Below are positions 1 through 64,000 of a stretch of DNA of 64,000 bases, in pieces (positions within the stretch are counted from its first letter, which is position 1; each line of letters starts with the position of its first letter). Origin of the DNA: Selenomonas ruminantium subsp. ruminantium ATCC 12561 (GTDB taxonomy: Bacteria > Bacillota > Negativicutes > Selenomonadales > Selenomonadaceae); contig NZ_AUJE01000022.1 of assembly GCF_000424065.1 (NCBI RefSeq), forward strand, positions 1-64,000, read 5' to 3'. The notes under the pieces are model-generated. The model saw nothing but the letters and a program-made list of their open reading frames with translations. It did not search any database and was not told the DNA's origin. The position numbers were made by a program, and so were the translations under genes.

Positions 1-181
1 GCATGATTTCCATTTCGATTACATCGACTTGGATTTCTTCACAGATTGACTTGACCAGCTCCTTTAGTCTGGTGTCAACGCCATTGACCAACACTTTTCT
101 GCGGTACTTGGGACAGAACACGATATGGTACTTACATGAATATACGATATTGTGGCTTGAATGATATTTTATTTCTCCCAT
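1..181 (-). CDS. tnpA: IS200/IS605-family Y1 transposase TnpA, N-terminal 60 residues only
   Basis: Reading leftward from an ATG at 181, the frame stays open to the window edge and gives 60 residues with the motif SCKYHIVFCPKYRRKVL, then a helix ending ICEEIQVDVIEMEIM. This is the hallmark N-terminus of the single-strand-DNA HUH transposases of IS200/IS605. Family proteins are about 130-150 residues, so the catalytic HUH motif and the tyrosine lie outside the window. Whether a tnpB follows cannot be seen. The element abuts a broken secreted-protein gene and a CRISPR locus, so it marks a disturbed region. Confidence 0.85.
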   Translation of the reverse strand, partial: MGEIKYHSSHNIVYSCKYHIVFCPKYRRKVLVNGVDTRLKELVKSICEEIQVDVIEMEIM

Positions 182-243
182 ATTTGTATTATACAACTTT
201 AAGAAAGATAATACAACACAAGTTAAAAAGTAATTCTCCACCT

Positions 244-534
244 TCAATTACTTACGTAAATTCGGTGGACACGCCTTATATCCCCATAACTAAAGTTAGG
301 GGTTTTACGGCGTTTTGGATAAGCTCCCTGATTGCCACTGTTTTCAAAGTAGCCGACAATTTCCACCTCACCCGCATGATGTATATAGACATGCTCAATC
401 TGGAACTTGATGACCGGTCTTGCCTGTGCTGCCGACGGCAAAATTGCCGTGCAAAGCAAGGTAAGCACTTTACCCTCCAGAAGGATTTGCCCCCGGTGAA
501 CTGGTAAAGAAAAAGGCCTTTTTACTTGCCGCAT
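244..534 (-). pseudogene. Remnant of a small secreted-protein gene
   Basis: The open frame contains a signal-peptide-like stretch (LTLLCTAILPSAAQA) followed by a mature start RPVIKFQIEHVYIHHAGEVE and then GYFENSG. The best start is a GTG at 468, 5 bases after CTGGAGG; upstream codons in frame look non-coding. After about 60 residues the sequence turns into a low-quality tail (KRRKTPNFSYGD) and stops about 60 bases from the start of the IS200 transposase. I read it as the 5' part of a secreted protein whose 3' end was lost by rearrangement next to the insertion sequence. I do not recognise a function. Confidence 0.45.
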
Positions 535-678
535 CTATTGAAAATACAGGTAACGGGATTTATTGTTATCGTACACGGCTATATTCAATTTCACATCATT
601 ATCAAATTGTAATGTCGTTATCAACTTGTTGCTAAAGGATATATCCTTAATTTGATGATTTATAATCGGTAAAAAACA

Positions 679-1306
679 GTCCTTTACCACCTACACGGCG
701 GTACACAAATCCACGCCGTTATAGCTGTCGGAATCGTACTTCTAAACCACCTACACGGCGGTACACGGCTTTGAAACGGCTGGCAAGACGGTCAAGCACT
801 TCTAAACCACCTACACGGCGGTACACGGTTATGCAGAGTCTACGCTGTTTGCGATACTCTTCTAAACCACCTATGCGGCGGTACACCCGGAGGAACTGGA
901 CCGTATTGCTGACCTGATCTTCTAAACCACCTATGCGGCGGTACACAAAGATACTATTGCAAACGGCATGAATCAGCTCTTCTAAACCACCTACACGGCG
1001 GTACACAAGATACCTTCAAGCCCACTCTGTATGCCATTCTTCTAAACCACCTACACGGCGGTACACTCCTCAACCTTCACGATACGCGCTGACTGTATCT
1101 TCTAAACCACCTACACGGCGGTACACATCTCTTGTTACGCCATTTAATAACATCGTCCCTTCTAAACCACCTACACGGCGGTACACCATAGCAGGACAGC
1201 AACCTGTTATCTGATGATCTTCTAAACCACCTACACGGCGGTACACGTAAAGCTTTATGAGGTTACTTGTAACGTCAACTTCTAAACCACCTACACGGCG
1301 GTACAC
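679..1306 (-). CRISPR. Type I-F-like CRISPR array, 11 repeats and 10 spacers
   Basis: Eleven 28-base repeats start every 60 bases (679, 739, 799, ... 1279), separated by ten unique 32-base spacers, the length expected for type I-F. In the transcribed (minus) sense each repeat holds the hairpin CCGCC-GTGTA-GGTGG, with one G.U pair, followed by the 8-base crRNA handle TTTAGAAG. The repeats at 859 and 919 carry loop GCATA instead. The repeat at 679 has four changes, all in the handle, and is the leader-distal end. Leader and cas genes lie to the right, so array and cas genes are transcribed leftward. The in-frame translation with repeated VYRRVGGLE is an artefact of repeat periodicity. Confidence 0.98.
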
Positions 1307-1421
1307 CCGTAATAAAAAATGCGTCACCCCTTGATATTATTGGCCTTAGAGAAACTTTTGTAAAAATACCCTTTTTTCCCCAAGGCGCCTGCGGCCTGAA
1401 TACTAAAGGGTTGCGTATAGC
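1307..1421 (-). promoter_or_regulatory. CRISPR leader between cas5f and the array
   Basis: A 115-base non-coding gap between the cas5f stop and the first, perfect repeat. It is AT-rich next to the array and has a GC-rich patch (aaggcgcctgcggcc) further away. The degenerate repeat is at the opposite end, so this is the leader side. No clear -35/-10 pair stands out, and the array may be cotranscribed with the cas operon. Confidence 0.6.
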
Positions 1422-2195
1422 CTAACAATTTATGGTACAAAGATATAATCCTTCTCCTGTTTTATAGCGCCACAAATATGCGTTGATATCCTCTATAGAT
1501 TTGCTGCACTCAAATCCGCCCAGGCTGAACACACTTTCTACAAAGCAGTGGTCTTTTTCCAGGTCACGCTGACCTTCCACATGCCCCACCTCAGAAAGTG
1601 CCTTAAACCCAATGGCAATAGGAATAAGTGTGTTGTCCTGTTGTAAAGCATGAATCATTTTATCCAGCATATCATTACCAACAGCATCATTTAACACATC
1701 CTGCCTACAAGTTAAGAAATAACCATAGGGAATATCCGCCAGTGTATCAATCAATCGTACAGCCTTATAACTGCGAATGATTCCACCAGCTATCCGCAAT
1801 GTCTCCACAGCCGCTTTTATTGATTTACATATGGATGTATCAATGTGGCTACCCTCAACTGCCAAAACAAACGACATATTCAAATCAATATAAGCCTGAT
1901 TCATAATATGGGCATCGAGTTTTTTCTCATTCAAGCCAGGAATGCTTCCCGGTAAAGGAAAAGTCGTTACATACTGCCCCTCTTTGTTCTTATAGCCTTT
2001 TAATTCGTACTCATGAAATTCCAAGCCGACACCAGCTATTTTTATCGTTCCCCCTTTTGCTTTAAGTTTTCTCTCCAATGCATGAGCAAAGCCCATAAAA
2101 CCAGTGATCGCCGGAATCCCTACTGTAATATTATTAAAGGCATTAGCATTTTCAATATTCACTTTTTCAAGCAGTACATATCTTATCATCATCAT
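1422..2195 (-). CDS. cas5f: Type I-F Cascade subunit Cas5f (Csy2)
   Basis: A 257-residue protein. Near the N-terminus it has [31 protein letters not shown], matching the Csy2 signature (IQNANA..GFPSPGAFTGFVHAL). Later come RIAGGII, a [16 protein letters not shown] block and [12 protein letters not shown] near the C-terminus, all colinear with Csy2. Cas5f caps the 5' handle of the crRNA and pairs with Cas8f at the foot of Cascade. At about 257 residues it is shorter than typical Csy2 (over 300). Start: the ATG at 2195 overlaps the cas8f stop (TAATG) behind GTGGAG; a GTG at 2204 would add three residues. It is the last cas gene before the array. Confidence 0.9.
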
Positions 2196-3223
2196 TATCT
2201 CCACTTGAAATATGCAGCATGAGCTTCAGTAACTTTGGCATGGTCTTCTATGCTGAGCATAATCATATTCTTTATTGAATCGGCACCGCCTTGACTCAAT
2301 GGCACAATATGATGAATTTCGTAACCTATAGGAATACCATGGTAACCATACTTCGCTAAGAATGCTTGAACCGTCTCTTCCTTACGCTCGTCCCGCAAAA
2401 ATGCCGCCCGATAATTTCCTTCCCCTTTTCGCTTGCCTTCTTCAATTATCATAGACAACAAGGACGCATCAACAAGGCATCCGGCTTCCACACCGGACAT
2501 TTCATCAATATCCATGTCCGGCAATAGGAACTCCTTATCCAAAACCTTAGTTAGCGATTTTTCCAAAAACTTAGGCGGTAGTGACTGAAAAACTATAGGC
2601 CATTTATTTTTACTGACCAGTCGGCTGCCGGTTGTAGATGCAGCTTTATCGGTCAAGAGTTTCAGCCTTATTCGTGGCAACCGGGATTTGAACAATCTTG
2701 CCCCCACCTCATAATTCAATACGGTTGAAGGCAATACGCTTAACAAATGATAAGAATCTCCCACAGGAAAAAATACTTGCTTTATAAACTGATTGGTCTT
2801 ATCCGGCTGAATCCGGGCCATATTCAGTAGTCCATTCCGAATTTCATCATATTTATCTGTGAGCTGTTCCATTTCCTGCCTGAGCTCTGCACTATCTTCC
2901 TGCAAATGTTCCATTACAGTACGTCCATCCTGCATTTCCATAGCAATGAACCCATGCGGCCGCTTATATTTTGCATCATTCGTTACCATGTCAAAATCAT
3001 GCCAGCCTGAATTAGCTGTACACAAATATCCACAGCTAAAACCATCTTGCGAATCATCATAAGCGCCAATATTGCCGGGACTGTTCGTTTCCGTAAATTT
3101 AGCAACATGCGTAGCAAGATAATTTTTGTCTATGGCCTGCAAAAGACCATCAATGTACTTGGCAATTTTCTCTTCTTCAGACATTGTTCCCTTGATGGCC
3201 GCCAGCATCTTCTTTCTAAGCAT
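2195..3223 (-). CDS. cas8f: Cas8f-HNH: shortened type I-F large subunit fused to an HNH nuclease
   Basis: A 342-residue protein. The first ~190 residues follow Csy1/Cas8f: [11 protein letters not shown] near the start, a [11 protein letters not shown] segment, then [19 protein letters not shown], the equivalent of LAKQLYFPL..GYHLLAPL. The usual C-terminal helical bundle, which recruits Cas2-3, is absent. Instead residues ~290-342 form an HNH domain: H304-H305 in [15 protein letters not shown]319 in IKNMIML and H328 in EDHAKV. The likely role is PAM recognition plus DNA cleavage within Cascade, replacing Cas3. Start: the ATG at 3223 follows GAGGTGAGGAG and overlaps the cas6f stop by 8 bases; an upstream in-frame extension lies inside cas6f and is unlikely. 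Usual Cas8f is about 430 residues. Confidence 0.9.
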
Positions 3224-3764
3224 GCTCCTCACCTCGCAGAACCAATCCATAGGCGGAAAAATTGCCATGTTTCACATCCGCAGGAGCAACAAAGATATTA
3301 TAAGCCTTGCCTGTAGAAGCACTTTTCACCTTGATATATGCATGACAAAATACCTGCTGATTCCTTTTCCGAATATGCATAGCCAAAGGCCGCCCCAACT
3401 CAGTATGTCCACGTTTCTCCATACGCCTTTTGGTCGTTTCAAATTGACTTTCTCCACGGACACGCTTAAAGAGCATATAATCATCGGTTTCGGCTATTTC
3501 CCTTTTCACCTTTACATAATCTTTTATGGGCGCCATTACTTCTTCAAGCCGAAGTGCTGCCAAAGCCTTATCATCTTCACATAAGACCTCAATAATATTC
3601 CCCAGGCTGCCTCTTTTGTCAAAAGTATAAGCAGGAAAGGTTATGCCAAACTTCTTGCCATGATTAACAAACAAGCGGTGCAATACAGGAAATATGTCTT
3701 CAGAGATAATTACATTTGCGGATATGCCCGTACCGGGTTTTATAATTATCATTTGACTAAACAT
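3216..3764 (-). CDS. cas6f: CRISPR RNA endonuclease Cas6f (Csy4)
   Basis: A 182-residue protein, the normal length of Csy4. With the ATG at 3764 (behind GAGGTAG, 8-base spacing) the catalytic histidine falls at residue 29 (VLHRLF), the same number as in Pseudomonas Csy4. The arginine-rich helix ([20 protein letters not shown]), the [12 protein letters not shown] motif with the catalytic-site serine, and the closing FSAYGLVL match family hallmarks. It should cut at the base of the CCGCC/GGTGG repeat hairpin and stay bound to the crRNA 3' end. It lies between cas7f and cas8f with very short or overlapping junctions, so the four genes are one operon. Confidence 0.93.
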
Positions 3765-3784
3765 AATTACTACCTCAAACACGC

Positions 3785-4789
3785 TTATTTTTCCTGTTTC
3801 TTGCTGAACATCCCGCCCCGAATAAGGACAGCCATAACATAATGCTTGTCCTCAATCGGTATATCTTCATTTTTCAAAACTAACTTATCAATGAGTTTGT
3901 AAAAACTCTTGGTATCCGGGCGAAATGCTATGCCTACCGCCCTTGAAGCTCCGTAATTCTCAACGGGGATGGGAAACTCGTATGCAGTATAATCAGGATA
4001 CCAGGTGTCAATGGTTCGCAAAGCATTACTGATTTTCTGCGAGTGCATCCCCGCACTGCCTTCAAAGACAAACAACTGCTTCCCTTTCTCTTCATCTATG
4101 GTCATTTCCTGTGAAGGATATACTTCCATTGCACAACCGATTTTCACAAAGCAGGTAATATACATATTCAAATATTCCTGCTTACCGGCGAAGGTATCAG
4201 CTACCTGCCGGGCTATATCATTGATTGTTTTATTGTTATCCACGAAAACATCCAAGTCAAAATCCTTGGCATCAAATGCCGGGTATTCCTTGTTGCCAAT
4301 CGTAACGATGGTTTCAATAGCTTCAGCCCCTTTGCGGTTTCGCCATAGAAAGCGGGCATTGGCGATATTATTCACATAGCGCTTTGCCAAGGTCAGAAAA
4401 CCATCTTTGGCAATATATTCATCTATCTTTTGATAAATCGCTGTCCGATAAGCATAGTCTGAACAACTGTACATGCCATCCTTTACCGGCAGCACCTTTA
4501 TGCCATAGTCAATTCTTAAGGTATCGCATTCCGTAGACAATGTACAGGACTGGCTCTTTTGTGGATTTGGATCCATTATTTCTTTTTCCAGTTTTTCCGG
4601 GGGCATTTCATGCCCCTTGGAAGCCAACACAGCCTTATCCGTTACCAGCAAAGGCAGTTTGACAGAATGTCTTTTGGCAAAATCCGTCTGCCAAAACTTT
4701 GCTTCAGTAACATTCATTCGCCTGGCAAAAGAAAGATTCCCCGGACGAGACTTTAACGTGACTTTGCTGATATTCTTTTTATCTGCCAT
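3785..4789 (-). CDS. cas7f: Type I-F Cascade backbone Cas7f (Csy3)
   Basis: A 334-residue protein, typical for Csy3. Diagnostic blocks: [16 protein letters not shown] at the N-terminus, [17 protein letters not shown] in the middle, PSQEMTID, then [18 protein letters not shown], and [13 protein letters not shown] near the end, all colinear with Csy3. Multiple copies coat the crRNA spacer and position the target strand. It is the first gene of the operon. The ATG at 4789 is chosen over a GTG two codons upstream because it sits 6 bases after GGGGTG. No cas1, cas2-3 or tnsABC/tniQ gene precedes it: the next gene to the right is hemL. Confidence 0.95.
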
Positions 4790-5059
4790 AAACACACCCC
4801 ACTTTGACTTCTAATTAACTGCACCATATTACATTTATGGTGTTATTCTCCATAACATAAAAATTTTCCTGCCTGTTCAGTCAATATTCCAGCTTTTGGA
4901 TGAAGTTCACGCATTCCCAAATGACTATCGTACTTTGGTCATTTATAAAATTACAACAGACTCTCTTTATGTTTTGATAAATCATTTTACATTTTTGCCT
5001 GCCAATTTTATATTTCGTATTTATATTTTACATTTTATATTTATATTTCATGTTTTATG
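4790..5059 (-). promoter_or_regulatory. cas operon upstream region with palindrome and candidate promoter
   Basis: A gene-free 270-base AT-rich gap. On the minus strand TTGACT (4879-4884) is followed after 17 bases by TTTATG, a weak candidate promoter. Just downstream, at 4822-4842, is the palindrome CACCATA-7-TATGGTG, placed where an operator or a 5'-UTR hairpin of the cas mRNA would lie. Positions 5000-5060 are low-complexity tattt/atttt runs. Confidence 0.45.
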
Positions 5060-5063
5060 TTTA

Positions 5064-5103
5064 TAAAAAGGCTTGACCAATCAACATTTGACCAGTCAAG
5101 CCT
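5064..5103 (-). terminator. Rho-independent terminator of the hem operon
   Basis: GGCTTGAC and GTCAAGCC form the outer stem with a TCAA/TTGA inner pairing. On the minus strand the hairpin is followed by TTTTT. It lies 16 bases past the hemL stop. Confidence 0.8.
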
Positions 5104-5119
5104 AACTATTGTTGTTATT

Positions 5120-6439
5120 TTATTTTTCCATAGCCGCTACAGCTGCAAATGCTTTTTCTGCTGCCGCAATGGTTCTATCAATGTCTTCATCCGTATGGGC
5201 ACCGCTCATAAAGAGGGTTTCAAACTGGGACGGGGCAAGGTAGATGCCCTGTTCGAGCATGGATTTGAACCAGACCTTGAATTTTTCCTGGTCGGCGTTG
5301 CAGGAATCCTCGTAGTTCAGCACATCTTTTTCGCTGAAGAAGATGCCGAACATGGAGCCTGCCTGATGGACCTGAATGGCAACGCCTGCGGCTTTGGCTT
5401 TTTCCTGCCAGCCGAGGAGCAGTTTCTTCGTCTTTAAGGTCAGTTCGCGGCTGTAATCGGCCTTGCCGTCTTCCGGTTCTGCGGTGATAATCTGCAGCGT
5501 GGCAAGGCCTGCGGTCATGGCCAGCGGATTGCCGGAGAGCGTACCGGCCTGATAGACCGGGCCGGACGGCGAAACCTTCGCCATGATGTCCTTGCGGCCG
5601 CCGTAGGCTGCTACGGGCAGACCTCCGCCGATGATTTTACCCAAGCAGGTCAAATCCGGCGTAATACCGTAAGCTGCCTGGGCGCCGCCCAAGGAGGCGC
5701 GGAAACCGCACATAACCTCGTCAAAAATCAGCAGGGCGCCGTGCTTTTCCGTAAGGTCGCGGAGTTTTCTAAGGTAGCCCTGTTTCGGCAAAACAAGGCC
5801 CATATTGCCGGCTACCGGCTCCACGATAACGGCGGCAACTTCGTCACCGACCTCTTCCATCACTTTCGTAATGGCTTCTTCATCATTGTAGGGTACGGAA
5901 ATCGTATCCTGTGCCGTGCCTTTCGTTACGCCCGGAGAGCTCGGCACGCCGAAGGTGGCCATGCCGGAACCGGCGTTGACGAGCAGGCTGTCGCTATGGC
6001 CATGGTAACAGCCAATGAATTTGACAATCTTTTCCCGTCCCGTATAGCCGCGTGCCAGGCGCAGAGCGCTCATGGTTGCTTCGGTGCCAGAGTTGACCAT
6101 GCGGATGGTTTCGATGGACGGATAAACCTCCATCACGAGCTTTGCAAGTTCCGACTCAATGCAAGTCGGCGCGCCATAGCTCGTACCACGGGTTGCGGCT
6201 TCCTGCAGGGCTTTTACGACTTTCGGATGGGCATGGCCCACGACCATTGGCCCCCAGGAGCCAACATAGTCAATGTATTCATTGCCGTCGATATCGTAAA
6301 TCTTATCGCCTAACGCATGGTCGATAAACGGTGGATTGCAGTCCACACTCTTATAGGAACGCACGGGGCTGTTGACGCCGCCGGGCATAAGTTCTTTGGC
6401 TTCAGCAAAAGCGGCAGCGGATTTGGTGAGATTAAGCAT
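5120..6439 (-). CDS. hemL: Glutamate-1-semialdehyde 2,1-aminomutase
   Basis: A PLP enzyme converting glutamate-1-semialdehyde to 5-aminolevulinate, the second step of the C5 tetrapyrrole route. It is 439 residues, full length for the family. Visible signatures: [12 protein letters not shown] at the N-terminus, [22 protein letters not shown], the FDEVMCGFR block with the PLP-contacting Asp, and [16 protein letters not shown] with the PLP lysine. The ATG at 6439 is preferred because AGGAGG stands 6 bases before it; the ATG at 6445 overlaps that site. It overlaps the end of hemB and is the last gene of the operon. Confidence 0.97.
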
Positions 6440-7418
6440 TAGCATCCTCCTTCAGCCAGCGGGCCACATCCATAGCATGGTAGGTGATGATGATATCAGC
6501 ACCGGCACGTTTCATGGAAAGCAGGGTTTCCATAACGATGCGCTTTTCGTCAATCCAGCCGTTCTTAGCGGCAGCCTTGACCATGGCATATTCGCCGCTG
6601 ACGTTATAAACAGCCACCGGATGATGGATATGGTCTCGCACCTGACGCACGATATCGAGATAAGCCAGCGCCGGTTTTACCATGATGATGTCAGCGCCTT
6701 CGGCAATATCGAGGTCAACTTCCTTGATGGCTTCATGGGCATTGGCCGGGTCCATCTGATACTGACGGCGGTCACCAAAAGCCGGTGCGCTGTCGGCAGC
6801 ATCACGGAAGGGGCCGTAGTAGCCCGAAGCATATTTGACCGCATAGCTCATGATGGAGACATTCTGGAAGCCGTTTTCGTCCAAAGCTTCGCGGATAGCC
6901 GCCACACGGCCGTCCATCATATCGGAGGGCGCGATGATATCCACACCGCACTGTGCCTGCGAAACAGCAACTTTCTGCAGGAGTTTCAAGGTCTTGTCGT
7001 TGTCCACATAGTGGCCTTCGAGATGGCCGCAGTGGCCGTGGTCGGTATACTCACACATGCAGACGTCGCCGACAATCATAAGTTCGGGAATTTCTGCCTT
7101 AATCGCCTTGATGGCGCGCTGTACAGGACTGGTCATATCCCAGGCGCTGGAACCGTCGGCATCTTTATATTCGGGAATGCCGAATACTTCCACGGAAGGA
7201 ATGCCCAGTTCCCAGCATTCTTTCGCCGTTTTGACCGCTTCATCCACCGACAGATGATAGCAGCCCGGCATGGAGGGAATTTCCTCGCGGACGTTTTCGC
7301 CTGGCACGACAAACAGCGGATAGACAAAGTCCTTCACCGACAGGCTGGTTTCGCGAACCATTGCCCGCATAGCGGGGCTGATGCGCATACGGCGCGGACG
7401 GAGTTTCTGTTCATACAT
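6432..7418 (-). CDS. hemB: Delta-aminolevulinic acid dehydratase (porphobilinogen synthase)
   Basis: Condenses two 5-aminolevulinate molecules to porphobilinogen. 328 residues, the usual length. It shows the [18 protein letters not shown] start, the metal-site segment [12 protein letters not shown], the active-site lysines in [18 protein letters not shown] and [12 protein letters not shown], and the closing [10 protein letters not shown]. It lies 16 bases after the cobA-hemD stop and overlaps hemL by 8 bases, so it is co-transcribed. Confidence 0.97.
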
Positions 7419-7434
7419 GATATAACATCTCCTA

Positions 7435-8943
7435 TTATTTGCAGATGGCCTCTACAAGACCATCAATGGTATATTCTTTGGCTATAATATCCGGCTCAAT
7501 GCCTAAGGATTTGGCAGTATCGGCCGTAACTGGGCCAATGCAGGCCGTCTTTACGCCCTTCAGTACCTCTGCCGAGCCGATGATGTTGACGAGATTTTTA
7601 ACCGTGGACGAGCTGGTGAAGGTCACCAAATCAATGTTGCCTTCTTTGAGTTCTGCCGCCAAAGCCTCGCCGTCCACCTGACCGCAGATTGTACGATATG
7701 CAGGTGCGACTTCAACCTCTGCGCCCATTTCACGCAAGGTATCCGGCAGGACTTCCCGTGCTTCTTCGGCACGCGGAATCAGGATTTTGGCATGCGGCGG
7801 CAATTTTCCCTTCAGCGCTTCCAACACGCCTTCAGCGCGGTATTCCTGCGGGATTACATCAGCCACAAGGCCATACTGCTTGAGTTTCTCTGCCGTTGCC
7901 AAACCGATAGCGGCAATCTTGGCATAACCTAATGCGCGGGCATCCTTGCCTGCTTTGAACAGGCGGGCAAAGAAACGGCCTACACCATTAGCACTCGTGA
8001 AAATCAACCAGTGATAATCCGCCACATGGTCAATGGCCTTATCGAGAGCCGCATAATTATCGGCGGGGTCGGCCATGGAAATTGCCGGAGCTTCGAGAAC
8101 TTCCGCGCCGAGTTTTTCCAGTTTTGCCGTCAGCTTGGATGCCTGACTACGTGCCCGCGTTACGAGAATCCGCTTGCCAAACAGAGGACGCTGGGAAAGG
8201 TTATCGAACCACTGCAGGCTGTCCCGCAGTTTCACGACTTCACCCACGATAAAGATGGCAGGCGGCTTGATGCCGTTTTTCGCCACATCTTCAGCGGCCT
8301 TCCCCACGGTGGTAATCAGCGTGCGCTGTTCTGGCTTGGTGCCCCAGCGGATAACGGCAGCCGGCGTATCGGCACTGCGGCCATTTTCGATTAATTTACC
8401 CGTGATATGCGGCAGATTGGCTACGCCCATCAGGAACACAAGCGTATCCACGCCCGTAGCCAGGTGTTCCCAACGCATATTGCTCTTGCCCTTGGTGGGG
8501 TCTTCATGGCCTGTCACCACGGCAAAGGAAGTTGCTACCGCGCGATGGGTCACGGGAATGCCCGCATAGGCCGGTACGGAAATCGCCGAAGTGATGCCCG
8601 GCACGATTTCGAAGGGCAGGTTGTTTTCGCGCAAGAGCAGGCCTTCCTCACCGCCCCGGCCAAATACAAAGGGGTCGCCGCCTTTGAGACGCACGACGCA
8701 TTTGCCTTCTTTGGCCTTGTCCACCAACAGCTGGTTGATATCTTCCTGTTTCATGGTATGGTTGCTCGATGCCTTGCCCACATAAATGAATTCGGCATCT
8801 TCCGGCGCCCAGCGCAAGATGCGGTCATCGGCCAGACGGTCATAGACCACCACATCGGCCATTTTTAGGCAATCCACTGCCTTCATGCTGATAAGCCGGT
8901 AATCTCCGGGGCCTGCACCTACTAAATAAACCATTCCTGCCAT
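7435..8943 (-). CDS. cobA-hemD: CobA-HemD fusion: uroporphyrinogen-III methyltransferase / uroporphyrinogen-III synthase
   Basis: A two-domain protein of about 502 residues. Residues ~1-245 are the SAM-dependent methyltransferase ([54 protein letters not shown]) that makes precorrin-2. Residues ~255-500 are HemD ([51 protein letters not shown]), which closes hydroxymethylbilane to uroporphyrinogen III. This fusion is common in Clostridia and Negativicutes. It serves both siroheme/cobalamin and heme branches. Start: the ATG at 8943, 9 bases after AAAAGGG, is preferred; an ATG at 8952 abuts the site. Confidence 0.95.
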
Positions 8944-8964
8944 ATATGTCATCCCTTTTCTGTC

Positions 8965-9906
8965 TTATTTATTCTGCAACAAACCAAGTTCCTGCAGGAT
9001 TTTCTGCCCGCCGGCGGCGAGGAGTTTCTCGGCCAGCGTTACGCCCAGTTTTTCCGCCTCACTAGCCTTGCCGCTGAGTTTATCGCGGTAGAGACGCTGG
9101 CCGTCCAAGGAAGCGATTACGGCTTCCACCTGAATTTCGTCGTTAGCGGCAGGTACGGCGTAAACACCAACCGGCACCTGACAGCCGCCCTCGACCCTGC
9201 CTAAGAAGGCACGTTCTGCCTTGGCACAATGCACCGTGGCTTCGTCATTGAGGAACGCGAGCATTTCGCGCATATCCGCATCGTCCTCGCGGGTTTCAAT
9301 GGCCAGTGCTCCCTGCCCTACGGCGGGCAGTACCATGTCGCGGGGCAAAACTTCCGTAATGCGCTCGCCAAAGCCCAGGCGTTTGAGTCCGGCCACGGCG
9401 AGGATAATGGCGTCAAAGTTTTCGCTTTCCAGTTTGGCAAGCCGCGTATTCACATTGCCCCGCAAGTCGCAGATGTTGAGGTCCGGGCGGGCATGCAAAA
9501 GCTGTGCCTTGCGGCGCAGGCTCGATGTACCTACTTTTGCGCCACAAGGCAACGCTGCAAATGTCTTAAATTTGGGGCTGACCACGGCATCACCGGGGTC
9601 AAAACGTTTCGTAATCGCAGCAAGCGTCAGGCCTTCGGGCAACTCTGTCGGCATATCCTTAAGGCTGTGCACCGCCAGGTCAATGCCGCCGGAGAGCATA
9701 TCCATTTCGAGTTCTTTGGTAAACAGGCCCTTGCCGCCAATTTTGGCCAAGGGGGCATCGAGAATCTTATCCCCCTTGGTGGTCATTAATTTGAGTTCGA
9801 CTTTAAGGCCGGGATATTCTTCTTCCAAACGGCCTTTTACGTATTCTGCCTGCCAGAGAGCAAGCTTACTGCTGCGCGTACCGATAACGATTGTGTCTTT
9901 CTTCAC
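8965..9906 (-). CDS. hemC: Porphobilinogen deaminase (hydroxymethylbilane synthase)
   Basis: Polymerises four porphobilinogens to hydroxymethylbilane on a dipyrromethane cofactor. 313 residues, full length. Motifs: IGTRSSKLALWQAEYVK, the catalytic Asp region HSLKDMPTELPEGL, GTSSLRRKAQLL, LRGNVNTRLAKL, and the cofactor cysteine in VEGGCQVPVG. It starts with GTG at 9906, inside the last 41 bases of hemA, which suggests translational coupling. Confidence 0.96.
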   Translation of the reverse strand: MKKDTIVIGTRSSKLALWQAEYVKGRLEEEYPGLKVELKLMTTKGDKILDAPLAKIGGKGLFTKELEMDMLSGGIDLAVHSLKDMPTELPEGLTLAAITKRFDPGDAVVSPKFKTFAALPCGAKVGTSSLRRKAQLLHARPDLNICDLRGNVNTRLAKLESENFDAIILAVAGLKRLGFGERITEVLPRDMVLPAVGQGALAIETREDDADMREMLAFLNDEATVHCAKAERAFLGRVEGGCQVPVGVYAVPAANDEIQVEAVIASLDGQRLYRDKLSGKASEAEKLGVTLAEKLLAAGGQKILQELGLLQNK

Positions 9907-11185
9907 TGGTTGCTGTCTCTCCTATCGTATCAAGTTTGAATAGCGCCCGCATGGCGTCGATATAGAACTGCTCGTTTTCCGTGCCAGCGGCAGAATTGAG
10001 CTTCATCATGGGCATGCGCAGAATCTTGCGCACAATCATGCGGCTCATATGTTCCACCTGCCGCCATTCCTCCTCCGTAAGCTCCGGCAGTTTGGAACTG
10101 GCCCGCTTGACCTCCCGCTGGCGAATGCGCTCACAGCGGTCAGAAAGCAGTGCCATCAACGGACGGAAAGAGAGGTACTGGAACTTTTCCTCAATAGATG
10201 CCACTTCTTCGGCCACGATTTTTTCCGCCTGTTTGGCTTCCTGACGGCGTTCCTCGATATGTTCATCCACCACTTCTTCCAAAGCGTCGATATTGTAGAG
10301 CGTTACGCCCTTGATATCGCCCACTTCGGGGTCAACATCGCGGGGAACGGCAATATCAATCAGGAATAACGGTCTGCCTTTTCGCTTGCTCATAAGCTGG
10401 CGAGTTTCCCAGGGCTTGATCACATAATGCGGCGCGCCCGTGGAGGTCACGATTACATCCACATCCACGGCCCGCTTCATGGCATCCTTAAAAGGAACTG
10501 CTTCGCCATTAAACTGCTCGGCCAAAAGCTGTGCCCGCTCAATATGGCGGTTGGCCACATAGATTTTCTTTACGCCGCGGGAGATTAAGTGCTGTGCCGT
10601 AAGTTCTGCCATCTTTCCGGCACCAAAAATCAGGGCACTGGCTTCATGCAGTTCGCCCAGTGCTTCGCGCGCCAATTCCACAGCGGCATAACTTACCGAC
10701 ACGGAATTAAACTGAATGCGGGTTTCCGTACGCACCCGCTTGCCCGTGGCAATCGCCCGATGAAAAAGGGTATTTAATACCGTGCTCGTGGTGCCGGCTT
10801 CCCGTCCCATAGCATAGGCTTCCTTGACCTGGGAAAGAATCTGTCCCTCGCCAAGCACCAACGAGTCAAGGCTCGACGCCACGCGGAACAGATGGTCAAT
10901 ACATGCTTCATCTGCATAATGATAGAGATATTCGTCAATATCCTCCTCGTTTCCCGTCAAGTCAAAGAGGAACTGTTTCAAGGTGGCTAAATCCCGCTCT
11001 GCATCATCCACCACCGCATACATTTCACTGCGGTTGCAGGTGGAGAGGACAACCGCCTCCAAAATGCCCTCATAGGTTCCCAGATTCGCAAGACCATTTT
11101 TCACCGCCGCCTTGGGAATGGAAAACCTTTCCCGCACATCAACAGGTGCTGTCTTGTGATTTAATCCCAGCATTAGTAATTCCAT
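9866..11185 (-). CDS. hemA: Glutamyl-tRNA reductase
   Basis: First committed enzyme of the C5 pathway; it reduces glutamyl-tRNA(Glu) to glutamate-1-semialdehyde. 439 residues. Motifs: GLNHKTAPVDVRERF, the catalytic cysteine in LSTCNRSEMYAV, LGEGQILSQVKEAY, the NADPH-binding IFGAGKMAELTAQHL and the C-terminal dimerisation helices. It overlaps sirC upstream by 47 bases and hemC downstream by 41 bases. Such long overlaps point to tight coupling of the cluster. A tRNA-Glu gene is present later in this window (60.7 kb). Confidence 0.97.
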   Translation of the reverse strand: MELLMLGLNHKTAPVDVRERFSIPKAAVKNGLANLGTYEGILEAVVLSTCNRSEMYAVVDDAERDLATLKQFLFDLTGNEEDIDEYLYHYADEACIDHLFRVASSLDSLVLGEGQILSQVKEAYAMGREAGTTSTVLNTLFHRAIATGKRVRTETRIQFNSVSVSYAAVELAREALGELHEASALIFGAGKMAELTAQHLISRGVKKIYVANRHIERAQLLAEQFNGEAVPFKDAMKRAVDVDVIVTSTGAPHYVIKPWETRQLMSKRKGRPLFLIDIAVPRDVDPEVGDIKGVTLYNIDALEEVVDEHIEERRQEAKQAEKIVAEEVASIEEKFQYLSFRPLMALLSDRCERIRQREVKRASSKLPELTEEEWRQVEHMSRMIVRKILRMPMMKLNSAAGTENEQFYIDAMRALFKLDTIGETATSEERHNRYRYAQQ

Positions 11186-11801
11186 TTCTTACTTCTTCCT
11201 CCGCCTGGTCTAAATGACCCACTCTCACTAAATCAATAATTCCCTGGTTAAGACTCTGCCGCCACAGCCGTTCATGTTCCCGGCTGCCGCCCGGCATGGC
11301 CTTGATTTCATCCCGTAATACCATTAACCGTTCCAAAAACTGCCCGAAACTATCCGGGTATTCACGCTCCAGCCGCTCACGCAGGAGCCGGGAAAAGGCA
11401 GGACTGCCGCCGCCAGTGGAAACCGTCAGCAAAAAATCGCCCCGCTGAACCTTAGAAGGCACAGAAAAATCCGTCTGCTCCGGATCGGTTGCCGCATTGA
11501 CCAAGGCGCCAATCTCCTTAGCCTCAGCAATAGCCGCTGCATTAGCCGCCTGACTGCTCGCTGTGACAAACACCAGTAAGGGGCGCAGCGCTTTCAGCAT
11601 CCCCTGCTGATAATCCCGCTTCAACCACTTCAGCCTGCCGCATGCGGCCATTTTTTGTAAATCATCCGTTGCCACAGGTGCAATAACGGTCACTTCAGCT
11701 CCAGCAGTCAGCAGTCCCCGTACCTTCCGGCAGGCGACCTGCCCGCCGCCTACAACTACACAGCTTCTGCCCGCCAGTTCCAAATTCAGCGGATAAAGCA
11801 C
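11139..11801 (-). CDS. sirC: Precorrin-2 dehydrogenase / sirohydrochlorin ferrochelatase (SirC/CysG-N type)
   Basis: NAD-dependent oxidation of precorrin-2 to sirohydrochlorin, possibly followed by iron insertion. About 220 residues. N-terminal Rossmann motif VVVGGGQVACRKVRGLL, then LVNAATDPEQTDFSVPSKVQRGDFLLTVSTGG, which is the CysG/Met8 signature with the catalytic Asp. Start: the GTG at 11801 follows AAGGTGA and matches the family start (LYPLNLEL); a GTG at 11816 would add five residues. It opens the operon and supplies the siroheme branch together with CobA. Confidence 0.92.
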   Translation of the reverse strand: MLYPLNLELAGRSCVVVGGGQVACRKVRGLLTAGAEVTVIAPVATDDLQKMAACGRLKWLKRDYQQGMLKALRPLLVFVTASSQAANAAAIAEAKEIGALVNAATDPEQTDFSVPSKVQRGDFLLTVSTGGGSPAFSRLLRERLEREYPDSFGQFLERLMVLRDEIKAMPGGSREHERLWRQSLNQGIIDLVRVGHLDQAEEEVRNGITNAGIKSQDSTC

Positions 11802-11891
11802 CGAATCACCTTCCACTTTTTGTGAATACCTCTCAATTACGAATCGGATTCATATTTTTCTACTATTCCTATTATACCTTATCTAATCACG

Positions 11892-11932
11892 AAAAAAAAG
11901 CAGAAATCCATAAATTTTAGACTTCTGCTTTT
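11892..11932 (-). terminator. Terminator of the NarL-type regulator gene
   Basis: AAAAGCAGAA pairs with TTCTGCTTTT around an AT-rich loop. A run of eight T follows on the minus strand. It separates the regulator from the sirC promoter region. Confidence 0.85.
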
Positions 11933-11953
11933 GGAGTTTTTCACAATAAAAAT

Positions 11954-12625
11954 TTATTCCAGAGATATGATTTTATTTTTGAGCACATAGACCAACGCCT
12001 GCGTCCTGTCCTCCACTTTCAGCTTTCTGAGGACACGGGTCATATGGTTCTTAACCGTCTTTTCGCTAAGTCCCAACGCTTTGGCGATATCCTGATTGGA
12101 AAAGCCCTTGGCTACGCATTCGAGCACATCCATCTCCCGCGAAGTCAGGCGCTCGCCACGGCTTTCATCGAGCATTTCCTTTGCCCTGCTCTCCACATCA
12201 TCCGTCACCGTGGTGCTGCCAAAGAGCCGCTCCGCCAGTTCCGGATAAACAAAGGCATCACCGCCGTTGACCACATGAATCGCCTTGATGAGCACCGCCG
12301 GCTCCACATCCTTCAAGAGATACCCTAACGCTCCGTTTTTCAGCATTTCCAGAACATAGTTATCACTATCGTGAATCGTCAGCGCAATAACCCTCGTTTC
12401 ACAATCTGCCTGCTTAAGCTGCTTTACCACTTCCAGACCGCTAAGCCCGGGCATGTTGATATCCAAAAGCAATATATCCGGCTGTAGCATGAGCGTCCGT
12501 GCCACAGCTTCCTGTCCGTCCTCGGCCTCGCCGATAACCTCGAAACCATCCTCGAAATTAAGGACTCTCTTTATCCCCTGTCGTAGAAGCGCATGGTCGT
12601 CTGCTATCAAAATTTTAATCGCCAT
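11954..12625 (-). CDS. NarL/FixJ-family response regulator
   Basis: A 223-residue DNA-binding response regulator. Receiver domain residues 1-120 with the acidic pair in IADDH, phosphoacceptor Asp in ILLLDINMPGLSG, Thr in ALTIHD and Lys in YLLKDV. LuxR-type helix-turn-helix in the last 65 residues (LTSREMDVLECVAKGFSNQDIAKALGLSEKTVKNHMTRVLRKL). The layout is like DegU/LiaR. No histidine kinase is adjacent. The next gene upstream is a secretin, with a 30-base gap, so it may be transcribed with the secretin pair; its targets are unknown. Confidence 0.93.
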   Translation of the reverse strand: MAIKILIADDHALLRQGIKRVLNFEDGFEVIGEAEDGQEAVARTLMLQPDILLLDINMPGLSGLEVVKQLKQADCETRVIALTIHDSDNYVLEMLKNGALGYLLKDVEPAVLIKAIHVVNGGDAFVYPELAERLFGSTTVTDDVESRAKEMLDESRGERLTSREMDVLECVAKGFSNQDIAKALGLSEKTVKNHMTRVLRKLKVEDRTQALVYVLKNKIISLE

Positions 12626-12655
12626 AACCGTTTCTCCTTTATCATATCTATAACC

Positions 12656-13984
12656 TCATAGCACATGCGCTTTCAGGAATATCATCACTTCCGACTCCGT
12701 ATGGCTATGCCGTACACTTTTGAAAAATGCCCCTAAAATGGGCAAATCGCCTAAAAAGGGTACCTTGCTTAAACTATGGGATTCCTCGCTGCCAATCAAA
12801 CCGCCAATCACCATGGTTTCCCCATCCTGCAGCCGCACCATTGTATCGGCACTGCGGCGCTGAAAACGATACGCCTTCAAATCCGTCACAAATTCCGGCG
12901 TGCTGACCTCCGTATGTACCTCTACGGTAATCTGACCTTCGGCGTTTACTCTAGGTATGCATCGCAAAATAATGCCCGCCTGCCGATACGTCACCGTATT
13001 GGTCGTAGAGGTTTCCGTCACCGTCTGCGTGGGCACTGGCACATCACCGCCAATATTGATGACGGCTTCATGCCCCTGAATGGTGGTAATATTCGGCCGG
13101 GCTAAAATCTTCGCCTTGCCGTCCGATACCAAGGCATTCAATTGCGCACTGAAATAAAATTCAAAGGGCTGCCCCTCAGGGCCGTGGCCAAATTGAATAA
13201 TGCCCGGAATAGAATCTGACTTGCCGCCATAGGAACGGCGCACCTCATAATCCACCCGCTCATTTTCCTTTCCTTCATGACGATAAGTTTTACGTCGTTC
13301 AGGATATTGTGGTATTTTGGACCATTCCCACTCTACACCCAAATTTTTGGCGGCGTTCTTGGACAAAGCTACCACTTTGGCTTCAATACTGACCTGCTTA
13401 GCAGGAATATCTACCTGCTGCAAAGCCTCCTGCACCCGCTGCGCTTCAGCATCAGTACCATAAAAGACTACCTTGCCTGCAGATTCATCAACCAATACCC
13501 GAGATGACCTTTCCCCAGTTTCCGCTTTTTCTGTGGATTGTTTTTGGGCAGTTATATCCACATCATTGTTATCTTTCGTCACCTGAGACTTTTTTCCTGC
13601 TTCACCCAAAGATAAAATTGCGATTTTTGCTAAATCCGCTGGACGGGCATACCTGGCCTGATAGCTGTGTACACGCCGCAAGGCATTACTCTTATCCGGT
13701 GCAGTCACCACATAGACATCACCATACTTCTCCAACAAAAAGCCCTGCGAAGCCGATAATAATTCCAGTATTTTCTGTGGCTCCTCCTGCACATTGACCG
13801 TCACCGTTCCCCCGATGCCATCGGACAATAACAGGTTGAAACCACCCAGACGGGCTACAGACATCAACACCGCACTTGTCGGTGCATTCTGCACCTGCAG
13901 CCGCACAGGCGATGCACTGACCTGCAGCTCTCCCAGGCAGGTCAAAACGACCATCATCAACAGACAAAAAACACTCTTCCCCAT
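12656..13984 (-). CDS. Secretin-family outer-membrane channel (PilQ/GspD type)
   Basis: A 442-residue protein with an N-terminal signal peptide (FCLLMMVVLTCLGELQVSAS). A secretin N domain (residues ~25-100, VTVNVQEEPQKILELL) follows, then a linker rich in charged residues, and a C-terminal secretin barrel with ILARPNITTIQGHEAVINIGGDVPVPT and ETMVIGGLIGSEE..KVPFLGDLPILGAFF. It should form the multimeric outer-membrane gate for a type IV pilus or a type II-like secretion system. It follows the small accessory gene directly. The ATPases and pilins of such a system are not in the window. It is shorter than most PilQ because it has a single N domain. Confidence 0.9.
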   Translation of the reverse strand: MGKSVFCLLMMVVLTCLGELQVSASPVRLQVQNAPTSAVLMSVARLGGFNLLLSDGIGGTVTVNVQEEPQKILELLSASQGFLLEKYGDVYVVTAPDKSNALRRVHSYQARYARPADLAKIAILSLGEAGKKSQVTKDNNDVDITAQKQSTEKAETGERSSRVLVDESAGKVVFYGTDAEAQRVQEALQQVDIPAKQVSIEAKVVALSKNAAKNLGVEWEWSKIPQYPERRKTYRHEGKENERVDYEVRRSYGGKSDSIPGIIQFGHGPEGQPFEFYFSAQLNALVSDGKAKILARPNITTIQGHEAVINIGGDVPVPTQTVTETSTTNTVTYRQAGIILRCIPRVNAEGQITVEVHTEVSTPEFVTDLKAYRFQRRSADTMVRLQDGETMVIGGLIGSEESHSLSKVPFLGDLPILGAFFKSVRHSHTESEVMIFLKAHVL

Positions 13985-13985
13985 G

Positions 13986-14558
13986 TCACTTCACCCCCGC
14001 TTCCCCATTCAGCACCAGCGGCAAAACCTGCACCTGCCCGGAACGCTCCACCGTAACCGCAGCAGCGCTTATGCCGGTCACTTGCCAATCCGAAACCATT
14101 TCGCCCAAGCCAGCAGTTACCGTATTATTGCCGACTTTCAGCAAAGCCAGCCGCTGACCACCTCCTTCCACAATACCGCATAAGCTTATCGCCGGTTCAT
14201 TACCGGCCGGCTTTTGCGAACCATTCCCCGCAGCAGGCGAAACTGCCGGCGGCGTGTCCGTTTTTACCTTTCCATTTTCTGTTGGCTGTTTAGCAGGCAA
14301 AGCCATATGCTCACTTTCCTGTTCCGTTTCATGGAGCAAAGAAAATGGATTGCGCAACTCCTTATGTTCATTGGCCTCCTGCAACCCACGAATGGCCAAA
14401 GAATCCTCCTGCACCACTTTCTCCGTTTCACCTGCCTGCAACACAAGCGGGGGCTTTTCTGCCTCATCAGCATACCAAGCCCCTACTAAACCTGCCAACA
14501 AAAGAACTAAACCACACCCAGCCAATGGCCTGTGCCATTGTTTAAGTCGAAACTCCAT
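13986..14558 (-). CDS. Small single-pass protein, possible PilP/GspC-like secretin partner
   Basis: About 190 residues: a short cytoplasmic N-terminus, one membrane helix (LAGCGLVLLLAGLVGAWYA), a Pro/Thr-rich linker, and a C-terminal ~70-residue domain (ISLCGIVEGGGQRLALLKVG..VTAGLGEMVSDWQVTGISAAAVTV). That last domain resembles the beta domain of PilP/GspC (homology region), which links the inner membrane to the secretin. It lies 1 base upstream of the secretin, which supports the role. Start: the ATG at 14558; an upstream GTG at 14579 is possible. The family assignment comes from pattern and context only. Confidence 0.6.
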   Translation of the reverse strand: MEFRLKQWHRPLAGCGLVLLLAGLVGAWYADEAEKPPLVLQAGETEKVVQEDSLAIRGLQEANEHKELRNPFSLLHETEQESEHMALPAKQPTENGKVKTDTPPAVSPAAGNGSQKPAGNEPAISLCGIVEGGGQRLALLKVGNNTVTAGLGEMVSDWQVTGISAAAVTVERSGQVQVLPLVLNGEAGVK

Positions 14559-14665
14559 AATTTCGCCTTCTTTGTCCACATATGATGGAATTTTCTTTTA
14601 TTATACATCCTACAGGTAGTATTTGTCAGCTTTGATTTTAAGAAAATTTTATAATTCGATGTAAC

Positions 14666-14753
14666 AGGCGGCGAGAGGGGGAGGCAATAACTTTCGTCTG
14701 CTTAGACAAGCTTGTCAAACGCTGCCGAAAGTCATTGCCTCCCCCTCCCGCCT
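14666..14753 (-). repeat. Hairpin element E1 of the GACAAGCYTGTC family
   Basis: Arms of about 28 bases (ending ggcaataactttcg / cgaaagtcattgcc) surround the core TTAGACAAGCTTGTCAAACGC. It is inverted relative to E2-E7: the G.U-type pairs are on the minus strand. The 14559-15153 gap contains E1-E4 and no gene. Confidence 0.85.
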
Positions 14754-14828
14754 CACTTCCAACTTAACACTTCAATGTAACCCATACAACGATGCGTGTC
14801 TTAGCAAGCAGCGGTCATGTATATACGC

Positions 14829-14921
14829 AGTAAGCCTGGTGGGACTGGTGATGTTTTCCGTAGCTTTTGACAAGCTTGTCTATGGCGAAGGAAAATATTA
14901 CCAGCCCCACCAGGCGCCTTA
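14829..14921 (+). repeat. Hairpin element E2
   Basis: 5' arm gcctggtgggactggtgatg and 3' arm tattaccagccccaccaggc pair with few mismatches around the core TTTTGACAAGCTTGTCTATGG. Two mismatches are G opposite T (GTGATG against ATATTAC), as in the other copies. Confidence 0.88.
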
Positions 14922-14952
14922 GCACTACGATGTTAATGTACAGCAAAATAAC

Positions 14953-15022
14953 GCAGTAAGCCCGTGGGGGCTGGTGATGTTTTCCGCAGCTTTTGGCAAG
15001 CCTGTCTATGACGAAACAACTG
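14953..15022 (+). repeat. Hairpin element E3, 3' arm missing
   Basis: It has the 5' arm (cccgtgggggctggtgatg) and core (TTTTGGCAAGCCTGTCTATG). After ACGAAACAACTGC the pairing arm is absent and element E4 begins at 15031. A truncated or recombined copy. Confidence 0.7.
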
Positions 15023-15030
15023 CTACGTAT

Positions 15031-15122
15031 TAAGCCCGCAGGGGTTGGCGATGTTTTTTCGTAGCGTTTGACAAGCCTGTCTAAGCGAAGAAAAAATATT
15101 GCCAACCCCTGCGGGCGTCTTA
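15031..15122 (+). repeat. Hairpin element E4
   Basis: 5' arm gcccgcaggggttggcgatg, 3' arm atattgccaacccctgcggg, core GCGTTTGACAAGCCTGTCTA. It keeps the two fixed G/T mismatches. It ends 32 bases from the sstT stop. Confidence 0.88.
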
Positions 15123-15153
15123 TTGTATGGATGTAAACAAAGCCAACAGCTGT

Positions 15154-16401
15154 TTAATTCTTAGCCACTAAATCCGCTTCCGTCAGTGTCCCCTCTTTCG
15201 CCTTCTGCGTCAGTTCCGCCGTAGCCGTAAACAACACGTCACTGGAGCTGTTGAGGGCCGTTTCGCAGGAATCCTGCAATACGCCGATGATGAAGCCCAC
15301 ACCAACGACCTGCATGGCAATATCGTTGCTGATACCGAACGAGGAGCAGGCCACCGGGATAAGCAGCAGGGAACCGCCCGCCACACCGGAAGCACCACAG
15401 GCGCCAACCGTGGCAATGATGCACAAGAGCAGTGCCGTAGGCAGGTCAACATCAATCCCCAACGTATGCGCACAAGCCAAGGACAACACCGCAATGGTGA
15501 TAGCCGCGCCACTCATGTTAATCGTAGCACCTAAAGGAATGGAGATGGAATAGGTATCTTTATTGAGTCCCAGCCGTGCACACAAATCCATATTCACGGG
15601 GATATTGGCTGCCGAACTTCTCGTGAAGAACGCATAGATGCCGCTTTCCCGCAACGTTGTGAGCACCAGCGGATAAGGATTGCGATGAATGTGCAGATAA
15701 ACAATCAGCGGATTCATGATCAGCGCCACGGAGAAGAATGCGCCCAGAAGCACCGCCAGCAGATGGAAGTAACCCAAAATGGCATCAGCACCATTGGTCC
15801 CGATAGCATCAGCCACCAACCCCATAATACCGAAGGGTGCCAGACGAATAACCCACTGCACGAGCTTAGTCACAGCCTTGGCAAAATCATTAAGCGTTTC
15901 CTTCGTGCCATCCGAAGCATGATGCAGCGCAAGGCCTGTCAACACGCCCCAAGCCAGAATGCCGATATAATTGGCACTGGCAATGGCATGAATCGGATTG
16001 TCTACCACATTGAGCACGAGGTTATGCAAAACTTCCAGAATACCGCTCGGCGGCGTGAGTTTCGCATCTGCCAGCTGCAAATGCAGCGTGGTCGGGAAGG
16101 CAAAGGAATACGCCACCGCCACCAGCGATGCAAAAAACGTAGCAAATACATAAAGCTTGACAATCGGCCGCATGGACGCGCTGGCATCCGCATTTTTCTG
16201 TGCCATAGCGTTCATAACGAGCACGAACACCAATACCGGCGCCACGCCCTTCAACGCCCGGACAAACAAATCACCAAAAATTGCCACCAAAGGCACCATC
16301 CCCGGCGCCGCCAGAGCGATTACAATGCCAATAACTAAACCTACCGCGATTAGCTTGATCAGAGCAGTTTCCATATACTTTTTGCCGACTTTCCTAAACA
16401 T
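15154..16401 (-). CDS. sstT: Sodium:serine/threonine symporter SstT
   Basis: A dicarboxylate/amino acid:cation symporter family protein of about 415 residues that imports serine and threonine with Na+. It matches SstT throughout: [49 protein letters not shown], and the transport signature [38 protein letters not shown], plus [15 protein letters not shown] and [20 protein letters not shown]. There are eight hydrophobic segments plus two hairpin loops. The ATG at 16401 lies 9 bases after AGGAGG. Single-gene unit; hairpin repeats follow it. Confidence 0.95.
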
Positions 16402-16544
16402 GCTAATCATCCTCCTTCATTAAAAATCTTGTATTACGATAAGTGCGTTCACCCTTATGATACATCTGTTAGTATATACTATACTTTACACTTTTGCAAG
16501 AGTAAAATGTAAAAATGTTTGCATACAGTGAACGATTACAAAAA

Positions 16545-16589
16545 ATAAAAAATCACCGCGTACACATTTCTTTAATGTGTACGCGGTGA
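16545..16589 (-). terminator. Terminator of glyQS
   Basis: A strong hairpin, CACCGCGTACACATT paired with AATGTGTACGCGGTG. On the minus strand it is followed by ATTTTTTATTTTTTG. 18 bases past the glyS stop. Confidence 0.93.
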
Positions 16590-16606
16590 AAAGACAACTT
16601 ATAAAA

Positions 16607-18658
16607 TTACAGCACGATTTTGCTAAAATCTGCTACACGGTTAACGAGTGCATCAATGGATTTAAGCAAAGCCAAACGGTTATTCTTAACCGCTTCGTCC
16701 TTGTCCATAACCATTACAGCATCAAAGAAGGCATCAATGGGTTTGGACAGTTCCTTCAATGCGTCAATGGCACCAACGTAATCCTCACCATCTACAAGGC
16801 TGGCAACAGCGCTGTTGGTGGACTTGTAAACATCGTAGAGAGCTTTTTCTTCATCAGCCACAAAGACAGCTTCCTTGATTTCCGTTGCTTCGGCTTTTTT
16901 CGCCAGATTGGACGCACGGACAAAGGCCTGAATGTTGGCGGCAGCATCAGCCGTTTCCACGAACTTAGCCACAGCGGCAGCGCGCAGGCTGACCGCGTAG
17001 ATATCGTCAACATTTTCAAGCACGGCATCCACCACATCATAGCGGACAGCTTCGAGCACGTTCTTGAGACGCAGGCGCATGAAGTCAGCCACATCAGACT
17101 GCATCTTCGTGCGGACAGCCTCATCCGTCAGACCATAGAGGTCCATGGATTTAGCTACAACCTTGGACAGACTTACGTTCCACTTGGCTTCAATCAGCAT
17201 GTTCACAAGGCCGAGAGCCTGACGGCGTAGCGCGAACGGATCCTGGGAGCCCGTCGGAATCTTGCCGCGGGAGAATGTACCCACAATGGTATCAATCTTA
17301 TCGGCCATGCTCACGATGCGGCCGGCCTCCGTCTGCGGCTGGTTGTCGCCGGCAAAGCGCGGCATATAGTGCTCATCAATGGCAATGGCCACATTTTCGC
17401 ATTCGCCATCAAGTTTTGCGTATTCACGGCCCATAATGCCCTGCAGTTCCGTGAACTCCGTTACCATACCGGTAACGAGGTCAGCCTTGGACAGCAGTGC
17501 TGCACGCTGTGCGTGTTTGTGAGCCTTTTCATCAGCGCCGATTTCATCCGCGATAAAGCCGGCCAGTTCCACAAGACGCTCGGATTTTTCATACATCGTG
17601 CCAAGGCCCTGCTGGAAGACAACGGTCTTGAGCTTTTCGCGATGTTCTTCAAGGCTCTTCTTGCGGTCTTCGTCAAAGAAGAACTGCGCGTCAGCCAGGC
17701 GGGCACGCAGTACACGCTCATTGCCGTGCTGTACGGTTTCGAGGTGTTCACTACCACCATTGCGCACCGTGATAAAGAGCGGCAGAAGTTTGCCGTCTGC
17801 AGTCTTAACCGGGAAGTAACGCTGATGGTCGCGCATCGGCGTGATAACCGTTTCCGGCGGAAGTTCCAGATATTTTTCTTCGAACTTGCCGCACAGAGCC
17901 GTCGGATATTCGACGAGGTAGAGCACTTCTTCGAGCAAGTCTTCGGTGATTTCAGCCTTGCCGCCATTCTTTTCGGCAACTGCAGCAATCTGCTCACGAA
18001 TCATGGCCTTGCGCTTTTCCTGGTCTACAATGACGAAGTTTTCTTCACAGGCTTTTTCGTATTCTGCAGCGCTGTTGATGGTGAAATCGCCCTGGGACAG
18101 GAAGCGATGGCCACGGGAAACCTTGCCGGATTTAACCTCGGCAACCTCAAAGGGCACAACTTCTGCATCATAGAGGGCCACAATCCAGCGCAGCGGACGG
18201 ATGAACTTGAAGTCCAGGTCGCGCCAGCGCATATTGTTCGGGAAGTTCAGACCGCAGATGAGTTCCGGCAGAATGGTCTGCAGCAGCTCAGCCGTTTCCT
18301 TGCCCTTTTCATGTACCATGGCATAGACATAACCGTCTTTTTCCACGAGGTCTTTCGGGTCAATGCCCTGACCACGGGCAAAGCCCTGAGCAGCCTTGGT
18401 CGGGTTGCCGTCCGCATCAAAAGCGATGGCTGCGGACGGGCCACGGTTTTCGCTTTCCACATCTTCCTGCTTTTCCGCGAGGTCTTTGACCAGGAGAGCC
18501 GTGCGGCGCGGCGTACCGATGGTGCGGATTTCCCCGCAGTCAATGCGGCTGTCTGCAAATGCCTTAGCGGCATTTTCCTTCAACTGGGCAAGGATGCCCG
18601 GCATGACATGTGCCGGTACTTCTTCCGTGCCGATTTCTAACAGTAAATCCTTGCTCAT
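16607..18658 (-). CDS. glyS: Glycyl-tRNA synthetase beta subunit
   Basis: A 683-residue tRNA-binding subunit of the bacterial (alpha-beta)2 GlyRS. It starts LLLEIGTEEVPAHVMPG and contains GTPRRTALLVKDL, IPKNMRWR-like FPNNMRWRDLDFKFIRPLRWIVAL, and PMRDHQRYFPVKTADGKLLP. The C-terminal DALR-like helical anticodon domain carries RDPFALRR-like SQDPFALRRQALGLVN. It overlaps the glyQ stop by one base behind GGGGGGAG. Expression follows the glyQ T-box. Confidence 0.97.
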   Translation of the reverse strand: MSKDLLLEIGTEEVPAHVMPGILAQLKENAAKAFADSRIDCGEIRTIGTPRRTALLVKDLAEKQEDVESENRGPSAAIAFDADGNPTKAAQGFARGQGIDPKDLVEKDGYVYAMVHEKGKETAELLQTILPELICGLNFPNNMRWRDLDFKFIRPLRWIVALYDAEVVPFEVAEVKSGKVSRGHRFLSQGDFTINSAAEYEKACEENFVIVDQEKRKAMIREQIAAVAEKNGGKAEITEDLLEEVLYLVEYPTALCGKFEEKYLELPPETVITPMRDHQRYFPVKTADGKLLPLFITVRNGGSEHLETVQHGNERVLRARLADAQFFFDEDRKKSLEEHREKLKTVVFQQGLGTMYEKSERLVELAGFIADEIGADEKAHKHAQRAALLSKADLVTGMVTEFTELQGIMGREYAKLDGECENVAIAIDEHYMPRFAGDNQPQTEAGRIVSMADKIDTIVGTFSRGKIPTGSQDPFALRRQALGLVNMLIEAKWNVSLSKVVAKSMDLYGLTDEAVRTKMQSDVADFMRLRLKNVLEAVRYDVVDAVLENVDDIYAVSLRAAAVAKFVETADAAANIQAFVRASNLAKKAEATEIKEAVFVADEEKALYDVYKSTNSAVASLVDGEDYVGAIDALKELSKPIDAFFDAVMVMDKDEAVKNNRLALLKSIDALVNRVADFSKIVL

Positions 18659-19536
18659 TATTTCTCCCCCCTGTGCAGCATTGGATAGCCTAATTCCTCA
18701 CGCTGTTTCAAGTAACATTCGGCGCAAAGACGTGCAAGCTTTCTTACGCGGCCGATAAATGCCGTACGCTGGGATACGGAGATGGCACCACGCGCATCCA
18801 GCAGGTTGAACGTATGGGAGCATTTGAGCACATAGTCATAAGCCGGATGTACATAACCTTCTGCGATTACGCGAACCGCTTCGGCTTCGTATTTGTCAAA
18901 CATCTCGAACAGCAGTTTTTCATCGGAGAGGTCAAACGCATAAGCAGACTGCTCATACTCGTTCTGATGGAATACATCCCCATAGGTGTAATCGTCCGTC
19001 CACTGAATGTCGTAAACATTTTCGACACCCTGAATGTACATGGCTAGTCTCTCCAGACCATAGGTGATTTCCGAAGCGACGGGCTTAACGTCCTGACTGC
19101 CCACCTGCTGGAAGTAGGTGAACTGGGTGATTTCCATGCCGTCGAGCCATACTTCCCAGCCCAGACCCCAAGCGCCCAGCGTCGGAGATTCCCAGTTATC
19201 CTCTACGAAGCGGATATCGTGCTGTTTCGGGTCAATGCCGAGACGTTCCAAGCTTTCGAGGTACAGCTCCTGAATGTTGTCCGGGGACGGCTTCATGATG
19301 ACCTGGAACTGATGATGCTGATACAGACGATTCGGGTTATCGCCATAGCGGCCATCGGCAGGACGGCGGGACGGCTCTACATAAGCCACATTCCACGGCT
19401 CCGGGCCAAGTACACGCAAAAAGGTCGAGGGGTTCATCGTGCCCGCACCTTTTTCGACATCATAAGGCTGTGCTAAGATACAGCCCTGCTCTGACCAGAA
19501 TTTCTGCAGAGCCAGGATGATTTCCTGAAATTTCAT
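18658..19536 (-). CDS. glyQ: Glycyl-tRNA synthetase alpha subunit
   Basis: A 292-residue catalytic subunit forming Gly-tRNA with GlyS. The hallmark class II motifs are clear: [66 protein letters not shown], and [24 protein letters not shown]. The ATG at 19536 lies after AAGGAG. Its leader carries a glycine T-box. Confidence 0.98.
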
Positions 19537-19584
19537 AGGTACAACTCCTTTTTCTCCTGTTACGGTTGACTGTGCTTATACTAC

Positions 19585-19786
19585 AAAAGCCCCGCCCCCG
19601 TAACGCCATCGTTACAGGGACGAGACTCAAAATCCCGCGGTTCCACCCTGATTGGTTTCTATATATAATAGAAGCCCACCTCAAAGTTTTCTCTTGTCTT
19701 TTGCTCCAAAGTGCCCTTCACGCTCTGACCGGCTTGCACCCTCCCGGACTCGCTAAGTGCGCGCTACTCCTCTTTTTCATCGCTGA
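19585..19786 (-). promoter_or_regulatory. T-box leader (glycine) of glyQS
   Basis: On the minus strand: GAGGAGTA box near the 5' end, a specifier segment GAAGGGCAC with Gly codon GGC at 19713-19715, the T-box AGGGTGGAACCGCG at 19636-19649, then a terminator hairpin (CCCTGTAACG/CGTTACGGGG) followed by TTTT. Uncharged tRNA-Gly should stabilise the antiterminator and switch on glyQS. Confidence 0.95.
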
Positions 19787-19791
19787 GGTCA

Positions 19792-19820
19792 ATTTTAGCA
19801 AACTAAACCCGCCGTGTCAA
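19792..19820 (-). promoter_or_regulatory. Promoter of the glyQS T-box transcript
   Basis: TTGACA (19815-19820), a 17-base spacer and TAAAAT (19792-19797), correctly placed just before the T-box leader. Confidence 0.85.
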
Positions 19821-19984
19821 CCGCTAACGCTCTAACGGGATGTATTTCCAACAGGATTCGAGCATCCTCTATGATGAAAAAATAATTTTCCGCAACCAAA
19901 CCTCTTTCTGATGAAGGAAATCCGTTCCCAAACGCGAATATACGAGGTAGCAATGTTAGCTAGAGTTAAGGAGGTTTGGCAGCC

Positions 19985-22105
19985 ATGGGCAAGCTTGAAC
20001 TAAGCAAAGGACAGTTTTTGCATCGCAAGGGCGATACAGTGAAGGATATTGCCATTATCCTCAAGGGAAGTTTCACCCTCTGTTATGGGGATGAAGTCCA
20101 GCTCACCGCAGGCAACGGAGCCATTATCGGCGCTTTTCACCCCAGTGGCGGGGCATACGAATACGATTACAAAGCTGCCGAGGACTGCACCCTCTTTACC
20201 TACGATTATAATGACGAAGATGACCTGGCTGCCGCCATTGCCGCTACCCCCTCCATTGCCCCTGTCATGGTTTCTGCCAGTATCAATTTAGCCACAGACT
20301 TAATCAACACCCTCGACGATTTCTATAATAAAGCCCAAAATCTCTGTGACAGCCTAAAAAGCGATTACAGCGATTATAAAAATATTTGTGCCACCTTAAT
20401 GCTTCAACCGCAAAAATTTGACCATGTAAACACCCTGACGCCCCCAGATAAACCATCCATGCTCACCGGCTGGCAGGCGGCCCTTTGCCGTACCTGTCGG
20501 GAAAAAAATGAACTGCTGCGGAAAGAATGTTATCCTGCCGATATCAATTTCTGCATAGGCACCATCATGCTGGCCGCCCGCCTCGCCCAAGCGATCCATC
20601 CCCAGCTTGACTTCATCACGGCCTTTATTCAGGACACCCATGCTGCCACCAATGATTTCACTTCTGAGTATCGCACGCAAAAAGCAAAACTGGACGAAGC
20701 CCATCGTCAGGAAGCGCTGGAAGCTGGCAGCGGCAATATTCCTAAAATCACCAATGCCCTGCAAACCATCCTGGCCTTTGCCGGCATTGGCCGGGATATC
20801 GGCGACGCGCTGGCCAAGGATATCCGCCTGTTTATGAAAGCGCCGGACAAAACCGAAAAATCTGCAGAAATGCGCCGTCTGCGCGGCGATATCACCCAGA
20901 ATTTTTTCACCATCTACGAAGCTGCCTTTTTCAAAAGTTTGGAAACCGACAGCATTCCCGCTGAGGTCAAAATGTTCTTCCTCTTCGGTTTTATCGACGA
21001 GGAACTAGCTGGCGAGGAAAACACAGCCGCAATTTACAAAGCTGCTCTTTTATGGGAGGACGACCCCGAAGACCTCATTATGCCCGCCTATAACTGGCTG
21101 AAAAAAATCGCCCTGGGACAGGCACAGCCATCTAAGGACGAATTTGACAACGACTGGCCGGACCACTTGAAAGAAGCCGTCCGGCAGGGAAATCTAAAAC
21201 AGCCGCAGGCCGATGCCATGCTGAATGACCCCAAGGCTATGGCCCGCTTTGAACTACACAATATGATTGCCAATGCCAATAAAATGACCTACGGCAGCAT
21301 TTTCTCCTACATTCCCGCCTTCTACGCTCAGGCTGTATCCCGTCCGCTGGAAACCTGCCTGTCCACAGTTGAACGGGTTCGGAAAGCCTTAAATCACATT
21401 CGGGAAATCGACTTTAGCTGCTTCTACCGCCCCGCCTATGCCAGCTATCCTGAGCTAAAAATCAACCGCTATGACTATAACCGGGAAGTTCTTCCCTACA
21501 TTATCCTTATGCCTAACTACGGCAGCCGCGGTCTAACTTGGCAGGAAATCGAAGGTCGCAGGCGAACGACTCCCGCTCATATGGTACTGTCCATCTTCCA
21601 TTCAGAAGATTTGGAAACCACCCTTATCCGCATGTGTGCCCAGTTCCGCTGGGAAATGTGCAAACGCATTCAGGGCGTGCACTACAGCGATATCAGCGAA
21701 CCATCCCTCACCGCAGAATACTGCAACTACTTGCAGTTCTACAAGAAAAATTCCACTCTGTCAGCAGATATGAAGGAAAAAGTCAAAGCCGCCCTAAAGC
21801 GCAACGGCAACAGGTACAGCAAGATATTTGCCTCTGAATACGAACAGTTCGTCAAAAATGAGTCCGAAGGCCTTCCCCGGCTCAATAAAGTTGCCCGGGA
21901 AATTCTCTTCAAATACTGTACCTTCGGCCGCAGTTACCGGGATGCCCTGTCCATTAATCCTCAGTACAAGCCTTTGATTGACCGCTGGAACATCGCCCAT
22001 GATGAAAAACTGCGTACCTTTGAACTATTCACCCGCAGAATCCTCGGGCAAACACCAGAACTGCCTGAGGAAATGAAAGTTGAAGAGGCATATTTGAAAC
22101 TATAA
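19985..22105 (+). CDS. Large cyclic-nucleotide-binding-domain protein of unknown function
   Basis: A 706-residue cytoplasmic protein. Residues ~5-95 look like a cNMP-binding beta-barrel (FLHRKGDTVKDIAIILKGSFTLCYGDEVQLTAGNGAIIGAFHP). A second region has a cysteine cluster (ALCRTCREKNELLRKECYPADINFCIG). The rest is a long alpha-helical section with YRPAYASYPELKINRYDYNREVLPYIILMPNYGSRGLTWQEIEG and no recognisable catalytic motif. There is no helix-turn-helix and no membrane helix. The ATG at 19985 lies 10 bases after AAGGAGG. It is a single-gene unit facing away from glyQS. I do not recognise its job; a second-messenger sensor or scaffold is an inference. Confidence 0.75.
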   Translation: MGKLELSKGQFLHRKGDTVKDIAIILKGSFTLCYGDEVQLTAGNGAIIGAFHPSGGAYEYDYKAAEDCTLFTYDYNDEDDLAAAIAATPSIAPVMVSASINLATDLINTLDDFYNKAQNLCDSLKSDYSDYKNICATLMLQPQKFDHVNTLTPPDKPSMLTGWQAALCRTCREKNELLRKECYPADINFCIGTIMLAARLAQAIHPQLDFITAFIQDTHAATNDFTSEYRTQKAKLDEAHRQEALEAGSGNIPKITNALQTILAFAGIGRDIGDALAKDIRLFMKAPDKTEKSAEMRRLRGDITQNFFTIYEAAFFKSLETDSIPAEVKMFFLFGFIDEELAGEENTAAIYKAALLWEDDPEDLIMPAYNWLKKIALGQAQPSKDEFDNDWPDHLKEAVRQGNLKQPQADAMLNDPKAMARFELHNMIANANKMTYGSIFSYIPAFYAQAVSRPLETCLSTVERVRKALNHIREIDFSCFYRPAYASYPELKINRYDYNREVLPYIILMPNYGSRGLTWQEIEGRRRTTPAHMVLSIFHSEDLETTLIRMCAQFRWEMCKRIQGVHYSDISEPSLTAEYCNYLQFYKKNSTLSADMKEKVKAALKRNGNRYSKIFASEYEQFVKNESEGLPRLNKVAREILFKYCTFGRSYRDALSINPQYKPLIDRWNIAHDEKLRTFELFTRRILGQTPELPEEMKVEEAYLKL

Positions 22106-22166
22106 ACCAAGGCTGTTACAGCGTATGCGCATCCGCATATCTTGTCGCACCCTAATTTTTCCCTGT

Positions 22167-23069
22167 TTAACTGCTTTTCCATTCGTTCCACAAGGCAAAG
22201 CCCAATATCATGGCACCGCCCACCGCCTGACTGACGGTCATCGTTTCGTGTAACAGAAAATACGAAATAATAACCGCCACCAGCGGGTCAATATAGCCCA
22301 GAACAGCCACTTCCTGACCAGTAAGCTGACTCAGGGACTGAAAATACGCATAATGCATGATAACCGTATGAACAAGACAGATAATCATAAGCGCCGCCCA
22401 GCCGCTGACATCCAATGCCAGCAGATGAAAACCATCGCCTAAGGCTGTGTACGGCAAAATAACCACAGCGGCAATGCCAAACTGGTAAAAGGAACGCTCC
22501 ATGCTGCCCACGCTCTTGATGTATTTATTGAGAATGATGAACAGCGCATAGAAGACCGCCGCTAGCAAACCATAAAATATACCCAGCGAATCTGCGGCCT
22601 CAGGCGAAGCCTCAAATACGTTCACAATCAAAGCCAGCCCCAGCGTGGACATGACAAAACAAATGAGCTGCCGCCCCGTCATTTTTTCGTGGAACAGAAA
22701 AGGGCAGACCACCGTGACAATCACAGGCGCAAAATAGTAACTGATGGTCGCTAGGGAAATACTGGTATAGCGAAACGCCTCGAACATAAACAACCAATTA
22801 ACTGCGAGCGCTATCCCCGACAGGAACATAATCCCGACATCCTCCCGCAGCTTATGCCAGGAAAGCTGACGGCCACGGCAGAGAAAATATATGCCGATGA
22901 TGACAAACGCCGAGGCCGAGCGGTAAAACGACAGCTCCGCAGAAGTAATTGCCGAAGTATACCGACTGAAAAAGCCCAACGTCCCAAAAATCGCCATAGA
23001 AAAGAGCATTTGCCAGCGGGCAGATTCCGGCGAAAGATTGCGCAGGGAATTTATCGCCATAGTCACCAT
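22167..23069 (-). CDS. EamA/DMT-superfamily transporter (RhaT/YdcZ-like exporter)
   Basis: About 300 residues with ten hydrophobic segments in two EamA repeats (first from FSMAIFGTLGFFSRY, second from LGIFYGLLAAVFYALFIILNKY). The closing EVAVLGYIDPLVAVIISYFLLHETMTVSQAVGGAMILGF is the classic DMT C-terminal repeat. It probably exports metabolites or amino acids; the substrate is unknown. The ATG at 23069 lies 8 bases after TTAGGAG. It is divergent from an XRE-cupin regulator, with a shared palindrome, so that regulator likely controls it. Confidence 0.9.
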   Translation of the reverse strand: MVTMAINSLRNLSPESARWQMLFSMAIFGTLGFFSRYTSAITSAELSFYRSASAFVIIGIYFLCRGRQLSWHKLREDVGIMFLSGIALAVNWLFMFEAFRYTSISLATISYYFAPVIVTVVCPFLFHEKMTGRQLICFVMSTLGLALIVNVFEASPEAADSLGIFYGLLAAVFYALFIILNKYIKSVGSMERSFYQFGIAAVVILPYTALGDGFHLLALDVSGWAALMIICLVHTVIMHYAYFQSLSQLTGQEVAVLGYIDPLVAVIISYFLLHETMTVSQAVGGAMILGFALWNEWKSS

Positions 23070-23120
23070 ATCATTCACTCCTAACCCATTAATTAATATA
23101 TCTAACGAAATGTTAAATAG

Positions 23121-23194
23121 AGTATACGGTGCTTTTCCTTTATTGTCAAGAAATATTTACAATATATTTTACGAATGGTAAACTATATTGTAAA
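23121..23194. promoter_or_regulatory. Divergent promoters and operator between DMT exporter and XRE-cupin regulator
   Basis: For the exporter (minus): TTGACA (23144-23149), 17 bases, TATACT (23121-23126). For the regulator (plus): TTTACA (23156-23161), 17 bases, TAAACT. A nested palindrome spans 23156-23194: outer arms TTTACAATATA/TATATTGTAAA and inner arms TTTAC/GTAAA. It covers the regulator promoter and flanks the exporter -35, fitting autoregulation plus control of the exporter. Confidence 0.75.
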
Positions 23195-23208
23195 AGGAGG
23201 AGCTAACG

Positions 23209-23757
23209 ATGACAATAAATGCAATTATAGCGAACAACCTCAAACGACTGCGCGAAGAACAGAATTTAAGTTTTGGACAACTGGCTGACCGGTCAGGTGT
23301 GAGCAAGGTCATGCTGTCACAAATTGAAAAGGGCGAGGGCAACCCCACCATCAATACGATATGGAAGGTCGCCAATGGCTTGGGCGTGGATTATTCCCAG
23401 CTCATTGCCCCACCAGCCGCCTCAGTACAAATTGTCCGCGAAGCCGATATTCCCATACAAGCAGACGATAACGGCTTATTTTCGGCAAGATGTTACTTCC
23501 CGGCCACAGCCCAACGACGTTTTGACGTATTCACCGTAACCATACTGCCCGGCGAAGAACACCTGTCCGAAAGCCATTCCCCCAACACGCAGGAATATGT
23601 ACTTGTCCAACAAGGCACACTAGAAGCCTACATTGCCAACGAAGCCTATGTCCTGAATAAAGGCGATGCCATGTGCTTCGACTGCACCCGCCCGCATAAA
23701 TTTTGCAACACCGGTACCAAACCGGTGAACTTTGTGGATATTATCTATTATCAGTAA
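23209..23757 (+). CDS. XRE-family regulator with C-terminal cupin sensor domain
   Basis: 182 residues. Residues 5-65 are an XRE helix-turn-helix (LKRLREEQNLSFGQLADRSGVSKVMLSQIEKGEGNPTINTIWKVA). Residues ~110-180 are a cupin barrel (LPGEEHLSESHSPNTQEYVLVQQGTLEAYI..YVLNKGDAMCFDCTRPHKFCN). Such proteins usually sense a small metabolite and repress a transporter or catabolic gene. It has a strong site AAAAGGAGG before ATG. It is divergent from the DMT exporter with the operator between them. Confidence 0.92.
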   Translation: MTINAIIANNLKRLREEQNLSFGQLADRSGVSKVMLSQIEKGEGNPTINTIWKVANGLGVDYSQLIAPPAASVQIVREADIPIQADDNGLFSARCYFPATAQRRFDVFTVTILPGEEHLSESHSPNTQEYVLVQQGTLEAYIANEAYVLNKGDAMCFDCTRPHKFCNTGTKPVNFVDIIYYQ

Positions 23758-23872
23758 AATGGAACTGGTCATATCATTCCCAATCAAAAAAGCATAGCTT
23801 ATTCATACATATAAGTTGCAGTTTGTCGGGGAGTTCAGTTCGTGGTAAAGGTATCTTGTTCATACGTGGTCA

Positions 23873-24065
23873 GGGGCGAACGGGGAGTACTTTTTCTGTT
23901 TCCCGCTAAACGACCCCCTCGGAAAAAATAGCTGTCCAGTTACTCGCGCCGGGCAGGCCAACGGCGCTGCTTTCAGCGTATTTGCTTAGCGACTTCCTAC
24001 AGGGGCCGGCCTTCACTGCGTTCAGGCAGTCGCTCCTAACAGAAAAAGCACTCCCCGTCCGCCCC
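23873..24065 (-). repeat. Large hairpin element E9
   Basis: Arms gggcgaacggggagtact and agcactccccgtccgccc, with AGAAAAA/TTTTTCT inside, enclose a ~135-base core. Read on the minus strand the core shares GAACGCAGTGA, GGCCC, GCGCCG and TGCCCGGCGC-GTAACT with E8 in the same order, so E8 and E9 are inverted copies of one family. Confidence 0.8.
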
Positions 24066-24172
24066 CAGTTACGGAGTAACGATTGCAACGAACTCGTTGC
24101 TCCCGTTACAAGAACATCGATGTACTTGCTGCTTGTCACCGCGAAAGTGCCGTTTTATACGAACATCGCTTA

Positions 24173-24366
24173 GGGCGGTGGTGGTGATGCTTTTCGCCGT
24201 GGAACGATTGTCCGAACGCAGTGAGGACTGGCCCACAAACGATAGTTCCTAAAAATTAAGCTGAACATACGCGCCGCCGGTCTTGCCCGGCGCAGGTAAC
24301 TAAAAAGCGCCTCCCTTGCTTGTGGGTCATTCAGTGCAACGGCGAAAAGTATTACCACCTACGCCC
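24173..24366 (+). repeat. Large hairpin element E8
   Basis: Arms gggcggtggtggtgatgc and gtattaccacctacgccc enclose a core with GAACGCAGTGAGGACTGGCC, a GCCCACAA/TTGTGGGT inner pair, and GCGCCG..TTGCCCGGCGC..GTAACT. The arms keep the same GTGATG/TATTAC wobble pattern as E2-E7 although the core is different. Confidence 0.8.
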
Positions 24367-24421
24367 AAACTGAGCTGTAACAAAAAAATTTCAGCACGTA
24401 CTGGCAAACTGCAATTTACAT

Positions 24422-24456
24422 AAAAGCCCGCTGATACTTTGGATCAGCGGACTTTT
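24422..24456 (-). terminator. Terminator of mtlD
   Basis: AAAAG-CCGCTGAT pairs with ATCAGCGG-CTTTT around a short loop. It lies about 40 bases past the mtlD stop, with a T-run on the minus strand. Confidence 0.85.
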
Positions 24457-24495
24457 CATGTTCATGGAATTTTTCACATTTCTATAAATAGGCAC

Positions 24496-25641
24496 TTAAA
24501 ATCCTGCTGTCTTATTCTCCACCATACGGAAGAGTTCGGATTCTTCGGGGATTTGTGTATAGTTCAGGATTGCCTTATGCAGGCCTTTTTCCTGAATGGC
24601 GCCCTGCACTTCCTGCGCTTCTTTGTCTCCATCATAGTCGAAGTGGAAGGCTGCACCGATTACTGTAGCCAGGGCCGAGGGTTTCTGTCCCTGTGCCAAA
24701 AGCTGGGTAGCGGGGCTTACGAGGCGGTCTTTAGCGCCGAGTTTGCGTTTGGGACCGCGGGCTACTCTTGTCACTTCGTCGCTGAGGTGCGGATTTCTAA
24801 AGCGGTTTTCGGTGGTCTTGACGTATTCTTCATGCTTTTTGGGGTCAAAGCCGAACTTACGCACGAGCAAGTCCCCTGTTTCCTGCCAAACCTTACGCGC
24901 CATATCCACAATGTTTTTATCCTGCATAGCGCTGTAAATGTCCTTGATGCCTTTGCGATAAGCAAGGTACGCAATGGAGGCATGGCCGGTATTTACGGTA
25001 AAGAGCTTGCGCTCGATATAGGCTTCGAGGTTTTCCACCCAGGTCAGGCCCTCAATCTGCGGCGGTTCGCCTTTGGCCTGGGTCACATTGGCATCCCATT
25101 CGGCGTAGGGTTCGACCTGCACGAGCAGGGGGTCGTCATTTTTCTGCAGGGGTACGATTCTATCCACAGCGGCATCGGGGAAGCCGATATATTTAGCCAC
25201 GTCTTCTTTGGCTTCTTCCGGCAGGTTTTCTTCGACAAAACCTTTGAGCACCGTGGATCCGCCCACCATATTTTCACAGGCGATGACATTCAAGGGCTGC
25301 TGATTTACTTTTACGCGTTCTGCAAGGCCTGCCGCCAGATTCGGCGCAATGAATTTCAGGATATTCGGGCCAATAGCCGTCGTGATGATATCGGCTTCAC
25401 AGATGCCCCTGATGAGTTCTTCGGGATGGGCGGCGCTGTTGATGGCGCGCACATGTTCCACATGGATGATTTCGGGCTTATCCCCTACAATCTTGATATC
25501 GTAAGCGCGGCGCTCATTGATTAAATCCACAAGTTCTGCATTGACGTCCACAAACGTCACTTCATAGCCGGAACGCACCAGGAGCTCTCCGATAAAACCT
25601 CTGCCGATATTGCCTGCACCGAAATGGATTGCCTTTTTCAT
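24496..25641 (-). CDS. mtlD: Mannitol-1-phosphate 5-dehydrogenase
   Basis: NAD-dependent oxidation of mannitol-1-phosphate to fructose-6-phosphate. 381 residues, as usual for MtlD. N-terminal AIHFGAGNIGRGFIGELL nucleotide-binding motif, IITTAIGPNILKFIAP, and IACENMVGGSTVLK. The sugar-phosphate region has KLFTVNTGHASIAYLAY. The ATG at 25641 follows TTTGGAGG; an upstream TTG is unlikely. It is the last gene of mtlR-mtlA-mtlD, but a terminator-like hairpin separates it from mtlA. Confidence 0.97.
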   Translation of the reverse strand: MKKAIHFGAGNIGRGFIGELLVRSGYEVTFVDVNAELVDLINERRAYDIKIVGDKPEIIHVEHVRAINSAAHPEELIRGICEADIITTAIGPNILKFIAPNLAAGLAERVKVNQQPLNVIACENMVGGSTVLKGFVEENLPEEAKEDVAKYIGFPDAAVDRIVPLQKNDDPLLVQVEPYAEWDANVTQAKGEPPQIEGLTWVENLEAYIERKLFTVNTGHASIAYLAYRKGIKDIYSAMQDKNIVDMARKVWQETGDLLVRKFGFDPKKHEEYVKTTENRFRNPHLSDEVTRVARGPKRKLGAKDRLVSPATQLLAQGQKPSALATVIGAAFHFDYDGDKEAQEVQGAIQEKGLHKAILNYTQIPEESELFRMVENKTAGF

Positions 25642-25666
25642 CTTGATTACCTCCAAAATTTGTCAA

Positions 25667-25714
25667 AAAAATAGTCCCTTTTCCACAGGGTATACGCCTG
25701 CGTGGAAAAGGGAC
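25667..25714 (-). terminator. Intra-operon terminator between mtlA and mtlD
   Basis: GTCCCTTTTCCAC pairs with GTGGAAAAGGGAC around a GTATAC-containing loop. On the minus strand it is followed by TATTTTTTT. It should cut most mtlA transcripts or act as a differential-expression element before mtlD. Confidence 0.85.
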
Positions 25715-25733
25715 ATGTAATATTCAGATTTGA

Positions 25734-27632
25734 TTAGTTTGCCAGTGCGAAACGCTCATAGAGCACGTTGGCGTCTTTGGTGTTGTAGAGTTTTTGCAGC
25801 TCCTCATCACTGCATTCATCCATCGTAGCGGCGATGTTAGCGAGGATGGAGAGATGGTCGTTGTCCTTGCCGGCAATCCCCACGAGGATATGGGCGGTGT
25901 CGTTGCCGAACTTAATGCCTTCGGGATACTGGAGCACCACGATACCGGACTGGCGGATGGTATCTTTGACAGCGGCTTCGCCATGGGGAATGGCAATGCC
26001 TTTGCCCACATAGGTGCTGATATCGGCTTCGCGTTTGAGCATGCCTTCGATGTAACCTTCGTCCACAAAGCCTGCTTTAACCAAAGCCTTGCCGGCGGCG
26101 GTGATGGCTTCTTCCTTGCTCACGCTTTTAAGGCCGAGCTGGATATTCGTAAGGTCCAAAACGTGTTTTTCGCGGGAACCGGACTGACCGGCAGCCATTA
26201 CGCCGTCCATCTTGTTTTCGGAAAGGCGGGCGATAATCTGTTCAAACACATCATTCTGCGTGAAGTTGCGCACGAGGATATGTTCAGCCTGCGGAGAATC
26301 TTCCATAGCGCGCTGTGCCAGTTTTTCATGGGTGACGACAATCTGCGCATCCTTGGGGATATTGCCGATGGCGGCGTTAGTTACAGAGATATGCGTATAA
26401 CCTGCATTGCGCAGTTTCTTGCGCAGGCTGGCGGCACCGAGGGCGCTGGAGCCCATGCCAGCATCGCAGGCATAAACGATGCTTTCCAGTTCGCTGCCGC
26501 TGATGCGTACAGCACTTACAGCGACCTGACCGCGCTGTTTGCGTTCCTGCATAGCTGCTTTTGCTTCTTCGAGGGATTCGCCGCTTTCTTCCGTGGCGGA
26601 AACTTTAATGAATACCGATGCTACGGCACAGGAAACCACCGTGGCTACGAGGAAGTCTGCCATATTGGCGATAAAGGCGCCTTTCGGGGTCATGGCGAGA
26701 ACCGCGATAATGGAACCCGGAGAGGACGGAGCGATAAGGCCGCCGCCTAAGAGCTGCAGGGTTGCCACACCGGCCATGCCACCGGCGATAACGGCAATCA
26801 GCAGTACCGGCTTCATGAGGACATAGGGGAAGTAAATTTCATGGATACCGCCCAGAAGGTGAATAATCATCGCACCGGGAGTGGAATCTTTCGCCATGCC
26901 TTTGCCGAAGAACCAGTAAGCCAGCAGTACGCCAAGGCCGGGGCCGGGATTTGCTTCGAGCAGGAAGAACATGGACTTGCCAAATTCTTCGGCCTGCTGA
27001 ATGCCCAGCGGCGAGAGCACGCCATGGTTGATGGCGTTGTTCAGGAACAAAATCTTAGCGGGTTCAATGATAACGGATGCCAGCGGCAAAAGCCCTGCTG
27101 CCACAATGCCTTCCACGCCAGAGCGCAGCACGCCATTAGCAGCCAGCACCACGGGGCCGACGCCGACAAAGGCGAGCACAGCCAAGACACCACCTAAGAT
27201 GCCTGCCGAGAAGTTATTGACGAGCATTTCAAAGCCCGTGGGAATCTTGTCCTCGATGGCGGCATCGAATTTCTTCATCAAGAAGCCAGCCAGCGGGCCC
27301 ATAATCATGGCGCCCAGGAACATGGGAATGTCGGCACCGGCGATAACACCGGCCGTGGCAATCGTACCGACCACGCCGCCGCGATGTTTGTAAACAGCTG
27401 CACCGCCGCTATAACCTAAGAGCAGGGGAATGAGCCATTTGCTCATGGGGCCGCCCACCTGCGCTAGGTATTCATTGGGCAGCCAACCCGTAGGAATAAA
27501 GAGCGCCGTCAAAAAGCCCCAGGCGATAAATGCACCAATGTTCGGCAAAACCATACCGGACAAAAACCGGCCAAATTTCTGCATTGCTTCCTGAAAACCC
27601 AAGCTCTGTGCAGAACTCGTCGCTGTACTCAT
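25734..27632 (-). CDS. mtlA: Mannitol-specific PTS enzyme IICBA
   Basis: Imports and phosphorylates mannitol. 632 residues with three domains. Membrane EIIC ~1-340 (LPNIGAFIAWGFLTALFIPTGW, GGIHEIYFPYVLMKP). EIIB ~375-470 with the phospho-cysteine in YACDAGMGSSALGA. EIIA ~490-632 with the phospho-histidine in GIAIPHGEAAVKD. It starts 3 bases after the mtlR stop, behind GGAGGG inside the end of mtlR. Confidence 0.97.
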   Translation of the reverse strand: MSTATSSAQSLGFQEAMQKFGRFLSGMVLPNIGAFIAWGFLTALFIPTGWLPNEYLAQVGGPMSKWLIPLLLGYSGGAAVYKHRGGVVGTIATAGVIAGADIPMFLGAMIMGPLAGFLMKKFDAAIEDKIPTGFEMLVNNFSAGILGGVLAVLAFVGVGPVVLAANGVLRSGVEGIVAAGLLPLASVIIEPAKILFLNNAINHGVLSPLGIQQAEEFGKSMFFLLEANPGPGLGVLLAYWFFGKGMAKDSTPGAMIIHLLGGIHEIYFPYVLMKPVLLIAVIAGGMAGVATLQLLGGGLIAPSSPGSIIAVLAMTPKGAFIANMADFLVATVVSCAVASVFIKVSATEESGESLEEAKAAMQERKQRGQVAVSAVRISGSELESIVYACDAGMGSSALGAASLRKKLRNAGYTHISVTNAAIGNIPKDAQIVVTHEKLAQRAMEDSPQAEHILVRNFTQNDVFEQIIARLSENKMDGVMAAGQSGSREKHVLDLTNIQLGLKSVSKEEAITAAGKALVKAGFVDEGYIEGMLKREADISTYVGKGIAIPHGEAAVKDTIRQSGIVVLQYPEGIKFGNDTAHILVGIAGKDNDHLSILANIAATMDECSDEELQKLYNTKDANVLYERFALAN

Positions 27633-27635
27633 GGA

Positions 27636-29741
27636 TTATCCCTCCATCAATTCCTTGTATTTCTTGGCATGAAACTGGCGGAAAATGCGGATTAACTCAT
27701 CGTGGATAAGCCGCTTATCCCCTTCATGCAACACTTCGATAAAGCCCCACCGTTCGAGTAGAATGGCGGATATATAACCTATTGTTTCCAATTCATACTG
27801 ACTGCATTCCTTCGGTGCCACCATCACCGCCGCCGTACGGATTTTCTCCGTGGGTTCGGCGGGATAGAAGAAAAAGTCACCGACATGGACAATGCCAAAA
27901 TGAATTTCCTGTACATGGCTGCTGCGGCAGTGCAGCAGAATCATATGATTGCCGCTGACCGCTGTGCTGCCCTTGTCTTCCCGGGCCAAAAGCTCCCGGG
28001 CCACGTTCTCCGCTACCTGCTTATCCGCGCTTATGAGCCTGCCAGCCAGCTGGGAAATTTCCTGCACCGTCATGGACTTTGCATCCTCTGCGAAGAAAAA
28101 GCCCTCGATGAGTGTCAGGATTGCCTGTTCGTAAGCGCCCATGATTTTAAGTGCGCTGACAAAATCCGGCTTGGCGGTAGCTGCCGGAGCCTCTACCCGC
28201 TCGGCGGGCAGCTGCTTGTCGAGCAGACCATCAATTTTTGCCTGGTCGGCAGGTGTGAGCAGGGCACTTACGACCACCACCGGCAGCGGTACATGCGGTA
28301 TCGGCACCGTCGCGATGATAAAATCAGCCTCATGCTCACGAAAGTAAGCGGGGGTAAGCTGCATGGTGGAAACCATATCGTGTACGATGAGATTGTCATA
28401 CTGTTGGCGCAGGCGGCTTGCAAGCAAGCGGCTCGTGCCCATCCCCGTGGGACACGCCACAATCACACGGCGCTGCAGTTTCTTGAGCGTCTGATTGTCG
28501 TTGAGCGCCGCGCCCAGATGCATGGCAATATAGGCGATTTCCTCCTCCGGAAATACGATATCCAGCTCCCCTTCGATATCCTTGACACTGGCTGCCGCCA
28601 GCTGCATAAGCTCCGGATAATTGCTGTTCATCTCACCGAGCAGCGGATTGCGTATCGGCATCCCCATTTTTAACCTGCTGATGGACGGCCCCAAATGATT
28701 GACCAGCCCCGTCAGCAGTGCCGAATTGCGATATAATTTCTGACCACTGATTTTTTCCGCCGCCCCCATCACGGCTTTGGCCATGCGCACCAGATGGAAG
28801 TTATCCAGTGACGCCGGCATGCCCTGTGGCTGGTAGCGGCTGCGGGCGCCTAAGATATGCATGGCGATATAGCCGGTCTCCGCCTCGTTTATCGTGATGG
28901 CAAATTCGTTAGCGATTTTTGCGCCCAAATCTGCCGCCAGCTTAAACTCAGGTTTCGACTGTAAATCCGCCAGCACCTCAGGTGCCAGTTTGATGGGTTC
29001 ATGGCGCCGAATCCTCTGTACTGCCAGTGCCAGATGCACCAGCAGCCCCACAAAGGCCTGGTCGGACAGCCGCCCATCCAAAGATTTTTCCGTTTGCCGG
29101 ATTAAGCGTTCCAAACGCTGAATGATTTCTTTATCGACTAAATCCAGCAGGTGGGAGGAAGCCATGCTCACTGCCTGTCCATCCTCGGCCAGATTGGCCT
29201 GCACAAGCGATAACAGCTCCTGCTCACCTACATTTTCATAAATATACGCTACAATTGCCTGCCGGATACTTGCTTCTTTACCTTCGATATAGACCCCCAG
29301 ACCGGGTTTTCGGACAAGTTTCAGCCCATGTCCCTTAAACCAGCTTTCCAGCCTGTCCAAATCCTTGCTGATGGTGCCATCGGTTACGCCTAAGAGCGAT
29401 GCGAGGGTAAAGAGTTTTACCGGCTCTTGATTGGGAAGCAGCTGGCTGACGATAATCGACCGCCGCTCCTCCGGAGTAAAAGTCTTGTCATTCACCTGCC
29501 CCAGAAATTCCTTGAGCGAAGCCATCGCTTCGGCACCGCCGTCTATGGAAAAGCCCGCCCCTTTTTTGCGGGAAAGGTCAAGACCATAAGGCTTTAGCGC
29601 CTCTGCCACTGCTGGCAGTTCTCTTGATACGGTTTTCGTGCTGACGCCTAACCTTTCGGCCAGTTCGCCTGCACTCTGGAAAGGATTGTCCCCTTCCGTC
29701 AAAATTTTTAAGATTGCTGTGGTTCGCTCACGCAGATTCAT
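27636..29741 (-). CDS. mtlR: Mannitol operon transcriptional activator MtlR (BglG/DeoR-type, PRD)
   Basis: About 701 residues. N-terminal winged helix-turn-helix (QSAGELAERLGVSTKTVSRELPAV) plus a second HTH (LLGVTDGTISKDLDRLESW). Two PTS regulation domains follow (ETGYIAMHILGA and EEIAYIAMHLGAAL with their histidines), then an EIIB-like domain (CPTGMGTSRLLASRLRQQY) and a C-terminal EIIA-like domain (ILLHCRSSHVQEI). Phosphorylation by HPr/EII should tune activity. The ATG at 29741 follows AGGAGG by 9 bases. Being first in the operon, it probably regulates its own transcription. Confidence 0.95.
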   Translation of the reverse strand: MNLRERTTAILKILTEGDNPFQSAGELAERLGVSTKTVSRELPAVAEALKPYGLDLSRKKGAGFSIDGGAEAMASLKEFLGQVNDKTFTPEERRSIIVSQLLPNQEPVKLFTLASLLGVTDGTISKDLDRLESWFKGHGLKLVRKPGLGVYIEGKEASIRQAIVAYIYENVGEQELLSLVQANLAEDGQAVSMASSHLLDLVDKEIIQRLERLIRQTEKSLDGRLSDQAFVGLLVHLALAVQRIRRHEPIKLAPEVLADLQSKPEFKLAADLGAKIANEFAITINEAETGYIAMHILGARSRYQPQGMPASLDNFHLVRMAKAVMGAAEKISGQKLYRNSALLTGLVNHLGPSISRLKMGMPIRNPLLGEMNSNYPELMQLAAASVKDIEGELDIVFPEEEIAYIAMHLGAALNDNQTLKKLQRRVIVACPTGMGTSRLLASRLRQQYDNLIVHDMVSTMQLTPAYFREHEADFIIATVPIPHVPLPVVVVSALLTPADQAKIDGLLDKQLPAERVEAPAATAKPDFVSALKIMGAYEQAILTLIEGFFFAEDAKSMTVQEISQLAGRLISADKQVAENVARELLAREDKGSTAVSGNHMILLHCRSSHVQEIHFGIVHVGDFFFYPAEPTEKIRTAAVMVAPKECSQYELETIGYISAILLERWGFIEVLHEGDKRLIHDELIRIFRQFHAKKYKELMEG

Positions 29742-29892
29742 TTTCACTTTGCCTCCTATGATCACTCAGAAGCGTATCAAAACCGATTTAAGTAATTCGT
29801 GTTTCGATGGTTTTATTATACGGGTTATTCCGATTTTATACAAGTTAAAGACATTCAATCTTGTCCCGGACAGAATAGGACAAAAATAAAGA

Positions 29893-29940
29893 ATTGACTG
29901 GTCAAGCGTACGAACTAGTCGTACAAACCAGTCAATCCTT
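29893..29940 (-). terminator. Terminator of the small unknown gene
   Basis: TTGACTGGT pairs with ACCAGTCAA, with an inner GTACGA/TCGTAC pairing. On the minus strand a TTCTTTATTTTT run follows. It also insulates the mtl promoter region. Confidence 0.8.
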
Positions 29941-29970
29941 CATTCGCTCTGCAATTTTCCTGCAGCCTGT

Positions 29971-30378
29971 TCATGACTGCACATCAACGATTTTACCTGC
30001 CGTTCCCGTTGCCTTGCTGTTGGAGTTTGCGGTATAGCCATCCGTTGCGGCATCGCTTTTTTTCTTGAGATACGCTGTCGTAGTCTTATAGTCTTCTTCT
30101 GTGGTGTCGGTAACCTTACGCAGCATTTCCTGGAAGGACTTTTTGCCCGTCTGATAGTCCTTGACCGAAGTATCCGCCTGCTCTTTGAGCGTTTTTTCCA
30201 CGCTGATGCCATTTTGCAGGGCATTATACACCGTTCGATTAATGTCCTGCGGCTCACGAACAGGAGTGGCTGTATGCATGTCGGGATGCGGGTCAAAGGA
30301 TGAATGCATCCGTGGCATCTTCACGGAAAAATCCACAGCCCGGCTCATAATCTCCAAGGTCTCGCCAATCGCTGCCAT
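29971..30378 (-). CDS. Small hydrophilic protein of unknown function
   Basis: 135 residues, no membrane segment. It has a His/Pro-rich part near residues 20-40 (PRMHSSFDPHPDMHTATPV) and a lysine-rich helical middle (EKTLKEQADTSVKDYQTGKKSFQEMLRKV). The tail is Ser/Thr-rich (KSDAATDGYTANSNSKATGT). The ATG has an excellent site (AGAGGAGGGG). An overlapping frame (29940-30296) has no such site and looks non-coding. I do not recognise a family. It lies between the mtl operon and the chemoreceptor, on the same strand as both. Confidence 0.7.
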   Translation of the reverse strand: MAAIGETLEIMSRAVDFSVKMPRMHSSFDPHPDMHTATPVREPQDINRTVYNALQNGISVEKTLKEQADTSVKDYQTGKKSFQEMLRKVTDTTEEDYKTTTAYLKKKSDAATDGYTANSNSKATGTAGKIVDVQS

Positions 30379-30484
30379 GAGAACCCCTCCTCTCTGTTTT
30401 TATTACTTATATTTATTTTATCATAATTATTTTTTCTAAGCAATACAGCCAGACGGATTATTACCCTTCGTCACCTGTACAGCA

Positions 30485-30520
30485 AAAAGGAGCTCTCTTT
30501 TTCAAGCGAACTCCTTTGTT
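30485..30520 (-). terminator. Terminator of the chemoreceptor gene
   Basis: AAAGGAG and CTCCTTT pair around an 18-base loop, with TTTTTG after the hairpin on the minus strand. Moderate strength. Confidence 0.6.
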
Positions 30521-30525
30521 GCAGT

Positions 30526-32496
30526 TTACACCTTAAATTGTTTAATGGCGGTCTGCATATCCGCTGCCAGATTTGCCAAAGCCTGCGAAGCTGCCGCAAT
30601 TTCTTCATTGGACGCGGACTGCTCCTGCGTAGCAGCCGAAATCGTCTGCGTATCCTCGGCGGTCTTGCGGCTTATCCCATCAATAGAATCCACCGCCGTT
30701 ACGATATTATTGGCCCCTGCAGCCACCGTATTCACCGAAGTATTGATTTCATCCATCTGCTGCTTGATGCCGTTGACCATCGTGAGAATCCCCTCAAACT
30801 GTTCGCCGACCTCACGAATGGCTGCCGTACCGGATTTCACCTCATCTGTACCTGTCTGCATGGCTTTGACCGCCTCAAAGGTATCGCGCTGAATGGAATC
30901 AATGCGCGACTTAATCTGTTCGGCAGATTCCTGCGATTCCGAAGCCAGCTTACGCACTTCCTCGGCGACCACCGCAAAGCCGCGGCCATGTTCACCTGCT
31001 CTGGCCGCTTCAATGGCCGCATTCAGGGACAGGAGATTTGTCTGCTCGGCAATGGAGGAAATCGCATCCACAATCTGCCCAATCTGATTGCTGTTTTCCC
31101 CAAGTTTTTCCACGACATTGGCCGACGAGATAACACTCTGCTCGATATTGCCCATGCGCTTGACGGCATTTTCCATAAGCTGTGATCCTTTCTGCGCGGC
31201 CTCAGCTGTGCGGTTGGAAGTTTCCGTAACGGTACGGGCCTTGTCCGCCATCGCCGTTACATCCGCATAAACCTCATCCACATTCTTCTTGGCCCCGTTG
31301 ATATCTTCGAGCTGTTTCTCCATACTGAAGGACACATTACCCACGGTTTCCGCTACATGCACGGAGGCATCTGCGGACTGATGCGCACTGGCGGTAAGTT
31401 CTTCGGAAGACGCCGCCACTTGCTCACTGGTAGCTGCCATCTTACCAATCAGATTGCGCAAATTGGCACACATGGTGTTAAAGGCATTGGTCAGCATACC
31501 GATTTCATCATTGGATTCCACCGGCAAATTGTTCACGGAAAGATTCCCATTCGCCATTTGCGTTGCATGCGCTTCCAACAGCTCTACCGGCTTAATAATG
31601 CGGCCGGCAAAGCTCCGGCAGACACCGCCCGAAAAGAGCAGTCCGATAACAATGAGCACGCCGAACACCATCTTCAAATGGGTAAGCGCGGCAAACACAA
31701 AGGAACTGGGCACAGAAATCCCCATAATCCAGCCTGTTGAAGGCACGGTCTGATAAGCAAAGACCTTATCTTCGCCATTGATGTTCGCTTCAAAATAGCC
31801 CTCGCCATTTTTGACCATTTCCTCAAAATGACTGCCCAGGCCATCAATTTCCTTAAAATTCTTCATCTGCTCACCGGCGCCGGAGGTCGCGAGAATATTG
31901 CCGCTTTTCTCCATGACAATGCCCGCACCTTCGCCGTGGTATTTCAATTTGTTTACCTGCTCCGTGATGGCATCCAGTGCGATATCCACGCAGGTAGCCC
32001 CGATGAACTGACCATCGGCTTTAACCGGTGCGGCCACGGATACGACCAGTTTGCCCGTGCTGGCAGCTACATAGGCATCGGTAAAGAACACCTTGTCCTT
32101 GGCCTTGGCATCCTTATACCAGGGACGCTGACGCGGGTCGCGTTTCCCGGTCTTATCGCCAGTGTAATACCCCATCCACCAGCCGTCCTCCGTCGCACCC
32201 GTCATTTCCAGAATTTCCTTATCCGACATGGTGGTGCCCAGAGTGGCCTTGCTATGCATAATGTCAAAATTGCCATTCAGACTGGTCATGTAGTTGGTCG
32301 TTGCCTCACCAAAGGCCCGTTTCTCCCGCAGCCAACCATCCAACACCATAGCCTCGCGGGAAATCGTCGCCCGCAGTTCACTGTCCACGCTCTGATTCAG
32401 TTCACGGCTGGCCATAACGTAGCCGACAATAGCCACAATGGCCATTAACAGCCCCATTATGCCGGACAATGCCATAAACTTGTGTTTGAGACTCAT
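30526..32496 (-). CDS. Methyl-accepting chemotaxis protein with periplasmic dCache domain
   Basis: About 656 residues. N-terminal membrane helix ([23 protein letters not shown]), extracytoplasmic dCache sensor (~40-275) with the [23 protein letters not shown] and GWIMGISVP blocks, second membrane helix ([16 protein letters not shown]), HAMP domain and a long coiled-coil signalling domain. The hairpin tip is [37 protein letters not shown], the CheA/CheW contact. The ligand is unknown; dCache receptors often sense amino acids or carboxylates. It implies motility. The ATG at 32496 follows GGTGGGGG. Confidence 0.96.
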
Positions 32497-32620
32497 AGTT
32501 CCCCCACCTTTCACCTTTCCTTAGTTATCCATCTACCTCCTCTTTTCGTCATACAGTAAAAAAATCCTGCCAAAAATCATATGTTTCACAATGAAATTTA
32601 GGAAAATTAATGCAAAAATC

Positions 32621-32705
32621 AAGCCCGTCCTGTGGGGGATGACTTTCTGTAGCGTTTGACAAGCTTGTCTAAGCGAAAGAAAGTTATTCCCCACAGGACG
32701 GGCGT
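32621..32705 (+). repeat. Hairpin element E5
   Basis: Arms gcccgtcctgtgggggatga and ttattccccacaggacgggc around GCGTTTGACAAGCTTGTCTA. It keeps the two G/T mismatches. It is nearly identical to E6, 650 bases away. Confidence 0.88.
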
Positions 32706-32740
32706 TTTAGCACGATGCCGCCACAAATACAGCAAATTCC

Positions 32741-32768
32741 TTGACTTTTTACGGCAAACTGATATAAT
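32741..32768 (+). promoter_or_regulatory. Promoter of a candidate small RNA
   Basis: TTGACT, a 16-base spacer and TATAAT, a strong consensus match with no protein gene downstream. Confidence 0.75.
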
Positions 32769-32774
32769 CAAGAT

Positions 32775-32924
32775 ATGAAAAGGAGGACGAACCACAATGA
32801 TGGTCGCCCAACACCTTCCGATTTGGTAAATTGTATGGTTAATACCAAACAGTGACCTATCAGACGGCTATCTGATGGTCAACAGAATTCATGATTAAGC
32901 CGCCCCGGCCAGGGCGGCTTTTTT
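32775..32924 (+). ncRNA. Candidate structured small RNA with own promoter and terminator
   Basis: Starting about 7 bases after TATAAT and ending at a strong terminator (AAGCCGCCC..GGGCGGCTT, then six T; 32897-32924). Two further hairpins precede it: TTTGGTA..TACCAAA and TGACC-ATCAGA..TCTGAT-GGTCA. A ribosome site GGAGG precedes ATGATG, opening a 10-codon frame (MMVAQHLPIW) that may be a leader peptide or meaningless. I do not recognise the RNA family. Confidence 0.55.
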
Positions 32925-33216
32925 CATGCTTGCTACGAACTCTGGCCTAGCATTAACCGAAGAAACTATCCAAGAAGCTTAGCTTTTAGCCAAGTATATA
33001 AATCTTTGCCGAATTCCGACCAAAAGCCGGAAAGGATAGGCACCAGAACGAAGGTTCCAATAGCGTACAGCAAAAGCTGATATTCCACGGTATAATAAAG
33101 GGCAATTACACATCACCCTTTGGAGCTTTGATAAAGTGTCGGGAAGCTCGACTAGACTCACTTCGACCATCATTGTAAATCATCAATGTGAATACGGAAA
33201 ATCCGCGTTCGTCCTC
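32925..33216 (-). ncRNA. Candidate convergent transcript with a leader homologous to the plus-strand small RNA
   Basis: The promoter to its right would send a transcript leftward through a region sharing AGAGGACGAAC and ACAATGATGGTCG with the plus-strand RNA. A 64-codon frame starts at that ATGATG (33173) and ends at 32979, but lacks a good ribosome site and composition looks non-coding. The 3' end is unknown: the shared GC-rich hairpin at 32897 has no T-run in this direction. Confidence 0.4.
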
Positions 33217-33222
33217 TTGATG

Positions 33223-33251
33223 AGTATATCATAATCATGTATTATCGTCAA
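33223..33251 (-). promoter_or_regulatory. Convergent promoter
   Basis: TTGACG (33246-33251), 17-base spacer, TATACT (33223-33228) on the minus strand. Confidence 0.7.
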
Positions 33252-33275
33252 AGACATTTGACTGTAAGCAAAACC

Positions 33276-33363
33276 TAAGCCCGCCCTGTGGGGATGACTT
33301 TCTGTAGCGTTTGACAAGCTTTTCTAAGCGAAAGAAAGTTATTCCCCACAGGACGGGCGCCTT
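33276..33363 (+). repeat. Hairpin element E6
   Basis: Near-duplicate of E5 (arms gcccgccctgtggggatgac / ttattccccacaggacgggc), with the apical core changed to GACAAGCTTTTCTA, so the apical stem is weakened. Confidence 0.85.
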
Positions 33364-33385
33364 TGCACTTCATTGTAATGTTCGC

Positions 33386-33475
33386 ACTAAGTGCGGTGAC
33401 TGGTGATGCCTTTCCGCAGCTTTTGACAAGCCTGTCTATGGCGAAGGAAAGGTATTACCAGTCACCGCGCGCCTT
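33386..33475 (+). repeat. Hairpin element E7
   Basis: Arms gcggtgactggtgatgcc and ggtattaccagtcaccgc around TTTTGACAAGCCTGTCTATGG, with the same two G/T mismatches. It ends 15 bases from the ANTAR regulator stop. The 32497-33489 gap holds only E5-E7 and the small-RNA pair. Confidence 0.88.
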
Positions 33476-33489
33476 TGCATATCTTTCTC

Positions 33490-34083
33490 TCAAGCCTTGC
33501 CCCCGGCCGCGCGAATGATACTCTGTGCCACATCTTTAAGCGGCACCCGCTTCTGCATGGCATACTGCTGCATCCGGCGATACGCTTCCTGTTCCCCCAG
33601 TTTATGCGCCGCCATGATTATGCCCTTGGCCCGGTCGACCATTTTGCGCGTTTCCAGCGAATCCTTGAGCTTTTCCAGTTCATCCTCCAACCCTTGCATT
33701 TCCTGCCAACGGGAGAGCGCGATTTCAATCGCAGGAAAAAGCTGGCTTTCCTGCACCGGCTTTACAAGATACCCCAGTACGCCGGAGTCCTTCGCCTTAT
33801 CCACAATATCGGGCTGACTGAACGCCGTCAGCAGGATTACGGGGGCAATTTTATCCACATAGATTTTTCCTGCCGCAGTAATACCGTCCATTTCCGGCAT
33901 CTTAATATCCATCAGCACCAAATCCGGGCGGTGCTGACGGGTCAGTTCCACGGCCCGCCGGCCGTTTACCGCTTCGCCCACGACTTCATGGCCTGCATCT
34001 TCGAGCATTTCCCGGATATCCAGACGGATAAGGGATTCGTTATCGGCAATGACAATCCGTAATGTTTTCTTGTTTTCCTGCAT
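33490..34083 (-). CDS. Response regulator with ANTAR RNA-binding domain (EutV/NasT-like)
   Basis: 197 residues. Receiver domain 1-120 with IADNESL, phospho-Asp in LVLMDIKMPEMDG, Thr in LLTAFSQ, Lys in YLVKPVQ. Then a coiled-coil linker (LEDELEKLKDSLETRKMVDRAKG) and ANTAR domain ~135-195 (RAKGIIMAAHKLGEQEAYRRMQQYAMQKRVPLKDVAQSII). ANTAR proteins bind tandem hairpins in nascent mRNA and prevent termination. It lies 3 bases after its kinase. Ethanolamine or nitrogen genes are typical targets, but none are nearby. Confidence 0.94.
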   Translation of the reverse strand: MQENKKTLRIVIADNESLIRLDIREMLEDAGHEVVGEAVNGRRAVELTRQHRPDLVLMDIKMPEMDGITAAGKIYVDKIAPVILLTAFSQPDIVDKAKDSGVLGYLVKPVQESQLFPAIEIALSRWQEMQGLEDELEKLKDSLETRKMVDRAKGIIMAAHKLGEQEAYRRMQQYAMQKRVPLKDVAQSIIRAAGGKA

Positions 34084-34086
34084 AAC

Positions 34087-35508
34087 TCATTCCTCCAAAC
34101 TCGCCACAACCTGCCCCTGCGCCTGCGGCTTGGGCAGGACAATATACGCATGCGTTCCCCGGCCGCTGCTGTCATTTTCCAACCGGAAACTGCCCTCCAA
34201 ATCGCCCTCAATCAAGGTGCGAATTATAGATAACCCCAGTGACCGGGATTTGTTCGGCTGAAAATCTGCGGGCAGACCGCAGCCATCATCGTAGAAATCC
34301 AGCCGTAATTCTTCATCGAGTTCCACCTTTAAGCCTACAAGCCCCGCCTGCCGTCCGGCAAAGGCATGCTCCACGGCGTTTATTATCAGCTCATTGAGCA
34401 CCAGTGCCAGAGAGCTGGCGTATTTTGGCGGCAGGCTTACCGCCTCCCCCTCATACTCCTGCTGCAAATCAAAATCCGCCGCGACCATGCTTGCCTTGAC
34501 CTGGGCAAAAATCTCCGCCATAATCTGCCCCAGCTCCATGCTCTCCCGCCCCTGCCGCGAGAGAAAATCATGCACCGCCGCAATGGACAGCACGCGGTTG
34601 ACGCTTTCGGAAAGCGCCGACTTGACTTCCTCCGAACCGCTGCGCCGCGCCTGCAGCCGCAGGAGGCTGGCCACCGTCTGCAGATTATTCTTGACCCGGT
34701 GGTGAATCTCCTGAATCACCGCCGACTTAATGCGGATTTCCTGCTCCTTGGCCCGGATTTCCGTCACATCCGAGAGCACGACAATCCGCCGCAGAAGCGT
34801 GCCCCCCGCCTGCAAATCAATCTGCCGGCGGATAAGCTGCAAGCCGCCCGCCGAAAGTTCCTTCTGCCAGGGCCGCTCCCGTTCAAAGGATTCCCGCGTG
34901 ACATGACGCGTCAGCTGCCGGTCGAACAAATGACAGCCCTTGAGACTGCCCACGCCCAAAACCCGATAAATGCGCTGCGCCGCCGCATTGGCAAACACAA
35001 TCCGGCTGAACTGGTCGGTAATCAACAGCCCGTCACTGGCCGAAAGCGGCATAAACGGCGCCAAATCCACATCACGCGCCGCAAAATTCAACACATCCTG
35101 CGTGGTCTTGATGAGATAGGAGAAGTCATCAATATTCAAGTGCTCCTTATCCACCTCAATGCTGATAACCGCAATCACATGCGCATTATCGACAATAGGG
35201 AACACATACATATCCACAAAATGCCCATAGTCCTGCTCCCGCTTGCCATGCACAAACTGCGCGGATTGAAATACCTCCGTGACCAGCGGTTCAGAAAGAG
35301 AATCCACAATCCCTTCCGCCATTTCCGCATCATCCTGCATATAAACCGTATGCGGCGTAGCCGTGGCGGTTATGCGCAGTTTGTCCACTGTTTCCGCCTG
35401 AATGTAGATGATGGCATGCCCATGGGCGAGGTCAGCCACAAAGGAGAGAATTTGTTTTAGGCGGTCTAAGATATTTAATTGTTTGGTTGTTAGTAAGGCA
35501 TTTTTCAT
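34087..35508 (-). CDS. Soluble sensor histidine kinase of the HisKA_2/HWE class (EutW-like)
   Basis: 473 residues, no membrane helix. N-terminal GAF-like sensor (~20-150), PAS domain (~155-265; LLITDQFSRIVFANAAAQRIYRV), then the phospho-acceptor helix with EIHHRVKNNLQTVASLLRLQ (~280) and an ATPase domain with LNELIINAVEHAF, YDDGCGLP and SRSLGLSIIRTL. This domain order with an adjacent ANTAR regulator matches EutW/EutV-type pairs, which sense a cytoplasmic ligand such as ethanolamine. The specific ligand cannot be told. The ATG lies after TTAGGAG. Confidence 0.93.
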   Translation of the reverse strand: MKNALLTTKQLNILDRLKQILSFVADLAHGHAIIYIQAETVDKLRITATATPHTVYMQDDAEMAEGIVDSLSEPLVTEVFQSAQFVHGKREQDYGHFVDMYVFPIVDNAHVIAVISIEVDKEHLNIDDFSYLIKTTQDVLNFAARDVDLAPFMPLSASDGLLITDQFSRIVFANAAAQRIYRVLGVGSLKGCHLFDRQLTRHVTRESFERERPWQKELSAGGLQLIRRQIDLQAGGTLLRRIVVLSDVTEIRAKEQEIRIKSAVIQEIHHRVKNNLQTVASLLRLQARRSGSEEVKSALSESVNRVLSIAAVHDFLSRQGRESMELGQIMAEIFAQVKASMVAADFDLQQEYEGEAVSLPPKYASSLALVLNELIINAVEHAFAGRQAGLVGLKVELDEELRLDFYDDGCGLPADFQPNKSRSLGLSIIRTLIEGDLEGSFRLENDSSGRGTHAYIVLPKPQAQGQVVASLEE

Positions 35509-35532
35509 GACAATACTCCTAAAAACGTAACT

Positions 35533-35732
35533 TGGCGGAACAGAGATGTTTTTCTAAGCGGTGCGTAAGGGGCGGGGCGTGAAGAAAATATTTTTGCTTA
35601 CCCTTGCCCTATCGAGAAAAGTCTACTGTTTGAGCGCAGCGAGTTTTGACTTTTCCCGATACTTAATTGAAAAGCAAAAATATTTTTAGCCCCGCCTCTT
35701 AGCGTAGCGTGAAAAATATCTCTGTTCCGCCA
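35533..35732. repeat. 200-base hairpin element E10 with TTTGAGCGCAGCGAGTTT core
   Basis: Outer arms tggcggaacagagat / atctctgttccgcca, middle arms GGCGGGGC / GCCCCGCC and aaatatttttgctt / aagcaaaaatattt, and an apical AAAAGTCTACTG..TTTTGACTTTT stem holding TTTGAGCGCAGCGAGTTT. The core recurs in E11 at 62.8 kb. It fills the 35509-35752 gap between the kinase gene and the end of tsaD. Confidence 0.85.
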
Positions 35733-35752
35733 TTGGAACGTATCTTATAAAC

Positions 35753-36784
35753 TTATTTATCTGTGAGACTAAGCCCCGGCACCGCATTCAGGTACAAGTC
35801 ACTATACCCGCCATCGAGCGCCTGATAGTACCCACGGCACCCAATCATAGCCGCATTATCGGTACACAAAATCTTGCTCGGATAGAGGAACCTTACGCCC
35901 CGTTTCTCCGCTTCTTCGCGCAGGCGGGCTTCCAAACCGCTGTTGGCTGCCACACCGCCAGCCAGCACCAATGTATCGCGCCCAGCTTCTTTGACCGCCT
36001 GGAACGCCTTGCCCACCAGCACCTCGATAACCGAACGCTGGAAGGATGCGGCAATATCGGCCTTATTGAGCTCGTGCCCCTTCATCTTCTCACTGTTGAT
36101 GTAGTTGAGCACCGCCGACTTCAGACCGCTGAAGCTGAACTCGTAATTGCCCTTTTCCGTAAGCGCCTGCGGGAAATCAATTGCCATCGGGTCGCCCTCT
36201 TTAGCCAGCGCATCAATGCGCGGGCCGCCGGGATAAGGCAGGCCCATCACGCGGGCAATCTTATCAAAGGCTTCGCCAGCCGCATCATCACGAGTCTGTC
36301 CCATCATGCGGAAGCGGTTATAGCCCTGCACATCGACAAGCGCCGTATGCCCACCGGACACCACGAGCGCCATAAACGGCGGTTCCAAATCCGGTGCCGC
36401 GAGGAAATTGGCAAAGATATGCCCTTCCAGATGATTGACACCGATTAAAGGCTTGCCCAGCGAAAACGCCAACGACTTTGCCGCCGACACACCGACCAAA
36501 AGCGCACCGACGAGCCCCGGGCCATACGTTACGGCCACCTGGTCGATATCCTTAAGTTCCACGCCAGCTGTGCGCAGGCACTCATCAATTACCGGCATGA
36601 TATTTACGATATGTTTGCGGGAGGCGATTTCCGGCACCACCCCACCAAATTTCTGATGAATGGGAATCTGCGTGGAGATGATATTGGCAAGAATCTCCCG
36701 TCCGCCCCGCAAAACTGCCGCTGAAGTTTCATCACAGCTGGACTCAATCGCCAGCGTCAGCAGTTCTTCCTTTTTCTTTTCCAT
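35753..36784 (-). CDS. tsaD: tRNA N6-adenosine threonylcarbamoyltransferase TsaD
   Basis: Transfers threonylcarbamoyl to A37 of ANN-decoding tRNAs. 343 residues, full length. Motifs: LAIESSCDETSAAVL, VPEIASRKHI, YGPGLVGALLVG, the metal-binding HLEGH (NHLEGHIFANF) and VVSGGHTALV, and LAGGVAANSGLEARL. The ATG at 36784 lies after GGTGACGGAAG; an in-frame extension upstream into the rimI region is not coding. Last gene of tsaE-tsaB-rimI-tsaD. Confidence 0.97.
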   Translation of the reverse strand: MEKKKEELLTLAIESSCDETSAAVLRGGREILANIISTQIPIHQKFGGVVPEIASRKHIVNIMPVIDECLRTAGVELKDIDQVAVTYGPGLVGALLVGVSAAKSLAFSLGKPLIGVNHLEGHIFANFLAAPDLEPPFMALVVSGGHTALVDVQGYNRFRMMGQTRDDAAGEAFDKIARVMGLPYPGGPRIDALAKEGDPMAIDFPQALTEKGNYEFSFSGLKSAVLNYINSEKMKGHELNKADIAASFQRSVIEVLVGKAFQAVKEAGRDTLVLAGGVAANSGLEARLREEAEKRGVRFLYPSKILCTDNAAMIGCRGYYQALDGGYSDLYLNAVPGLSLTDK

Positions 36785-36812
36785 AAAAACTTCCGTCACC
36801 TTATCTATACAA

Positions 36813-37289
36813 TCAGAGTTTCGTATTCCACATGATAATGGCATCTTCACCGTTATCCTGATAGTATTTCGGACGGCGGCCGGCTTCCTTGAAGCCATAG
36901 CCCTTGTAAAGCGCCAGCGCCGGAGCATTGGTGGGCCGTACCTCCAGGGTCATGGCCGTTACGCCCTTTTCCTTCACCCGGTCGATAATCTCGCCAAACA
37001 TCCGCGTACCAATGCGCTTGCCCCGATATTCAGGCAAAATCGCCACATTGGTAATCTGCGCTTCCTCATAGGAAATCCAGCAGCCCACATAGCCAATCAC
37101 GCGCTCGCCATCGAGAGCCAGCAGATACAAGGTGTTTTCATTCTGCGCTTCCTTCCAGAAGGACTCCCGTGACCAGGGAATGGCAAAGCAAGCCTTTTCC
37201 ACAATTTCTACCGCGTCCGCATCTTCGGGAGCCATCTCCCGAAATTCCAGTTTATTCACATCTATACTATCTAAAGGAACAGTGTCCAT
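36813..37289 (-). CDS. rimI: Ribosomal-protein-alanine N-acetyltransferase RimI (GNAT)
   Basis: A 158-residue GNAT protein that acetylates ribosomal protein S18 in known cases. It shows FREMAPEDADAVEIVEKACFAIPWSRESF, the acetyl-CoA-binding IPEYRGKRIGTRMFGEII (written LPEYRGKRIG here), and EVRPTNAPALALYKGYGFKEAGRRPKYY. It is placed between tsaB and tsaD, as in many Firmicutes. The ATG at 37289 lies after GAGGAG. Confidence 0.94.
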   Translation of the reverse strand: MDTVPLDSIDVNKLEFREMAPEDADAVEIVEKACFAIPWSRESFWKEAQNENTLYLLALDGERVIGYVGCWISYEEAQITNVAILPEYRGKRIGTRMFGEIIDRVKEKGVTAMTLEVRPTNAPALALYKGYGFKEAGRRPKYYQDNGEDAIIMWNTKL

Positions 37290-37310
37290 TACATCTCCTC
37301 TTTCTTGCAA

Positions 37311-38045
37311 TTACATTTCCTCAGTCGGCTTCGTGGCCTTCGCTTCTTCGGGATGACGTTTCTCCCAGAGCACTTCCGCTTCACTGCGGCGAATGTACAC
37401 CGGTTCCAAATCCATCACGTTATCCGTCTCGCCGGCCAAAAGTTTTTCCTGTCCGAGCATGGCCACGCAGGCCGCCCGCGGCATGACGATATGCGGCATG
37501 GCTGTGCTGACATTTGCCGGCAGTTCCATTTTGCCGACAATCTTTTTCTGTACGGCATCGCCAAGCAAAATGACCTGTTCGCCAATCTGCGCACAATCGG
37601 CCACAATCTCACTGATTTTGGCTACCTTGACCGGTTCTACTACCTGCAGGCTATTATTTTCCCAGTGGTAACTTTCCACATAGGCATTACCCTTTTGGGC
37701 ATCCAAGAGGCACATAAGCCGCACACCCGGCACAGGCAGTTGATAGGCCAGTGCCTGCAGGGTCGAAACGCCGACCAAGGGAATCCCGAGCACATAACTC
37801 ATGGCTTTTGCTGCCGCAAGGCCAATGCGCAAGCCTGTAAACGAACCGGGGCCATTGCTTATGGCAATGCCGGTCAAATCTTCTTTTGCTGCAGCTGCCA
37901 TTTTCAGCACCTGCTCAATATGAGGCAGCAGGGTTTCCGAATGCGTGAGCTTCCCTTGCATGGTAAGCTCGGCCAAAAGCCGCCCCTCATCAGCCACGGC
38001 TACGCTTGAAACCTGCGTAGCGGTATCAATGGCCAGTATGGACAA
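37311..38045 (-). CDS. tsaB: tRNA threonylcarbamoyladenosine biosynthesis protein TsaB
   Basis: A 244-residue actin-like ATPase-fold partner of TsaD in the t6A complex. N-terminal LAIDTATQVSSVAVAD and the signature ISNGPGSFTGLRIGLAAAKAM. The TTG at 38045 is the only plausible start and lies inside the last 20 bases of tsaE behind GGAG. The C-terminus has the usual acidic extension (EVLWEKRHPEEAK). Confidence 0.94.
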   Translation of the reverse strand: MSILAIDTATQVSSVAVADEGRLLAELTMQGKLTHSETLLPHIEQVLKMAAAAKEDLTGIAISNGPGSFTGLRIGLAAAKAMSYVLGIPLVGVSTLQALAYQLPVPGVRLMCLLDAQKGNAYVESYHWENNSLQVVEPVKVAKISEIVADCAQIGEQVILLGDAVQKKIVGKMELPANVSTAMPHIVMPRAACVAMLGQEKLLAGETDNVMDLEPVYIRRSEAEVLWEKRHPEEAKATKPTEEM

Positions 38046-38508
38046 AGTCTTCCAACTCCTTTATAAACTCCTGATTCTTCTCGCCGATACTGGAAAAATC
38101 AATCTGCCGTTCATCGGTGTTTTCGCCTAATTTACGAATACGCACCTCGATATAATCCTCTGGCAGTGACTCCGGGAACTTGTCGGGCCATTCGATGACC
38201 ACGATTCCCTCTGGCTCCTCCGTGTACTCATAAAAGCCGATATCTTCCAGTTCTTCTTCTGTTTCCAGCCGGTAGAGGTCAAAGTGGTAAATGCGGCAAA
38301 TCCCTTCATAGACATTCATCAGGTTGAAGGTCGGACTCGTCACATCCCCCTCGACGCCCAAGGTACGCGCAAGACTCTGCACAAACAACGTCTTGCCAGC
38401 CCCCAAGTCGCCCTCCAGGCAAAGCACGGTTCCTTCCCGAATCTTCTGCCCCACCAGCTCGGCTAGGTGACCAGTTTCCTCGGGAGAACTTGTCATACAG
38501 GTAAACAT
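38026..38508 (-). CDS. tsaE: tRNA threonylcarbamoyladenosine biosynthesis ATPase TsaE
   Basis: A 160-residue P-loop ATPase that completes the bacterial t6A machinery with TsaB and TsaD (TsaC is not in the window). Walker A GDLGAGKTLF, then VTSPTFNLMNVYEG, HFDLYRL and VIEWPDKFPESLP. The ATG follows ATAGGAG. First gene of the operon; its promoter must lie in the divergent region shared with rubrerythrin. Confidence 0.95.
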   Translation of the reverse strand: MFTCMTSSPEETGHLAELVGQKIREGTVLCLEGDLGAGKTLFVQSLARTLGVEGDVTSPTFNLMNVYEGICRIYHFDLYRLETEEELEDIGFYEYTEEPEGIVVIEWPDKFPESLPEDYIEVRIRKLGENTDERQIDFSSIGEKNQEFIKELEDFVHTGH

Positions 38509-38712
38509 AGTGTCCTTTCTCTCCTATAAACAATTAAACATTATCTTTTTTATTGTAACACCATTGATTCCATTTTACCACCTAAATTTGGCCGCACTAA
38601 TCAATAATTATTATCCGTTAATAATTATCATGAAAAATTATGTAATTTGTTGTAATAACGAGAAATGCAGAGTAATAATGATATATTTTTTTATAATCGC
38701 CTAAAACAGCTA

Positions 38713-38766
38713 TTTATCTTTTGCAAGTGGTCAATTATAATTAAGGCATGGTGCTGAGCACACCAT
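38713..38766 (+). promoter_or_regulatory. Candidate promoter and palindrome of rubrerythrin
   Basis: TTTATC (38713-38718), 17 bases, TATAAT (38736-38741), followed at 38748-38766 by the palindrome ATGGTG-CTGAGCA-CACCAT at about +1 to +20, a plausible redox-regulator operator or mRNA hairpin. The rest of the 38509-38815 gap is AT-rich and shows nothing else I can support. Confidence 0.5.
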
Positions 38767-38815
38767 AAAATTGTATCTGATTAATGTGTAATATATTTTA
38801 GGAGGTAGTAAGATT

Positions 38816-39361
38816 ATGAAGAAATTTGTTTGCACGGTTTGCGGTTACGTTCATGAAGGCGATGCGGCACCGGAAGTATGCCCCATCTGTAAAGCCCCAG
38901 CCTCCAAGTTTGTTGAGCAGAGCGGCGATATGAATTACGCCGATGAACATCATGTGGGTACGGCTAAGGATGTTGACCCCCGCATTATTGAAGGCCTGCG
39001 CCAGAACTTCACGGGTGAATGCTCCGAAGTTGGCATGTATCTGGCTATGAGCCGTCAGGCAGACCGTGAAGGTTATCCGGAAATCGCCGAAGCCTTCAAG
39101 CGCTATGCTTGGGAAGAAGCAGAACACGCTGCCAAATTCGCAGAACTCTTAGGTGAAGTCCTCACGAACGACACCAAGAAAAACCTGACCATGCGTGTAG
39201 ATGCTGAACATGGTGCCTGCGCTGGCAAGAAAGAACTGGCAACGCTGGCTAAACAGCTCAACCTCGATGCCGTTCATGATACGGTACATGAAATGTGCAA
39301 GGATGAAGCCCGCCACGGCCGCGGTTTCAAGGGTCTCTTGGACAGATATTTCGGCAAATAA
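38816..39361 (+). CDS. rbr: Reverse rubrerythrin (NADH-linked peroxidase subunit)
   Basis: 181 residues. The rubredoxin-like domain comes first ([11 protein letters not shown] and CPICKAP, residues 6-30), then a ferritin-like diiron domain with E..H motifs ([42 protein letters not shown] and [14 protein letters not shown]). This order, opposite to classical rubrerythrin, marks the anaerobe hydrogen peroxide/oxygen reductases. A strong site TAGGAGG precedes ATG. Single-gene unit ended by a terminator; likely peroxide-induced. Confidence 0.95.
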
Positions 39362-39383
39362 GCCAATAAGCAAATGACTTTAT

Positions 39384-39418
39384 AAGTTGACCGGTCAAAA
39401 TTGACCGGTCAACTTTTT
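39384..39418. terminator. Bidirectional terminator between rubrerythrin and the hybrid kinase
   Basis: Perfect AAGTTGACCGGTCAA / TTGACCGGTCAACTT hairpin, a T-run on the plus strand and A-rich flank on the other. The unit TTGACCGGTCAA is itself a palindrome repeated twice. Confidence 0.9.
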
Positions 39419-39430
39419 TATTTATCCCTT

Positions 39431-42400
39431 TCACACATATTTCCGCAACTTTTCCAGGAGCTTGTCAAAATCAATAGGCTTGCTAAGATAGTCATTCATG
39501 CCACAGGCCATGACGCGCGCCACATCATCGGTGAATACATCTGCCGTCACCGCAATGATGGGGATGTTTTCTCCATCCGCTCTGCCGCTTCGCCGGATTG
39601 CCTGGGTTGCCTCATAACCATCCAGCACGGGCATCTGCACATCCATCAAAATGGCCTTGTATGTTCCCGGTTCCGTTGCCATGAACTTATCCACCGCATC
39701 CTGCCCATCCACTGCCGTATCGATGACAAAGCCATACTGTGCAAGAATGGTCTCCGAAATCTCGCGGTTCATTTCATTGTCTTCGACCAGCAGCAGGCGC
39801 ATACCGTCCCACGATACTTCCTTCTGTTCTTTATCCTCCGTTTCCACAGGGATTTCTGCGCCCACCTGCAAAGGCAGGGAAATGTAAAAGCTGGTGCCCT
39901 CATTCTGGATGCTGCGCACTTCAATCGAGCCCTGCATCATCTTCACGAGATTCTGCGTAATGGCTAAGCCTAAGCCGCTGCCGCCATGTTTATGTGCCAC
40001 CTTGGCATTTTCCTGTTCGAAGGGCTTGAAGATATTTTTCAGATACTCCTGACTCATGCCAATGCCGGTATCGGTGATTTCAAAAGTGGTCATCACCACA
40101 TTGCCGGGATGGAGTACCTGCCGGATGATGAATTCGATTCTCCCTTCTTCCGGCGTAAATTTCACCGCGTTGGAGAAAATATTCATGAGTACCTGCTTAA
40201 CGCGCATGGCATCCCCGATTACATGGCTATGCGACATCTGCTTGACGTCAATCATCAGGTCAAGCTTTTTTTGTTCCAACTGCCCATTGAAAATCGTCTG
40301 CATCTCCGTCACGATATCCTGCAACGAAAATTCCTCGTTCGCCAATTTCATTTTGCCCTGCTCAATGGAGGACAAATCCAAAATATCGTTGATTAAGCCC
40401 AAAAGATGATGTGCCGCAATCTGACTCTTGCCAATCAGCTGCCGCAAATCCCGTTCATTGTTATCCTTCTGCTCGCCCAAGGTCAGATAACCGATGATGG
40501 CATTGAGCGGCGTACGAATTTCATGGCTCATGCGGGAGAGGAAATCCCCCTTGGCAGCACTAGCATGACGGGCCGTTTCCAAAGCATCCTTCAAGGCCTC
40601 CCGCTGTGCGATATCCTTGCGCCGCAAATCATCAATATCCTGCCGGTAGAAGTAGAATCCCGCCAGTTCTCCCCCCTCATAATACGGTTGGAATTGGGCG
40701 GCAAAAAAGCGATAGCTGTCCGGGCCATCCTGCTTGCGTACCTCACGGTAATAACTGCGCTTTTGGGCAAAAGCCTCATGCATTTCCTTATCCCACTCGC
40801 CATCCGGCATGAAATTAAGTTTATCCTCCGGATGCAGGTAACCGGTATAACGCTCAATTGTATGCGGCAACATATCCACGAACACATGACCTTCCTCGTC
40901 GATATGGTATTCTGTCGCCGTATGGTTTTTCAAATCCACCTTGACCACCATTTCATTGAGACGGCAGATATAGCTCATCACCGCATCAATTTCCTGACGG
41001 CGTTTTTCGTCCTGCCGCAAGGCATTATTGCGAATCACCGTAACCAGACCAAGGCCCCCCAGCATCGCCAACAGGATTGCCAGTAAAATAAATTGCAGCG
41101 GATAACTATAAAGCATTTCCTCCCAGCTCAAACTCCGGGGCTGCACATCGGTGTAATGGTGCATAATGTCCTGCATTTCCACTGAATCCATATCCGGCAT
41201 CGCCGCCGATAACACCTCCATCAGCCTGTGGTCAAGAGAACTACGGATGCCCAGCCGCATACTCATGGACTGATTGGGCACAATGGTGATGCGCAAGGAA
41301 TTGTGTTTATCCTCATTCACATATTTCTCGCCAATGAGTCCGAGGGTATAAATACTGGAACAACGCCCGGACTTCAAGGCGGCCACGGCCTCCTCTGCTG
41401 TGTCATAATCCTGTTCTGCCACATTTTCCGGCAGCTGACCCAGCATCGCCAGTTTGCGTTTCAAATTGGCGGTCATCCCTACAGTGCCCTCCATGCTCTC
41501 ATTTTTCATCGAAATCTGCACAATGGAGGCACGCAAAATCGCCTTGGATAATTTATACCCTACTTTTTCTGCTTCATAGGCACTGGAACTCATGCCCAAA
41601 ACAATGTCCGTCTGTTCGTCCCGCAGGAGTTTTTCATACTCTGCCTGATTCGCTGCGGGTATGATTTCGTATTTCAGCCCGATATTATCGGCTATCAGCT
41701 TAAAGACCTCCGGCAAAATCCCCCGTGCCTGACCATCCTGGTCAAAATACGAATAGGGATTGGCATGGGGCATGACCACCACCCGGAATACACGGTCAGA
41801 GGCCTGTAATTCACGCAGGAAGGACTGACTTTCCGGTGTCAGGGCCATAATGCCACCTTCCCCATAGTAGCGTTTGGATAAAGCAACTTCCCAGCCCGGG
41901 TCGATTATCGACAATTTCTGCTGTGCATGGTCAATCGCCCGGATAATGGCCTGCTTATCCGCAGTAGACACCACATAGAGTGGCTGCGGGTTCGTCAGTT
42001 CCAGAATTTTTTCATCCTCCTGCAGCTTCCGCTTGTTGCTGGTGACAATAGCATCCACTTCACCGGCATGCAGGGCTGCTTCTTCCTTGCCGACACTGTC
42101 GTAATACACCGGGGTATACGAAAAATTATGTTTCCCCGCAAAGCGGGCAAATTCCAGGCTCCGCATATTCCCCGAAAGCAAGCCCACCCGCATACCGTCA
42201 TAGGTGGACGGATTGTACGGCTGATAACGCGTATTGCTTTCCAAAGTGGTCAGCAGCATGGAACTATACGCCATCGGCTTTTCACTGTAGATATACTTTG
42301 CTGACCGCTCAGGGGTCTTCTGCACAGCCGTGACGATATCAATCACGCCCCTGTCGAGCAGTTCAAACATATCCTTCCAACCCTGATTATAGCCAATATA

Positions 42401-42652
42401 CTCGTAATCAAAATCCGCAAACCGATTGATGAGATGCAAATAATCATAACCATAGCCATAGCGGATTCCTTCCTGCGTCATCATGTGGTACCCCGCCATC
42501 TGGTAAAAGCCCACCCGCACGGTCTGCCGCTGCGGATAGAGCTGTATCTCCGCTTCCGCCATTTGGCTGGAAAAAGAGAAAAAAAATGCCGCCGTGAACA
42601 TCAGCAACAAACATGCAGTTCTATAAAAACTTCTCTTTCGCCCCAGAAGCAT
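39431..42652 (-). CDS. BvgS-like hybrid sensor histidine kinase with two periplasmic binding domains
   Basis: About 1073 residues. Signal/anchor segment at the N-terminus, two tandem SBP_bac_3-type Venus-flytrap domains (first from VRVGFYQMAGYHM, second from RVVVMPHANPYSYFD), a membrane helix (FILLAILLAMLGGLGLVTVI, ~residue 520), a PAS-like domain, HisKA with FLSRMSHEIRTPLNAIIGYL (~700), ATPase (TDTGIGMSQE, GGSGLGLAI), and a C-terminal receiver (LLVEDNEMNR, ILMDVQMPVLDG). It senses small ligands outside the cell. Start: the ATG at 42652 is preferred since the upstream ATG at 42679 directly abuts a terminator T-run and has no ribosome site. No partner regulator is adjacent. Confidence 0.92.
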   Translation of the reverse strand: MLLGRKRSFYRTACLLLMFTAAFFFSFSSQMAEAEIQLYPQRQTVRVGFYQMAGYHMMTQEGIRYGYGYDYLHLINRFADFDYEYIGYNQGWKDMFELLDRGVIDIVTAVQKTPERSAKYIYSEKPMAYSSMLLTTLESNTRYQPYNPSTYDGMRVGLLSGNMRSLEFARFAGKHNFSYTPVYYDSVGKEEAALHAGEVDAIVTSNKRKLQEDEKILELTNPQPLYVVSTADKQAIIRAIDHAQQKLSIIDPGWEVALSKRYYGEGGIMALTPESQSFLRELQASDRVFRVVVMPHANPYSYFDQDGQARGILPEVFKLIADNIGLKYEIIPAANQAEYEKLLRDEQTDIVLGMSSSAYEAEKVGYKLSKAILRASIVQISMKNESMEGTVGMTANLKRKLAMLGQLPENVAEQDYDTAEEAVAALKSGRCSSIYTLGLIGEKYVNEDKHNSLRITIVPNQSMSMRLGIRSSLDHRLMEVLSAAMPDMDSVEMQDIMHHYTDVQPRSLSWEEMLYSYPLQFILLAILLAMLGGLGLVTVIRNNALRQDEKRRQEIDAVMSYICRLNEMVVKVDLKNHTATEYHIDEEGHVFVDMLPHTIERYTGYLHPEDKLNFMPDGEWDKEMHEAFAQKRSYYREVRKQDGPDSYRFFAAQFQPYYEGGELAGFYFYRQDIDDLRRKDIAQREALKDALETARHASAAKGDFLSRMSHEIRTPLNAIIGYLTLGEQKDNNERDLRQLIGKSQIAAHHLLGLINDILDLSSIEQGKMKLANEEFSLQDIVTEMQTIFNGQLEQKKLDLMIDVKQMSHSHVIGDAMRVKQVLMNIFSNAVKFTPEEGRIEFIIRQVLHPGNVVMTTFEITDTGIGMSQEYLKNIFKPFEQENAKVAHKHGGSGLGLAITQNLVKMMQGSIEVRSIQNEGTSFYISLPLQVGAEIPVETEDKEQKEVSWDGMRLLLVEDNEMNREISETILAQYGFVIDTAVDGQDAVDKFMATEPGTYKAILMDVQMPVLDGYEATQAIRRSGRADGENIPIIAVTADVFTDDVARVMACGMNDYLSKPIDFDKLLEKLRKYV

Positions 42653-42679
42653 TTTTAACACCATCCTTGTTTTGGGCAT

Positions 42680-42735
42680 AAAAAAACCACGGACAGGAAT
42701 CTTTAATGTTTAAATTCTCTATCCATGGTTTTTTT
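42680..42735 (-). terminator. Terminator of the ABC-F gene
   Basis: AAAAAACCA..TGGTTTTTT with imperfect inner pairing (GGACAGGAAT / AATTCTCTATCC). It ends immediately before the first ATG of the hybrid-kinase frame. Confidence 0.75.
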
Positions 42736-42764
42736 CCTGCCAGTGCAGGACAGCTATTATGAAA

Positions 42765-44321
42765 TTAAATGATTTTTGTCGTCCAGCGTTCGATATTCCA
42801 AACCGAATCCACAAAGTCCTCATAGAACTCCGGCTCGTGGGAAACCAGGAGAACTGTGCCCTTGTATTCCTTGATGGCCCGCTTGAGTTCCTTCTTGGCT
42901 TCGACATCCAAATGGTTGGTCGGCTCGTCGAGTACCAGCAGATTTACCGGCTTCTGCATAATTTTGCAAAGGCGCACCTTCGCCGCCTCGCCGCCGGAGA
43001 GCGCCATCATCTTGGTCGTGATATGGTCGTTGGTCAGACCGCAGCCAGCCAATGCCGCCCGCACCTCAAAGTTGGTCATGCCGGGATATTCCTGCCAAAG
43101 TTCCTCCAGTGCCGTGTTGTTGTTGCCGGCGGCACTTTCCTGCTCGAAATAGCCTACACTGACGAATTCGCCGTGTTCGATATGGCCGCTGATGGGCTTA
43201 ATCATGCCTAACAGGGTTTTCAGCAAGGTTGACTTACCCAAACCGTTGGTACCGCGGATGGCAATCTTCTTGCCGCGCTCCACCTGAATATCCACAGGAC
43301 TCGTCAGCGCCGTATCGTAGCCGAGCACTAAGCGCTTAGCCTCAATCACAAAGCGGGACGGCGTGCGGTCGGACTGGAAGTTGAAATGCGGTTTCGGCTT
43401 TTCCTGCCGCTTAGTCAGCACTTCCATCTTGTCGAGCTTCTTCTGACGGCTATTGGCCATGCCGCGGGTGGCCACGCGGGCCTTGTTGCGCTGGATAAAA
43501 TCCTGCTCCTTCTTGATTTCCGCCTGCTGACGCTCGTAGGCAGCTTCCTCCTGCTTACGCTTTAACGCCGACATTTCCTCGAACTTCTCATAGCTGCCCG
43601 TATAACGGTCAAGATGGAGATTGTCCACATGATAAATCACGTTGGTTACGGCATTGAGGAACGGCACATCATGAGATACGAGGATAAAGGCGTTCTCGTA
43701 GTTCGTCAGATAATTTTTGAGCCAGTTGATGTGCTCCACATCGAGATAGTTGGTCGGCTCGTCTAAGATAAGGATTTCCGGATTCTGCAAGAGAAGTTTT
43801 GTGAGCAGAACTTTCGTGCGCTGACCGCCGGAAAGTTCATCAACCTTCTTATCGAGGCCAATATCCCGAAGCCCCAGACCGCCGGATACTTCTTCAATGC
43901 GGGCATCAATCGTATAGTAACTGCCCGCTTCGAGCATATCCTGAATATCACCCACATCCCGCATCAGTGCGTCCATTTCCTCCGGTGTGGCATCGCCCAT
44001 CTTGTCGTAGGCGGCGAGCATTTCCTGCTCAGCCTTCACCATATCGTCAAAGGCGGTGCGCAGGGTATCGCGGATGGTCATGCCGGGCTTTAACACCGCG
44101 TGCTGGTCAAGATAGCCCACCTTCACGCGCCGTGCCCATTCCACAGTACCCGCATCGGGCGTAAGCTGCCCGGTGATGATGGACAGGAACGTGGACTTGC
44201 CCTCACCATTGGCCCCGACGAGCGCCACATGCTCACCTTTCAGCAGACGGAAACTGACGTCCTCAAAAATCTCCCGGCCGCCATAGCTGTGGGATAAATG
44301 GGAAACGTTCAAAATACTCAT
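42765..44321 (-). CDS. ABC-F family ribosome-associated ATPase
   Basis: About 518 residues with two ABC domains and no membrane segment. First Walker A GANGEGKST and signature LSGGQRTKV; second Walker A GTNGLGKST and signature LSGGEAAKV. The linker between them is charged and helical (KRKQEEAAYERQQAEIKKEQDFIQR), as in translation factors such as EttA/YbiT/Uup. It likely rescues or regulates ribosomes. Start: the ATG at 44321 (MSILNVSHLSHSYG) lies 10 bases from AAGGAG; 44330 is possible. The subfamily is not resolved. Confidence 0.93.
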   Translation of the reverse strand: MSILNVSHLSHSYGGREIFEDVSFRLLKGEHVALVGANGEGKSTFLSIITGQLTPDAGTVEWARRVKVGYLDQHAVLKPGMTIRDTLRTAFDDMVKAEQEMLAAYDKMGDATPEEMDALMRDVGDIQDMLEAGSYYTIDARIEEVSGGLGLRDIGLDKKVDELSGGQRTKVLLTKLLLQNPEILILDEPTNYLDVEHINWLKNYLTNYENAFILVSHDVPFLNAVTNVIYHVDNLHLDRYTGSYEKFEEMSALKRKQEEAAYERQQAEIKKEQDFIQRNKARVATRGMANSRQKKLDKMEVLTKRQEKPKPHFNFQSDRTPSRFVIEAKRLVLGYDTALTSPVDIQVERGKKIAIRGTNGLGKSTLLKTLLGMIKPISGHIEHGEFVSVGYFEQESAAGNNNTALEELWQEYPGMTNFEVRAALAGCGLTNDHITTKMMALSGGEAAKVRLCKIMQKPVNLLVLDEPTNHLDVEAKKELKRAIKEYKGTVLLVSHEPEFYEDFVDSVWNIERWTTKII

Positions 44322-44351
44322 CTTCGACATTCTCCTTACTACGTTTTTACG

Positions 44352-44381
44352 AAAAAAGAGCCGTTCCGAAGAACAGCTCTT
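44352..44381 (-). terminator. Terminator downstream of tRNA-Pro
   Basis: AAGAGC-GTTC-CGAA-GAAC-GCTCTT hairpin, followed by TTTTTT on the minus strand. Confidence 0.85.
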
Positions 44382-44393
44382 GAATTTACTAAA

Positions 44394-44470
44394 TGGTCGG
44401 AACGACGGGATTTGAACCCACGACCTCTTCCACCCCAAGGAAGCGCGCTACCAAACTGCGCTACGTCCCG
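44394..44470 (-). tRNA. tRNA-Pro (anticodon GGG)
   Basis: CGGGACG acceptor stem pairs with CGTTCCG, and the CCA end is encoded. T-arm GGGTTCAAATCCC. Anticodon loop TTGGGGT gives GGG at 44434-44436. Confidence 0.96.
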
Positions 44471-44537
44471 AACAAGTAATATAATACTACATTGCCCCAG
44501 GCTTGTAAACCCCTTTTTTCATTTTTTCGCCTTTTTT

Positions 44538-46538
44538 TCAAAACATCCAGTTTATCCCGAATCTGCCCGTAACACCGCGCTGTCTTCCCAGCCAGCCGGT
44601 AGCAGATAAATCAAAGCTTAAATGGTCATTGCCTTTTGGTTTCAGCACCCAGCCCAGTTCCAGCATGTAGCTGTTGCCTCTAAGCCGGGGCGTATCTGTG
44701 CGCAGACCATCATAGGTGGCATAAGCTGAACCATCAAATTCATGTTCCCAGGCCACACCCCAATATAATTTATTCTTATTGTCGGCCTCGTAACTATCCC
44801 TTATCCCCAAACGCAGCCGCTCACTGTTCACATGACTCGTGTGATAAAGCTGTCCATTGCTTAAACGAATGTCCTCAGCTCCGGTATGCGTATAGAAAAA
44901 TTTTCCATAATACGTTATTTTATGACGTGGTTTCCAGTTTACTTCCCGTCCCACGCCGAAATGCACACCTGCATAAAACGTAGATGAATCAAAATGTTCA
45001 TGGGTCTTCTGCCCATTATAAACATAATCGTTGGTGGAATAATCCACCTTTAACCGTCCGCCCCGCAAACTGCCCTCGTAAAACCTTCCGTCACTAAAGC
45101 TATTGCGGAAAACAATCCCTATGCCGTAATAACGGCTTTTGCCCTGACCGTGTGTCCCCCCATCGAGATAGGCATCATAATTGCCATATCCGTATTCAAA
45201 CACCGGAGCGAGCAAACTGCGCCGGCCATTTTTTTCTGACTTCCTGGACATGCCCAGCACCATGCTGTTCCCCCGCATGTCCACATATGAACCGGTCGTA
45301 TGCCGCATATCGCTGTGACTCAGGGCAAAAAATGGCGTATAAACCTGCGCCCCCGCCGCTTCTGCACTCTGTGCCGCGTCGCCCGAGAGAAAATCCGCTC
45401 CCCGGTTGATCAGGCTGGGTATCTTTGCCTGCACGATATTCTTCGTCGAAGGATGCAGGCGATTTAAGCTCACCACGTTCAGCACCACATGACTGCTGTC
45501 TGCCTTATTCACCACCAGCTTGTAAAGCTTGCTGTTGATGTCCCCTGTTGACAGCCCCGTATCGCTATGGATGCCGTTATATATCGTCCCCGTTCCATCG
45601 GTCACACCATTTCCATTGACCAGCAAGTTCACAGTAAAATCGAGCGGTAAACTGCCGGTCTTAGCTACAATGCCGTTGACGGTGCTCCGGCTGATATCCG
45701 TGGTCTTTCCCCCTGCCACAGTTACCATTGTATCGCCCGACACCGTCCCCAACGGCACATAGAAATTATATGTATTAAATGTCCCCAGTTCCCCCACACT
45801 TACATCTTTTACATAAACATTCAGCGTGTTGTTTGTCCCCCAAACACCGCTGCGGGTACGGTCCAAATCGTTAAAAACAGCCGCACCATAAATTTTGGCA
45901 TTCAGTAAATCCGCGTTATTAACAATATTGACGGTATTGTCATGAAGCTGTTTTTCCACGTATACACTGCCTGCTTTGGCTTCAGCGGCAATGACATAAC
46001 CATTCAGCTTTCCTCCGCTGATATTGATGACATTGCCGCTGACGTCCCCAGACTTGGCATGCCCGGCAATGACATTCATATTCAACATACCATTGAGGCT
46101 GATATCCTGTATCCTGAGCAACTTATAGCCGGACAACTTAGCCGGATCATCATAGATTTTCCAGCCGTTCTTCAAGCTGTCATCCGATCCCACGTTGATG
46201 ATATTATTTTTTACCGGAATGCCCTGACCGTCATGGTAACCACTGTAAACATCAATAAAGGTATCACTGCCATTTACAAGTACTGGCGCTGTACCGCCAC
46301 CAGGACTGCCGCCATAAATCCATATATCATGCGTACCATCCCCTTGGATATTAACATCACGTCCCGCTTGATGTTCCCCTTCCTTGATTAAGATTATGCG
46401 GTTAGAAATAGCCTCATTGTCTTCGCAGCCTATATCTGCCTGTGCCATCCCCGGACACAGCAGAATACCACTGGTAAAAGACACCATGAGAGCAGCTGCT
46501 GCCTTATGCAGTTTTCTTTGCTTACAGATACCACTCAT
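44538..46538 (-). CDS. Autotransporter-like secreted protein with C-terminal outer-membrane beta-barrel
   Basis: 666 residues. Signal peptide (AAAALMVSFTSGILLCPGMAQA), a passenger rich in short beta-strand repeats with Asn/Gly (GDVSGNVINISGGKLNGYVIA, DNTVNIVNNADLLNAKIYGAAVFND), and a C-terminal ~280-residue autotransporter barrel. The barrel begins about VYTPFFALSHSDMRHTTGSYVD and ends in phenylalanine (GRFGINWMF), the usual BamA signal. It is the last gene after four small GG-leader genes and the ECF factor, so it may be the surface partner or scaffold of the secreted peptides. That link is inference. Confidence 0.85.
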   Translation of the reverse strand: MSGICKQRKLHKAAAALMVSFTSGILLCPGMAQADIGCEDNEAISNRIILIKEGEHQAGRDVNIQGDGTHDIWIYGGSPGGGTAPVLVNGSDTFIDVYSGYHDGQGIPVKNNIINVGSDDSLKNGWKIYDDPAKLSGYKLLRIQDISLNGMLNMNVIAGHAKSGDVSGNVINISGGKLNGYVIAAEAKAGSVYVEKQLHDNTVNIVNNADLLNAKIYGAAVFNDLDRTRSGVWGTNNTLNVYVKDVSVGELGTFNTYNFYVPLGTVSGDTMVTVAGGKTTDISRSTVNGIVAKTGSLPLDFTVNLLVNGNGVTDGTGTIYNGIHSDTGLSTGDINSKLYKLVVNKADSSHVVLNVVSLNRLHPSTKNIVQAKIPSLINRGADFLSGDAAQSAEAAGAQVYTPFFALSHSDMRHTTGSYVDMRGNSMVLGMSRKSEKNGRRSLLAPVFEYGYGNYDAYLDGGTHGQGKSRYYGIGIVFRNSFSDGRFYEGSLRGGRLKVDYSTNDYVYNGQKTHEHFDSSTFYAGVHFGVGREVNWKPRHKITYYGKFFYTHTGAEDIRLSNGQLYHTSHVNSERLRLGIRDSYEADNKNKLYWGVAWEHEFDGSAYATYDGLRTDTPRLRGNSYMLELGWVLKPKGNDHLSFDLSATGWLGRQRGVTGRFGINWMF

Positions 46539-46565
46539 ACTTACGCCTCTTTACCGCTATAATCT

Positions 46566-46724
46566 TTACATATTGATAACCACAGTAGACCCAATCTTTA
46601 CTGGCTTCTTATTATCCTTGACAATATTATTCACTTCTACCTGAGCACCACCGGCAACTTCATCCATGTTCAGCAGGTCCAGTTCCTGTTTTCCCTTATC
46701 GTTTTTCACATCTTCCATTTTCAT
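46566..46724 (-). CDS. Double-glycine-leader peptide, 52 residues
   Basis: A short gene with a good site (GGAGGGACTGACC then ATG). The leader ends at a classical GG processing motif (LDLLNMDEVAGG), leaving a ~30-residue mature peptide AQVEVNNIVKDNKKPVKIGS plus TVVINM. The mature part has Asn and Lys and shares KIGS with its neighbour. It is the smallest of four in a row and probably a substrate of the C39 exporter at 51.3 kb. Confidence 0.8.
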   Translation of the reverse strand: MKMEDVKNDKGKQELDLLNMDEVAGGAQVEVNNIVKDNKKPVKIGSTVVINM

Positions 46725-46736
46725 GGTCAGTCCCTC

Positions 46737-46982
46737 CTAGCTGATGTATATTGGTCCCGCAGGATGGTCAATATTTACCGGCGAACCAATTTTGACGTTG
46801 CCTTTATTCCCCTTCACATGATTGTGCTGCACAACACCAATTTGATTCTTGCCGTTTACATTATTCTGGTTGACCGCATTCTTATTCCCTGTTGTATTTT
46901 GGTTTATAGGCACGGGTTTCACCGTCTTGGCGCCACCAGCTACCATGTCCAGATTTAATTCATCCAATTCCTGCCGTCCCAT
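46737..46982 (-). CDS. Double-glycine-leader Asn-rich peptide, 81 residues
   Basis: Leader MGRQELDELNLDMVAGG followed by an Asn/Gln-rich mature part (PINQNTTGNKNAVNQNNVNG, then GVVQHNHVKGNKGNVKIGSPVNI). The N-x-N repeats resemble those in the two larger neighbours. Twelve bases upstream of the 52-residue peptide gene, same strand. Probably exported by the NHLP-type ABC system; its activity is unknown (bacteriocin-like, matrix or fibre-forming are all possible). Confidence 0.85.
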   Translation of the reverse strand: MGRQELDELNLDMVAGGAKTVKPVPINQNTTGNKNAVNQNNVNGKNQIGVVQHNHVKGNKGNVKIGSPVNIDHPAGPIYIS

Positions 46983-47005
46983 CGTGAATCCTCCTACATC
47001 AACGT

Positions 47006-47034
47006 ATTACTCCGTCAAGATTTGACGGAGTAAT
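47006..47034 (-). other. Intercistronic stem-loop in the peptide operon
   Basis: ATTACTCCGTCA / TGACGGAGTAAT, a 12-base-pair stem with a short loop, between the third and second peptide genes. There is no T-run on the minus strand, so it looks like an mRNA-stability or processing element rather than a terminator. Confidence 0.7.
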
Positions 47035-47048
47035 GCCGCTATATTTTT

Positions 47049-47354
47049 TTAGCCTGCTTTGGAAACGCCAAATCGAATGCCGTTTGACTCGTTGTTCCCA
47101 TTGACGTTATTATTATTCACCATATTGGTATTATTGGTCGTGTTCTGTGTGACATTGGGGCTTGACGGAGCAGTCGTTGTTCCCGGTGCCTGCGGGCTGC
47201 CACCATCTTTTTTCTTGTTGGGCATTACCTTGGATATCGTATCTACCACTGTAGTCACCGTATCCACCACTTTTTTCACGTTTACAGCGCCGCCAGCTAC
47301 CTGGTCCAATTCCTGCTCCATGATTTCCTGTTTTACCTGCATATCGTTTTTCAT
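47049..47354 (-). CDS. Double-glycine-leader Asn-rich protein, 101 residues
   Basis: Leader MKNDMQVKQEIMEQELDQVAGG, then a hydrophobic/charged helix (VKKVVDTVTTVVDTISKVMP), a Pro/Thr hinge and an Asn-rich tail (NTTNNTNMVNNNNVNGNNES). The ATG at 47354 follows GAGGAG. It shares the helix-hinge-Asn tail layout with the next protein, suggesting duplication. Confidence 0.85.
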   Translation of the reverse strand: MKNDMQVKQEIMEQELDQVAGGAVNVKKVVDTVTTVVDTISKVMPNKKKDGGSPQAPGTTTAPSSPNVTQNTTNNTNMVNNNNVNGNNESNGIRFGVSKAG

Positions 47355-47399
47355 GTTTATTCGCTCCTCTATATAAACGCCCACCCAATTCTTAAGAGC

Positions 47400-47852
47400 T
47401 CAGGCAAAAGAAATATTATTCGACGTGTTCGTTCCGTTTACGTTATTATTATTCACAATCTGGGTATTATTCGTCGTCGTCTGCTGAACAGTTGGCCCTT
47501 GCGGTGCAGTAGTCGTTGCAGGCGCAGCCGGTGTATTTTCCGGCTTCTTCGGATCACCTTTGATCTTTTTGACGACTGTCGTAATGCCATCGATAACCGT
47601 GGGAATAAGCGGAATGAGGGCTGCCGGAGCAATGCCGCCTGCGACATTTTCCATCGCATCGACATCTAGTTCCTGTTTGTCATCGGCCTGCTGCAGCAGT
47701 TCATGCATTGCCGCCATGACTTCTTCCGGTTCAGCTTCTACGCCCTGTTCCTTTATCATTGCGACCAGCGCCTCCACGCTGCCAGCCTCTTTGATTTTTT
47801 CGATGCCCATCTGGCTCAATACTTCGATGATTTCTTTGGTGAATTCTTTCAT
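47400..47852 (-). CDS. Nif11-like leader protein with Asn-rich tail, 150 residues
   Basis: Residues 1-75 form a long helical leader like the Nif11/NHLP class (FTKEIIEVLSQMGIEKIKEAG, EVMAAMHELLQQADDKQELD) ending in VDAMENVAGG. The mature part is a hydrophobic helix (IAPAALIPLIPTVIDGITTVVKK), a Pro/Thr hinge and an Asn-rich tail (TTNNTQIVNNNNVNGTNTSN). First of the four peptide genes after the ECF factor. A long Nif11-type leader fits export through the NHLP ABC pair. Confidence 0.88.
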   Translation of the reverse strand: MKEFTKEIIEVLSQMGIEKIKEAGSVEALVAMIKEQGVEAEPEEVMAAMHELLQQADDKQELDVDAMENVAGGIAPAALIPLIPTVIDGITTVVKKIKGDPKKPENTPAAPATTTAPQGPTVQQTTTNNTQIVNNNNVNGTNTSNNISFA

Positions 47853-48022
47853 GTGGATTATCCCCTTTCAATCTCTTGTCTGTACATTACTACTTACGAT
47901 TGAGCTTGCTGTCTATTACAAACTTTTTTATTTTTTTCGTAAGTTTCTGTTTCAGGCTTGTTGTTTTTGCCTTTCTGACTATATATACGACTCAGGGGAT
48001 AATCCATTACAAATTTCTTAAA

Positions 48023-48568
48023 TTATTCTTCGCCCAGAATTTTCCGCAAGGTTCCCATGGCTCTGAACAGAATCACCCCGACGTTGGCCGCAGATATATC
48101 CAGGGTTTCCGCAATCTCTTTATTGCTCAGTTCGCCCCAGAATTTCAATTCAATAATCCGCTGTTCGCGCTCGCCTAGTTTTCCCACAGCCTGCAAGAGT
48201 TCACTTTTGCCTTCTTTAATCAGCAGCTGTCCTTCGGGGCGTTCTTTTTCATCTATGGCCGGCGAAAACACATCATCCCATTCCACATTCTGCCGATAGC
48301 TCTGCCAGCGATAATAATCCGTCAGCGTACGCATGGCAATACGGGAAAGCCATGTAGCAAAAGAAGCCTTCGTGCTGTCAAATTCGACCAAATGTTCAAC
48401 CATCTTTTCAAAAACATCACTGACAATATCGTCAGCTGTAGCAGCATTTTTCACCCGGACATAAATCAGATTATATATCTTCGGGAAAAAATACTCGTAC
48501 AGTTCATCAAATGCCACATCATCTTCCACAGCCCGCTGGGCGACTGCATTCCAATCTTTTTCTTCCAT
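48023..48568 (-). CDS. ECF-type RNA polymerase sigma factor
   Basis: About 181 residues. Region 2 (FDELYEYFFPKIYNLIYVRVKNAATADDIVSDVFEKMVEHL) and region 4 (LGEREQRIIELKFWGELSNKEIAETLDISAANVGVILFRAMGTLRK) are both clear. No anti-sigma gene is adjacent. The ATG at 48568 lies after ATAGGAG, 9 bases past the exporter stop, so it is cotranscribed with the exporters. It is likely to direct transcription of the peptide genes next to it, which would form a feed-forward island. Confidence 0.9.
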   Translation of the reverse strand: MEEKDWNAVAQRAVEDDVAFDELYEYFFPKIYNLIYVRVKNAATADDIVSDVFEKMVEHLVEFDSTKASFATWLSRIAMRTLTDYYRWQSYRQNVEWDDVFSPAIDEKERPEGQLLIKEGKSELLQAVGKLGEREQRIIELKFWGELSNKEIAETLDISAANVGVILFRAMGTLRKILGEE

Positions 48569-48579
48569 CTTCAAAACTC

Positions 48580-51294
48580 CTATGCTACCTGCCGTCTTAC
48601 TAATTGGGCAAAAACACCATCCTGCGCCAACAACTCCTCATAAGTGCCGCTTTCCACCAGATGGCCCTTGTCCATCACCAGAATCCGGTCGCAGTCCTTA
48701 ATCGTCGATAACCGGTGCGCGATTACCAGACGCGTTGTTTTTAATTTGTTCAGACTCTCCGTCACAATGGCCTGCGTGCGGTTGTCGAGGGCGCTTGTGG
48801 CTTCATCAAAGATGAGGATTGCGGGTTTGCCTGCCAATGCGCGGGCAATCATAATCCGCTGCCGCTGTCCCCCGGAAATATTATTGGAGCCTTCACTGAT
48901 TACGGTCTGCATCCCCATGGGCATTTCCCGAATATCCTCGGCAATGCCTGCCGCTTCTGCTGCCGCCCAGGCATCATCCTGTGTCAGCGCCGTCTGTCCG
49001 ACAATATTGGTAAAGATATCGCCAGTCATCAGCTGACCGTTTTGCAGAACCACGCCCATTTGGGAGCGCACCGAAGGCGGGGAAAGTTCGGCAAAAGACT
49101 GGCCATCGTAGTAAATCGCACCGCTTTTCGGCTGTTCAAAGCCTAAAAGCAGACGTACCAGCGTGGACTTGCCGCAGCCGGAATGGCCTACAATGGCGAC
49201 ATTTTCGCCAGCCGCCACCTGAAAGCTCACATCGTGAAGCACATCTTTTTTCCCTTCCCCATAGGCAAAGGTCAGATGGCTCACCTCAATGGCGCCGGAC
49301 AAGGGGTCTGCTTCCTGTTTGTCCTCCGTAGTCTCCGGCACTTCCTCCAAAATAGGCCGCAGATTTTCAATATGCGGCTGAATGGTGAAGAAGGTGCCCA
49401 CCAGCGGAATCACCGCATTAAGCGTCGCATTAAAGGAACTGAACGCCGCTTCAAAGGCCAGAAACTGTGCATAACCTATCCCGTTTTGCACAACTTTCCC
49501 GCCATTTCCATCGCTGACCATGTCCTGCATACCATAAACTACAATGTAATACAGCAGCATGTTCAGGATAAAGGGCTGCACCGCGGCGATAATGGTATTG
49601 TAGTTTCCCTGCCAGCGCAGTGCCAAATTCCACTTCCAGGTCTCGCCAAAGACCTTGCTCCAAAGGTGATAAGCCTGTTCTTCAGCCCCATGCACCCGGA
49701 ACTTGGAAAGGCCGGTAAAAATCTGCTGCACCAGCCCGGCTTCCTCGTTATTGGCGGCGATAAGCTTGCGCTGAAAGCCCAGCACGCGCCGATAAACGAA
49801 GGCCGTAATCAGACACCAGACGAGCCAGACTGCCACAGCCGCCGCTGTAAGTTTCAGACTGTACCAGCACATGAGCAGAAGGCTCCAAAACGAAAACACC
49901 GTATTGAAGACCGTCGCCACAAAATTGCCGCTGACGACCTCTTTCACCGCTTCGATTCCCCGCATACGGCTGGCCAGTTCCCCCGTGGTAAAACGGTGGA
50001 AAAATTTCTGCGGCAAGGACAAGAGTCTCCCCCAAAGTGCCGCTTCCACTGCCATATCCAGCCGGGTACTGATACGCATGACGGCCACCGACCGAATCAT
50101 GGCGAGCACCGCCATGGTGAAACTCGTCACCATCATCACCTGCGTAACGGTAACCAGGCCCTCTCTATCCATGATGGGCAGAATATCCTGAAAGATGGTT
50201 TCCGTAATAATCGGACTGACCAGCGGAATCAAACCGGCAAAAAAACTCACCAAAAGTATCGTCCGATAATCGGCCTTCCAACACTGATGAAACATAAAGC
50301 GCAACAGGTCGCTGATTTTAAGCTTGCGCCGTGGAAAACCGGCATAACAGACAAAGGCATCCTCGTCTAACTGTTTCACTGTTTCCGCAGTGAGCGGTAT
50401 GCCCGCAGGATTTTTGCGCGTTATCATCCGGTAACTATGCGGAGTATCGGGAATAAGGGCGGCAATTTCCTTATCCTCCCCATAATAACCAATCAGGACA
50501 CCACTGTCCCGGCGATACCATTTCTTTCCCTCCAGCTTCACCAGCCGCAGTTCGATATTGGCCTTTTGGGCCAGCCGCCGCAGCAGCGACAGGGAATCCA
50601 GCTTTTTGGCAATATCAGCGGACAAATTCAAATCCGCTTCTGGCATGGACAGCACTTTCATGACCAGCCGGAGGATAAAGGCCGTCTCGTCTACCGCCTT
50701 GCCTCCCTGCTCCATACTGCTTTCTTCGTAAAGGATTTCCTCCTCGCCCAGGAGCATGCTGATGGCATCATGCACCAGCCATTTTTTCTGGCGCTCGATG
50801 ATTTTCTGCCGCCTGCTCAGCCGCTTATCCGCTGACAAAAAGCGCATTCCCTGCAGCATGGAAAAAATCCGCTGCTGCTGCATAAAATCTGCCATAAGCG
50901 CAGAAGTGCCGACAAACGGTCCCTGCAAAACATCGCCCTTGCCCCAAAGTGATAACAAATCATCACCTAAAGCCGCCAATCGGCTGAGCCAGCCGATTTT
51001 TCCCAGAGCCTTAAACCAGGCCTGCATAAGGGGCTGCAATTCCTGCGGCTCAACCGCTGCAAACGGGCGCTCAATAAGTTCACTGTCTTTTACCGCATAA
51101 AGCAAAAAATCAATTTCCGCAAACTCGTCCATTGCCGGGAAAATGGCTGCACCTTCTGTCAAAGTCAGCAAATAAGCCTGCCGAAAATCCCGCCCTTCGC
51201 GGGTGACGGCGTAAACCTCCACCTGTCCGGCAGCAATTTGCAGGAAACCATCTTCATTTGTCAGCCGCCAGCGTTTGCCCGCCTGTAATTCCAT
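48580..51294 (-). CDS. NHLP-type bacteriocin export ABC transporter, permease/ATPase
   Basis: 904 residues. An unusual ~350-residue N-terminal extension begins with a cupin/cNMP-like fold (VEVYAVTREGRDFRQAYLLTL..AIFPAMDEFAEIDFLLYAV). Then six membrane segments (~residues 375-640) and an ATPase with Walker A GHSGCGKSTL, signature ISGGQRQRIMIARAL and Walker B ILIFDEAT. The layout matches the second subunit of the NHLP bacteriocin export pair. It has no C39 peptidase. It lies 23 bases after the peptidase-bearing exporter. Confidence 0.92.
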   Translation of the reverse strand: MELQAGKRWRLTNEDGFLQIAAGQVEVYAVTREGRDFRQAYLLTLTEGAAIFPAMDEFAEIDFLLYAVKDSELIERPFAAVEPQELQPLMQAWFKALGKIGWLSRLAALGDDLLSLWGKGDVLQGPFVGTSALMADFMQQQRIFSMLQGMRFLSADKRLSRRQKIIERQKKWLVHDAISMLLGEEEILYEESSMEQGGKAVDETAFILRLVMKVLSMPEADLNLSADIAKKLDSLSLLRRLAQKANIELRLVKLEGKKWYRRDSGVLIGYYGEDKEIAALIPDTPHSYRMITRKNPAGIPLTAETVKQLDEDAFVCYAGFPRRKLKISDLLRFMFHQCWKADYRTILLVSFFAGLIPLVSPIITETIFQDILPIMDREGLVTVTQVMMVTSFTMAVLAMIRSVAVMRISTRLDMAVEAALWGRLLSLPQKFFHRFTTGELASRMRGIEAVKEVVSGNFVATVFNTVFSFWSLLLMCWYSLKLTAAAVAVWLVWCLITAFVYRRVLGFQRKLIAANNEEAGLVQQIFTGLSKFRVHGAEEQAYHLWSKVFGETWKWNLALRWQGNYNTIIAAVQPFILNMLLYYIVVYGMQDMVSDGNGGKVVQNGIGYAQFLAFEAAFSSFNATLNAVIPLVGTFFTIQPHIENLRPILEEVPETTEDKQEADPLSGAIEVSHLTFAYGEGKKDVLHDVSFQVAAGENVAIVGHSGCGKSTLVRLLLGFEQPKSGAIYYDGQSFAELSPPSVRSQMGVVLQNGQLMTGDIFTNIVGQTALTQDDAWAAAEAAGIAEDIREMPMGMQTVISEGSNNISGGQRQRIMIARALAGKPAILIFDEATSALDNRTQAIVTESLNKLKTTRLVIAHRLSTIKDCDRILVMDKGHLVESGTYEELLAQDGVFAQLVRRQVA

Positions 51295-51317
51295 AACATC
51301 ACATCACAATCTATCTA

Positions 51318-53513
51318 TCACTTGCTGCTGCGTTCTTCAATAAGCCGCCTATAAGGGCCATCGTGCTGCATCATCTCCCGATGACGCCCCCGCTCGGCAA
51401 TTTGCCCATGTTCGAGCACGATGATTTCATCCGCATCGCGAATGGTGGACAACCGATGGGCAATAATCACACAGGCACAGCCCCGATGACGGATATTTTC
51501 CAGCACCTTTTCCTCGGTAATGGGGTCTAGCGCACTGGTCGCCTCATCGAGTATCAGAATGGACGGATTCACCGCCAGCGCCCGGGCAATCTCCAGACGC
51601 TGCCGCTGCCCGCCGGAAAAATTAAGCCCGCCTTCCGAAACCTGTGCATCATAGCCGCCTTCAACCTGCAGGATATCCTCATGGATGCAGGCATCCTTGG
51701 CCGCCCGCACAATATCACTCTGCCGCAAAGAGCGGTCAAAGAGTGCAATATTTTCTCCGACAGTACCAGTAATCTGGAATACATCCTGGTCAACCGCAGC
51801 CAGCGACGTCGTAATCACGCTGCGCGGCACCTGCCGCCGGGGATAGCCGTCAAAGAGCAGTTCTCCGCCCCACTCCTCATAAAGCCCCGTAATGACTTTG
51901 GCCACCGTGGACTTGCCGCTGCCCGAAGCACCGACAATCGCCACCCAATGCCCCGGCTGCAAGTGCAGGTTAAAATCTGTAAGCAAAGGCGGCTCTAAGG
52001 GGCTGTAGCCAAAGCTGACATGCTTTAGTTCCAGCTCCCCGGACAGACGGTGCTTGGGGAAATCTTTAACTTCCGTCTGCGGATAGTTCAAATCATCCAC
52101 TTCATAGCGGCGCACATCGTTAAGGCGCTGCATCTGCATTTCCGTATTCTGCAGACTGGTATAGAGCCCCGTCAGATTGCCCACAGGCGCCTGAAAACTG
52201 CCCATCAGATGTTGAAAGGCCACAAACATACCCGCCGTCATGGCGCCATCCATAATGGAAAAACCGCCAAAGGTCATGATAAGCGCCCCGTTAAGCCCAG
52301 CAAGCAGTGTCGGCAGCATGGTCACGGACAGCATCCACAGCTGCGTTTCCTGCATCCCGTTCAAGACCTTGGCCCGATAGCCGGCCCATTTCATAAAGAA
52401 ATCACCCTCGTTGCCGTTGGCCTTGATGCTGTCAATCATGGTCAGCCCATTGATGCTGGCACCGTATTCCTTGCCCGCATCCTGCTGAATCCGCATGGCC
52501 AAATCCGTCAGATGCCGCCGGGTCAACATCAGCACCGCAATATTCATCACCATAAACAAGACGCCGATTAGCGTAAGCAGCATATTGTACTGCAGGAGCA
52601 GCAGCAGGAAAAACAGCGCCACAAAAGCATCTAATACCGCAGTGGCAGCGCTGCCTGAGAGCACCCCTGCCACAGATTCATTCATGGAGATGCGCCCCGC
52701 CACTTCCGCAGCATAGCGCTGATGGAAAAACTGCATGGGCAGCCGCAAAAGATGCCAGAAAAAGCTCGATGAATCCGCCAATGTCAGCTTGCGCTGCCAG
52801 CGGGTGAGCAGCACCGCCCGCAGCCAGGTCAGCACCGCCGAGACAATAAAGGATACGGTCATTGCCAAACAGAGGTTGACCATCCAATCCCGGTGCTTCC
52901 CCGTAAGAATATCGTCCAAAAATACCTGACTGAATACCGGCGCAGCCAGCCCCGGCACAATCATGCAGAGGCCCAGCAAAATGAGGAAGGTCATTCCCCA
53001 CTTATCCTCCCAGAGCTTTTCGGCCACCGCCTTAAAGACATTGTAGCGATGGCCCGCGGGCTTAAAGCCCTCCGCAGGCCGAATGGTCAGCGCAATCCCC
53101 GTATAGGATGTCACAAACTCCTCCCAAGGCACCGTACGCCGTCCCATTGCCGGGTCATTCAGATACACCGTATCCCCAATAATCCCTTCCAGTACCAAAA
53201 AATGGTTAAACTCCCAATGGATAATCAGCGGAAAATCCTGCTCCGCCCGCAGACTCTCCGCCTCCCAGCGATAACCATGTACCTCACAGCCGCGCGCCTT
53301 GGCCGCCCGCATTACATTGCTGGCCTTGCTGCCATCGCGGTTTACCCCGCATTCCGCCCGCAGCTTCTCCAACGGTATCCATAGTCCATAGTGAGCCAAT
53401 ATCATCGCCAGCGAAGCCGCCCCGCACTCCGTGGCTTCCATCTGCAAAACCGTGGGGACCTTTACCCGTCTGCCCTGCTTGTTCCCAAAATTACGCAAAA
53501 AATCCATCACCAT
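51318..53513 (-). CDS. NHLP-type ABC exporter with N-terminal C39 peptidase
   Basis: About 731 residues. The C39 double-glycine peptidase (~20-150) has the catalytic Cys in MEATECGAASLAMILAHYG, His in IIHWEFNHFLVL and Asp in LNDPAMG. Membrane domain ~170-460; ATPase with GASGSGKSTV, FSGGQRQRLEIARAL and ILILDEATSALD. It should cut GG leaders and drive peptide export. Start: the ATG at 53513, 6 bases after AGGTGAG; a GTG at 53522 is possible. Confidence 0.94.
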   Translation of the reverse strand: MVMDFLRNFGNKQGRRVKVPTVLQMEATECGAASLAMILAHYGLWIPLEKLRAECGVNRDGSKASNVMRAAKARGCEVHGYRWEAESLRAEQDFPLIIHWEFNHFLVLEGIIGDTVYLNDPAMGRRTVPWEEFVTSYTGIALTIRPAEGFKPAGHRYNVFKAVAEKLWEDKWGMTFLILLGLCMIVPGLAAPVFSQVFLDDILTGKHRDWMVNLCLAMTVSFIVSAVLTWLRAVLLTRWQRKLTLADSSSFFWHLLRLPMQFFHQRYAAEVAGRISMNESVAGVLSGSAATAVLDAFVALFFLLLLLQYNMLLTLIGVLFMVMNIAVLMLTRRHLTDLAMRIQQDAGKEYGASINGLTMIDSIKANGNEGDFFMKWAGYRAKVLNGMQETQLWMLSVTMLPTLLAGLNGALIMTFGGFSIMDGAMTAGMFVAFQHLMGSFQAPVGNLTGLYTSLQNTEMQMQRLNDVRRYEVDDLNYPQTEVKDFPKHRLSGELELKHVSFGYSPLEPPLLTDFNLHLQPGHWVAIVGASGSGKSTVAKVITGLYEEWGGELLFDGYPRRQVPRSVITTSLAAVDQDVFQITGTVGENIALFDRSLRQSDIVRAAKDACIHEDILQVEGGYDAQVSEGGLNFSGGQRQRLEIARALAVNPSILILDEATSALDPITEEKVLENIRHRGCACVIIAHRLSTIRDADEIIVLEHGQIAERGRHREMMQHDGPYRRLIEERSSK

Positions 53514-53518
53514 CTGAC

Positions 53519-54478
53519 TCACCTGTTACGCAACCACTGGCTGATTCGATAAAATACTTTTTCAATCGGCGGCCGCCGTTCAATAATCACTGAGCCAGTA
53601 CAGAAACTGCCTGCCGTCACCGGCTTGTGTTCGCCCACAAAGGAAGTCCATAGATACCCCGAAGGATTGTTCTCATCCTTCACCAGCACAAAACTCACTT
53701 CCACGACAGCCCCCTGGCCGCTGGCCATCAGCCATTGCGCGAGCTCCGGATTGCTGACCCGCTGCTCGATGGACTTTAGTGGTACCGGATAATTGGAAAC
53801 TGTACGCACGACACCGATAAGACTGCCGGACTCCTGCACATCTACGCCATTGGGCACCAGCTGAATGGTCTGCCCCGGTTCAATGCGCTTGCCCTTGTCC
53901 ACCGGCACATACATAATCCCCGTCAGGTCACTGCGCTTCTTCGTCAGCCGCACCGTACAGATCGGACTGCCGCTATTGATAACACTGCCCTTGCGCACCA
54001 TGATTTCTTCCACAATGCCGTCATAATCACTGACAATATCGCGGGACACTACCTGCTGATAGAGTTTTGCCCGATACTGGTAAACCCTGTCGGCTGTATC
54101 CTTCATGCTGCCGGCCAGCTGCGGGCCATACTGCGCCATATTCGTGTCCGCTGACTGCTCCGGCTGCTCTAAGCGGGCAATCAGATCGCCCTTCTTAATG
54201 GTCGAACCATCCCGCACATAAAGATGGGCAATTTTTCCTCCAGCCACATGATTTATCGTCGCCACACCGCCTGAATCCATAATCATCCCCTTGCCATCAG
54301 CCCGCTCCGTAAAGGAACCAAAGATTGACCACAAAACGACGGACAGCAGCAATAGGCCTACGGCAATCAATCCCATCCAGCCAATGGGCGTCGTGATTGG
54401 CAGAAGCATATCGAGCCGGTCTGGCGAACGCAGCTTATCAAGCGCTGCCTTGCTAAAAATCTTGCTGCCATCTGCCAT
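53519..54478 (-). CDS. NHLP system membrane-fusion protein (HlyD-like), inner part
   Basis: About 319 residues. One N-terminal membrane helix (WMGLIAVGLLLLSVVLWSIFG), then a lipoyl/barrel-sandwich half (VATINHVAGGKIAHLYVRDGSTIKKGDLIARLEQPE) and the matching half (VSDYDGIVEEIMVRKGSVINSGSPICTV). It links the ABC exporter to the cell envelope. The helical hairpin is short, as in NHLP secretion proteins. The ATG at 54478 follows GGGGAGG. Confidence 0.9.
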   Translation of the reverse strand: MADGSKIFSKAALDKLRSPDRLDMLLPITTPIGWMGLIAVGLLLLSVVLWSIFGSFTERADGKGMIMDSGGVATINHVAGGKIAHLYVRDGSTIKKGDLIARLEQPEQSADTNMAQYGPQLAGSMKDTADRVYQYRAKLYQQVVSRDIVSDYDGIVEEIMVRKGSVINSGSPICTVRLTKKRSDLTGIMYVPVDKGKRIEPGQTIQLVPNGVDVQESGSLIGVVRTVSNYPVPLKSIEQRVSNPELAQWLMASGQGAVVEVSFVLVKDENNPSGYLWTSFVGEHKPVTAGSFCTGSVIIERRPPIEKVFYRISQWLRNR

Positions 54479-54541
54479 AACCAAATATCCTCCCCAAACA
54501 AAACCACACCTGATTCAGTAAATTATTACAAACCGGGAAAA

Positions 54542-55726
54542 TTAATTTTCCTCAATAGTCAATTCTACCTCTGTACCTGCCGCTACCCCTTCCGTATCCG
54601 CTGTGATGACGATGTCCCCTGGCTGCAGACCGGAAATTACTTCTATATAATTACCATCCGATACACCTGTCGTAACGTCCCGGAACCCTAAGCGGCCATC
54701 CGCCTCAATCACCGCTACCCGATCATGGGATTCATCGACAAAAGCCGCCACGGGCACAGCCAGACACTTGCGGGGGATATCCGAGTACAGGCGCAGTTTC
54801 CGATAAGCCCCCGGCTCCAACAGCCCCACGCGGTTGTCAATCTGCCAAACCACCTGCCGCACCGTTGCCGGCTCATCAAGCCCCGGCGTTATCTTAATCA
54901 CCACAGCAGTAAATACCTGTTCATCGCCTAAATTGCCCGCCGAATAATTGGCACCATACGATTTGGGCAGTGCCTCGCCCCCCAGCACGGAGGCAGCCCC
55001 TCCGGCAATGGTCAGATTGATCTGCCGGCCAATTTCCATCCGCTGCGCCTGCTCATCCACCACCGGTACCGTGAAATACATCTTGCTGAAATCCCCGACC
55101 AAAGCTACGGGAGTGCCCGCCGTAACATAAGCACCTTCCGACTGGTAAAGCCGCAAGACCTCGCCATCAATGGAGGACGTGACCATCTGCCGGGACTGCC
55201 GCACAAGCAGCTGCTCCCGTACGGCCTCACAATTCGATAGTTTCGCCTGCGCCGCCTTGTAGGCTGCTTCGGTTTCATCGTATTTTTCCGCTGAGATTGC
55301 CTGCGATTCCCGCAGCTGTTTATAACGATTATAGGAATTACGCGTTTTCATGAGCTGAGCTTCCGCTTCCAAAATATCGCTGTCCACCTGTTTCAGCTTC
55401 AAGGGGATATCCTCATCCACCAACTGCATTAAGGGCTTTCCCGCTGTAACATTGCTGTGTTTTTCCACAAATACCTGCGTAACACGGCCATTTTCCCGCG
55501 CAATCACATCGGTCATGTCATCGCAGTAAAGATTGGCCAGCTCCAGTTCCACCATCGGCGTTATCTCCCGTTCCCGAACTTCCGTTCCGGTAAGCGGCAG
55601 CCGCAAATTCTCCATCCGCTGGGCGATTTCACTTTCCCCCCGCTGATTCATATATACACCATACCCCAGCAAGCCTACAATCAAGGTAATAATAATGCCG
55701 ATGCCCAAATAAAAATAATTTTTCAT
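54542..55726 (-). CDS. Second membrane-fusion/periplasmic adaptor protein
   Basis: About 394 residues. N-terminal membrane helix (YLGIGIIITLIVGLLGYGVYM), barrel-sandwich domain around a coiled-coil hairpin (~100-180, DSDILEAEAQLMKTRNSYNRYKQLRE..DETEAAYKAAQAKL) and a beta-barrel (VALVGDFSKMYFTVPVVDEQAQRM). It looks like an RND/ABC periplasmic adaptor that would reach an outer-membrane channel. No TolC-like gene is in the window. The ATG at 55726 follows TTTGAGGAT. It opens the exporter operon. Confidence 0.9.
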   Translation of the reverse strand: MKNYFYLGIGIIITLIVGLLGYGVYMNQRGESEIAQRMENLRLPLTGTEVREREITPMVELELANLYCDDMTDVIARENGRVTQVFVEKHSNVTAGKPLMQLVDEDIPLKLKQVDSDILEAEAQLMKTRNSYNRYKQLRESQAISAEKYDETEAAYKAAQAKLSNCEAVREQLLVRQSRQMVTSSIDGEVLRLYQSEGAYVTAGTPVALVGDFSKMYFTVPVVDEQAQRMEIGRQINLTIAGGAASVLGGEALPKSYGANYSAGNLGDEQVFTAVVIKITPGLDEPATVRQVVWQIDNRVGLLEPGAYRKLRLYSDIPRKCLAVPVAAFVDESHDRVAVIEADGRLGFRDVTTGVSDGNYIEVISGLQPGDIVITADTEGVAAGTEVELTIEEN

Positions 55727-55832
55727 AAAAATCCTCAAACTTTTTCCAAAAATTTTCCAAAATCTGTAATAATCTATCCATTCAATCGTATGTTATGGTA
55801 GAATGAAGATAACAGATAGGAGTGACGCTATT

Positions 55833-56015
55833 ATGAATATTGAACGTGAACTGCAAACAACAGATTTTTCCCGTTTCAGCAAGGTCAAAGACAGCCTGAA
55901 GGCCAAGTTATATGATATGCGTGCCCAGAAGCGGGAACTTTCCTGGGATGAGCTCGATAATCTCGCCGCGGCCGGCGGGCAGAATCCCCCCCAGCCGCCT
56001 AAACCAATCAAATGA
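55833..56015 (+). CDS. Double-glycine-leader peptide with Pro-rich core, 60 residues
   Basis: The leader is long and helical (FSRFSKVKDSLKAKLYDMRA, then ELSWDELDNLAAAGG), leaving a 10-residue core QNPPQPPKPIK-like tail after GG. The ATG at 55833 follows TAGGAGTG. It is divergent from the exporter operon. The leader ending resembles bacteriocin-type E-L-D-x-x-AAAGG signals. It may be a tiny substrate or a signalling peptide. No function recognised. Confidence 0.75.
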   Translation: MNIERELQTTDFSRFSKVKDSLKAKLYDMRAQKRELSWDELDNLAAAGGQNPPQPPKPIK

Positions 56016-56064
56016 TACATTCTTATACGTTATTCGACAAAATTTCCGAAATACCTGCAATACA

Positions 56065-56102
56065 AAAAATGCTCTGCGTGTTTTCTACACACAGAGCATT
56101 TT
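56065..56102. terminator. Bidirectional terminator between the GG peptide and the permease
   Basis: AAAATGCTCTG..CAGAGCATTTT with GTGT/ACAC inner pairing; A- and T-runs on both sides. Confidence 0.9.
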
Positions 56103-56117
56103 GCTATGTTCTTGTCA

Positions 56118-57398
56118 TTAAAGATGCCAAATCCAGATGTAGATATTGGCCATGATGATGGTGAGAATCATCACCGGGAAAGCAACCTTCATGAAACCGA
56201 TGAAGGAAATCTGCTTGCCGTGCTGTGCGGCAAGCGATGCCACAACCACGTTAGCCGAGGCACCGATAAGGGTACCATTGCCGCCGAGGCAGGCGCCCAA
56301 CGCCAAGCTCCACCACATGGGTTCGAGGTTGGAAAGGCCCATCTGGCCCATATCCTGAATCAAAGGAATCAATGTGGCCACGAAGGGAATGTTATCAATG
56401 AAGGCCGAAGCAATGGCACTCATCCAGAGAATCAGCATAGCCGTCATGGGCACATTGCCGTTGGTCAGCGCCAGGGCTTCTGCCGCCATAGCCTTGATTA
56501 CGCCCGTTTCCACCAGTGCACCGACGAGCACGAACAGACCGGCAAAGAAGAAAATCGCCAGCCATTCCACCTTGGAGAGGACTTTAGCAATCATGGCTTC
56601 ATTGCGGGTGTAGGTAATCAGGAGCAACAGGCCTGCGCCCGTAAGCGCTGCCGTAGCCGTTTCGAGGCCCAAAGCACCATGCAGGGTAAAGAGCGTAATC
56701 GTGAAGAAGATAACGCCCAGGCATTTTTTGAGCAGGGCCTTGTCAGCAATCTGACTCTTGGCATTGAGGCGCATAACCTTATCCTGCAGTTCCGGCGTAG
56801 TCTTGAGCTTGCTGCCGTAGAGCGCTACGAGAACGCCCTGCACGACGATGAAGATAACGACCGATACCAGCGTCATGTTCTGAATGAAGTCCATAAAGCT
56901 CAGGCCCACGGCACTGCCAATCATGATGTTTGGCGGGTCGCCGATAAGAGTCGCCGTGCCGCCGATGTTGGACGAGATAATCTGCGCCATCAGATAGGGC
57001 TTTACATCTACTTTAAGCTGCGACGTAATACTGAACGTGATGGGCACGGTCAGCAGCACCGTGGTCACGTTATCGAGCAGGGCCGAGCAAACTGCCGTGA
57101 TGGTGGACAGCGCCACCAAAAGCGCCACAGGCTTAGCCTTGACCTTCTTCGCCGCCCAAATGGCAAGGAAGTTAAAGAGTCCCGTTTCACTGGTGATATT
57201 GACGATAATCATCATACCCATCAAGAGCCCTAAGGTATTAAAGTCAATATGATGAATGGCGGTTTCCTGACTGATGATGCCGAAGAGAATCATCAGCATA
57301 GCGCCAAAGATACCCACAATGGTGCGATGTACCTTCTCCGAGATAATCAAGGCATACGCAGCCACGAAGATAACGATGGCTATCGTTGTTGAAGTCAA
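56118..57398 (-). CDS. ArsB/NhaD-family (ion transporter superfamily) permease
   Basis: A 426-residue membrane protein with about 11 hydrophobic segments. Signature blocks: FNTLGLLMGMMIIVNI, LDNVTTVLLTVP, IGGTATLIGDPPNIMIGSA, then the second repeat ASAFIDNIPFVATLIPLI and GACLGGNGTLIGASANVV. These two inverted repeats are typical of the ArsB/NhaD/citrate group. The substrate may be Na+/H+, arsenite or a carboxylate and cannot be told. The TTG start follows AAGGGG. Single gene. Confidence 0.9.
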   Translation of the reverse strand: MTSTTIAIVIFVAAYALIISEKVHRTIVGIFGAMLMILFGIISQETAIHHIDFNTLGLLMGMMIIVNITSETGLFNFLAIWAAKKVKAKPVALLVALSTITAVCSALLDNVTTVLLTVPITFSITSQLKVDVKPYLMAQIISSNIGGTATLIGDPPNIMIGSAVGLSFMDFIQNMTLVSVVIFIVVQGVLVALYGSKLKTTPELQDKVMRLNAKSQIADKALLKKCLGVIFFTITLFTLHGALGLETATAALTGAGLLLLITYTRNEAMIAKVLSKVEWLAIFFFAGLFVLVGALVETGVIKAMAAEALALTNGNVPMTAMLILWMSAIASAFIDNIPFVATLIPLIQDMGQMGLSNLEPMWWSLALGACLGGNGTLIGASANVVVASLAAQHGKQISFIGFMKVAFPVMILTIIMANIYIWIWHL

Positions 57399-57434
57399 TT
57401 CTTCCCCTTCTTTCTTTTCGTCATCCCTAAAAAA

Positions 57435-59111
57435 TTATTTATTCTTTTCTTTCGCCCAGCTGTCACGCAGACCAACTACGCGGTTAAAGACCAGCTTGTC
57501 CGGCGTGGTATCCGGGTCAATCACGAAGTAACCCGTACGCAGGAACTGATAATGCTTGCCGGCAGCCTGCAGCTTCACGCTGGGCTCAAGCAGGGCATTG
57601 TCGATAACTTCCAGAGAATTCTTGTTGAGGGCGCCGATGAAATCGTCCGGCAGATTGCCGTTTTCATCGGTTTCCAGCAGGTAGTCATAGAGACGTACTT
57701 CTGCCGGCAGGGCGGTCTTGGCTGCTACCCAGTGAATGGTGCCCTTGACCTTGCGGCCGGCAGTTGCGCCGCCCGTCTTGGAATCGAGGTCAGCCGTGCA
57801 GCGCAGCTCTACGACACTGCCCTGCTCGTCCTTGATGACTTCTTCACATTTGATGATATAAGCGTGTTTCAGACGAACCTCTCCGCCCGGTTTCAGGCGG
57901 AAGAACTTCTTGGGCGCATCTTCCATGAAATCTTCCTGTTCAATGTAGATTTCACGAGAGAACGGAATGAAGCGATGGCCGCCATGCATGGGGTTGTTGT
58001 CCCCCAGGAGCCATTCTTCCTTGTCTTCCGGATAGTTCGTAATCACGACCTTCAACGGACGCAGCACTGCCATAATGCGGTCAGCGTTTTCATTGAGGTC
58101 AGCGCGCACGCAAGATTCGAGCATCGCCACATCGACGAGGCTGTTGCCCTTGGCTACACCGATTTCCTCGCAGAACTTGCGCAGGGAAGCCGGCGTAAAG
58201 CCACGGCGGCGCAGACCGGAAATGGTCGGCATACGCGGGTCATCCCAGCCGCGCACATGACCTTCTTCCACGAGCTGACGCAGTTTGCGCTTGCTGGTTA
58301 CGGTGTTCGTGAGGTTCAGACGGGCAAACTCAATCTGACGCGGACGGGTATTGACGTCAAAGCCGAGATTTTCAAGCAGCCAGTCATAGAACGGACGATG
58401 TTCCTCAAATTCCAGCGTGCAGACGGAATGCGTAATGCCCTCGATGGCATCAGACAGCGGATGGGCAAAGTCGTACATCGGATAGATGCACCAGGCATCA
58501 CCCGTGCGGTGATGATGGGCATGGGCAATACGGTAGATAACCGTGTCGCGCATCACCATATTCGGCGAAGCCATGTCGATTTTGGCGCGCAGCACCTTTT
58601 CCCCATCGGCAAATTCGCCAGCCTTCATGCGGGCGAACAAATCGAGGTTTTCCTCCACGCTGCGATTGCGGTACGGGCTTTCCTTACCCGGCTCCGTCAG
58701 CGTGCCACGATATTCCTTAATCTGGTCAGCCGTCAAATCATCGACATAGGCCAGACCTTTTTTAATGAGTTCTACGGCATAATCATAGAGCTTATCGAAA
58801 TAATCCGAGGCATAGTACATACGATTCTGCCAGGAAAAGCCCAGCCAGCGGATATCTTCCTGAATGGAATCCACATACTCCGTGTCTTCCTTGGTCGGGT
58901 TGGTATCGTCAAAACGCAGGTTGCAAAGGCCGTGGTTGTACTCTGCCAAGCCAAAGTTCAGGCAGATGGATTTTGCATGGCCGATATGCAGATAGCCATT
59001 GGGTTCGGGTGGGAAACGGGTGTGAATCCCCTCGGTGTATTTGCCATTCTTCTGGTCTTCCTCAATCGCATTCTGCACAAAGTTCGTGGCGATTGTCGTA
59101 TTTTCTGCCAT
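57435..59111 (-). CDS. glnS: Glutaminyl-tRNA synthetase
   Basis: A 558-residue class I enzyme. HIGH motif in [83 protein letters not shown], and the KMSKS-equivalent [12 protein letters not shown]. The C-terminal half has the beta-barrel anticodon domains. Presence of GlnRS means direct Gln-tRNA charging. The ATG at 59111 follows AAAGGAG; the longer frame upstream is not coding. Confidence 0.97.
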
Positions 59112-59128
59112 TATATTCTCTCCTTTAT

Positions 59129-59929
59129 TTACGCCGGCACAACATCCGGTGCCGCGCATTTCTTCTCTATATATGCCCACAGGCGGTCAATACCAACCTG
59201 TACGCCCTCCTGCTCCGGCAGGTGGTCAATGACTTTCTGAATATAGCCACGCTCGACCATCTTCTGCAGCGTCCAGCCAAAGTTCACATCATAAACCCAC
59301 AAGAGGCGTACCAGTCTGCGGTCACCCAAGGTCTTGAGCATATGGTAATCCGCCTGCTTGCCTTCCACAAAAGCATCAATAAAATCCGGACTGATGAGGT
59401 CTGTGGATTTCGATTTCATAAATTTGGGCGCCTTATCCGCATTTTCCGGGTCAAGGAACGGCGCCAATACGCGATAAATATCCAACTTATCCGCATCCCG
59501 CAGGAGTTTGGCAAAAAGCAGATACTTGCCCGTGGCATCGGCAGGAATTTCCTTCTTATTATGATACTTGATGGCATAGCGAACCAAATCCGCATCTTCA
59601 GCAGATAAATCTGCCATATACGGCATTTCCTCGGCCAGCACCTTGAGGCCTAAATCCGCATGGTCTTCCGACTGCGCGTCATTAAAGGTCTTGTAAATGC
59701 TGTACTGCCGGAATCTGCCCACATCATGGAACAGTCCCATGATTTCTGCCAGCTGCACATCGTGCTCACTAAGCTCTAAATGCTTGGCCAGTTCCCGGGC
59801 AATGGCGGTCACATAGCCTGTATGTTCTCTCTTGATGCGGATACCCTGCATGACTTCTTCATCATCGGTGACGAATTGATTCATATAGTCATCCATCCAG
59901 GTATGCATTTTCTTTAACAATTCGTTCAA
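59129..59929 (-). CDS. HD-domain phosphohydrolase of unknown substrate
   Basis: 266 residues. HD motif: H in [10 protein letters not shown] in [14 protein letters not shown], further H in SEDHADLG, and [10 protein letters not shown]. Such proteins hydrolyse nucleotides or cyclic nucleotides; the substrate is unknown. The TTG at 59929 (9 bases from GAGGG) is the likely start; the next ATG is at 59908. It lies 17 bases upstream of glnS and may be cotranscribed. Confidence 0.85.
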
Positions 59930-59983
59930 TTACTTATCCCTCTTTACAATGAAGTACACCTCATTATACTACGAAGGTAATGC

Positions 59984-60502
59984 TCACGCAATATTTACCA
60001 AAATTCCCAAAGCCTGCAATTCCTGCCGAATCGCCGTCAAAGCCTCCTCATCCGGCACCCGCACGGTATGGATATGCACGCCGCCCGTCACCACGAGCAG
60101 GGGATTGGCCTGACATTTCTTCATCTTCGTGAGGAAATTCTTGATATCCCGGCGGCTCTCCAGCAGTAAATCGCTCTTTAACGGGCCATAGACCGGATGC
60201 TCCACGATAACATCCAGCACCGCTCCGCCATTATCCACAATGGCATTAAGCTCCGCTTCCATATCCTCTGCCGAATGCTGACAGACGAGCGTGACCTTCT
60301 GCTGGCTGGGTTCATCCTCGGGCATGATATAACCGCGAGGCGTCGCAAAAATCTTCTGCCCCTCTGCCCGCAAGATACTCACATCACCCACAATAATCTG
60401 CCGGCTGACCCCGAGTTCCCGGGAAAGCCGTGTGCCCGTCAAAGGCTGTGTAGCTGCCTGCAATCGCCGCAGGACTTCTGCCCGCCGCTCCTCTGTGGTC
60501 AT
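59984..60502 (-). CDS. NiaR-like transcriptional repressor (HTH_11 plus 3H domain)
   Basis: 172 residues. N-terminal winged helix (VLRRLQAATQPLTGTRLSRELGVSRQIIVGDVSILRAEG), then the 3H domain with the conserved histidines (VCQHSAEDM, VIVEHPVYGPL, VHIHTVRVPDEEAL) that bind Ni. This is the family of niacin-responsive repressors of NAD salvage and niacin transport genes. No NAD gene is adjacent. The ATG follows GAGGAGG. Confidence 0.9.
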   Translation of the reverse strand: MTTEERRAEVLRRLQAATQPLTGTRLSRELGVSRQIIVGDVSILRAEGQKIFATPRGYIMPEDEPSQQKVTLVCQHSAEDMEAELNAIVDNGGAVLDVIVEHPVYGPLKSDLLLESRRDIKNFLTKMKKCQANPLLVVTGGVHIHTVRVPDEEALTAIRQELQALGILVNIA

Positions 60503-60531
60503 CGAAATCCCTCCTCTTGATTTTGGGTAAC

Positions 60532-60555
60532 AAAAAAGCTGCCTTACGGCAGCTT
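60532..60555 (-). terminator. Terminator of the tRNA cluster
   Basis: AAGCTGCC-TTAC-GGCAGCTT followed by TTTTTT on the minus strand, 10 bases past tRNA-Val. Confidence 0.92.
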
Positions 60556-60565
60556 AAATTTCAAA

Positions 60566-60641
60566 TGGTGGGCGATAACAGGATCGAACTGCTGACATCC
60601 TGCTTGTAAGGCAGGCGCTCTCCCAGCTGAGCTAATCGCCC
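60566..60641 (-). tRNA. tRNA-Val (anticodon TAC)
   Basis: GGGCGAT acceptor stem with ATCGCCC, encoded CCA end, anticodon loop CTTACAA, T-arm AGTTCGATCCT. Confidence 0.97.
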
Positions 60642-60646
60642 GAAAT

Positions 60647-60721
60647 TGGTGACGCGTATGGGATTCGAACCCATGAAGCCGCCGTGAAAGGGCGGTGTCT
60701 TAACCACTTGACCAACGCGCC
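60647..60721 (-). tRNA. tRNA-Glu (anticodon TTC)
   Basis: GGCGCGT acceptor stem with ACGCGTC (one G.U), encoded CCA, anticodon loop CTTTCAC, T-arm GGGTTCGAATCCC. It is also the substrate of HemA in the C5 pathway. Confidence 0.97.
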
Positions 60722-60722
60722 A

Positions 60723-60798
60723 TGGCTCCCCGAGCAGGATTCGAACCTGCGACATATGGATTAACAGTCCACCGTTCTACCGGCTGAACTATCGGGGA
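60723..60798 (-). tRNA. tRNA-Asn (anticodon GTT)
   Basis: TCCCCGA acceptor stem with TCGGGGA, encoded CCA, anticodon loop TGTTAAT, T-arm AGGTTCGAATCCT. First of the cluster Asn-Glu-Val. Confidence 0.97.
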
Positions 60799-60886
60799 AT
60801 TCCTTGGTGTGTCTCACCAACGAATATTATTATACGACACCTTTCCGAGGAATGCAACCCCTTTTTTTAATTTTTTTCAAAAAAAA

Positions 60887-61699
60887 TTAAATTATTTTCT
60901 GCGCCTGCAAAAACGCAGCAATTCCGCTGTCGTTATTGCTCAGGGTAACGGCCTTCGCCACGGCTTTGACATCATCAGGAGCATTGCCCATTGCTACGCT
61001 CATGCCCGTATACTTTAGCATCGCCAGGTCATTGTAGTTATCGCCAAAGGAAAGCGCTTCGGCCTTGTCCAAGCCATAATTCTTCAGCATAACTTCAATA
61101 CCGGCGGCCTTGGATACGGCTCCGTCCATAATTTCCAGCAGGATATCCGAAGAACGCGCCACCTGAAACTGCGGATAATGCTGCTGGAAATATTTTTCCG
61201 CACTAGCGCAATCCGCCGGTTCTGCCATCAGCAAAATCTTATGGGGAAAAGTCCCCTGCACGAGCAAACTGTCAAAATCGGCCTTCTCCGCCTGCGCCGA
61301 GGTGATATCTTCCTCTCGTTTCACGCGCGCATCCTGCTTATCCGTCACATACCAGTGATGGCCGCTGTAAAAATTTACCGTCACTGCGGGGAATTTTTCG
61401 CCAATCTCCGCTAACAGCGCACGCACAGGCTCAGCCGCCATATAGGTACTGGCAAGCTCCCTGCCCTCGCGGTCGAGCACATAGGCGCCGCTATAGCAGA
61501 TAATGGGCATCTGGATTCCCATATTCTCCGTAATCGGATAAATCGCCTCCGGCATCCGCGCCGACACCAGCACAAAAGGGATATCCTTTGCCACCAGCTT
61601 TTTTACAGCCGCCTTCGTCTGGCTGGTCACTTCATGCTGACTCGTCAACAAAGTGCCATCAATATCCGAAAAAACGATTTTCGTTCTGCAATCTGCCAT
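60887..61699 (-). CDS. Cof-type HAD-superfamily phosphatase
   Basis: About 270 residues. Motif I FSDIDGTLLTS, motif II LVSARMP, lysine motif before motif III (SKAAGIEVML) and motif IV SFGDNYNDLAML. The C2 cap matches Cof/YwpJ-type sugar-phosphate phosphatases. Start: among three consecutive ATGs the one at 61699 has the best spacing from GAGG. It is divergent from a DeoR regulator, so the two may serve a common sugar-phosphate step. Confidence 0.92.
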   Translation of the reverse strand: MADCRTKIVFSDIDGTLLTSQHEVTSQTKAAVKKLVAKDIPFVLVSARMPEAIYPITENMGIQMPIICYSGAYVLDREGRELASTYMAAEPVRALLAEIGEKFPAVTVNFYSGHHWYVTDKQDARVKREEDITSAQAEKADFDSLLVQGTFPHKILLMAEPADCASAEKYFQQHYPQFQVARSSDILLEIMDGAVSKAAGIEVMLKNYGLDKAEALSFGDNYNDLAMLKYTGMSVAMGNAPDDVKAVAKAVTLSNNDSGIAAFLQAQKII

Positions 61700-61868
61700 C
61701 ATCATTACCTCTTTTCCGTGTTCTTTCCCGGTTGTTGCTTTCATTATAGATATCGGACAGAAACATCACAAGATATTTTTGTTCGCTTTCTGTGCAGAAA
61801 TCACAGTTTTCAGCATTTATTGTGCATTTATCATGTTATAATCGTTAATAGAACAGAAAACAAACATT

Positions 61869-61880
61869 TTGACATGTCAA
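61869..61880. promoter_or_regulatory. Perfect palindrome upstream of the DeoR-type gene
   Basis: TTGACATGTCAA, 14 bases before the deoR-type start and between the divergent HAD and DeoR genes. A candidate autoregulatory operator. A TATAAT lies 35 bases upstream of it. Confidence 0.5.
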
Positions 61881-61894
61881 ATATGGAGGTAACA

Positions 61895-62653
61895 ATGAAT
61901 TCCCGTGAACGCCGTAACTTTCTCCTGCAGGAATTGCAGGAAGCTAAAGCCGTCTATGTCCACGAGCTGGCCCAAAGGCTCGAAGTTTCCGATATGACTA
62001 TCCGCCGGGATTTGCACCGGCTGGCCGATATGAATATCGTCACGCTCGTTCATGGCGGTGCTGTCCTCAATGAAGGCACCGCCGCCCTGGCCAACGTCAG
62101 CGCCCGCTCGCTGCGCATGACCAAGGAGAAAAATGCCATTGCCGAATTCTGCGCCGGCCTGATTAAGGAAGGCAATGCCATTTACCTCGACACCGGCTCA
62201 ACCAATATCGAAATCGCCGAGGAATTAAAAAATCGGCAAAATATCGCGGTACTCTCCCACTCATTGCCGATTCACAATATTCTCTCTGCCAATGACAAAC
62301 TGCAGCTCATCGCCATGCCCGGATTCTACCGCAGTTCCCCCCATGGATTTTTTGGTGACCTGACCTGCCGCATGATTAAAAACTTCCGCATCGACATCGC
62401 CTTCCTGGGCATATCCTCCATCGACGCCAGCGGCATCATGTCCCCGGACTTCGACGACCAGGCCGTAAAGCTCGCCCTGTTGGAGCGCGCCAACAAGAAA
62501 GTCGTGGTCTTTGACCATACAAAAATCAATCACCTGTCCTTCATACAGGTCTGCAACCTCAAAGACATCGACATGCTGGTCACCGATAAGCAGGCTGATA
62601 AAAAATTCCTAGCCGCCGCCGAAAAACAAGGTGTAGAAATCGTACAGGTGTAA
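61895..62653 (+). CDS. DeoR/GlpR-family transcriptional regulator
   Basis: 252 residues. Helix-turn-helix (RRNFLLQELQEAKAVYVHELAQRLEVSDMTIRRDLHRLADMNIVTLVHGGAVL) and a DeoR effector domain (YLDTGSTNIEIAEEL, HSLPIHNIL, AFLGISSIDASGIMSPDFDDQAVKLAL, VFDHTKIN). Such proteins bind phosphorylated sugars. The ATG at 61895 follows GGAGG by 5 bases; the upstream frame is not coding. Divergent from the HAD phosphatase. Confidence 0.94.
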   Translation: MNSRERRNFLLQELQEAKAVYVHELAQRLEVSDMTIRRDLHRLADMNIVTLVHGGAVLNEGTAALANVSARSLRMTKEKNAIAEFCAGLIKEGNAIYLDTGSTNIEIAEELKNRQNIAVLSHSLPIHNILSANDKLQLIAMPGFYRSSPHGFFGDLTCRMIKNFRIDIAFLGISSIDASGIMSPDFDDQAVKLALLERANKKVVVFDHTKINHLSFIQVCNLKDIDMLVTDKQADKKFLAAAEKQGVEIVQV

Positions 62654-62769
62654 CGGAACTTACGAAATTACCAGGCATGTTTGCCAGTATCCAACAAGCT
62701 GTCAATGTCCGCAAAGGCGTTCTCTATAGCCTCTGTATGATACACCCAATTAATATTAGCTCTAAAGTA

Positions 62770-62970
62770 GCGCAGAGCAGGCGGGGATAGCTGGCTGAAG
62801 CGTTGGCGGAGAGCGTTAAGAACGGATTTTTTGCCATACCGCTGTTCTATCGTTGAAAGTCTACTGTTTGAGCGCAGCGAGTTTTGACTTTCAACGATAC
62901 TTAATTAAAGGCAAAAATCCGTTCAGCTCCCCGTCATAGCGTAAGACAGCTATCCCCGCCTGTCCTGCGC
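62770..62970. repeat. 200-base hairpin element E11 with TTTGAGCGCAGCGAGTTT core
   Basis: Outer arms gcgcag-caggcggggatagct / agctatccccgcctg-ctgcgc, middle arms aacggattttt / aaaaatccgtt, apical GAAAGTCTACTG..TTTTGACTTTC stem. It shares core and TATCG..CGATACTTAATT flanks with E10; outer arms differ. It fills the 62654-62998 gap, in which I see no gene. Confidence 0.85.
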
Positions 62971-62998
62971 CTTGTGCCACGAATCTTAGTCATGGTAA

Positions 62999-63496
62999 TT
63001 ATATTCGGTCCCGCTTGGCATCTTCGGCGATAAGTTCTTCGAGCCTTCCCACAGTCATATCTTTTTCCGAATAGACCGTAATGCCGTGTTTCTGCAAGAG
63101 CGCCGTGGTTACCCCCTGCCCTTTGACTTTTTTGCCATCAAAGTTGCCGCCATGAATTTTCTTTACACCGCAGGAGGGGCTGCCTTCTTTAAGGATAGCC
63201 ACTTTGGCATGATAGGCCTCGGCGATTTTGAGCACCTTGTCGGCGCCCGTCAGCAGGTACTGGGTAGTATCCATGCCGTTTTCGTCCACGGCTTTCGCCT
63301 TGCCTGTGAGAACCTTTTTGCCATTGCCGCCTTGAATCTCCATCGCGGGCCTTGGGCAGGGCAGCATGGCGAAACATTCGGGACAGACGGCGATAAAGCG
63401 ACCCCGTTCATTGTATTTCAACAACAGCTCATGGGTGTTGGCACCCCCGCTGAATTTAACCTTATGACCCAGCAAACAGGCACTGACCAAAATCAT
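62999..63496 (-). CDS. DUF523-family protein
   Basis: 165 residues. Signature motifs: ILVSACLLGHKVKFSGGAN at the N-terminus, CPECFAMLPCPRPAMEI and the closing KEGSPSCGVKKIHGG. Four to five conserved cysteines suggest metal or Fe-S binding. The biochemical role of the family is not established to my knowledge. Start: the ATG at 63496 after GGGG; it overlaps the upstream exonuclease gene by 4 bases, so the two are coupled. Confidence 0.9.
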   Translation of the reverse strand: MILVSACLLGHKVKFSGGANTHELLLKYNERGRFIAVCPECFAMLPCPRPAMEIQGGNGKKVLTGKAKAVDENGMDTTQYLLTGADKVLKIAEAYHAKVAILKEGSPSCGVKKIHGGNFDGKKVKGQGVTTALLQKHGITVYSEKDMTVGRLEELIAEDAKRDRI

Positions 63497-64000
63497 CTTC
63501 GATACCCCTTTCTCCCAAACACACACATATTTATACTCAGTTTCTTCGCCAAGGACTCCAAAGAATCCTCTTTTAATTCCTGTCCGGCTGCCAAAGGAAT
63601 TGCGGCACAGGTGCGGGCATCATCCATGGCATTATGATGGTGGAAATCAATATGCAGATGCGTGCCCACGGTATCCAGCTTGTGATTCTCCAAAAACGGC
63701 CAGGCCTTGCGGGCAATGGCTACGGTATCGCAATAAGCAAAATCCGGTGTCGGCAGGCCTTCATCCGCCAAACAGGCGCTCAAGACTCCCATATCAAATT
63801 TTGCATTATGCGCCACCACGATTTTTCCTTCCAAATGGCTTTTGAGTTCCGGCCAGATTTCGGCAAAGGTCGGCGCATTTTTGGTATCATTAGGTGTAAT
63901 GCCATGAATCTGTATATTGAAGTAATTGTACTTATTCATGGGCGGCTGAATCAGCGAGTAGTATACATCCTTCATTTTGCCATCTTCCACGGCGGTGACA
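63493..64000 (-). CDS. DnaQ-like 3'-5' exonuclease (DEDDh), truncated by the window edge
   Basis: At least 168 residues, open at 64000. Exo II motif VVAHNAKFDMGVL and Exo III HNAMDDARTCA are clear; the first DxE motif lies beyond the window. Also YYSLIQPPMNKYNYFNIQIHGIT, typical of the small PolC-epsilon-like exonucleases of Firmicutes. It likely trims DNA or RNA ends. It overlaps DUF523 by 4 bases. Confidence 0.92.
   Translation of the reverse strand, partial: VTAVEDGKMKDVYYSLIQPPMNKYNYFNIQIHGITPNDTKNAPTFAEIWPELKSHLEGKIVVAHNAKFDMGVLSACLADEGLPTPDFAYCDTVAIARKAWPFLENHKLDTVGTHLHIDFHHHNAMDDARTCAAIPLAAGQELKEDSLESLAKKLSINMCVFGRKGYRR

Follow-up and report, generated by a model that had tools for sequence, protein, structure and literature searches.

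The locus at 32741-33251 of the window (the whole 64,000-nucleotide stretch of Selenomonas ruminantium subsp. ruminantium ATCC 12561 that was analysed) is probably a chromosomal type I toxin-antitoxin locus, representing a previously undescribed family in Selenomonadaceae. A minus-strand transcript beginning near 33216 would encode a membrane peptide of 40 residues, the presumed toxin, and the presumed antitoxin would be a structured RNA antisense to it, transcribed from the plus strand over about 32776-32924. At the level of sequence, comparison with relatives establishes RNA structure, coding selection, leader covariation and promoter conservation; the transcript ends, toxicity and repression we infer. 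An initial annotation of this DNA had proposed a small-RNA pair or a decayed toxin-antitoxin locus. Its outline has stood, but neither a pair of regulatory RNAs nor decay fits the window.

The convergent promoters lie where they were first placed, and both are kept by the relatives. The plus promoter (TTGACT-16-TATAAT) has 11 of 12 matches and the minus promoter (TTGACG-17-TATACT) 10 of 12; among the relatives the former is mostly TTGACT/G-16/17-TANAAT, at an almost constant distance from its leader. Block A, AGGACGAAC, and block B, ACAATGATGGTCG, each occur once at either end of the locus (Table 1). There are two exact copies of AGGACGAAC in the 64 kb, against 0.19 expected, and two of ACAATGATGGTCG, one per locus end. 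The leaders had been described as diverged copies. They are indeed homologous, but they are not merely diverged, since they persist as an inverted repeat whose differences for the most part maintain pairing inside the toxin mRNA. The hairpin repeats noted on both sides of the pair are also real. They are palindromic interspersed repeats with the core TTTGACAAGCNTGTCTANGNCGAA, found at 32621-32705, 33278-33360, 33390-33470 and 14696-15015, six in the window in two clusters where chance would give none. Similar repeats stand beside the copies in a S. ruminantium metagenome-assembled genome (MAG) and are absent beside the S. montiformis copy; they are REP-like and lie outside the locus proper.

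Table 1. Features of the locus, with window positions and the evidence for each.
Feature	Position	Strand	Basis
Antitoxin RNA promoter, TTGACT-16-TATAAT	32741..32768	+	conserved among relatives
Antitoxin RNA, ~145-150 nt, predicted ends	32776..32924	+	fold; covariance model match 32782-32928
Leader block A, plus RNA (AGGACGAAC)	32784..32792	+	exact-copy count, leader pairing
Leader hairpin HP1, with block B ACAATGATGGTCG at 32794-32806	32788..32806	+	fold, covariation
Hairpin HP2, GACC..CAGA-loop-TCTGATGGTC	32854..32880	+	covaries across family
Intrinsic terminator of plus RNA, strong, called at 32897-32920	32897..32924	+	terminator prediction
Predicted full-length toxin mRNA, ~440 nt	32778..33216	-	predicted extent
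Presumed toxin gene, 40 codons, GTG start, VEYQLLLYAIGTFVLVPILSGFWSEFGKDLYTWLKAKLLG	32966..33088	-	codon comparison, dN/dS
Hairpin AAAGGGTGAT-loop-ATTGCCCTTT, just upstream of toxin start	33097..33121	-	predicted fold, relatives compared
Leader block B, toxin mRNA (ACAATGATGGTCG)	33164..33176	-	exact-copy count, leader pairing
Leader block A, toxin mRNA (AGGACGAAC)	33207..33215	-	exact-copy count, leader pairing
Toxin mRNA promoter, TTGACG-17-TATACT	33223..33251	-	conserved among relatives

No protein gene had been recognised between the promoters, and the 40-codon frame had not been listed by the initial annotation. The minus strand in fact carries there an intact hydrophobic ORF whose conservation extends to two further Selenomonas genomes. 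Compared with these it has a dN/dS of 0.11, with changes chiefly at third codon positions, and on this codon evidence it is under purifying selection; coding selection and hydropathy together mark it as a gene for a small hydrophobic peptide. The minus transcript is thus not a second regulatory RNA, and the plus RNA probably serves it as an antisense antitoxin. In the intact toxins of the family, which were counted as intact by sequence judgement alone, the hydropathy of the best 19-residue segment ranges from 1.98 to 2.96. No match to the window toxin or to the other proteins at this position was found in Pfam, NCBIfam or PHROGs. Two frames previously considered, of 64 and 10 codons, were rejected as genes by codon comparison and by their varying length, the 64-codon frame having a codon-change pattern opposite to that of the toxin frame. 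Among the family loci the frame beginning in the leader runs from 4 to 112 codons and its peptide is not conserved, so that a mok-like role is unlikely and mok-like translational coupling was rejected.

The GTG start of the window toxin has no well-placed Shine-Dalgarno sequence; the sole good one is predicted to be buried in the hairpin just upstream, which in S. montiformis differs by one G-U to A-U change. In two other groups (L043 and L109, of the G191 and G031 groups), a strong predicted hairpin separates the Shine-Dalgarno sequence from the toxin start codon, as in GAAAGGG-[ACGTGATGCCTCTGGTGTCACGT]-GACGAATG, and would shorten a spacing of ~34 nt.

The plus transcript is much as first described, with a predicted length of ~145-150 nt, and is predicted to fold with a hairpin in the leader, followed by a middle stem, HP2 and a strong terminator (fold z = -3.2). 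Among 39 distinct homologues, in an alignment fitted to the covariance model, which somewhat favours the paired score, 97.1% of cells are paired and 10 of 24 pairs have changed on both sides. Neither the paired percentage nor the covariation score was reached in any of 500 shuffles, and shifting the partners abolishes the signal. Compensatory changes can be seen by eye in the terminator, in HP2 (GACC/GGTC to GGCC/GGCC) and in the leader hairpin. By this comparison the plus RNA is a genuine covarying structured RNA. Within the window only tRNAs scored above the Rfam gathering score, and the plus RNA was unmatched. With its own promoter and terminator it runs convergent to the toxin gene, and its overlap with the toxin mRNA depends on where that mRNA is inferred to end.

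The matching leaders bear on this end. In a leader helix aligned for 16 distinct loci, with hand-cut blocks and an additional base of the Anaerovibrio plus leader skipped, 93% of cells are paired and nine of 21 pairs are doubly changed; the G196 leaders, three of whose differences misfit G-U pairing, were excluded from this count on account of their divergent block B. Where the two leaders of a locus differ, 39 differences would still give a G-U pair within the minus transcript and 5 are of the opposite kind, a tally in which related loci are recounted, and so are not phylogenetically independent, and in which G066.C25 is mis-anchored in block B. Counted by eye as independent events, the figures are ~11 vs 3. 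The direction of this bias points to pairing within the minus transcript, and neither to mere identity nor to pairing within the plus RNA. Together with the leader covariation, it suggests a toxin mRNA that traverses the antitoxin gene and pairs its 5′ leader with its own 3′ end; an mRNA ending at the reversed plus leader would have complementary ends, the complement of plus block A sitting close to the 3′ end.

In minimum-energy folds of the predicted toxin mRNA, the 5′ leader pairs with the 3′ end at 27 of 27 loci through 15-32 pairs, mostly beginning with nucleotide 3 opposite the twelfth nucleotide from the end, and in the eight loci tested against shuffles the fold-back z ranged from -3.4 to -7.1. 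Cognate ends are predicted to bind more strongly than ends from other clades (clade means, kcal/mol) in Selenomonas (-44.6 vs -30.6 or weaker), in G196 (-48.6 vs -31.9 or weaker) and in G009/G020 (-44.2 vs -33.5 or weaker); this advantage was unclear in Anaerovibrio, G191 and the G031 group. Covariation and predicted folds at the 27 loci thus both favour a 5′-3′ fold-back of the toxin mRNA.

On the minus strand HP1 reads as a hairpin with T-rich sequence behind it, and we propose that the toxin mRNA ends in this region. The mean T content of the eight minus-strand bases that follow is 6.5, vs 3.8 after the central hairpin, and the plus-RNA terminator has no strong T run in this direction. The T run at the proposed end is weaker in the window than in the relatives, and is short there; a terminator scan did not call this end a terminator.

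These observations also bear on a par-like arrangement, in which the leaders would match for another purpose, such as protection of the 5′ end or binding of a common factor. As in par/Fst of pAD1, the promoters converge on a central terminator, and the outer arms of the central palindrome pair as well; by eye only, a PILSG..W stretch in the window toxin resembles the PXXXG motif and later tryptophan of Fst/Ldr toxins (PMC7472228). However, the par repeats DRa/DRb are direct and give RNAs with complementary 5′ parts, whereas the repeats of Selenomonas-type loci are inverted and give RNAs that are identical there. The poor T run after the central hairpin on the minus strand tells against termination at that point, and the 39-to-5 bias requires the minus transcript to extend as far as the plus leader. 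Fst and Ldr models in Pfam and NCBIfam gave no match up to E = 10, and the motif is confined to the Selenomonas-type toxin, being missing from the other toxins of the family. A par-like arrangement is therefore unlikely.

On the reading of read-through and fold-back, the toxin mRNA would pass through the antitoxin gene and stop at the first hairpin of the antitoxin, read in reverse. The full-length mRNA is predicted to be complementary to the entire antitoxin RNA and closed end to end, its 5′ leader pairing with the 3′ end to give an inert form; the antitoxin would bind the 3′ half and lead to degradation or blocked use. Since the 5′ end of the antitoxin copies the 5′ leader of the toxin mRNA, both would compete for one 3′ end. 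A self-mimicry switch of this kind, with exchangeable toxins set in a constant RNA frame, is a possibility that we put forward tentatively. We know of no described type I system that uses such a shared, mirrored leader. The idea that the Shine-Dalgarno sequence is hidden by the fold-back found no support in predicted accessibility, which in the Selenomonas loci did not change when the fold-back was removed. With the window's Shine-Dalgarno sequence predicted to lie in a local hairpin, and a hairpin behind that of two other groups, the fold-back may act instead on stability or on early ribosome binding.

The entire locus is present in the S. ruminantium MAG RUG13114 (94% identity) and in S. montiformis (88%). 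Beside the loci of these relatives none of the tested proteins that flank it in the window is present, and the locus therefore occupies different places; for the same reason a link to the adjoining ANTAR response regulator, which stands beside a HisKA_2 sensor kinase with a PdtaS-type GAF domain at 33490-35508, was rejected. The leader block was sought in other genomes, as the initial annotation had advised, and found at Selenomonadaceae loci. The search, a scan for the leader pattern followed by a covariance model (R1) of the plus RNA, gave ~40 strong members in six genus groups of this family, with up to 7 copies per genome, and a single marginal match outside it among 380 genomes of the class. 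Pattern-scan matches in Atopobiaceae, Lacticaseibacillus, Neomarinimicrobiota and Puniceibacterium were dismissed as chance, lying in coding-like DNA without locus features, and a search of viral contigs, plasmids and phages gave no match.

At 27 loci both leaders face each other, ~300-550 bases apart, and the toxin position is filled by five or more small membrane proteins that look unrelated: EYQLLLYAIGTFVLVPILSG... in Selenomonas, FPEKGSACDKALAEAIRALIPLITLVVVAGV... in Anaerovibrio, MPASMEAFLSSEVAIFTVCGLAALSVLVFLALIVLASFGVIDGKFLLELLRIIRK in another group and MKTNVFALALILIIAIAAHYGIIDEDFVLAMMQAVFCRK in G196, with further, different ones in G191 and in G201/G202. The toxins of two other clades have dN/dS values of 0.22 and 0.16, indicating purifying selection. 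As far as the sequences go, the toxin has been exchanged while the matching RNA ends were retained across Selenomonas and its relatives.

Antitoxin-like RNAs with no recognisable toxin partner occur as well (G003, G013, G016, G011 and some G066 and G077 copies), as would be expected if this were a toxin-less pair of regulatory RNAs, or a non-toxic small membrane protein regulated by an antisense RNA. Both seem improbable, given that the toxin frame is under selection and that exchanged membrane peptides in a constant RNA frame, multiple copies and a patchy, non-syntenic spread favour a toxin-antitoxin locus. Other Selenomonas carry short orphan RNAs (L117, L118, L119 and L121) with an altered leader hairpin, GAACTACATTGATAGTCGCC, and a different end, near which a matching leader was not found; these are possibly stand-alone regulators or antitoxins for distant loci.

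Decayed relatives are known, L021 with a truncated and L025 with a shortened toxin. In L048/L025 (S. ruminantium MAG, contig RUG13114_asm_20) the shortened toxin, MMVALASMLLGYVDPSILLQFVAAFK, is fused to the leader start codon, and both locus ends and their pairing are retained. That the window itself holds a decayed locus, its leaders being remnants of an inverted duplication, is most improbable, as the ORF there, its RNA helices without exception and the two promoters are intact and under selection.

Among known type I systems, the hok mRNA of plasmid R1 also pairs 5′ to 3′ (fbi). In the passages cited here, its full-length form is described as inert until activated by 3′-end processing (PMC4147584, PMC6733600). 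Selenomonas-type loci share with hok/sok a small membrane toxin and, as predicted here, an inert folded-back mRNA. However, the antisense target of Sok is the 5′ leader with the mok frame, whereas the Selenomonas antitoxin covers the 3′ half; a mok-like overlapping leader ORF is not conserved, and no sequence relation between the two was found. IsoA, as an antisense RNA, covers the 5′ part of its toxin gene, and the aapA Shine-Dalgarno sequence is caught in long-distance pairing, a capture not found by predicted accessibility at Selenomonas-type loci. Closure of the toxin mRNA by a long-distance 5′-3′ interaction, known from aapA/IsoA of Helicobacter pylori (PMC6733600), is predicted for them too. 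In txpA/ratA and bsrG/SR4 of Bacillus subtilis the genes converge and the antitoxin overlaps the 3′ end of the toxin mRNA, as predicted here, with RNase III-type degradation; in the section cited the overlaps are ~75 and ~120 nt and mirrored leaders are not described, whereas here the overlap would comprise the whole ~145 nt antitoxin and the leaders are mirrored (PMC4147584).

The locus would add an RNA-controlled toxin family to the Negativicutes, for which the literature library searched held no paper on type I systems. Its more than 25 natural copies could be used to study how toxin mRNA ends co-evolve with their antitoxin. The combination of constant RNA control with exchanged toxins, which every protein library tried failed to recognise, is relevant to why toxin-sequence searches overlook loci of this type.
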